From a virus, in the IMG/VR virus record IMGVR_UViG_3300009505_000082, positions 1 to 21,266 of that record: 21,266 bases of DNA; one strand, written 5' to 3'. Below the pieces are notes generated by a model. That model had not been told where the DNA came from. It was given only the letters and a program-made list of their open reading frames with translations, and did no database searches. How positions within the stretch are numbered: the first letter of the stretch is position 1; each line of letters starts with the position of its first letter. The position numbers and the translations under genes are program-made. Positions 1 to 21,266 of this stretch are shown here, in pieces.

Positions 1-596
1 GAGTCATCTCCAAATACAGATCCCTGTAAGTCACCTTCGGTAATTGCACCAGGTACTGATGTGCCAAACGCACCTTTATATCTTGCGCCTGAAACATAAA
101 TTACATTTCCGGATATACCGCTTGGTAAATTATTACCAATAAAGTGTAGTACTCCACTTTGGTAATCAAAAAACCACTGATCATCATTGCCGCTACCAGC
201 AGCAAAAATCTGTGAACCTGAGCTTTGAGGATTTGCTGCACCTGCAGAGTCTATATATACCTTAACTTGATATGTACTACCAAATTCAGGAGGTATCCAA
301 TCTGTAATTCCTGTCTTCCATGTTCTATTAGCTGTAGCTGTTGCATCATTAGTAGTTTCTATAGTTTGCAAACCGTTACCGGTATCGTTATAAATTTCAA
401 CTGTAAGGCTACTAGACGACGGAATAACGCTAGGTATAGTTGCTGCTTCAGTCCAAATTTTATCACCACGTATTAATAAAGGACTTGCAATACTTTCGTT
501 GGTAGCATTTTTTATAGAATTTTGATCAGTTTTAGAAACTCCGTAACCTAGTTTCTTCCAAAGGTAATCAATTTTCTGTGTGTCTGTAATTGCCAT
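1..596 (-). CDS. Virion structural protein, C-terminus outside window (partial)
   Basis: An open reading frame runs leftwards from an ATG at 594-596 to the window edge without a stop, about 198 residues. It starts MAITDTQKIDYLWKKLGYG. A good ribosome site (AAGGGA, about 6 nt upstream) lies in the 9-nt gap after the large fibre-like gene, so the two are probably co-transcribed. The residues are Ser/Thr/Gly/Asn-rich and beta-strand-like, with DWIPPEFGSTYQVKVYIDS around residues 100-120 and a WFFDYQSGVLHFIG stretch near 145. That composition fits appendage or fibre-associated proteins of T4-like marine phages. I recognise the style but not an exact family, and the exact role (fibre, baseplate or neck) is not determinable. 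It is truncated by the window, not by mutation. Confidence 0.8.
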   Translation of the reverse strand, partial: MAITDTQKIDYLWKKLGYGVSKTDQNSIKNATNESIASPLLIRGDKIWTEAATIPSVIPSSSSLTVEIYNDTGNGLQTIETTNDATATANRTWKTGITDWIPPEFGSTYQVKVYIDSAGAANPQSSGSQIFAAGSGNDDQWFFDYQSGVLHFIGNNLPSGISGNVIYVSGARYKGAFGTSVPGAITEGDLQGSVFGDD

Positions 597-605
597 CTTT
601 ATCCC

Positions 606-3600
606 TTATGATATACTCAACGCTGTAACTTTTTCATTTGCAGCTAAAGCTATTCGCACTAACACTACATTACCGGTTGCATTGGTCATATTCTCTGTAC
701 CTAGTGTTTGTGTATAAGATCCACTTAGTGAAACACCTGTACCTATTATATCGCCACCTGTTGATGCACATCCATTAGATCCGTTACCACCTGCTCCTGT
801 ATTTGCACCTGGAACGCCGCTGCCTGCATACTGAATGCCGGTATCTAACCAACCGTTGATACTACTTGCACTGTCGATTGCAGTGCCGGGTGCAGCTATC
901 CAAAGACCACTAATGCCTGTTGTACTTGTAATATTAATATTAAAGTTAGCTACAGTTGTTCTTCTAAATGCCATTGTAAAATATTGTGTACCAGTATCGC
1001 TGCTTCTATTAGGCCCTACCGGAAGGTAACCTGTGCTATAGTCGTTTACATTGTGCTCTAATACACCTACTCTAATAGTTGCTTCTTTTGTGCCTACCAC
1101 ACCGGGATCACTTGCTTCTGTGTAAGGATTGTTAGTATAAAAATTTGTAGCGCTATTGAATGTAGGATTGTCAGTTGTATCAGCATTAAAGTCAAATATG
1201 CGCACAGCGTCATCTGAATATGTTGCACCTAAGCTACCACTTACATCGATTGCAATTTCGCTTATACCTGATTGTGATGCTGTGTGTACTGCTATTTTTT
1301 CTGTTTGACTGGAATAACTACCTGAGCCGTTTACATTATAAGCTCTAGAAGTAATTGTTTCTATAGTTCTTACACTAGAAGATGTTAGAGCAATGGTTAA
1401 ATCACCTATAGCATATGGCGTACCGTTGCTAGTGTTTGCATTTGGAATTCCGCCTGTGAGATAACTTACTGTTCCGTCTATATCAGCGTAAGTAAAACTT
1501 TGTCCCGATATAGCATTTTGACTAGTACCTTCGTAATTTGTTCCGCTTACTACTTGCACAACTTGCATTGTATTTCTATAAGTTTGCCCTATAAAATTAT
1601 TTAAAGTTACACCCGAGAGAGTCAGACTAGGATTTCCTGTGTTGTAATAAGGCACACCGCTAATATAACGATATGTGCCTGCTACGTTTTCAGCTAGTGT
1701 TCCGGCCGCTAACGTTGGCGTTGCTGTGACGTCGTCTTTAACAAATTCGATTTTGTTAGTGGAACCTGTTGTGCTATGACTTAATTGATAACTGTTAATG
1801 CCAACCGCTACTCCTGCCGCAGCTTTTGAAACTTGTGCTTTGAATCCAGTATACAAACCTGGATGATATATACTAGTTGCAAAACTTATAGAACTTCCAC
1901 TTGCATTTAGTAAATTATAGTCTTCTTCATCTGTGACGACTAAACTGGTATAGGTACCACTGTTATCAGTGCCATCAAATGTTACAGCACCATCTGCACT
2001 TCCGTTTACATTTGCAGTAAGGATACCAGCATCTGCATCATATGAGTATGTTGATATTACTGAGGATTGAATAGTACCACTTGTACTAGTTGTTCTGCTT
2101 ACACTATCCCCTGCAGATAATGTAGTAGCGCTGGTGTTATCTGTTGCACCACTAGCAAGTAGAGGACTAGTACCAACACTGCCAGTAAAACTTATAGTTT
2201 TTGTGCTTAGTCCGTTTGGAGCTGATATAGCAGGATCATAAACTTTCAATTGTTTTGTAGCAGAAGTGGGTATAACCGCCGGATTAGCAGTTGTATGACT
2301 GGCTAGGGTAAGAGTAAGAGTATCTCTACCAGTGCCGGTGCTAGTGCCACCGGCCCAAGTGTGTTGTAAACGGGATCCAGATACACCGCCGGCTGCTGAA
2401 TCATTAGCAACATTATCTAAACTAGTACCATCACCCCAATTAAATGTATATGTAACATCAGCCATTGTGGTATTTGTAGTTAAATTTTCCATATACAAAT
2501 CGTTATTTTCAATTACATACAGATTATTACCTGATAAACTACTGCCACCTGAGGCGTTTCTATATAGAGCAAAAGCAGCAACAGGGTCTGCTGTGTAGAT
2601 AATTATGTAATCAGTATTTGTAGCAGATGCTTCACTTCCTGTAGTGCCCGACGTAGCATTATTATTATAAGCTCTTACTGTTACTGTGTAAGGACTGCCT
2701 GCATTGCTTGTATAAGTGTGACTTGGTGTAGAATCTGTAGTACCTGTAGTGACGCTACCGTCGCCCCATGTAATGTCATAACGGTTAGAATTACCGTCAA
2801 CAGTTAGAGACAGTGTTACTGTGGTGCCTTCACCGCCAGCTGTGGGCGATCCTGTAAATGATACACTGCGCACAAATGTATTGGTTCTAACATTGTCAAT
2901 TGCTTCGTTTAAACCATCTAAAACGTCTGTAACAAGATCTGTAGCTGTAAAACCTAAGTATGCACCGTCTAGCCAACTATTATCTGTTGGAGTGCCTGCT
3001 AATAAGTCTATTTCAGTACCACTACCGGCAAAGTTGTTTTCTACATAAATTTTTGTTACAAGATCTTGATTTGCTGAAGGCACATACCCTGCGCCTGCTG
3101 TAATTTGTCCGGTAGCTGAAAGAGTTAATCTTTCAGCACCAGCTGTGTAAAAACGTAAAATATCGTCGTCGGCGGTTTGTTCAGCAGTAATATAGGTATC
3201 TTGATCAGTATCTATTACACCACCAATTCCAGTCCACACAGTGCCATTGTAAGCTTCGAATCTAGCATCATCAGTATTGTATCTAATCATACCTTGAGCT
3301 AGTGAACTAGGTCTTTGGGCTGTAGTGCCTACAGGTAAAGTAATTGCACCGTTTGTATCAAATGATACAACTTCAGTTTCACTATCAATAGAACTTACCC
3401 AAATTGTGTTCCAATTTTTAGTAGCAGATCCAAGATTATAAGTCGCCGAAGCATCAGGCACAATATCACTTGTGATTTCTGCATCTAGTGTTATACCATC
3501 AGTATCTGCGTCACCTAATGTAATACTTCCGCCAATGGTAAGGTCGCCAGTAACTTCCATATTGCCACTTACTGTAACTTGATCTGATCCTGTAGTAGGT

Positions 3601-3860
3601 TGTAAAATTAGGTCACCTACAACAGATGATAATGTAGATCCGTCTAACTGTAAATTATCAACAGTGATTTGATCAGATGTTAGATTAGTCGCAAAAAGTG
3701 TGCCAGCTACGTGTAAATCATATCCTGGGGAAGTTGTTTTTACCCCTAGTCTAGAATTAGTAACATCAAAGTAAAGGAGATCTGTTTCTACAGCAAGATC
3801 TACGCCATTACGTAGCAGATTAGATTTTAACAACGGTCCTGATATGCGACCTACAGCCAT
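606..3860 (-). CDS. Large fibre-like virion structural protein with two PKD-like domains
   Basis: A protein of about 1084 residues. I place the start at 3860 (MAVGRISGPLLKSNLLRNG) rather than the in-frame ATG 11 codons upstream. GAGGAG sits about 7 nt before 3860, and MAVGRISGPLLK is the usual opening of such proteins in marine T4-like phages. Residues 1-300 are the repetitive beta-rich N-terminal part, with ITLGDADTDGITLD and a GMIRYNTDDARFEAYNGTVW stretch typical of these fibres. Two PKD/immunoglobulin-like modules follow: WGDGS near 365 with HTY near 381, and WGDGT near 475 with HTW near 500. The remaining ~550 residues are Thr/Ser/Gly-rich, and I see no catalytic motif or S74 chaperone domain. 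The likely role is a tail-fibre or other exposed appendage that contacts the host surface; the assignment to a particular appendage is inference. It is transcribed from a consensus late promoter at 3931-3938. Confidence 0.85.
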   Translation of the reverse strand: MAVGRISGPLLKSNLLRNGVDLAVETDLLYFDVTNSRLGVKTTSPGYDLHVAGTLFATNLTSDQITVDNLQLDGSTLSSVVGDLILQPTTGSDQVTVSGNMEVTGDLTIGGSITLGDADTDGITLDAEITSDIVPDASATYNLGSATKNWNTIWVSSIDSETEVVSFDTNGAITLPVGTTAQRPSSLAQGMIRYNTDDARFEAYNGTVWTGIGGVIDTDQDTYITAEQTADDDILRFYTAGAERLTLSATGQITAGAGYVPSANQDLVTKIYVENNFAGSGTEIDLLAGTPTDNSWLDGAYLGFTATDLVTDVLDGLNEAIDNVRTNTFVRSVSFTGSPTAGGEGTTVTLSLTVDGNSNRYDITWGDGSVTTGTTDSTPSHTYTSNAGSPYTVTVRAYNNNATSGTTGSEASATNTDYIIIYTADPVAAFALYRNASGGSSLSGNNLYVIENNDLYMENLTTNTTMADVTYTFNWGDGTSLDNVANDSAAGGVSGSRLQHTWAGGTSTGTGRDTLTLTLASHTTANPAVIPTSATKQLKVYDPAISAPNGLSTKTISFTGSVGTSPLLASGATDNTSATTLSAGDSVSRTTSTSGTIQSSVISTYSYDADAGILTANVNGSADGAVTFDGTDNSGTYTSLVVTDEEDYNLLNASGSSISFATSIYHPGLYTGFKAQVSKAAAGVAVGINSYQLSHSTTGSTNKIEFVKDDVTATPTLAAGTLAENVAGTYRYISGVPYYNTGNPSLTLSGVTLNNFIGQTYRNTMQVVQVVSGTNYEGTSQNAISGQSFTYADIDGTVSYLTGGIPNANTSNGTPYAIGDLTIALTSSSVRTIETITSRAYNVNGSGSYSSQTEKIAVHTASQSGISEIAIDVSGSLGATYSDDAVRIFDFNADTTDNPTFNSATNFYTNNPYTEASDPGVVGTKEATIRVGVLEHNVNDYSTGYLPVGPNRSSDTGTQYFTMAFRRTTVANFNINITSTTGISGLWIAAPGTAIDSASSINGWLDTGIQYAGSGVPGANTGAGGNGSNGCASTGGDIIGTGVSLSGSYTQTLGTENMTNATGNVVLVRIALAANEKVTALSIS

Positions 3861-3930
3861 AGCTCTCTCCTCACAGGGATCCTGTCCCTCCAACCACCTT
3901 TCATTGCGGGTTGACCACAGTTTGTAATAG

Positions 3931-3938
3931 TATTTATA
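3931..3938 (-). promoter_or_regulatory. T4-type late promoter, exact consensus
   Basis: Read on the minus strand this is TATAAATA followed by CT, an exact match to the T4 late promoter core. It lies 71-78 bases upstream of the chosen start of the fibre-like gene. It faces that gene and sits in the only real gap between it and the 281-aa gene upstream. Confidence 0.8.
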
Positions 3939-3943
3939 AGATT

Positions 3944-4789
3944 TTAGGTATTGTCGACGAGCAGGATGTCAAATGTACAAGTGTATCTGCCGTTGTTAGA
4001 CAGAGTATGCATACGAGCATCAATGTCTGTCTTCTCTGGGAATGATTGAGGTATAGGATATTCTAACTGATATGGTCCGCCCACACCATTTACTTCAGCA
4101 ATGTGTTTGACTTGGAAAGAACCTACACCTCCTGGACGGGCAAACAGTTTGAAACTGCCTGTTGCTGTGCCCTGTGCGGTGACGTCAAGTCGCATTAGGA
4201 AACCTGTCTTGCCTGCTGGTACAGTATAGATACTCATTAAGGTTTGACCAATATCTTCTAGTATCTTTGCTACTGTGGTTGTGCCTGACTTGATTAAGAT
4301 GCGTTCTGAGTTTGGTTCAAAGCTATCAGTACAAGAATAACTTGCTCTAAACACTCGTTTGAAGTTGTTGGTTGTAGTAGCACTTGATCCTGATATAGTA
4401 ACTGTTTCTGTTTGTAATTCGTAGTTGCTGTCCAACCCTTGTATCTCTACTGTATCGCCATTGTGGGCAGTACTAACATTTGCTTCGTTATTTGGCTCAA
4501 CCACAGTCACAGTCAGCACACTGTTAGAGTCAATAGTATTCCAAGGATAAACAGTGTCATTCTCATCCCAGATAGTGCCGTTTGTATTTTGACTCATAGC
4601 AGGAACAGCGCCGAACTTGTGTATCTCCCCAAAACCAGCGGGCAAGTTAATGCTGTTGTACAAGTCACCGCCAATGGTTCTAATCACAGGCTGTCCTACA
4701 GCATTGTAGTCCATAGCTTGAACCAAGTCGTTGGTGTTTGGCTCCGAGCTATGAACATAGTTGGTTGAGTTTGGATTTAGGTTAGGCAT
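3944..4789 (-). CDS. Virion structural protein, 281 aa (conserved type in T4-like marine phages)
   Basis: A 281-residue protein beginning MPNLNPNSTNYVHSSEPN, with a beta-rich, low-Lys composition, no signal peptide and no membrane segment. Segments such as WDENDTVYPWNTIDSN, a TVEIQGLDSNYELQTETVTI strand pair and a C-terminal FDILLVDNT resemble structural (neck, tail or fibre-accessory) proteins of marine T4-like phages, but I cannot name the family. No clear Shine-Dalgarno sequence precedes the ATG. The start is 1 nt past the stop of the upstream 75-aa gene, so translational coupling is likely. It sits between small conserved proteins and the fibre-like gene in one minus-strand block, which supports a virion role. 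Confidence 0.75.
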   Translation of the reverse strand: MPNLNPNSTNYVHSSEPNTNDLVQAMDYNAVGQPVIRTIGGDLYNSINLPAGFGEIHKFGAVPAMSQNTNGTIWDENDTVYPWNTIDSNSVLTVTVVEPNNEANVSTAHNGDTVEIQGLDSNYELQTETVTISGSSATTTNNFKRVFRASYSCTDSFEPNSERILIKSGTTTVAKILEDIGQTLMSIYTVPAGKTGFLMRLDVTAQGTATGSFKLFARPGGVGSFQVKHIAEVNGVGGPYQLEYPIPQSFPEKTDIDARMHTLSNNGRYTCTFDILLVDNT

Positions 4790-4790
4790 A

Positions 4791-5018
4791 TTATGTTGCC
4801 CACGGTCTACCGATTTTTAGCCCACCGGTATTGGCATTGTCTATTAGACTATTGTCTGTGTCGTACTTGGTAGGTAGTTGGTTAATGTCTGCTGTGACAT
4901 CTGCGTAGCGACCTGGCTCTACTACATTGCGAGCTGCTCTGTCTGCGTTAGCTTGTGCGAGTTTTGCTTCTTGTCTTAGTTTTTTGTTTGCTAGTGTTGA
5001 GATACCGTTAGCTGCCAT
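4791..5018 (-). CDS. Small conserved phage protein, 75 aa
   Basis: Begins MAANGISTLANKKLRQEAKL. The first ~35 residues form a Lys/Ala/Arg-rich, probably helical stretch; the rest is polar (VVEPGRYADVTADINQLPTK, ending IGRPWAT). AGGAG lies about 7 nt upstream of the ATG. The first 11 nt overlap the 3' end of the 96-aa gene, and the stop is one base before the 281-aa gene, so the three are translationally coupled. Proteins with this look are common beside structural genes in marine T4-like phages. The function is unknown; a minor virion or assembly role is inferred from context only. Confidence 0.75.
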   Translation of the reverse strand: MAANGISTLANKKLRQEAKLAQANADRAARNVVEPGRYADVTADINQLPTKYDTDNSLIDNANTGGLKIGRPWAT

Positions 5019-5298
5019 TGTATGCTCCTGGGTCTTTTACTCTAATGTCAGCTGAGTGCTTAGGACCGTTAACCCCGCCGCCAGCGTGAACTGTTACTGC
5101 CGATACCGGCGCAACGTGTTCGTCTGGAGAATTGTCATAACCTCTATTAGGATCATTAAGCAGAGAAAATATCTGTTTAAATCGACTTGGCTCTGCGTCA
5201 CAAGGAGAAGCAGCTTCGACTTCTGTCGGCTGCTCTTCCTGCGTTTCTAAGCGATCAATAACGTCAAGTACTGAACGTACTATGTCTGTAGCTTTCAT
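5008..5298 (-). CDS. Small conserved phage protein, 96 aa
   Basis: Begins MKATDIVRSVLDVIDRLETQ: a short amphipathic helix followed by an acidic linker. The C-terminal half (ending HSADIRVKDPGAYNGS) has a Gly-rich turn, VTVHAGGGVNGPKHSADIRV, a pattern I associate with small proteins near structural genes of marine T4-like phages. A Shine-Dalgarno CAGGAG is about 8 nt upstream of the ATG, and a late-promoter-like GCTAAATA lies at 5319-5326. It overlaps the next gene by 11 nt. The opening MKATDIV loosely resembles the leader shared by the plus-strand genes but lacks an early (I/L)xE. Function unknown. Confidence 0.72.
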   Translation of the reverse strand: MKATDIVRSVLDVIDRLETQEEQPTEVEAASPCDAEPSRFKQIFSLLNDPNRGYDNSPDEHVAPVSAVTVHAGGGVNGPKHSADIRVKDPGAYNGS

Positions 5299-5318
5299 TA
5301 CATACTCCTGTATGTAAC

Positions 5319-5326
5319 TATTTAGC
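5319..5326 (-). promoter_or_regulatory. Late-promoter-like element GCTAAATA
   Basis: The minus-strand reading is GCTAAATA followed by G, 6/8 to TATAAATA. The same octamer occurs at 5598-5605 and 10491-10498 on the plus strand. It is 21 nt upstream of the 96-aa gene and faces it. Confidence 0.5.
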
Positions 5327-5329
5327 TAC

Positions 5330-5521
5330 TTACTTTTCTGTATGAGTAACAAACTCAAGACTACCGTCGATGCCTTCGCGGTACTTGAGGAAATTGCTTT
5401 CAACTAGTCGCATCACAGCATCTTCGATGCCTGATTTACGACCTTCTGCTCGGCCAACAAAGTAGCCGACAGCAATTAGAATAACAAAAAGCGAAAGTTC
5501 AAAAATTCCAATGGTAAACAT
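5330..5521 (-). CDS. Small single-pass membrane protein, 63 aa
   Basis: Begins MFTIGIFELSLFVILIAVGY. Residues 3-22 form one hydrophobic membrane segment, followed by FVGRAEGRKSGIEDAVMRL and a short charged cytoplasmic-type tail ending THTEK. The positive charges just after the helix suggest the C-terminus stays inside. AGAGGA lies 6 nt upstream of the ATG. It is the first minus-strand gene from the divergent promoter region. Small single-span proteins of this kind are frequent in marine phages; whether it is lysis-related (spanin or holin partner) or structural cannot be told. Confidence 0.72.
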   Translation of the reverse strand: MFTIGIFELSLFVILIAVGYFVGRAEGRKSGIEDAVMRLVESNFLKYREGIDGSLEFVTHTEK

Positions 5522-5551
5522 GTGTAGTCCTCTTTGTGTATTTGCTAACTG

Positions 5552-5559
5552 TATTTACT
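5552..5559 (-). promoter_or_regulatory. Late-promoter-like element AGTAAATA, leftward
   Basis: The minus-strand reading is TATAGTAAATACAG, in which AGTAAATA matches the 3' six bases of the T4 late core. It is 31 nt before the 63-aa gene. It is paired with a rightward element at 5598-5605, so the region between 5522 and 5632 is a divergent late promoter region. Confidence 0.5.
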
Positions 5560-5597
5560 ATAGCATCACTATTTTAGATGTCAACCATTTTCTCAAC

Positions 5598-5605
5598 GCT
5601 AAATA
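5598..5605 (+). promoter_or_regulatory. Late-promoter-like element GCTAAATA, rightward
   Basis: GCTAAATACC lies 28 nt upstream of the 70-aa gene, with a strong AAGGAGG ribosome site between them. It is the rightward partner of the divergent pair. Confidence 0.55.
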
Positions 5606-5632
5606 CCTATAGAGCACAAGGAGGACAAACTT

Positions 5633-5845
5633 ATGACTCTTAAAAAACTTTCCCTAGATTTAGAATTAGGCCAAGAAATACTAGTTGGCAAGAATAACGA
5701 GCGTGCCAAGATCACTAAGATCGAATATCACGAAAAGACTGGAGTCGTATCGTTAAACACTACACGTGGTCCGAGAACTGCGTTAACGTTTAAATTATGT
5801 CCGGATCACGAATCAAGTTCAAGTGCAGCAGACAAGTACAGATAA
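5633..5845 (+). CDS. Small conserved protein of unknown function, 70 aa
   Basis: Begins MTLKKLSLDLELGQEILVGK. It is a mixed, beta-strand-rich small protein with alternating hydrophobic residues (AKITKIEYHEKTGVVSLNTT) and a polar Ser-rich tail. An SH3-like small barrel is possible but unproven. The AAGGAGG site about 8 nt upstream of the ATG is one of the strongest ribosome sites in the window. It ends 8 nt before the next start. Unlike its downstream neighbours it lacks the M(K/R)I-x-E leader. Confidence 0.7.
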   Translation: MTLKKLSLDLELGQEILVGKNNERAKITKIEYHEKTGVVSLNTTRGPRTALTFKLCPDHESSSSAADKYR

Positions 5846-5848
5846 ATA
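5841..5848 (+). promoter_or_regulatory. Late-promoter-like element GATAAATA overlapping the previous stop
   Basis: GATAAATAAT overlaps the stop codon of the 70-aa gene. If it works like a T4 late promoter (core at about -13 to -6), transcription would start at about 5854, the A of the next gene's ATG. That would give a leaderless mRNA. The identical octamer is at 16259-16266. Confidence 0.5.
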
Positions 5849-5853
5849 ATATT

Positions 5854-6093
5854 ATGAAAATACGTGATATTATTGAAAAGACAGACAAAGCATACTGTAA
5901 CGACACTCCTCCGTCTAAGATGGGAGCAAGCGACTTAGCCAGCTGTAAGTCACAGGGACTTGTGTCTCGCACATCAAAAGGCAAGCCTAAAACTTATCTA
6001 AACGCTGACGGCAAGCGTGTTCCGGTTAAAGGCAAATTAAAAAGTCAGCAGTACGGCAACGAAAACGGCCCGTCGGAAACCAATACAGGATAA
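5854..6093 (+). CDS. Small basic protein with capsid-targeting-like leader, 79 aa
   Basis: I take the start at 5854 (MKIRDIIEKTDKAYCND). The in-frame ATG at 5797 would overlap the upstream gene and lose the shared leader at the N-terminus. The leader MKIRDIIE has the I-x-E pattern at residues 6-8. The rest has Cys at about 15 and 31 and a run of Lys/Gly-rich turns (SRTSKGKPKTYLNADGKRVP), basic overall until the polar tail. No Shine-Dalgarno sequence precedes the ATG; the closest element is the late promoter at 5841-5848. A sense AAGG overlapping its stop serves the next gene. The function is unknown. Its leader groups it with the putative head-packaged proteins; that is inference. Confidence 0.7.
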   Translation: MKIRDIIEKTDKAYCNDTPPSKMGASDLASCKSQGLVSRTSKGKPKTYLNADGKRVPVKGKLKSQQYGNENGPSETNTG

Positions 6094-6097
6094 GGTA

Positions 6098-6874
6098 ATG
6101 AAGATACGTGAGCTAGTAAATGAATCACCTTTGCTTAAGAATACGGGCAGTTATAATCCTAACGAAGCTAGCGCAGTTAAAAAAGTACAAACTGCGCTAC
6201 AGCGCAAGGGATATGATGTAGGCCCAACGGGCGTTGATGGCAAGTACGGTCCTCGAACCGAAGCAGCAGTGCGCAAATTCCAAACAGACAATAACTTACA
6301 AGTTGATGGCATAGTAGGGCCTGACACACGCAACGCACTCGGTGTTGCTTCTGTAAAAACACTTGATCCTGATAGTCAAGTGGGATTTTTCGGTGATCCG
6401 TCGGTAGGCTTAGATCTAGTAAGTAAGTCTAATGATGTGTCAGGCGACGCAATAGACATAGCAGCGACTTTGATAAAAGAGTTTGAAGGTTATTATTCTA
6501 AAGCATACTGGGATTATAAGCAGTATTCAATCGGGTACGGTTCAAAGGCAAAAAGCAAAAATGAAGTGATCGATAAGCCGGAAGCTATGCGCAGGCTTAA
6601 ACAAGAAATGAAACAAGCTCAACAAAACGTGCTAGGTATTATGAAAAAAGGCAACTACAATTGGAGCAGTAAACAAGTAGCAGCACTAATTAGTTTTGCC
6701 TATAACATTGGTAGCATAAACCAACTTACAGCTAACGGCACAAGGGACGACGCAACTATATTAGCTAAGATACCTCAATATCGCAAAGCCGGCGGTAAAG
6801 TGTTAAGCGGTCTAGTAAAACGCAGAACCAAAGAAGCAGAAGTTTTTAAACAAGGTATGACAAATGAGAATTAA
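6098..6874 (+). CDS. Peptidoglycan-binding / GH24 lysozyme with capsid-targeting-like leader
   Basis: A muramidase that would cleave the MurNAc-GlcNAc bond of peptidoglycan. Residues 1-9 are MKIRELVNE, the shared leader. Residues ~24-82 are a PG_binding_1 module (VQTALQRKGYDVGPTGVDGK, then YGPRTEAAVRKFQ and VDGIVGPDTRNAL). Residues ~118-252 are a GH24 (T4 lysozyme/P22 endolysin type) domain. E130 in EFEG and D139 keep the 9-residue spacing of T4 lysozyme E11 and D20, followed by SIGYGS, ALISFAYNIGS and GLVKRRTKEAEVF. There is no signal peptide or SAR segment. It overlaps the next gene by 11 nt and is followed by another wall-lytic enzyme. It may be a lysis endolysin, but the leader raises the possibility that it is carried in the virion and acts at entry. 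Confidence 0.88.
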   Translation: MKIRELVNESPLLKNTGSYNPNEASAVKKVQTALQRKGYDVGPTGVDGKYGPRTEAAVRKFQTDNNLQVDGIVGPDTRNALGVASVKTLDPDSQVGFFGDPSVGLDLVSKSNDVSGDAIDIAATLIKEFEGYYSKAYWDYKQYSIGYGSKAKSKNEVIDKPEAMRRLKQEMKQAQQNVLGIMKKGNYNWSSKQVAALISFAYNIGSINQLTANGTRDDATILAKIPQYRKAGGKVLSGLVKRRTKEAEVFKQGMTNEN

Positions 6875-7739
6875 AGATATCGTAAGCGAAGACAACCGCG
6901 ACGAAGCTAAGAAAATAATACAGCAGATAAACGATTTGAATAACATACCAGGACTAAGTGGCATACAGTTTGACGATGAGGGCGAATTCGTTGATGACGC
7001 TACGTATAAGTCAAGAAACATAGAGCCAGCTGAACCTAAAGAATTAACTCCGCTACAAAAGCAAAGACAAGTTGGACAAAGCCGCAGTAACATAGGGCAG
7101 TGGGCACTTCGCACTACTGACCATGACGCATTTACAATCATTGCTAAAGCTAACTTCTTAATGACCAACTTCCATACCAAAGGTAACGACTTTGACCCAC
7201 GCTTCGCAAACTATGAAGGCTTTATCAGTCTAGGTCGAGGCAAGAACAACGTATATCAACGAAGCATGAAGGACGGTGGAGTAACTATGGTTCTTGACGT
7301 AAACAAAATGAGACAGATACGTGGAGCAAAGTACAGCCAAGCATTTGTTTACGGTACGTACGACAAAAAAACCAAAAAATTAGAACCAGCGAAAACAGCT
7401 TCGCAAACTCCTAGCGGTATGTCGTTTATAGACGAAGCAGAGCATAGAATGTATTTTAAGAGTCAATTTGTTGATGACTGGCACAAATACATAAAAGAAA
7501 TACATTTCAATATGCCAACGGAAAACGGCAAGCCAGCAAGTCATTTGATCAAAGCAGAAGAGATAGCAAGAGACTACGCTGACAAGTTCAACATAAAATA
7601 TTTTGTATACAAAGATCGATCTGCTTACAATATGCTAGCCAAAGGTTATGCTATGAGTAGCAAGGCAATTAAAAAAGCAGGTGGTCTAGCTAAACTGTTT
7701 GCGTTTGTATTTTCCCGAGGTAAGGTAAAGCTAAAATGA
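6864..7739 (+). CDS. Possible ADP-ribosyltransferase-like protein with capsid-targeting-like leader
   Basis: A 291-residue protein. The leader is MRIKDIVSE, followed by an acidic linker to ~80. The core (80-215) has a series I associate with ART/PolyVal-type folds: LRTTDHDAFTIIAKANF, then FISLGRG (120-126), VTMVLDVNKM (140-149), EAEHRMYF (191-198) and KYIKEIHF (208-215). In such folds the Arg in the first strand, the Ser/Gly-Arg strand and the Glu of EAExR shape the NAD site. T4 packages and injects its own ART, Alt, through a capsid-targeting sequence, which makes this combination meaningful. The Lys-rich C-terminus (SRGKVKLK) is basic. The fold call is by eye and unsearched. The alternative is a conserved phage protein of another fold. 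It overlaps neighbours on both sides (11 nt and 4 nt). Confidence 0.75.
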   Translation: MRIKDIVSEDNRDEAKKIIQQINDLNNIPGLSGIQFDDEGEFVDDATYKSRNIEPAEPKELTPLQKQRQVGQSRSNIGQWALRTTDHDAFTIIAKANFLMTNFHTKGNDFDPRFANYEGFISLGRGKNNVYQRSMKDGGVTMVLDVNKMRQIRGAKYSQAFVYGTYDKKTKKLEPAKTASQTPSGMSFIDEAEHRMYFKSQFVDDWHKYIKEIHFNMPTENGKPASHLIKAEEIARDYADKFNIKYFVYKDRSAYNMLAKGYAMSSKAIKKAGGLAKLFAFVFSRGKVKLK

Positions 7740-8398
7740 AAATAAATGAACTAATAAACGAAGACTGGTGGAACCCGTTCAAGAAGAAAGACACTTACCC
7801 GCAAGACGCAAGAGACGCAATGGATGCTGTAGTAGCATCGTCTACAGCAAAAGCAGCACAAAGCTCAGGACGTGGCGACGGTAACACCGAAGTAGCAAGA
7901 CGCAACGCACCTCCGATGCCCAAGCAACGACCAGACGTTGTACAAGCAGCTATTGCTAGAGCTGCCAAGGACTTAGGTATATCACCAAAGGCGCTGCGTG
8001 CTATTGTTAAGACAGAATCCAATTTCAAATCAACAGCAGTATCACCTAGTGGAAATCACTACGGTGCTACGCAGATACACAAGAGTCATTTCCCAATGGC
8101 GGGCATGACTGCTGATGAATTCAAAGCAGCATCACTAGACCAGCAGATAGCAGTTTATCCCGAGTGGGCAAAAAGCTATCGTATGCTAGAAAAGTTTCCT
8201 AACATAGAAACATATAAGCCAGCAGTACAAGCAGCTATCATGCAAGCGTTTCAGTTTGCTCCAAACGGTTCTAAATGGCAAAAAGCATTTCACAGTCAAA
8301 ACTATGACCTGCCAGTAACTAAGAGTCAGCAAGCAGGCAAACTAGGCACGACAAGCATACGTGATATGTACACTTATTTTGTAGGATTGGGGTTGTAG
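7736..8398 (+). CDS. Lytic transglycosylase (SLT-type) with capsid-targeting-like leader
   Basis: A 220-residue protein. The leader MKINELINED contains two I-x-E triplets. Residues 11-65 are a charged, low-complexity linker. Residues ~66-200 look like a soluble lytic transglycosylase domain: AIARAAKDLGISPKALRAIV, E94 in VKTESNF as the probable catalytic Glu, and YGATQIHKSHF in place of the usual GLMQI. These enzymes cleave peptidoglycan to 1,6-anhydro ends. Virion-borne versions (e.g. the transglycosylase part of T7 gp16) open the wall for DNA entry. There is no signal peptide. Its start overlaps the previous stop (ATGA) and it closes a cluster of four leader-bearing genes. The function is well supported by motifs; the virion location is inferred. 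Confidence 0.82.
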   Translation: MKINELINEDWWNPFKKKDTYPQDARDAMDAVVASSTAKAAQSSGRGDGNTEVARRNAPPMPKQRPDVVQAAIARAAKDLGISPKALRAIVKTESNFKSTAVSPSGNHYGATQIHKSHFPMAGMTADEFKAASLDQQIAVYPEWAKSYRMLEKFPNIETYKPAVQAAIMQAFQFAPNGSKWQKAFHSQNYDLPVTKSQQAGKLGTTSIRDMYTYFVGLGL

Positions 8399-8427
8399 TT
8401 TTCATAAATTTAGTGTATTATAAAAGC

Positions 8428-8435
8428 ATTAAATA
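8428..8435 (+). promoter_or_regulatory. Late-promoter-like element ATTAAATA
   Basis: ATTAAATATT is 23 nt upstream of the HNH gene, with AGGAA as ribosome site between. A TATAAA at 8419-8424 could alternatively serve as a sigma70 -10 but has no obvious -35. Confidence 0.35.
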
Positions 8436-8458
8436 TTTCTTTTTAGGAAACACAACCA

Positions 8459-8968
8459 ATGCCTGACGTTCTTGTACTTAACACAGACGCTAGACCAGTA
8501 TCATACTTACCACTAAGTGTTGTTGAGTGGAAGGAAGCAATCACATACATGTGCCTTGACAAGTGCGCAGTGCTTGAATGGTATGATGATTGGATTGTAA
8601 GCTCTCCAAGCTGGGAGACTCGTGTACCTGCGGTTATCATGCTAAAGGATATGATGAAGCGTAAAGCTATGCCTCGCTTCTCTAAGAGCAACGTGTATCT
8701 GCGTGACCTGTACTCTTGTCAGTACTGTGACGATCGTCTTCCTAAAAAGGAGCTAACTATTGATCATGTACAGCCTGTGTCCAAAGGCGGCAAGACCAAT
8801 TGGACAAACATCGTAACAGCGTGTAAAGCCTGTAACGTGAAAAAAGGCGCACGTACAGACATTAGGCCAAATCGTTTGCCTTACGCCCCTGACTATTACG
8901 ATCTAGTGCGTAAGAGAAAGCTAATGGCGTTTGAATTGAAACACGAAACTTGGAAACAATACCTATAA
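8459..8968 (+). CDS. HNH endonuclease
   Basis: A 169-residue protein. Residues 1-75 form the N-terminal region seen in the bacterial/phage HNH family that begins VLVLNTDARPVSYLPLSVVE. The HNH nuclease core follows: Cys87 and Cys90 (CQYC), Asp102-His103 (IDHVQPVSKGG), Asn117 (WTNIVTACKACN) and Cys122/Cys125 completing a zinc knuckle. The histidine-metal finger nicks or cuts DNA with a divalent ion. It lacks the shared leader, stands alone between promoter and terminator, and is flanked by an inverted gene block. It could be a free-standing homing-type endonuclease or a nuclease with a packaging or host-DNA role. Full length; no frameshift. Confidence 0.85.
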   Translation: MPDVLVLNTDARPVSYLPLSVVEWKEAITYMCLDKCAVLEWYDDWIVSSPSWETRVPAVIMLKDMMKRKAMPRFSKSNVYLRDLYSCQYCDDRLPKKELTIDHVQPVSKGGKTNWTNIVTACKACNVKKGARTDIRPNRLPYAPDYYDLVRKRKLMAFELKHETWKQYL

Positions 8969-8997
8969 AAAAAGGAGCTATTAAGCTCCTTTTTTCT
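8967..8997. terminator. Bidirectional rho-independent terminator
   Basis: A stem AGGAGCT (8973-8979) / AGCTCCT (8984-8990) with a 4-nt loop is flanked by A7 on the left and T7 on the right, so it can terminate in both directions. It sits directly after the HNH stop codon. The stop codon of the convergent minus-strand micro-gene lies in the loop and stem. Confidence 0.85.
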
Positions 8998-9133
8998 TGT
9001 CCTTGTTGTAGTTAAATTCTACGTCAATGTTGTGTTGATTTAGTAAGTGTTGATACGGAGCAAGTGCCCTGCGTGCTCTTGCTTCGCCAGCTCGTTGCAT
9101 CGCAGCGCCTACGCCTTTCCAAAATGATTTCAT
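8981..9133 (-). CDS. Micro-gene, basic 50-aa protein
   Basis: Translation by hand of the minus strand from the ATG at 9131-9133 gives 50 residues starting MKSFWKGVGAAMQRAGEARA and ending in a Lys-rich tail. It is helical, Arg/Ala-rich and compact. The start overlaps the stop of the upstream gene as TAATG, indicating translational coupling. The last codons run into the bidirectional terminator. Function unknown. The start/stop coupling and protein-like composition make it more likely real than chance. Confidence 0.65.
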   Translation of the reverse strand: MKSFWKGVGAAMQRAGEARARRALAPYQHLLNQHNIDVEFNYNKDKKKGA

Positions 9134-9303
9134 TAGTTATGATTCCATACGTCTAAGGTTAGTTTGTTGTATTTTTGAAAGGGTGCGTCGCCACGGTTTA
9201 GCATCCTTTGTCTGTTCTCAAGATCGTATATATCATGAGCACGAGAAAGATAACGCTCTTCGTCTGAGCGATTGTCAAATAGTGATTTGATGAAGTTAAG
9301 CAT
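9133..9303 (-). CDS. DUF3563-like small protein, 56 aa
   Basis: I prefer the ATG at 9301-9303 (MLNFIKSLFDNRSDEERYLS) over the in-frame ATG 21 nt upstream, because GGAA precedes it at a workable distance and the longer start has none. The sequence EERYLSRAHDIYDLENRQRM matches the pattern of DUF3563-type small proteins (EERYL..A.DLYDLE.R.R). The rest is a short polar tail ending VWNHN. The role of that family is not known. It overlaps the 31-aa gene by 8 nt at its start and the 50-aa gene by 1 nt (TAATG) at its end. Confidence 0.68.
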   Translation of the reverse strand: MLNFIKSLFDNRSDEERYLSRAHDIYDLENRQRMLNRGDAPFQKYNKLTLDVWNHN

Positions 9304-9391
9304 CTGTGTCAGTTCCAATGTCATAGTAAGTTAAAGACGCATCTTTAGGTAGTTCAAATAAAGATACAATGTAGTTGATAAAGTATAGCAT
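9296..9391 (-). CDS. Micro-ORF, 31 aa, coupled to neighbours
   Basis: Hand translation from the ATG at 9389-9391 gives 31 residues beginning MLYFINYIVSLFELPKDASL, with a short hydrophobic N-terminus and an acidic tail. Its ATG overlaps the TAA of the upstream 51-aa gene (TAATG) and its stop overlaps the start of the DUF3563-like gene. It fills the gap exactly, which is the main reason to believe it. It could instead be only a coupling ORF that carries ribosomes onward. Confidence 0.45.
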   Translation of the reverse strand: MLYFINYIVSLFELPKDASLTYYDIGTDTDA

Positions 9392-9546
9392 TAAAGTCCT
9401 AAGCGGTTGCGAATCCCAGTAATCGCAACAGTTTGGCTAACGCCGTTGTCAGTGAGTGAACGTAGTTCACTTTTGTATTCAGCACGAATAAATTCGTTGA
9501 TATGATTGTTCTGTCGAGAACGAACAAACTTGCGCAAATTAAACAT
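9391..9546 (-). CDS. Micro-gene, 51 aa
   Basis: Hand translation from the ATG at 9544-9546 gives 51 residues starting MFNLRKFVRSRQNNHINEFI and ending ITGIRNRLGL. The N-terminus is basic, and the middle (EYKSELRSLTDNGVSQTVAI) reads like a small helical protein. AAGGA lies 8 nt upstream. It is the first gene of a four-gene minus-strand train and probably starts from the promoter-like sequence near 9609-9626. Function unknown. Confidence 0.65.
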   Translation of the reverse strand: MFNLRKFVRSRQNNHINEFIRAEYKSELRSLTDNGVSQTVAITGIRNRLGL

Positions 9547-9608
9547 CTTAGTAGTCCTTGTGTATGTTTTAGTTTAGTAAATGAGAAAGAAAATGTTTTT
9601 ACTAACTC

Positions 9609-9616
9609 TATTTACA
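9609..9616 (-). promoter_or_regulatory. Late-promoter-like element TGTAAATA
   Basis: The minus-strand reading is TATAGTATATGTAAATAGAG, so a late-type TGTAAATA follows a TATAGT that could also act as a sigma70 -10. It is about 63 nt before the 51-aa gene and just past the terminator of the lipase gene, as expected for an independent start. Confidence 0.4.
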
Positions 9617-9630
9617 TATACTATAACACA

Positions 9631-9656
9631 AAAAAGGGGCTTTAATAGCCCCTTTT
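9631..9656 (-). terminator. Rho-independent terminator of the lipase gene
   Basis: A stem AAAAGGGGCT / AGCCCCTTTT with a 5-nt loop is followed on the minus strand by a run of six T. It is 47 nt past the lipase stop, and no plus-strand gene ends here, so it serves the leftward transcript. Confidence 0.85.
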
Positions 9657-9702
9657 AAAACAAACGATCTTTGCGCAAACCGCATAAGTTACAGTTATAT
9701 TA

Positions 9703-10449
9703 CTAGTTAGCCTTACAATGCTTTGCGTATAGACTACAAGTATGATCGTTTATCATGTCTAGTTTGTTACCCACTAGGCCATTCCAGCGGTCCATAAGCT
9801 TTTTCCAAAAGCCTACGTTTACAACAACACCGTCACTATTAATATACTTCTCAGTACCTGCGTGCTTGAAGCCTAACAGTGCCGGCGGAACCATAGTAAC
9901 AACATCATTATTGTTAACCCAACGATAGTGTGTCTTGCCTGCCATGCTGTTAGCAAACTTAGCGTCGCCTGCTCTAGGAGAACCAAAAGTGTGTAGCTCA
10001 ACTGGGTCAGGCAATGCGTCATCTTCCCAAGCACGACTTGCCATAATAGTAATCATAGCAGCGCCGAGGCTGTGACCTGTAAACCACAAGTTGCGCTTGT
10101 CGTCATTTAGCGCTACTAGGTCCTCGTATATCATTTCCCAGATGTCATCAGACTCACGCTTGAATCCTTTGTGTACTTTACCAACAGTTTCGCTGTCTTC
10201 TTTTCGTGCGTCGAGATCAGCAAGCATATCGTTCCAGTTGCCAGGCTCAGTACCTCGACAAACAAACACTACATCAGTGTCACTTTCAAAGCGATACGCC
10301 TGGGCACCGTCTCTGCTGTAAAACTCAAGTGTGTGAAAACCAAATTCTTTAACAAGTTTTTTAGCTTCAGCTGGATCTTCGTAAACAAACTCAGATAGCT
10401 TGGCCAGAATGTGTCCCCGTCCGGAGACACGAAGTGATTTCATATTCAT
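9703..10449 (-). CDS. Class 3 lipase (alpha/beta hydrolase)
   Basis: A 248-residue protein with the features of the lipase_3 family, which hydrolyses acylglycerols or phospholipids: VVFVCRGTEPGNW (60-72) as the oxyanion region, the nucleophile elbow GHSLGA with Ser127, FGSPRAGD (155-162), the probable Asp182 in WVNNNDVVTMVPP and His236 near the C-terminus (NDHTCS). There is no signal peptide or lipobox, so it would act in the cytoplasm, be released at lysis, or be carried in the particle. It opens MNMKSLRVSGRG, without the I-x-E leader. The first ATG follows AGAGAGG about 10 nt away. A single-gene unit bounded by an exact late promoter (10476-10483) and a terminator. Confidence 0.88.
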   Translation of the reverse strand: MNMKSLRVSGRGHILAKLSEFVYEDPAEAKKLVKEFGFHTLEFYSRDGAQAYRFESDTDVVFVCRGTEPGNWNDMLADLDARKEDSETVGKVHKGFKRESDDIWEMIYEDLVALNDDKRNLWFTGHSLGAAMITIMASRAWEDDALPDPVELHTFGSPRAGDAKFANSMAGKTHYRWVNNNDVVTMVPPALLGFKHAGTEKYINSDGVVVNVGFWKKLMDRWNGLVGNKLDMINDHTCSLYAKHCKAN

Positions 10450-10475
10450 AAGATGGGCCCTCTCTTTCCCAAAAG

Positions 10476-10483
10476 TATTTATA
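10476..10483 (-). promoter_or_regulatory. T4-type late promoter, exact consensus
   Basis: The minus-strand reading is ATATAAATACTTTT, an exact TATAAATA, 27 nt upstream of the lipase gene. It lies 7 nt from a rightward GCTAAATA element, forming a compact divergent promoter. Confidence 0.8.
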
Positions 10484-10490
10484 TCTCAAG

Positions 10491-10498
10491 GCTAAATA
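10491..10498 (+). promoter_or_regulatory. Late-promoter-like element GCTAAATA, rightward
   Basis: GCTAAATAAT ends 8 nt before the ATG at 10507. By T4 geometry the transcript would begin around 10504, leaving no room for a ribosome site. Confidence 0.55.
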
Positions 10499-10506
10499 AT
10501 AACACT

Positions 10507-10770
10507 ATGCGCAAGAAAACTAGATCAATTTTAGAAGAACTACAGAACTATAGAAATTATGACCCTGACTTCATGATTGAAGGATCTGCTACTAACATTT
10601 TAGAAAGTGTTGTCAACTTAATGACTAGAGTTGACAAGCAGTACGGTCCTGACACAAGCATGAAGATTGAGAAAAAGTTTATTAACGCTTTGCGTACTGG
10701 CGATACTGACAAGTTTAGTAGAAGCTTAAAACGAATTATTAAGGAAACTAAAAATGACGATCCTAAATGA
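10507..10770 (+). CDS. Small protein of unknown function, 87 aa
   Basis: I take MRKKTRSILEELQNYRNYDP at 10507 as the start. The longer reading from 10453 would run through both divergent promoters. The protein is basic and helical, with I-x-E at residues 8-10 and a second hydrophobic helix (SATNILESVVNLMTRVDKQY) followed by KIEKKFINALRTGDTDKFSR. No clear ribosome site is present. The 3' end overlaps the nucleotidyltransferase gene by 17 nt, so the two are coupled and AAGGA inside its last codons serves the next start. It may be a partner or regulator of the downstream enzymes; that is position-based only. Confidence 0.68.
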   Translation: MRKKTRSILEELQNYRNYDPDFMIEGSATNILESVVNLMTRVDKQYGPDTSMKIEKKFINALRTGDTDKFSRSLKRIIKETKNDDPK

Positions 10771-11863
10771 AGGCGGCAATATTTTTAAAGATGCTGAAGG
10801 TACTATCCTTACACAGCGCATTGACCGAGCAGACGTAGTACCAACACTACGTTGGTTAGAAAAAATTACAAATCTTCCACACGAAGACTTTATGCTAGGA
10901 AGTACAGGTCGTAAAGAAACAAGCGGAGACCTTGACGTAGCAGTTAACCAACAAGATGTAAGCAAAGACGAGCTAGTACAAAAGCTAGCAGCGTGGTGTA
11001 CCCAGAACGGCAAAGATCCAAAAGCTTGGATACGCAAGACAGGTATTAGCGTACACTTCCTAACGCCCATCCGTGGTGATGAAAACAAAGGCTTTGTACA
11101 AACTGATCTAATGTTTGGCGATCCGGAATGGATGAAGTGGAGTATGGCAGGTTCAAACGATGCTACTGCGTTTGCTGGCGCTGACCGTCAAATCTTAATG
11201 AGCAGCATTGCTACTGCACAAGGCTTTAAATGGAGCCCAGCGCAAGGTCTTATTGATCGTATGAATAATCAAGTGATTACTCGCAACCCGCAGGAAATCG
11301 CACAGCACTTGCTAGGACCAAACGGTCAGCCAGATGACTTAGAAAGTGTAGAAACTATTTTAACAAAGCTGCGTACTCGTGTTGACTATCAAGAGTTAAC
11401 AGCAGATGCTAGAGCTACATTTGAAAAAAGGGGAAAAACATTGCCAGAAGGTAAAGATATTAGTCGCTTGCGTGAGCTAGCTGGCGTACAAAAAATAGAC
11501 GAAAATCCATTGAAGTTTGCTAAGAAAGCTGCCGACGCAGCAAGCAAAATGTTTAAAGGTGCGGACCCGGAGCCGAAACCGTTTGACCCAGTTGATTTTA
11601 TCGAAAAGCTTCCTAAGTCAGGTAGCGCTCGTGAAAGGCTCGAAGGTCTAATCCAAAATGTAAACAGCGTTGAGGACTTGGCTAAAGTAGAGAAAAAGTT
11701 CCTTGACATCCTTGCGCAAAAGAAAGTTCGATCTACTGAGGAAGCACAGTATTTGATAGACGTACTTCGAGTTAAGAAGCAAGAATTAATAAATCATAAT
11801 AATAAGTTTGTAAGACCAGATGCTCCAGACGCTCCGTTTGGATCACCAGGGAACCCAATCTAA
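10754..11863 (+). CDS. Polymerase-beta-like nucleotidyltransferase
   Basis: A 369-residue protein. Residues 45-65 carry the nucleotidyltransferase signature: GSTGRKETSGDLDVAV, with Gly49-Ser50 and Asp59/Asp61 as the metal-binding pair. A third acidic residue, Asp118 in VQTDLMF, follows on a later strand. Enzymes of this superfamily transfer NMP to RNA, protein or small molecules; the acceptor here is unknown. The C-terminal ~120 residues are helical and charged (SARERLEGLIQNVNSVEDLA). The N-terminus MTILNEGG contains L-N-E at residues 4-6, a weak form of the shared leader. It overlaps the upstream gene by 17 nt and joins the ligase-fold gene by TAATG, suggesting a joint pathway. Confidence 0.8.
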   Translation: MTILNEGGNIFKDAEGTILTQRIDRADVVPTLRWLEKITNLPHEDFMLGSTGRKETSGDLDVAVNQQDVSKDELVQKLAAWCTQNGKDPKAWIRKTGISVHFLTPIRGDENKGFVQTDLMFGDPEWMKWSMAGSNDATAFAGADRQILMSSIATAQGFKWSPAQGLIDRMNNQVITRNPQEIAQHLLGPNGQPDDLESVETILTKLRTRVDYQELTADARATFEKRGKTLPEGKDISRLRELAGVQKIDENPLKFAKKAADAASKMFKGADPEPKPFDPVDFIEKLPKSGSARERLEGLIQNVNSVEDLAKVEKKFLDILAQKKVRSTEEAQYLIDVLRVKKQELINHNNKFVRPDAPDAPFGSPGNPI

Positions 11864-13059
11864 TGAAAATGATCGAACTGTTCGAAGGAACGACTCAGCT
11901 AAACGAAGGAGCCGAGGCTCGTATTCAACACGCAGAGGACTTGATCTTTTGGGAAGGTTCTAAAGGTGCGCTTCGTGCGCTCGAAGCACTAAAAAGTATG
12001 GAAGAAGGCAAGCACAAAGACGTTACAATTAAATGGGACGGGTCGCCTGCTATTATCTTTGGACGCAACGAAGACGGCGAGTTTGTACTTACTGACAAAA
12101 GCGGCTTTGGTGCTAAAGGATACGACGGTAAGCCGAAAACTGCGCAAGCAGTTAACGATATGTTCATGCGCCGTCCAGCGGCACAGAAAGATCCGCAACG
12201 CCAACAAGAGTTCGCAGGCAAAATGTCGCAGCTATTCACACTGTACGAGCGTAGCTTTCCTAAGCATGTAATCGGCTTTCTCAAAGGCGATCTACTTTAC
12301 TTTGATACACCTCCGCAACAGGACGGTAGCTTTGTGTTTACACCTAACATTGTAACTTACACAGTTGATGCTAACAGCGAAATAGGTAGTCAGATTGCTT
12401 CTAGTAAAAGTGGTGTAGTTGTACACAGATTTATGACCCCAGACGGTCAAGACTCTGCTGTGCCTCAAAGCATTTTAAATCAAATGAGTGCAGGCGAAGT
12501 GATGTACTTCCCACCAGTAACTGTTGAGCGTGCGCCAAACGTAAATGATTCACATGTCAAAGACGCTATATCTCTTGTAACACAGAGCGGCGCAGCAATT
12601 GACGACATGTTAAATGTTCAACGACTAACTGAACTAAAGATGAAAGATCTGCCTATGATCTTTTACACTTATCTAAACAAGAAAGTTGACTTAGGCCTTG
12701 ACAACTTAGGTAGTGATTTTGTAAAGTGGATGCAGACAAGCAAGGTGTCACCGGCTAAGCAGCAAAGAATACAAGAGTACATTACTGAGCACAGCCAAGC
12801 GTTCAGAAACATGTGGCAATCAGTTGAAGAAATTATGCGAGTCAAGAACGATATTATTAAACAGTTCGACTCACACGACAGTGCTATTAAGTCAAGCATT
12901 AACGGTAACAACGGTGGCGAGGGATATGTAATGGATCATAACCAAGGCGCTATTAAACTTGTAGACCGTAGCGGCTTTACAGCAGCCAACAGATCTGTAC
13001 AGCGTGAGTCTGTATCACCTGAGCTAGACAGCATAAAGAAGCTAAGCGGCCTGGCATGA
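11863..13059 (+). CDS. ATP-dependent ligase-fold (covalent nucleotidyltransferase) protein
   Basis: A 398-residue protein. Key motifs of the DNA/RNA ligase superfamily are visible in order: motif I KWDG at 57-60 in TIKWDGSPAIIFGR (Lys57 would take AMP), a GDLLYFD stretch at 142-148 as a candidate motif III, EGYVM at 353-357 as motif IV, and IKLVDR at 364-369 as motif V, with only one of the usual two Lys. The long insertion between III and IV is unlike classic T4 Rnl1 or Rnl2. The leader MKMIELFEG has L-F-E at 6-8. Substrate (RNA, DNA or other) is unknown. It is coupled to the nucleotidyltransferase upstream (TAATG) and to the next gene (ATGA). Confidence 0.78.
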   Translation: MKMIELFEGTTQLNEGAEARIQHAEDLIFWEGSKGALRALEALKSMEEGKHKDVTIKWDGSPAIIFGRNEDGEFVLTDKSGFGAKGYDGKPKTAQAVNDMFMRRPAAQKDPQRQQEFAGKMSQLFTLYERSFPKHVIGFLKGDLLYFDTPPQQDGSFVFTPNIVTYTVDANSEIGSQIASSKSGVVVHRFMTPDGQDSAVPQSILNQMSAGEVMYFPPVTVERAPNVNDSHVKDAISLVTQSGAAIDDMLNVQRLTELKMKDLPMIFYTYLNKKVDLGLDNLGSDFVKWMQTSKVSPAKQQRIQEYITEHSQAFRNMWQSVEEIMRVKNDIIKQFDSHDSAIKSSINGNNGGEGYVMDHNQGAIKLVDRSGFTAANRSVQRESVSPELDSIKKLSGLA

Positions 13060-13937
13060 TGGATTTTATAAAAGAGATACACGAAGCAAGGATGATACGA
13101 TCATCTGGTGATCAAAAGGATCTTACCTATACTGATTGCTGCGAACGTCTCTTTATTATGACTTGTATGATCGAAGTAATGCGGTACGACGTAGACAACA
13201 CAAACTTTATGAAAAGCTATCTGTACAAGACACTTGACAATAATCAGTACAAGCGTTTTAAGTTTGACAAGACAGACTTTTATAACTTTATCTACTTTGT
13301 CAACGGCGACAGCGCAGCAATGGACAAACTAAAAGATCCAGGCGCTGCTAAGAAGCTAAGAAGAGATACACACCTACCTCTCGCACAATTAAATGCGTAC
13401 TTAACTAAAGTGTATCATAACCCTACTTCCTATAGAAGTACAGACAACGTGTTTTACGAGATACAAAAGAGCCTAGGACAATATGTGTCACAATACTCTG
13501 AGATGCGTAGAATGCTAAGCAACTATACTACAATCGGTACTGAGCAGAGAAAGCAGATTATTACAAAGCTGCTGTTTGCTGCTAGAGCAAAGCTACGTTC
13601 TAGTGATTTGATCGAAGAATTTTCTACTTGGGCAGGACGTAATAACCTAGAAGTAAGCACAGTTACTGATAATGAACCAACCCATTCGAGAGCAGATTTT
13701 GATTCTAGTAATACCAAGGACGCATCATACTACAGACTATTAGTAGGTAATCAAAAAATGATGATGGCGTTTAGGTTTGTAGAGCGTGCGTTCAAAGGCG
13801 GCACTGTGCCTATTAGCTATATAGAAGCATACTTGCCTGTTATTGAAATGATACATGATTTTGTTAAAGCAGGACCGCAGGCAATACAACAGCTAAAAGT
13901 GCTACACGCTCGTATAAAAAAGTCCAATAAAAAGTAA
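13056..13937 (+). CDS. Conserved protein of unknown function, third gene of the ligase module
   Basis: A 293-residue helical protein starting MMDFIKEIHEARMIRSSGDQ; the second Met (13059) is an equally possible start. I-H-E at 8-10 fits the (I/L)xE leader pattern. It contains a Cys pair (TDCCERLFIMTCMIEVMRYD), an aromatic stretch (KRFKFDKTDFYNFIYFVNGD) and a basic C-terminus (HARIKKSNKK). I recognise no catalytic motif. The start overlaps the ligase-fold gene by 4 nt, so it is probably co-translated, and it may be a partner subunit. No terminator follows clearly. Confidence 0.72.
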   Translation: MMDFIKEIHEARMIRSSGDQKDLTYTDCCERLFIMTCMIEVMRYDVDNTNFMKSYLYKTLDNNQYKRFKFDKTDFYNFIYFVNGDSAAMDKLKDPGAAKKLRRDTHLPLAQLNAYLTKVYHNPTSYRSTDNVFYEIQKSLGQYVSQYSEMRRMLSNYTTIGTEQRKQIITKLLFAARAKLRSSDLIEEFSTWAGRNNLEVSTVTDNEPTHSRADFDSSNTKDASYYRLLVGNQKMMMAFRFVERAFKGGTVPISYIEAYLPVIEMIHDFVKAGPQAIQQLKVLHARIKKSNKK

Positions 13938-13964
13938 GTCAAAAGTATAATTTTTATAAAAAAG

Positions 13965-13972
13965 ACTAAATA
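13965..13972 (+). promoter_or_regulatory. Late-promoter-like element ACTAAATA
   Basis: GACTAAATACTAATAA lies 51 nt upstream of the 117-aa gene and would give a leader of roughly 45 nt. TATAAT at 13946-13951 is a possible extra -10 but has no convincing -35. Confidence 0.5.
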
Positions 13973-13979
13973 CTAATAA

Positions 13980-14000
13980 CAAGATTTGTTCAAAGTCTTG
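13980..14000 (+). promoter_or_regulatory. 5' leader hairpin upstream of the 117-aa gene
   Basis: CAAGATTT pairs with AAAGTCTTG across a 4-nt GTTC loop, with one bulged base. It lies at the expected 5' end of the late transcript and leaves the AGGAG ribosome site (14011-14015) free. Such 5' hairpins often protect abundant phage mRNAs; that role here is inference. Confidence 0.45.
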
Positions 14001-14023
14001 AAACATTTTAGGAGAAATTAAAA

Positions 14024-14377
14024 ATGGCTACTTATGACGTAACCCCTGCTAACGGCGGCGCTAACGCTGTTGGTTCACTAGAAGCTGTAGCACAGCACAA
14101 AGCATTCCTTATTACTGTTCGTTCCACATCTAACGGTTCTAACACAGCAGTTGACCTACGTGCGGTAGACGCAGCACACGGTTCCCTTTACGATCTTATC
14201 CTTCGTGAACTTCAGCCAGTAATGGCTTTTGCTGCTGACGCTAACACTGGCGTAATTCATGTAATCATGGACGGTCACGGTGTAGATGCTACATCTATCG
14301 CTGCTCGCCTAGCTGGCTTCGATGGTGTTGGCACTGATACTGCTGCTGCACTTGGTACTGCTATTACTGTTTCCTAA
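14024..14377 (+). CDS. Small, probably abundant virion-type protein, 117 aa
   Basis: Begins MATYDVTPANGGANAVGSLE. It is Ala/Gly/Thr/Val-rich, with very few Lys, a mostly beta-like first half (KAFLITVRSTSNGSNTAVDL) and an Ala-rich end (AARLAGFDGVGTDTAAALGT). It has no Cys and no leader motif. Its codons lean heavily to GCT/GCA Ala and GTT/GTA Val, more uniform than neighbours. It has its own leader hairpin, a strong AGGAG and a strong terminator, the arrangement expected of a highly made structural protein such as a decoration or tail-tube-like protein. I do not recognise the family, so the role is unproven. Confidence 0.75.
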   Translation: MATYDVTPANGGANAVGSLEAVAQHKAFLITVRSTSNGSNTAVDLRAVDAAHGSLYDLILRELQPVMAFAADANTGVIHVIMDGHGVDATSIAARLAGFDGVGTDTAAALGTAITVS

Positions 14378-14401
14378 TAGTTAACAGTTATAACTTAAAA
14401 A

Positions 14402-14432
14402 GAAGCGTCACTTTTACAGTGGCGCTTTTTTT
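14402..14432 (+). terminator. Rho-independent terminator after the 117-aa gene
   Basis: AAGCGTCACT pairs with AGTGGCGCTT (one G-T wobble) across a 5-nt loop and ends in seven T (14426-14432). It is 25 nt past the stop codon. Confidence 0.88.
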
Positions 14433-14436
14433 ATGA

Positions 14437-14444
14437 CTTAAATA
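14437..14444 (+). promoter_or_regulatory. Late-promoter-like element CTTAAATA abutting the next start
   Basis: CTTAAATATA ends 5 nt before the ATG at 14450, directly after the terminator. By T4 geometry the mRNA would begin at or next to the start codon, and no ribosome site is visible. Confidence 0.45.
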
Positions 14445-14449
14445 TATGC

Positions 14450-14827
14450 ATGCGATTTAGAATTAGAACACTAGTTGACATTACACATACTAGAGTAAGA
14501 CGCCGTAACGATAAAGAGTCTAATCAACAAGACAACTACGACACTGTGATGCAGACTATCGGACTTCGAGTTAATCCTGAAAACATCAAGGTGTATAGTG
14601 ATCAAGAACAAGCAGCGCTTGGATCCAAATACCAGGGACAGCAGAGAATATGGTATTTCGACTTTACTCCAAACATTGAAGACGCCATTACAATAGACAT
14701 GCTGATAAATGATTTTAATCTAGTTCCGTTTATTACTGAGCTAGACGAAACTGTTGAATTTGCACAAAATTATTTTTTAACTAAAGATCGCAAAGAAACC
14801 AATATAAGTTTCGAACAAATAGAATAA
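14450..14827 (+). CDS. Conserved phage protein of unknown function, 125 aa
   Basis: Begins MRFRIRTLVDITHTRVRRRN: a basic N-terminal strand followed by QQDNYDTVMQTIGLRVNPEN and an aromatic middle (QRIWYFDFTPNIEDAI), with an acidic C-terminus. The NYDTVMQTIGLR segment is a pattern I associate with a conserved protein of marine T4-like phages whose role is unknown. No Shine-Dalgarno sequence is visible. Because it follows a strong terminator, it needs its own promoter, most likely the element at 14437-14444. Confidence 0.7.
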   Translation: MRFRIRTLVDITHTRVRRRNDKESNQQDNYDTVMQTIGLRVNPENIKVYSDQEQAALGSKYQGQQRIWYFDFTPNIEDAITIDMLINDFNLVPFITELDETVEFAQNYFLTKDRKETNISFEQIE

Positions 14828-14830
14828 ATA
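14823..14830 (+). promoter_or_regulatory. Late-promoter-like element AATAAATA
   Basis: AATAAATACATT overlaps the stop codon of the 125-aa gene and lies 29 nt before the next ATG, with AGAGGGA as ribosome site between. Confidence 0.5.
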
Positions 14831-14859
14831 CATTATATTTGTATTAAGAGGGAAATACT

Positions 14860-15099
14860 ATGAGTATTAATACAACCCCATTAGAGAAAGAAAATCTCGA
14901 AGCACACGTCGACCTTTGCGCTCAGAGATATAGTGTTTTAGAATCAAGAATGACCAAGGTCGAAACAATTTTAGCAGGCTTAGCTGAAACAGTAAATAAA
15001 GGTAATAAGACAGTAATATCAGCACTAGTAGGTGCAACCGCTACAATAATGGCCGGTTTACTATCTACGATTGTTGTATTGATATTTCAATTAGGATAA
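14860..15099 (+). CDS. Small coiled-coil/membrane protein, 79 aa (XhlA-like layout)
   Basis: Begins MSINTTPLEKENLEAHVDLC. Residues ~8-46 are a charged helix likely to form a coiled coil, and residues ~52-77 are one hydrophobic membrane segment (ISALVGATATIMAGLLSTIV). A soluble N-terminal coil plus one C-terminal span is the layout of haemolysin XhlA-like phage proteins and some holin partners. Sequence identity to those cannot be claimed. The spacing to the next gene is 4 nt. A lysis or membrane-anchoring role is possible but unproven. Confidence 0.7.
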   Translation: MSINTTPLEKENLEAHVDLCAQRYSVLESRMTKVETILAGLAETVNKGNKTVISALVGATATIMAGLLSTIVVLIFQLG

Positions 15100-15103
15100 G
15101 GCA

Positions 15104-15358
15104 ATGAACGAAGCAACACAGATTTGGGGCAGAAAAGGGCAAGCACTAGTACGCAAGTATAGATGCTCAGGCGGCAAGCGTCATGGACGTATTGTTTCTT
15201 CACCAACTGCTTGTCATGCTGCTCCTAACGCAAAGCGCAGCGCACAAATGAAAATTACTCGTGCTCGACTTGGCAAGGTAATGGCTCGACGAGCAAAGCG
15301 TACAAAACGTGTAAACCCTGCTAGCAAAAGATTATCACAAGGTATGAACAAAAGATGA
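15104..15358 (+). CDS. Very basic small protein, 84 aa
   Basis: Begins MNEATQIWGRKGQALVRKYR. I count 14 Arg and 10 Lys in 84 residues (29%) and almost no acidic residues. Two Cys (YRC and TAC) about 16 apart lie in the middle, and KRTKRVNPASKRLSQ is near the end. The pattern fits a DNA- or RNA-binding protein, and similar basic proteins are found in T4-like marine phages. T4 internal head proteins are also basic. The ribosome site is GGATAAGG overlapping the previous stop. Its own stop overlaps the next start (ATGA). Function unknown. Confidence 0.7.
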   Translation: MNEATQIWGRKGQALVRKYRCSGGKRHGRIVSSPTACHAAPNAKRSAQMKITRARLGKVMARRAKRTKRVNPASKRLSQGMNKR

Positions 15359-15660
15359 AAATTCTCGACCTACTAAGCGAAAACGAAAACCCAATGACAA
15401 CAGCGCAAAACCAGCTGGCATTGGCTCGTAAAGAGCTTCAGGATCACCAAGCTAAAATTAGAGATATGCAAGGCCAGCAGATGCAGGCAAAGAGAGCAGC
15501 AGTAACAGCAGCTCAGCAATCATTAACAGCAGCACAGAAGCAACAGAATAATCCGCAGCAACAGCAGCAAAACACACAACAGCCGCAACCACAACAGTCG
15601 CAGCAAAACACACAACAGCAGCCTAACAATCAAACAATGGGCAGCACACAGCCACAATGA
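15355..15660 (+). CDS. Gln-rich low-complexity protein with capsid-targeting-like leader, 101 aa
   Basis: Starts MKILDLLSENENP, so L-S-E falls at residues 7-9. Residues ~15-58 are a helix (LARKELQDHQAKIRDMQGQQ) that may form a coiled coil. Residues ~60-101 are almost only Gln, Asn, Pro and Ser, including an in-frame 12-residue duplication at DNA level (15564-15583 and 15600-15619). The reading frame is kept open across the repeat and is joined at both ends by ATGA overlaps, so it is a real gene. A flexible linker, scaffold or phase-separating role is conceivable; nothing specific can be assigned. Confidence 0.68.
   Translation: MKILDLLSENENPMTTAQNQLALARKELQDHQAKIRDMQGQQMQAKRAAVTAAQQSLTAAQKQQNNPQQQQQNTQQPQPQQSQQNTQQQPNNQTMGSTQPQ
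15564..15619 (+). repeat. 20-bp direct repeat in the Gln-rich gene
   Basis: The sequence GCAGCAAAACACACAACAGC occurs at 15564-15583 and again at 15600-15619, an offset of 36 nt (12 codons). This keeps the frame and repeats QQNTQQ. Confidence 0.85.
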
Positions 15661-15887
15661 AAATCAACGAACTAATATACGGATTTGAAATACAAAAGAC
15701 AAACGAAGAGCAGGCGTTGATACGCAAGCTAGGAGTCGAAGTTCCGTATAATAGCTTAACTGAACGAGAACAAGTCATTTTCACTAACCTTGAACGCAAG
15801 GACCTAGTAAATAGAGTTAACAAGGACGGGACAACTTTAGTTAAGCGGAATGAACACAGCCATACACCATATAAACGAACTTTTTGA
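15657..15887 (+). CDS. Small protein with capsid-targeting-like leader, 76 aa
   Basis: Starts MKINELIYGFEIQKTNEEQA, with I-N-E at residues 3-5. The remainder (LGVEVPYNSLTEREQVIFTN, then LERKDLVNRVNKDGTTLVKR) looks like a small winged-helix or similar helical fold with a basic end. The ATG overlaps the previous stop (ATGA), and its last 38 nt overlap the next gene. A DNA-binding fold is only a guess. Confidence 0.65.
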   Translation: MKINELIYGFEIQKTNEEQALIRKLGVEVPYNSLTEREQVIFTNLERKDLVNRVNKDGTTLVKRNEHSHTPYKRTF

Positions 15888-16260
15888 GTCGTTAGACATC
15901 ACCATGTTCCCTTACGTAAAAGGGAACTGTATCTATGTGGGCAAAGCGTGCGTGAGAACAGAGCACAAATGTTTGTACAAGGTTTTCCATAATAAAAAGT
16001 TTATAGCTAAAACATTTTCAAAAACAGCAGCATTGACTATAGCTCGACAATACGCTAAAGGTCTTACTGAGTCGTTAGATCAAATATTAATTCTTGACAG
16101 CGTTATCGAAAAAAACTATAATGATTGTATATTTTACAGTCACGTAGGCAAAAGTACATCAAACAAGATTACCATGTCAACTATGCAGGATCGGTTAGAT
16201 ATAGGCAAAAGTAAAATTGATCGAGCAGTTGAAGAATTAAATTATTTGCTTATAAATTGA
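15850..16260 (+). CDS. Conserved phage protein with leader-like N-terminus, 136 aa
   Basis: Begins MNTAIHHINELFESLDITMF. I-N-E at 8-10 and L-F-E at 11-13 both fit the prohead-protease pattern. The central part (YKVFHNKKFIAKTFSKTAAL) reads as a small alpha/beta unit and the C-terminus as two helices (ILDSVIEKNYNDCIFYSHVG and IGKSKIDRAVEELNYLLIN). I have an impression of this layout from marine phage proteins but cannot name it. The 38-nt overlap with the upstream frame is unusually long. A later start would delete the leader, and no good Met is near, so the start is kept. Confidence 0.62.
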   Translation: MNTAIHHINELFESLDITMFPYVKGNCIYVGKACVRTEHKCLYKVFHNKKFIAKTFSKTAALTIARQYAKGLTESLDQILILDSVIEKNYNDCIFYSHVGKSTSNKITMSTMQDRLDIGKSKIDRAVEELNYLLIN

Positions 16261-16266
16261 TAAATA
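16259..16266 (+). promoter_or_regulatory. Late-promoter-like element GATAAATA
   Basis: GATAAATACTTTT overlaps the stop of the 136-aa gene and is 24 nt before the 309-aa gene. It is 7/8 to the T4 late core. Confidence 0.55.
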
Positions 16267-16290
16267 CTTTTAACAAACTGGGACATTACC

Positions 16291-17220
16291 ATGAACATTA
16301 AAGATATGAATAAAAAGCCTAGCTCAGCAGAACTTAACCAGAATCTTGTTGAGCGTTTTAATCTTAACGTTACTCTTGAAAACTACTCGTTTAACGATTT
16401 AGTCAACATGAGAACAATACTTGTTTCTAAGATAAACAGAATGGTCGAGAGCAATAACTTTGATTATACTCATAAAGACGAATATCAAAAGAACAGACTG
16501 TTTGCTGAAATACTTGAGGCTGAAATCGAAGCACGTCGTCCGCTAGTTGAAGGCGAAGAAATGAAAGCTCGGCTTGTAGTTGGCATAAGTCAGGTAATTG
16601 ACGATGTTAAGAATTGGATGCAGAAAGCAAACGATCTAAAAGCTGACGAAGTACTAGAGTACACAGAAATTGTTCGTGACGAAATGGGCGCGGACACTAG
16701 TCAGCAGTTTGGCGAAATAGTCAACACTGCTCTAGAAAATCTTTACACAGCAATGGAAGCAGCACACGGCGAAATGCTAAGAGCTCAAGACGTAATTATG
16801 GGTAAAGACCCTGGCACAGCTATTGAAGAGCCAATGGGCGCAGAAGAGCCAATGGACGAGCCTGCTGTAGGCGACGCAGATATAGAACTTGATGACGACT
16901 TTGGTGCTACTGCTCCAGCAGTAGGCGGAGATGCTCCAGCAGACCGCACACGCCGTGAAAGCATTGAGCGTAGTCGCAGACTTGGTGCTATCATGAGCGA
17001 AGGTAACTTGTCTGACTATGTAGCCAACAAGAAAACTGCCCAGCAAAGAAAAGCAGTACGAGGCGGCAAAGGTAGAGCTAAGGCAGCAGGTAAAGCTGAT
17101 CCAAGAGCTACTGATACCACTCTTGGCGGAGTGTTAAATCAAGAGCGTCGTACTCAGAAGCACCAACAAAAGAAAAGAGTTACTAACCCTGCTAACCATA
17201 ACGCAAAAGACGGTATGTAA
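16291..17220 (+). CDS. Prohead-core-like / internal structural protein, 309 aa
   Basis: Begins MNIKDMNKKPSSAELNQNLV. Residues ~1-170 are helical (RTILVSKINRMVESNNFDYT; KARLVVGISQVIDDVKNWMQ; YTEIVRDEMGADTSQQFGEI). Residues ~178-215 are an acidic Pro/Ala linker (GAEEPMDEPAVGDADIELDD). Residues ~217-309 are Arg/Lys-rich and disordered-looking, with IMSEGNLSDY, which includes I-M-S-E. The SQVIDDVKNWMQ...VRDEMG pattern resembles a conserved protein of marine T4-like phages that I believe is virion- or core-related, but I am not certain. Acidic linker plus basic tail suits a scaffold or DNA-contacting head protein. It joins the next gene by TAATG. Confidence 0.7.
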   Translation: MNIKDMNKKPSSAELNQNLVERFNLNVTLENYSFNDLVNMRTILVSKINRMVESNNFDYTHKDEYQKNRLFAEILEAEIEARRPLVEGEEMKARLVVGISQVIDDVKNWMQKANDLKADEVLEYTEIVRDEMGADTSQQFGEIVNTALENLYTAMEAAHGEMLRAQDVIMGKDPGTAIEEPMGAEEPMDEPAVGDADIELDDDFGATAPAVGGDAPADRTRRESIERSRRLGAIMSEGNLSDYVANKKTAQQRKAVRGGKGRAKAAGKADPRATDTTLGGVLNQERRTQKHQQKKRVTNPANHNAKDGM

Positions 17221-17609
17221 TGCGTATAGCAGAATTACTGCGTGAAAACACAGATCTACTTTTTCAGATCTTGAAGACAGTGGAAGGCAGCGCTAATCAA
17301 AAAGATATGCCAGTTGCCCTCCACTTCGATGGAATCACTAAGCCAGTACAAGGCGCAGTTAACTTAGACATCAATCGTATCATGACAAACGCTGGATCCC
17401 CGCAATTCAGCTTTGACACTTTTAACAATGCGTACGAGCAAGATGATCGCATCAAAGACCTTGTAAAAGAATTTGACAAAGATAAAATTATTCTCAAGAC
17501 TGAAGAACAACTTGCTGACCCAGCAGATCAAAGCAAGCCAGGCGATGCTGAAAACACCGTAAAAGACATGGCAAAAAAAGGTTTAAATACTTTCTTAAAA
17601 GATCGTTGA
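17220..17609 (+). CDS. Small protein with capsid-targeting-like leader, 129 aa
   Basis: Begins MRIAELLRENTDLLFQILKT; I-A-E at 3-5 and L-R-E at 7-9 both match. The central part has a strand-rich patch (MPVALHFDGITKPVQGAVNL) and an acidic helical C-terminus (KEFDKDKIILKTEEQLADPA). The start is TAATG-coupled to the core-like gene, and this is the last leader-bearing gene in the window. Function unknown. Just past its stop the first sigma70-type promoter begins; the -35 overlaps its final codons. Confidence 0.68.
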   Translation: MRIAELLRENTDLLFQILKTVEGSANQKDMPVALHFDGITKPVQGAVNLDINRIMTNAGSPQFSFDTFNNAYEQDDRIKDLVKEFDKDKIILKTEEQLADPADQSKPGDAENTVKDMAKKGLNTFLKDR

Positions 17610-17634
17610 CATCATAGCATAACTATGCTATATA
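17606..17634 (+). promoter_or_regulatory. Sigma70-type promoter of the Nfu-like gene
   Basis: TTGACA (17606-17611), a 17-nt spacer and TATATA (17629-17634). The expected start is near 17640-17642, which is the start codon itself. No Shine-Dalgarno sequence precedes the ATG, so the mRNA may be leaderless. Confidence 0.72.
17614..17631 (+). promoter_or_regulatory. Operator-like inverted repeat between -35 and -10
   Basis: ATAGCATA, two bases (AC), then TATGCTAT: a perfect 8+8 dyad filling the spacer of the sigma70 promoter and overlapping the start of the -10. The position suits a repressor site. The repressor is unknown and not obvious in this window. Confidence 0.55.
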
Positions 17635-17641
17635 TTATACT

Positions 17642-17968
17642 ATGAATGAAAACAGAACCAACGAACAAATCATCACTGAGATTAAAGAGCTTATTCAAGA
17701 ACGAGTAAAACCAGCTGTGGCAGGCCACGGCGGCAATATTGAATTTTTAGAATTCAACGACGGCCGTTTACTACTTGAGCTTGGCGGAGCATGTAGCGGA
17801 TGCGCAGGCAGCACTATGACTCTTAAGATGGGTATCGAAAATATGCTAATGCATTACGTACCTGAGATTAAAGAAGTAGACGCTGTAGACGATCCTTTTA
17901 GCAATGTAGATCCTTTTTATACTGAGGATTTTTTTAGCACTGAAAATTTAGATGACCCTAATTCTTAA
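17642..17968 (+). CDS. Nfu/NifU C-terminal domain iron-sulfur protein
   Basis: A 108-residue protein. Residues ~10-82 are a NifU C-terminal domain: IKELIQERVKPAVAGHGGNI, LLLELGGACSGCAGSTMTLK with Cys51 and Cys54 (CxxC), then GIENMLMHYVPEIKEV. Such proteins hold a [4Fe-4S] cluster as a dimer and pass it to apo-enzymes. A single domain without the A-type N-terminus of NfuA is the phage and plastid size. The acidic, Phe-rich tail (DPFSNVDPFYTEDFFSTE) is unusual. The stop overlaps the exonuclease gene by 17 nt. Possible clients are Fe-S nucleases or host enzymes; that is inference. It is a host-derived auxiliary metabolic gene candidate. Confidence 0.88.
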   Translation: MNENRTNEQIITEIKELIQERVKPAVAGHGGNIEFLEFNDGRLLLELGGACSGCAGSTMTLKMGIENMLMHYVPEIKEVDAVDDPFSNVDPFYTEDFFSTENLDDPNS

Positions 17969-18629
17969 CAAATACGACTATAAGCCTATCAGTAGAAAAA
18001 GCGTAGACGGTAAGCGAAAATACCTCACGCCAGACGGCGGCGCTGTTGCTAGCGTTACAACTATTCTTGACGCTACTAAAGATAAGTCTGGGCTTATTGC
18101 CTGGCGCAAACGTGTAGGCGAAAAGAAAGCACAAGAAATTGTAACCGAAGCAGCAAGCGTAGGCACTCGAATGCACAAGTATCTCGAAGACTACGTTGAA
18201 ACAGGCGAGTGGCCAACTGCCGGTAGTAACCCTTACGCCCAGCAAGCGCACGGCATGGCCGAAGTTATTCATAACGAAGCAATGACCCATGTAGACGAAG
18301 TATGGGGAAGTGAAGTAGCACTGTATGTTCCTAATCTTTATGCTGGGACAACTGACCTTGTAGGTACTTACAAAGGCAGTCCGTGTATAATGGACTTTAA
18401 GCAGACCAACAAGCCTAAGAAACTTGAATGGGTAGAAGATTACTTTCTACAGCTAACTGCCTATGCTATTGCTCACAACGAAGTGTACGGCACTGACATC
18501 CGTGAAGGTCACGTATTCATGTGTAGTCGAGCAGGCGAGTACCAGCAATTTGATATTTGGCCTGACGAGTTTGACGATTGGGAAAAAGCTTGGTGGGACC
18601 GAGTTTACAAATACTACGAGTCTAATTAA
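17952..18629 (+). CDS. PD-(D/E)XK exonuclease (RecB/Cas4-like)
   Basis: A 225-residue protein. The nuclease core shows His75 (GTRMHKYLED), Glu121 (SEVAL), Asp135 (AGTTDLVGTY), Asp148-x-Lys150 (IMDFKQ) and the QLTAY helix motif near 167-171, in the order expected for RecB-type exonucleases. It would degrade or resect DNA in recombination or repair. It has no Cys cluster of the Cas4 type (only two isolated Cys), so no Fe-S ligand is evident despite the Fe-S gene upstream. It is translated from the ATG inside the end of the Nfu-like gene (17-nt overlap), so both share the promoter at 17606. Confidence 0.85.
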   Translation: MTLILNKYDYKPISRKSVDGKRKYLTPDGGAVASVTTILDATKDKSGLIAWRKRVGEKKAQEIVTEAASVGTRMHKYLEDYVETGEWPTAGSNPYAQQAHGMAEVIHNEAMTHVDEVWGSEVALYVPNLYAGTTDLVGTYKGSPCIMDFKQTNKPKKLEWVEDYFLQLTAYAIAHNEVYGTDIREGHVFMCSRAGEYQQFDIWPDEFDDWEKAWWDRVYKYYESN

Positions 18630-18639
18630 AAAATAATCG

Positions 18640-18668
18640 TTGACACGCTCGAACTCTGACTGTACTAT
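18640..18668 (+). promoter_or_regulatory. Sigma70-type promoter before the nuclease candidate
   Basis: TTGACA (18640-18645), a 17-nt spacer and TACTAT (18663-18668). It is about 35 nt upstream of the ATG at 18703, with AGAGGA as ribosome site. Confidence 0.72.
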
Positions 18669-18702
18669 GTATATACAGTAAAGAGCAAGAGGACATTTAC
18701 TT

Positions 18703-19554
18703 ATGGGTAAGCTTGAACGAGATTGGGCTGAAGAAGTCGAAAAGAACACTGCTGCTGGCATTCGCGGCGAAGCAGTTAATGCTGCTGATCAAAAGATTGC
18801 AGATGCGGTACGAGCGCATGTAGAAGCAGAGTTTAAGCAGAGTATAAAAACTGCCAAGTGGGTAGGCGCAACATCTTACGGCGACGCAGGAGATGTACAT
18901 GTATTTCTCAGTGACGATACTAAAATTCCTGTAGAGCTTAAAACATCTAAAGCTGACAGCTCTGGCACTAAGGCAAACCCCGGCAATAACTTTATTAAGA
19001 AATACGTCAAAGATGCTGTTAATTATAGCGACTTTGATGATAACTTAGGTCTACGTAAACAACGTTATGATCTTGTGGAAAGCGTAGTAGGGCATACACT
19101 AGAGAAAAAAGCGCACTACGAAAAGGCCTTGCGTGGTCTCCGTGATGCCGGCCACTCTGAATTAGTTAAGCAAATTAAGGCTATTACTCGTCCGGGACAA
19201 ATTCAGTATGCTTCTTATGTTACTGAATTGTTATCAAATCATTTACGTGAAACGCAGCAAATGGTAGACGACATCCTAGCCGGAAACAATACAACAAAGG
19301 TTACACAAACTGAAAATCTAGTCTACTGCGTTGTCAAGCAGTATCAGACTAAAGCTCAAACTGTTGAGTTTTACGACTTCTCGCAGATGGATAGTACCGT
19401 TGCTAGGGTTGTATGCGACGATCGAAGTAGTTTTAAAATCCAAAATGCTGCAGGTTATGATATCATAACCCTTAGTGTACTTTGGAAAAATATTTGTCAA
19501 GGAGGCGCTGGCCCGGCTCATAACATTTTTATTGGCAACGCATTTAAGCCTTGA
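18703..19554 (+). CDS. Candidate PD-(D/E)XK endonuclease beside a DNA methyltransferase
   Basis: A 283-residue protein beginning MGKLERDWAEEVEKNTAAGI. Residues 57-82 carry SYGDAGDVHVFLSDDTKIPV followed by ELKTS: an Asp (61 or 64), then Glu78-x-Lys80, the D...(E/D)XK arrangement of a restriction-type active site. Helical segments follow (EKKAHYEKALRGLRDAGHSE; TELLSNHLRETQQMVDDILA), then a beta-rich C-terminus. I do not recognise the exact family. Placed 42 nt before a beta-class methyltransferase and with its own sigma70 promoter, it looks like the nuclease of a type II-like restriction-modification pair. Alternatives are a phage nuclease or an unrelated PD-(D/E)XK protein. It has no leader motif. 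Confidence 0.75.
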   Translation: MGKLERDWAEEVEKNTAAGIRGEAVNAADQKIADAVRAHVEAEFKQSIKTAKWVGATSYGDAGDVHVFLSDDTKIPVELKTSKADSSGTKANPGNNFIKKYVKDAVNYSDFDDNLGLRKQRYDLVESVVGHTLEKKAHYEKALRGLRDAGHSELVKQIKAITRPGQIQYASYVTELLSNHLRETQQMVDDILAGNNTTKVTQTENLVYCVVKQYQTKAQTVEFYDFSQMDSTVARVVCDDRSSFKIQNAAGYDIITLSVLWKNICQGGAGPAHNIFIGNAFKP

Positions 19555-19578
19555 CATGTTAGCAGATTGGCATATAAT
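19551..19578 (+). promoter_or_regulatory. Sigma70-type promoter of the methyltransferase, consensus boxes
   Basis: TTGACA (19551-19556), a 16-nt spacer and TATAAT (19573-19578), both exact. The -35 box overlaps the upstream stop codon. AGGAG (19588-19592) precedes the ATG at 19597. Confidence 0.85.
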
Positions 19579-19596
19579 AATATTATAGGAGACAAT

Positions 19597-20490
19597 ATGA
19601 ATTACAAACTACTGTGCGGCGACAACGTTGAACTGCTTCAAGACATGGAGGAAAACTCTGTTGACTTGATTGTAACTGATCCACCTTACGGTATGGACAT
19701 TGCTGGTGTAGGTTGGGATCGCAACGTGCCGCCTAGCAGTACCTGGAAAGAAGCGCTACGTGTACTAAAGCCCGGCGGATGGGCGCTGAGCTTTTGTAGT
19801 CCCGAACTGTATCACCGTATGGCAGTGAACATGGAAGACGGCGGCTTTGACATTCGTGATCAAGTAATTTGGATGATCACAACTAAGATGGCAAAGGCAA
19901 ACAAACTAAAGCCTGCGCACGAGCCTATTGCTGTTGCGCAAAAGCCTATTAGTGAAAAAACAATTAAAGCAAACGTCGAACGTTGGGGCACAGGCACTAT
20001 CAACATCGAAGGCAATCGTGTTCCGTGGGACGGTAAGCCGCCTACTGGATGGCACAGTGACGGCGCAAAGCGTCGTGCGTTCGGTAGTGAAGTAATCAAG
20101 AGCACAGAACAAGAAACTAAAAAAGTTGACGCTAATCCTAACGGCAGATACCCAAGTAACATTGTAGGACACTTTGATGTTCGCGAACATCAAAAGTATT
20201 TCTATGCTCCGCGAGTAACACGCAAAGAACGTGGCGAGTATAACACGCATCCCACTCCTAAGCCAATTGACCTAATGCGTTGGCTAATTAATGTATATGC
20301 GCCAGGTGAAGACAGTGTTGTACTAGACCCGTTCAACGGCAGCGGCAGTACTGGCATAGCAGCACTAAACTTAGGTCACAAGTACATTGGGATGGATTTA
20401 TCTCAAGAATATATAACTATTAGTGAGCGTAGAATTAATGATACAGTTAGCAACGACGCTAACGCATTTAATGAACTATTTAAATTTTAA
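19597..20490 (+). CDS. DNA amino-methyltransferase, beta class (N6-adenine or N4-cytosine)
   Basis: A 297-residue protein. I start at MNYKLLCGDNVELLQDMEEN, not the ATG 30 nt upstream, because AGGAG lies 4 nt before it and the promoter -10 overlaps the upstream codons. The motif order is IV then I: TDPPYG at 27-32 near the N-terminus, then HPTPKP and DPFNGSGSTG (about 244-253), the AdoMet-binding loop near the C-terminus. That order defines the beta group. DPPY is used by both adenine-N6 and cytosine-N4 enzymes, so the target base is undecided. The central target-recognition region is intact. It may protect phage DNA from host enzymes or from the product of the adjacent nuclease gene. Confidence 0.9.
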   Translation: MNYKLLCGDNVELLQDMEENSVDLIVTDPPYGMDIAGVGWDRNVPPSSTWKEALRVLKPGGWALSFCSPELYHRMAVNMEDGGFDIRDQVIWMITTKMAKANKLKPAHEPIAVAQKPISEKTIKANVERWGTGTINIEGNRVPWDGKPPTGWHSDGAKRRAFGSEVIKSTEQETKKVDANPNGRYPSNIVGHFDVREHQKYFYAPRVTRKERGEYNTHPTPKPIDLMRWLINVYAPGEDSVVLDPFNGSGSTGIAALNLGHKYIGMDLSQEYITISERRINDTVSNDANAFNELFKF

Positions 20491-20503
20491 AAAGGATTAA
20501 AGT

Positions 20504-20830
20504 ATGAATCAAGTAATGAACCTTTGGTTTGGTATTGAGTTACAAGACGACATTTGGTTTGCAGTAGAACTAATTCCAATTCTTCTTGCTATTGCTACTA
20601 TTGTAGTAGCAGGATTGGCAGTAAATAAAAATAAAGGCATGGTTAATCTCGCTACTATTTTTTCTGTAATAACAGCGTTCTTACTTATTCTTGCTCAAGG
20701 AAGTTGGATGAGTGCACACCTACAAGGCATTCCGTATTTTAAAACAGTAGCAGATAATATCTGGACTATTTTTAATTCATTAGTAATGATTACACTTATG
20801 ATGTTTGCTATAAACAATCATCGAAAGTAA
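20504..20830 (+). CDS. Small membrane protein, three predicted spans
   Basis: Begins MNQVMNLWFGIELQDDIWFA. Hydrophobic segments at about 20-40, 46-66 and 85-103, with a short basic NHRK tail. AAAGGA lies about 6 nt upstream, and the gene follows the methyltransferase by 13 nt, so it is in the same transcript. It ends 3 nt before the next membrane gene. The size and three spans fit a class I holin as well as other small phage membrane proteins; no family is recognised. Confidence 0.75.
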   Translation: MNQVMNLWFGIELQDDIWFAVELIPILLAIATIVVAGLAVNKNKGMVNLATIFSVITAFLLILAQGSWMSAHLQGIPYFKTVADNIWTIFNSLVMITLMMFAINNHRK

Positions 20831-20833
20831 TTA

Positions 20834-21208
20834 ATGAAAGTCTTTAGGAAGTTCTTTAATCTCGATACTAGCATCATGGAACTGTGGAGCTCGTTTGCTC
20901 TAATCATTCTTGCTATCTATTCTATTATAGATCCGCTGCCTAAGAACATGGTTGATTTTCAAATGATGCGACTGTGGGTAATAGAGATGCTGATCTTTAG
21001 TGGGCTTAGTATTTGGACTGTACTCTATCATCCTACTACTTTTCTTAGAACCTGGCTAGCTTTTATTGGTAGTCTGTTTTGGTTTTACTATACTATATCA
21101 ATAATAGGAGTTCATGAATCGTTAACTGTTATTGTGTCATCTCTTTTGTCTGCTAGTTTAGCAATATCATTTTTGCAACAGAGCTCAGAGTGGCCGGATC
21201 AGAAATAG
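20834..21208 (+). CDS. Small membrane protein, four predicted spans
   Basis: Begins MKVFRKFFNLDTSIMELWSS. Probable spans at about 15-33, 45-64, 72-92 and 95-113, rich in Ile/Leu/Trp/Phe, with a polar tail (QQSSEWPDQK). It has a weak ribosome site and is 3 nt after the previous gene, so coupled. No catalytic motif or family is recognised. It forms a membrane-protein cluster with its neighbours, probably expressed together with the early/middle-type genes upstream. Confidence 0.72.
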   Translation: MKVFRKFFNLDTSIMELWSSFALIILAIYSIIDPLPKNMVDFQMMRLWVIEMLIFSGLSIWTVLYHPTTFLRTWLAFIGSLFWFYYTISIIGVHESLTVIVSSLLSASLAISFLQQSSEWPDQK

Positions 21209-21266
21209 TAACGTTCTTTATAGAGCATCGTATACTATTAGCTGGCATCCTCGGGGTGTTCTTAGC
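21190..21266 (+). CDS. Third small membrane protein, start only (partial)
   Basis: A GTG at 21190 opens a frame to the window edge reading MAGSEIVTFFIEHRILLAGI and continuing hydrophobic. It overlaps the previous gene by 19 nt. The probable signal-anchor composition and the overlapping layout support a real gene, but with only 25 codons visible and a non-ATG start it is a tentative call. Confidence 0.42.
   Translation, partial: MAGSEIVTFFIEHRILLAGILGVFL

Follow-up and report, generated by a model that had tools for sequence, protein, structure and literature searches.

A predicted ADP-ribosyltransferase with a T4-like leader belongs to a phage family absent from the libraries searched

The window analysed here is a 21 kb contig of an uncultured marine phage (21,266 nucleotides), in which an ORF with an ATG start, encoding 291 residues, lies at positions 6864–7739 on the plus strand. 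We think it probable that this protein is an ADP-ribosyltransferase (ART) from an undescribed phage family, which would be packaged in the phage head, injected into the host, and used there to ADP-ribosylate a host macromolecule. Its family membership, fold, conserved Arg/Glu/Glu residues and leader pattern were all computed. T4 Alt is the main known example of an ART packaged in the head. A phage ART with a delivery tag like that of T4 is thus a known kind of protein; what is new is its family, which is unlisted and has a core resembling DarT and Tpt1.

Family membership and conserved residues

In a preliminary description of the window, the N-terminal block MRIKDIVSE of the ORF was taken as a leader and four further blocks, FISLGRG, VTMVLDVNKM, EAEHRMYF and KYIKEIHF, as signs of an ART; all five are present in that order. 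When the protein was searched directly against Pfam, PHROGs, NCBIfam, PDB sequences (phmmer), phage genomes (tblastn) and IMG/VR, no match was found, as would be expected if the resemblance of the blocks to ART motifs were due to chance in a protein lacking the fold. The entry point to the family was a 13 kb contig (L003) from a closely related phage, most of whose other genes are 85–98% identical to those of the window. This contig carries the last 73 residues of an orthologue (81% identical), followed directly by a tandem paralogue (L003:220-966) whose alignment with the window protein covers the motifs of the preliminary description, and through this paralogue the homologous domains were reached. 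The core of a further homologue, in L015, gave weak tblastn matches in three unrelated published phages, Lu11, Vibrio D484 and Salmonella Sen-NF, all of which extend over the entire core. Seeds from these three gave stronger matches in Dickeya, Salicola, Alishewanella, Microcystis, Rhizobium and other phages, and a scan of IMG/VR added 53 loci, for a total of about 85–90 domains, mostly in jumbo phages. The family is absent from Pfam, PHROGs and NCBIfam. Scans of IMG/VR and GTDB genomes gave no full-length orthologue of the window type, the 73-residue remnant in L003 being the only one.

Membership was assessed with a profile built from published phages only, leaving the window protein and its two nearest kin out of the seed. 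Seeded with three sequences, this profile scored the window ORF at 28.7 bits, and one round later the score rose to 50.1 bits (E 8e-14). Among thousands of decoys, shuffled or reversed, none exceeded 10.5 bits; the full family profile gave the ORF 93.6 bits. Since the quoted blocks are located on conserved columns of a profile that finds the ORF so far above its decoys, they are more than a chance likeness. With its profile match and SxxR...ExExR signature, the window protein is, on sequence grounds, a member of a family typified by phages Lu11, JA13, SCTP-2 and Vibrio D484. By profile, the same family includes Lu11_0200, 0202 and 0206 of Pseudomonas phage Lu11, Dickeya JA13_138/139, Salicola SCTP-2 503, Vibrio D484_0173 and proteins of Alishewanella Slickus01, which are about 14–23% identical to the window protein and, unlike it, have a [YF]HxT motif.

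Members occur in large phages, jumbo phages among them; a single phage often has more than one copy, and fusions to other domains are frequent. No library searched has a name for the family. In Alishewanella phage Slickus01, five members lie within 6 kb (L020:4302-10267), every one annotated as hypothetical, and this five-copy multiplication suggests an arms race. Several relatives are domains of ORFs of 430–890 residues, and some of these ORFs also contain Pol-beta nucleotidyltransferase (NTase), CTP-transferase-like, dCMP-deaminase or DUF5661 domains; L077 has two tandem copies. In this respect they resemble polyvalent proteins, which are predicted to be injected and among whose protein-modifying domains ARTs are the most frequent (PMC5512222). 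Many ARTs have been reported from jumbo phages (PMC7824862), so some family members may already have been counted under another name; the passages of PMC9503650 consulted name neither Lu11 nor Dickeya.

The preliminary description had singled out Glu191 or Glu193 as a key residue, and had regarded a lack of Arg/Glu conservation among homologues as evidence against an ART. In the family alignment, Arg125, Glu191 and Glu193 are found in all 84 aligned members, Ser122 in 80 and Arg195 in 81. Ser122 and Arg125 lie in FISLGRG (residues 120–126, positions 7221–7241, plus strand), and the two glutamates and Arg195 form the presumptive catalytic motif ExExR (7434–7448, plus strand), whose order matches that of the QxE motif of DarT (PMC11281641). 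Between them is the predicted core strand VTMVLDVNKM (residues 140–149, 7281–7310, plus strand), assigned from the structural model and the family alignment.

The exception is core strand 1. The His of [YF]HxT is present in 82 of 85 family members, and the window protein has WALRTT (residues 80–85, 7101–7118, plus strand) at the position of this motif. The His position falls on Leu82 in multiple alignments or on Arg83 in the best local fit, a register uncertainty of one residue; the local fit, which lies inside the predicted strand 1, also places Thr85 on the conserved Thr. Other family motifs are altered as well, LDG to LDV and DYW to VYG. Because the strand-1 His is missing, we are less confident of catalysis by the window protein than by its family as a whole, and with the LDG and DYW motifs also changed, the window copy may be weak or inactive.

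The protein could thus be a diverged paralogue that has kept the ART fold and leader, has lost its NAD+ chemistry, and is packaged as a binding or structural protein. Besides the altered motifs, this reading draws on L003, where a canonical copy is kept beside the window-type copy, so that the latter may be free to drift. Yet Arg125, Glu191, Glu193, Arg195 and Ser122 are all retained, and the 81% identity of the L003 C-terminus indicates that the window-type gene is not decaying. Furthermore, ARTs of the R-S-E group have Arg at the strand-1 position, where the local fit favours Arg83; Ser122 and Glu193 of such a set are present in the window protein, and Arg83 is a possible third member given the uncertain strand-1 register. 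We consider loss of activity somewhat unlikely, and an active enzyme remains our preferred reading.

Predicted fold

An AlphaFold prediction from the single window sequence was useless (pLDDT 35). An AlphaFold2 model of residues 60–291 made from a 44-sequence alignment reached a pLDDT of 79.2 and a pTM of 0.76. In a Foldseek search of the PDB with this model, ranks 1–8 were taken by DarT (Thermus and M. tuberculosis) and Tpt1, followed by a drop to unrelated short matches; the best was Thermus sp. 2.9 DarT (7omw; E 3e-4, probability 1.00). VIA-align gave Z 10.2 for Tpt1 (113 residues, 3.0 Å) and Z 9.4 for DarT (147 residues, 3.9 Å), values just above the level of 8 below which a score may reflect a common arrangement, and its lower rows were mostly other ARTs. 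The best matches in BFVD were unnamed phage proteins, including a Dickeya phage JA11 protein; the top entry bears the name of an ASCH domain. When the family profile was run against PDB sequences, it gave chance matches only.

An ART-type fold had been proposed from the sequence blocks, with a different predicted fold named as the result that would speak against it. The prediction yielded an ART fold, with members of the ART superfamily (DarT, Tpt1) as top matches by both methods, and the split-beta ART fold of the window protein is well supported by the model. Taken with the decoy scores and the invariant residues, the fold matches speak against chance motif resemblance, to which we assign a negligible probability in spite of the empty direct searches.

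Leader, gene neighbourhood and delivery

The ORF overlaps both of its neighbours, by 11 bases with an upstream lysozyme gene (stop at 6874) and by 4 bases with the next gene (start at 7736), tight overlaps as in densely packed phage genomes. The upstream gene (6098–6874, plus strand) encodes a peptidoglycan-binding domain and a T4-type lysozyme (PF01471, PF00959), and the downstream gene (7736–8398, plus strand) an SLT transglycosylase (PF01464), giving the order lysozyme, ART-like gene, SLT transglycosylase. The SLT gene marks a conserved ART slot in related phages. In three of these (L083, L084 and L085), whose SLT gene is 87% identical to that of the window, the place directly upstream of SLT is taken by a canonical family member with LLYHSMT, SFISFSR and DDELETRL. 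The slot is thus conserved and its occupant differs: the window type in the window, both types in tandem in L003, and the canonical type by itself in L083–L085.

Elsewhere in the window, a plus-strand gene at 10754–11863, conserved in L003 and L083, encodes a protein with GSTGRKETSGDLDVAV, which resembles a Pol-beta nucleotidyltransferase motif and has no Pfam match; in L055, a domain of this kind is joined to the ART. A class 3 lipase (PF01764, E 2e-23) is encoded at 9703–10449 on the minus strand, opposite to its neighbours; its L003 and L083 counterparts are 96% and 88% identical, respectively. A small plus-strand protein (17642–17968) containing GACSGCAGS, 96% identical in L003, recalls the NifU C-terminal iron-sulfur scaffold. 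The late-promoter string TATAAATA is no more frequent than expected by chance.

The first nine residues of the ORF, MRIKDIVSE (6864–6890, plus strand), are probably a prohead targeting and cleavage peptide, with a predicted cut after Glu9. The pattern ^M[KR][IVLM].[EDQ][LIV][VILF].E matches 5 of the 33 window genes, against 0.001 per set in residue shuffles. Apart from the ART, the matches are the lysozyme (MKIRELVNE), the SLT transglycosylase (MKINELINE) and two small plus-strand proteins at 15355–15660 (MKILDLLSE) and 17220–17609 (MRIAELLRE); a DUF6267 protein (11863–13059, plus strand) also bears a leader, MKMIELFE. Orthologues vary the letters and retain the pattern, with MRFSEIITE (L083) and MKINEILKE (L003) for SLT, and MRFAEILRE for the protein at 17220. 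In a fragment of a different phage (L004:235-3300), DUF6267, lysozyme and cytidylyltransferase-like genes all start with the same kind of leader. T4 has similar N-termini in the head protein gp24 (MAKINELLRE), which gp21 cleaves, and in Alt (MELITELFDE). In gp24 and the internal proteins, a short N-terminal propeptide is the capsid-targeting sequence (PMC5694885); beyond this sequence, the T-even internal proteins have little in common (PMC3012670). Judged from sequence pattern alone, the window leader fits a short capsid-targeting peptide with a prohead-protease site at its end, and it is on this match to T4 propeptides that the proposal of packaging rests.

Alternatively, the protein could be an active ART that, as with T4 ModA/ModB, is synthesised during infection and stays out of the virion, its shared N-terminus having some other role. 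Profiles for prohead protease, the putative reader of the leader, and for Gp23 (major capsid protein) found no match on the available fragments, a null that says little because only fragments were searched. The literature searched contained no virion proteome of a relative. In many of the jumbo-phage relatives, the short leader is absent or different, which also fits an unpackaged enzyme. However, the leader is common to the lysozyme, transglycosylase, ART and DUF6267 proteins, and its pattern is kept despite sequence change and matches the head propeptides of T4. An unpackaged ART is therefore unlikely in our estimation.

For the packaged ART that we prefer, we infer packaging, cleavage, injection, catalysis and a target as follows. 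The first nine residues would act as a T4-type prohead-targeting peptide, by which the ART-fold protein, made late, would be drawn into the prohead core. The prohead protease would cut the peptide after Glu9, and the enzyme would be packed alongside the DNA and enter the next host by injection. There, NAD+ would bind in a cleft formed by strand 1, Ser122/Arg125 and Glu193, and ADP-ribose would be placed on a host macromolecule. Because the core is DarT/Tpt1-like, nucleic acid is as open a target as protein. A bolder reading is that many jumbo and T4-like marine phages deliver this unannotated DarT/Tpt1-like family in their virions to modify host nucleic acid, not RNA polymerase, and that the window copy, with Arg for His, is a variant of switched specificity. 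We hold this to be an outside prospect; if true, phages inject the kind of enzyme that DarTG defence turns against phages. If the family is active, its members are host-takeover enzymes that can be put to the test, and the short leader would allow other packaged effectors to be listed for uncultured marine phages from sequence alone.

Comparison with known ART systems

With DarT as the top Foldseek match, the protein might be a DarT-like DNA-modifying toxin of a toxin–antitoxin or superinfection-exclusion module. In DarT1 systems, NADAR domains reverse guanine ADP-ribosylation. No macrodomain or NADAR, the DarG-type partners, was found in the window, L003, L015, L083 or L084, all of which are fragments. 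NADAR exceeded the cut-off in 4 of the 36 records searched, in none of them beside an ART gene; these NADAR genes are in the Lu11 record (JQ768459.1, 232033–232440, minus strand), W08, G023 and G024. The DarT profile (PF14487) matched no family member at E 10 in 13 records. Such a toxin module is thus highly improbable.

In DarT, Arg51 and Glu160, the latter in the QxE motif, are required for activity, and His13 and Thr15 contact the NAD ribose (PMC9967889, PMC11543638, PMC11281641). DarT and the family share the order of three elements: HxT on strand 1 (which the relatives have), then a key Arg, then [QE]xE. By order and spacing, as distinct from residue-level superposition, Arg125 may correspond to DarT Arg51 and Glu193 to Glu160. 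The window protein differs from DarT in having only 7–8% identity to it, in the absence of the strand-1 His, and in having no identified equivalents of Tyr71 and His119.

The tRNA 2'-phosphotransferase Tpt1/KptA (7yw4, 8tg3) gave the best VIA Z score. Tpt1 belongs to the H-H-h clade and lacks the catalytic Glu, in contrast to the invariant ExE of the family.

The ART domains of polyvalent proteins (Tox-ART-HYD clade) have a parallel in those relatives that share a large phage ORF with NTase, deaminase and other domains. The window protein, however, stands alone, and its catalytic acid would be a Glu in ExE rather than Asp; in 13 records, PF15633 (Tox-ART-HYD1) gave one weak sub-threshold match, to a single relative, and none over the cut-off.

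The analogy to T4 Alt made in the preliminary description holds for the leader, whose pattern is like that of Alt, but not for kinship, the nearest kin being DarT and Tpt1, and the family profile misses Alt even at E 100. The window protein is much smaller than Alt, and its closest solved folds are DarT and Tpt1, not Alt or VIP2. Like Alt, nevertheless, it is a predicted phage ART with an N-terminal leader of the same pattern, encoded as a separate protein and not as a fusion.

Follow-up and report, generated by a model that had tools for sequence, protein, structure and literature searches.

The four genes at positions 10507–13937 of the window (the whole 21,266-nucleotide viral stretch analysed here, IMG/VR record IMGVR_UViG_3300009505_000082) form an old, tightly coupled module. 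We propose that it may be a virion-carried repair kit, in which a polymerase-like nucleotidyltransferase (NT) would fill and a ligase-fold protein (LIG) would seal damaged nucleic acid (probability roughly 0.48). The linked NT–LIG pair occurs in many marine and giant bacterial viruses; it appears to be packed in the head and injected, and its role is probably the mending of broken nucleic acid at the start of infection. The genes lie in the order orfA–NT–LIG–HEL with overlaps of 17 nt, TAATG and ATGA (Table 1); the preliminary description, made from the letters alone, had listed these overlaps and the motifs, and every detail matches the sequence.

Table 1. Genes and predicted functional sites of the module (window positions).
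Feature	Position	Strand	Basis
orfA, basic protein, 87 aa	10507..10770	+	phrog_11854 match
NT, nucleotidyltransferase, 369 aa	10754..11863	+	PolX-like by Foldseek, HHalign
NT predicted prohead-protease site LNE6|GG	10769..10771	+	conserved motif of relatives
NT catalytic motif GSTGRKETSGDLD, residues 49-61, with D59 and D61	10898..10936	+	conservation
NT third catalytic Asp, D118, in QTD	11105..11107	+	conservation (51/52)
LIG, DUF6267 covalent-ligase-fold protein, 398 aa	11863..13059	+	PF19782, AF2, Foldseek, HHalign
LIG predicted prohead-protease site LNE15|GAEAR, directly before the folded domain	11905..11907	+	pLDDT, conservation
LIG motif I, KWDG; K57, predicted adenylylated lysine	12031..12042	+	conservation (71/71)
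LIG motifs IV and V, EGYV (E353) to IK (K365); in the window EGYVM, IKLV	12919..12957	+	conservation
HEL, 293 aa, predicted protease site IHE10|AR	13056..13937	+	recurrence in NT loci

The module recurs beyond chance. A ligase adjoins NT in all 54 non-redundant NT loci (LIG in 53, a jumbo-phage relative of LIG, termed JL, in one), and 17 of the 54 encode NT and LIG as one fused protein. The order orfA–NT–LIG–HEL is seen repeatedly on IMG/VR contigs, HEL is present in 29 of the 36 non-redundant NT loci with enough flank, and primase and helicase genes adjoin the module. The tight coupling noted in the preliminary description is borne out, natural fusions included. Neither loss of Lys57 or of the DxD in most homologues nor a scatter of homologues without partners, named beforehand as telling against the module, was seen: K57, D59, G60, E353 and K365 of LIG are kept in 71/71 relatives, and NT retains D61 in 52/52 and D59 in 51/52, with G49 near-invariant. 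Some lineages carry LIG without NT (16/74), which we count against a joint filling and sealing role. The LIG family, DUF6267, matches 410 phage records among those searched, many of them cyanophages.

The palm and thumb of NT span approximately residues 20–245, and residues 246–369 form an extension confined to the nearest relatives. Foldseek searches of the PDB returned DNA polymerases lambda, mu and beta (E from 7.8e-5; Pol lambda at probability 1.00), with the best 50 matches all PolX, and HHalign aligned NT to PolX across palm and thumb (E 1.3e-5) with a score of 46, against at most 21.5 in about 30 runs of shuffled-profile controls. The family X palm motif GS...DxD...D is present. Generic NTP_transf_2, RlaP and CCA-adding enzymes were rejected as identities for NT: Pfam gave no match, including to RlaP (PF10127), and HHalign probabilities against RlaP and CCA profiles were below 1 (RlaP, 0.2). 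NT lacks the 8-kDa and fingers domains, the HHalign alignment beginning at the palm (PolX residue ~187), and falls below the Pfam cut-offs of PF14791/PF14792 (best E 0.024 for the thumb, 3/52, and 0.18 for the palm, 1/52); both points count against the proposed kit. ASFV PolX, a known exception, is also without these two domains (PMC5537341). Sequence-profile searches of the PDB with NT, LIG and HEL gave no significant match, and the Pol-beta-fold NT is unnamed in every family library searched. On the profile and model comparisons, NT is family-X-polymerase-like, reduced to palm and thumb, and would be expected to act accordingly as a nucleotidyltransferase. Of the earlier label "end-modifying NTase", the fold therefore stands and the generic type does not, NT being specifically PolX-like; because of this likeness, gap filling and sealing is likelier than tagging. 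A steric-gate argument on dNTP versus rNTP choice was discarded as too alignment-dependent.

LIG matches PF19782 (DUF6267) with E 2e-39 (136.5 bits against a curated cut-off of 27). Its AF2 model has a pLDDT of 90.4 and a pTM of 0.86, with residues 1–18 below 50. The covalent-nucleotidyltransferase motifs I (KxDG), IV (EG) and V (K) are present in 71/71 sequences, and the earlier reading of an NTase paired with a covalent ligase fold is supported. In the model, helices end the chain shortly past motif V with no apparent OB domain; the C-terminal OB domain of ATP-dependent DNA ligases is thus absent, and HHalign against these enzymes was null. The best PDB fold matches are ligases, tRNA ligase Trl1 first, at E values of at least 0.046 that are individually non-significant, and searches of BFVD matched the RNA ligase of Atu_ph07 (E 1.8e-3) along with other RNA ligases. 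With a deeper profile, HHalign links LIG to JL, the jumbo-phage ligase of the same module (E 2.5e-10), overturning a weak BLAST reading in which jumbo phages carried an unrelated ligase in place of LIG. JL in turn matches Rnl2 (E 2.6e-4), and a direct HHalign comparison of LIG with Rnl2 was null. LIG is, on these predictions, a divergent covalent ligase homologous to JL, which leans towards Rnl2, and would be expected to have ligase activity. This lean towards RNA ligases and the non-significant PDB matches count against the proposed kit.

The same resemblances (Atu_ph07, Trl1, JL to Rnl2), together with weak PF09414 matches, would suit a virion-delivered RNA repair module, in which NT would replace the nucleotides lost when tRNA or another RNA is cut and LIG would rejoin the ends, undoing attack by host anticodon nucleases. 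Phage RlaP and Rnl pairs, proposed for RNA repair, supply a published pairing logic (PMC7824862) and likewise join a Pol-beta-fold NTase to a covalent ligase partner. We regard this explanation as unlikely: NT is not RlaP and resembles DNA polymerase X with its duplex-binding thumb, PF09414 also matches DNA ligases and so is not RNA-specific, and the cluster adjoins DNA replication genes. Compared with the RlaP and Rnl pairs, DUF6267 appears to be neither Rnl1 nor Rnl2, NT has no PF10127 match, and packaging is implied here. Incoming phage DNA is the more likely substrate, favoured because of the primase and helicase neighbours, the extra HAD domain of one relative (L096), which weakly matches a DNA 3'-phosphatase, and the precedent of the PgVPolX fusion.

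Turning to delivery, the internal head proteins of T4 carry a short N-terminal segment ending in L/I-x-E, which the prohead protease cuts before injection (PMC9026906). The T4 rule, [IL]xE[AGS], stands before the folded domains of the module, even within fusions. All four N-termini contain (I/L)xE as first described (ILE/LEE in orfA, LNE in NT, LFE and LNE in LIG, IHE in HEL). Among NT relatives, 49/50 have (hydrophobic)xE before GGNxFK; the LIG site occurs in 18/19 relatives that are fused or extended and in 49/70 that stand alone; and the orfA motif is conserved at residues 8–11. In window genes, [IL]xE occupies 3.1% of positions at residues 2–16 against 0.6% further in, and genome-wide enrichment at N-termini is modest (in two 111-kb contigs, 0.22–0.23 of genes against 0.15–0.16 for windows taken from the interior). 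Chance occurrence is ruled out by conservation within fusions. The NT homologue of phage PA5oct, gp253, is annotated "structural protein, ESI-MS/MS", and this, with the sites, supports the earlier suggestion of delivery with the DNA. orfA matches phrog_11854 "virion structural protein" (E 1.5e-9), as which its PA5oct homologue, gp259, is also annotated; HEL has no match in PDB, Pfam or PHROG. Counted on the other side, the LIG homologue PA5oct gp256 has no MS note in its annotation, and among the virion proteins listed for S-CREM2 no DUF6267 member was identified. A gp21-family prohead protease is present in two relatives (G015 and G023), gp21 and gp23 occur in one relative, and gp21 was not found in the window fragment or on most fragments searched, as expected for partial contigs. 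Packaging of the module is well supported; LIG and HEL of the window would be packaged likewise, and cleavage would be expected at L/I-x-E.

These sites and the MS annotation of the NT homologue argue for virion entry and thus against a replication set made in the cell, with LIG as replicative ligase, notably in cyanophages without a recognised DNA ligase. S-CAM9, MED4-213, S-SZBM1 and Melnitz do lack PF01068 and PF01653, the missing ligase has been remarked upon (PMC7824862), and primase and helicase adjoin the module; nonetheless, Phosso, Atu_ph07, PA5oct, DLP6 and contig G014 also encode a normal DNA ligase, and we consider this explanation improbable. Least probable is host takeover: much as T4 Alt ADP-ribosylates RNA polymerase, NT would be injected and would add nucleotides to proteins or RNA of the host, LIG being a second modifying enzyme. 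The delivery route is shared with Alt and the internal proteins, and Pol-beta-fold NTases can modify proteins (PMC5512222), but obligate ligase pairing or fusion and the PolX palm-plus-thumb likeness fit polynucleotide substrates.

Under the fill-and-seal proposal, short N-terminal targeting segments would draw the proteins into the prohead during head assembly and would be removed after L/I-x-E by a gp21-type protease, which would also split fused versions into separate NT and LIG. At infection the proteins would enter the cell together with the DNA. NT, as a minimal family-X-like polymerase, would fill in the nucleotides that gaps or broken ends lack, and LIG, covalently charged by ATP or NAD+, would use Lys57 to seal the join. 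orfA and HEL may be virion proteins with an accessory role, perhaps in packaging or in binding ends, and the likely target would be gaps, nicks or breaks in incoming phage DNA, host cuts included. More tentatively, a large class of phages, both T4-like and jumbo, might pack and inject its own family-X polymerase and DUF6267 ligase for end joining or gap repair, some lineages as a polyprotein cut by the prohead protease and comprising up to NMNAT-like, HAD phosphatase-like, polymerase and ligase parts, with DUF6267 perhaps the missing ligase of T4-like cyanophages. That the NMNAT-like partner might recharge LIG with NAD+ is only an idea.

Within the open-access literature, subscription papers lying outside this scope, we found no earlier account of DUF6267, of a phage PolX or of a PolX–ligase pair in phages. 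The proposal offers this unannotated family and its Pol-beta-fold partner a testable function. If the proposal is true, the polymerase–ligase repair pair extends from some giant eukaryotic viruses to phages, where it travels inside the virion as T4 Alt and IPI do; a candidate emerges for the ligase noted as missing in T4-like cyanophages (PMC7824862); and the prohead protease processes polyprotein cargo. Minimal injected pairs might also serve as tools for joining DNA or RNA.

PolX–ligase pairs are known from the eukaryotic viruses ASFV (PolX with AsfvLIG) and Phaeocystis globosa virus (PgV), whose PgVPolX is a PolX–ligase fusion like those of the 17 phage loci. The phage NT differs in being PolX only at profile level; LIG, unlike the recognisable NAD+ DNA ligase of PgV, belongs to a new, divergent family with the ligase fold, carrying a helical insert and apparently lacking an OB domain; and the LxE processing sites are an addition. 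T4 IPI–III and Alt share the L/I-x-E-ended N-terminal segment, whereas the cargo here is a polymerase–ligase-like pair and in some lineages the site lies within a fusion. Bacterial NHEJ by LigD and eukaryotic end joining by PNKP, Pol lambda/mu and Lig4 likewise couple the processing of ends to gap filling and sealing. The polymerase and ligase domains of LigD are unlike those of the predicted enzymes NT and LIG, and no Ku came to light in searches that were not aimed at it. The HAD phosphatase-like domain of L096 adds to the likeness.

The preliminary description of the module is exact: checked in the sequence of this 21,266-base IMG/VR virus fragment, its four ORFs (orfA, NT, LIG and HEL) have the stated overlaps, motifs and (I/L)xE triplets near their N-termini. 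Relatives were gathered by IMG/VR scans with NT and LIG profiles, which returned 281 NT relatives and at least 543 LIG relatives; the related contigs are fragments, and these and all other counts tally sequences rather than independent events. The orfA–NT–LIG–HEL order is conserved in loci retrieved with NT, and the catalytic residues of NT and LIG are essentially invariant. LIG adjoins NT in 53 of 54 non-redundant NT loci, and in the remaining one, Sinorhizobium phage Phosso, a jumbo-type ligase (JL) occupies the LIG slot; the tight coupling of nucleotidyltransferase and ligase proposed earlier thus extends to 54/54 loci, with NT and LIG forming a single ORF in 17. Among NT loci with enough flank, orfA is present in 47/51 and HEL in 29/36, while JL retrieved 15 further contigs, 14 with orfA nearby and 14 with NT. 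LIG occurs without NT in 16/74 loci with flank, and in six of those 16 its partner, as in cyanophages, is a 'cytidylyltransferase' bearing a HIGH motif; loci retrieved by the LIG scan bias such co-occurrence counts, yet LIG is present in all NT-retrieved loci. The module cluster, adjoining primase and helicase, is common to the jumbo phages Atu_ph07, Phosso and PA5oct.

Features of the window and of related loci (a slash marks the predicted cut)
Locus	Positions	Strand	Feature
Window	6098-6874		Lysozyme with peptidoglycan-binding domain; MKIRELVNE/S
Window	6864-7739		Unnamed protein; MRIKDIVSE/D
Window	7736-8398		SLT transglycosylase; MKINELINE/D
Window	9703-10449	-	Class 3 lipase (PF01764, E 2.3e-23), directly upstream of module
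Window	10507-10770	+	orfA, small basic protein
Window	10754-11863	+	NT, nucleotidyltransferase
Window	11489-11863		C-terminal NT extension, ~120 residues, only in nearest relatives (L001, L002)
Window	11863-13059	+	LIG, ligase-fold protein (PF19782)
Window	13056-13937	+	HEL, fourth protein
Window	15355-15660		Small gene; MKILDLLSE
Window	15657-15887		Small gene; MKINELIYG; matches phrog_16215 'virion structural protein'
Window	17220-17609		Small gene; MRIAELLRE
Window	17642-17968		NifU-like Fe-S scaffold domain, recurrent near module in relatives
Window	18703-19554		Unnamed protein with GDVHVFLSDDTKIPVELK, possibly PD-(D/E)xK nuclease; no Pfam match
L020, L021, L337	6938-8023, 4057-4983, 12460-13479		Gene upstream of DUF6267 (Melnitz, S-CAM9, related phages), nuclease-like by eye (PD-(D/E)xK pattern); S-CAM9 gene similar to PA5oct gp255
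L024 (Atu_ph07)	6558-9935		Just past module: four consecutive paralogues sharing PLYRG...RxDRKP, one as C-terminal part
L096	4363-7797		1144-aa fusion: NMNAT-like NTase, HAD phosphatase-like domain, PolX-like NT 547-780, LIG 779-1143
L116	3918-6890		990-aa protein: LIG fused to apparently two different Pol-beta-fold NTases
L153			Fusion: NT residues 1-235, LIG 263-616

NT has no convincing family match in Pfam, PHROG or NCBIfam. Its AF2 model has a confident core; the top 50 Foldseek matches in the PDB were all family X polymerases, over ~200 columns, led by Pol lambda (3pmn, E 7.8e-5, prob 1.00) and then mu and beta. Independently of the fold search, profile–profile comparison matched NT to archaeal PolX proteins (prob 80.5, E 1.3e-5, score 46, versus at most 21.5 for column-shuffled NT profiles); a reversed PolX profile gave prob 0.1, and RlaP, CCA-adding and ligase profiles gave prob <1. 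Because these matches cover palm and thumb, with no counterpart in NT of the PolX 8-kDa and fingers regions, NT is, on profile and model evidence, family-X-like but not a canonical member; ASFV PolX is likewise reported to lack both regions (PMC5537341).

LIG is a DUF6267 protein whose ligase motifs I, IV and V are invariant across 71 diverse sequences, with no OB domain apparent after motif V. Covalent ligases (fungal tRNA ligase, human Lig3, AsfvLIG) headed the PDB fold matches of its good AF2 model (pLDDT 90.4), although no match was individually significant, and the best enzyme-annotated BFVD match outside its own family was a 324-aa Atu_ph07 RNA ligase, presumably the equally long ligase of the Atu_ph07 module. 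Once the JL profile was deepened, homology between LIG and JL was clear (E 2.5e-10), down to the HxED helix that both have ahead of KxDG; JL is weakly related to Rnl2-type RNA ligases (E 2.6e-4), and DNA-ligase profiles were null or weak. The cyanophages S-CAM9, MED4-213 and S-SZBM1 and the related Melnitz carry no recognised DNA ligase (PF01068, PF01653), one being found in T4 by the same check; such a gap has also been noted in the majority of a jumbo-phage subgroup that has cyanophages among its members (PMC7824862). DUF6267 was the sole ligase-like protein seen in these phages in this analysis, but other carriers also possess a normal ligase, and replacing a missing DNA ligase therefore cannot be its universal role.

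T4 gp21 cleaves after L/I-x-E, where the 10-19-residue targeting propeptides of T4 internal proteins end (PMC9026906); the T4 proteins examined bear the site (IpII and IpIII IAE10/A, IpI ITE19/A, gp24 LRE10/S, gp23 LTE65/A). A gp21-type motif lies ahead of the fold in 49/50 NT sequences (first position looser), 49/70 standalone LIG sequences (4.2 in shuffles) and most HEL; the AF2 model of LIG shows residues 1-18 as disordered. Among fused or extended proteins, 18/19 still carry the motif at the junction leading into LIG (1.3 in shuffles), and the L096 fusion has L-x-E sites at two joints, with the motif also before NT. The motif is therefore no artefact of start codons; it resembles a polyprotein cleavage site. 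A 111-kb relative has the module together with gp21 and a gp23 that bears LxE sites. In PA5oct, the NT homologue gp253 (HMM E 3.3e-25) bears the annotation 'structural protein, ESI-MS/MS', and the orfA homologue gp259 is labelled a virion structural protein but has no MS note; NMNAT-like/cytidylyltransferase proteins, the partner kind of DUF6267 in cyanophages, are reported in S-CBWM1, S-SZBM1, S-SCSM1 and S-CREM2 virions. The suggestion that the module is delivered with the DNA thus gains from the conserved sites and the PA5oct annotation for NT; for LIG, the records examined hold no MS support.

Since a polymerase-like enzyme is consistently coupled to a ligase-like one, both apparently head-delivered, the module may most simply be an end- and gap-repair kit acting at infection start, in which a gap-filling polymerase-like enzyme and a ligase-like enzyme would be delivered together in the head. 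We put such a kit, leaning towards DNA, at just under one in two. DNA is favoured by the PolX identity of NT, by the neighbouring replication genes, by the HAD domain that L096 carries and by viral PolX–ligase precedent; RNA is favoured by the known RlaP–Rnl logic and the RNA-ligase lean of LIG and JL, and we put an RNA substrate at roughly one in four.

Elsewhere in the window, the starts of the lysozyme, the neighbouring unnamed protein and the SLT transglycosylase make these look like prohead-targeted cargo too, and three more small genes begin similarly.
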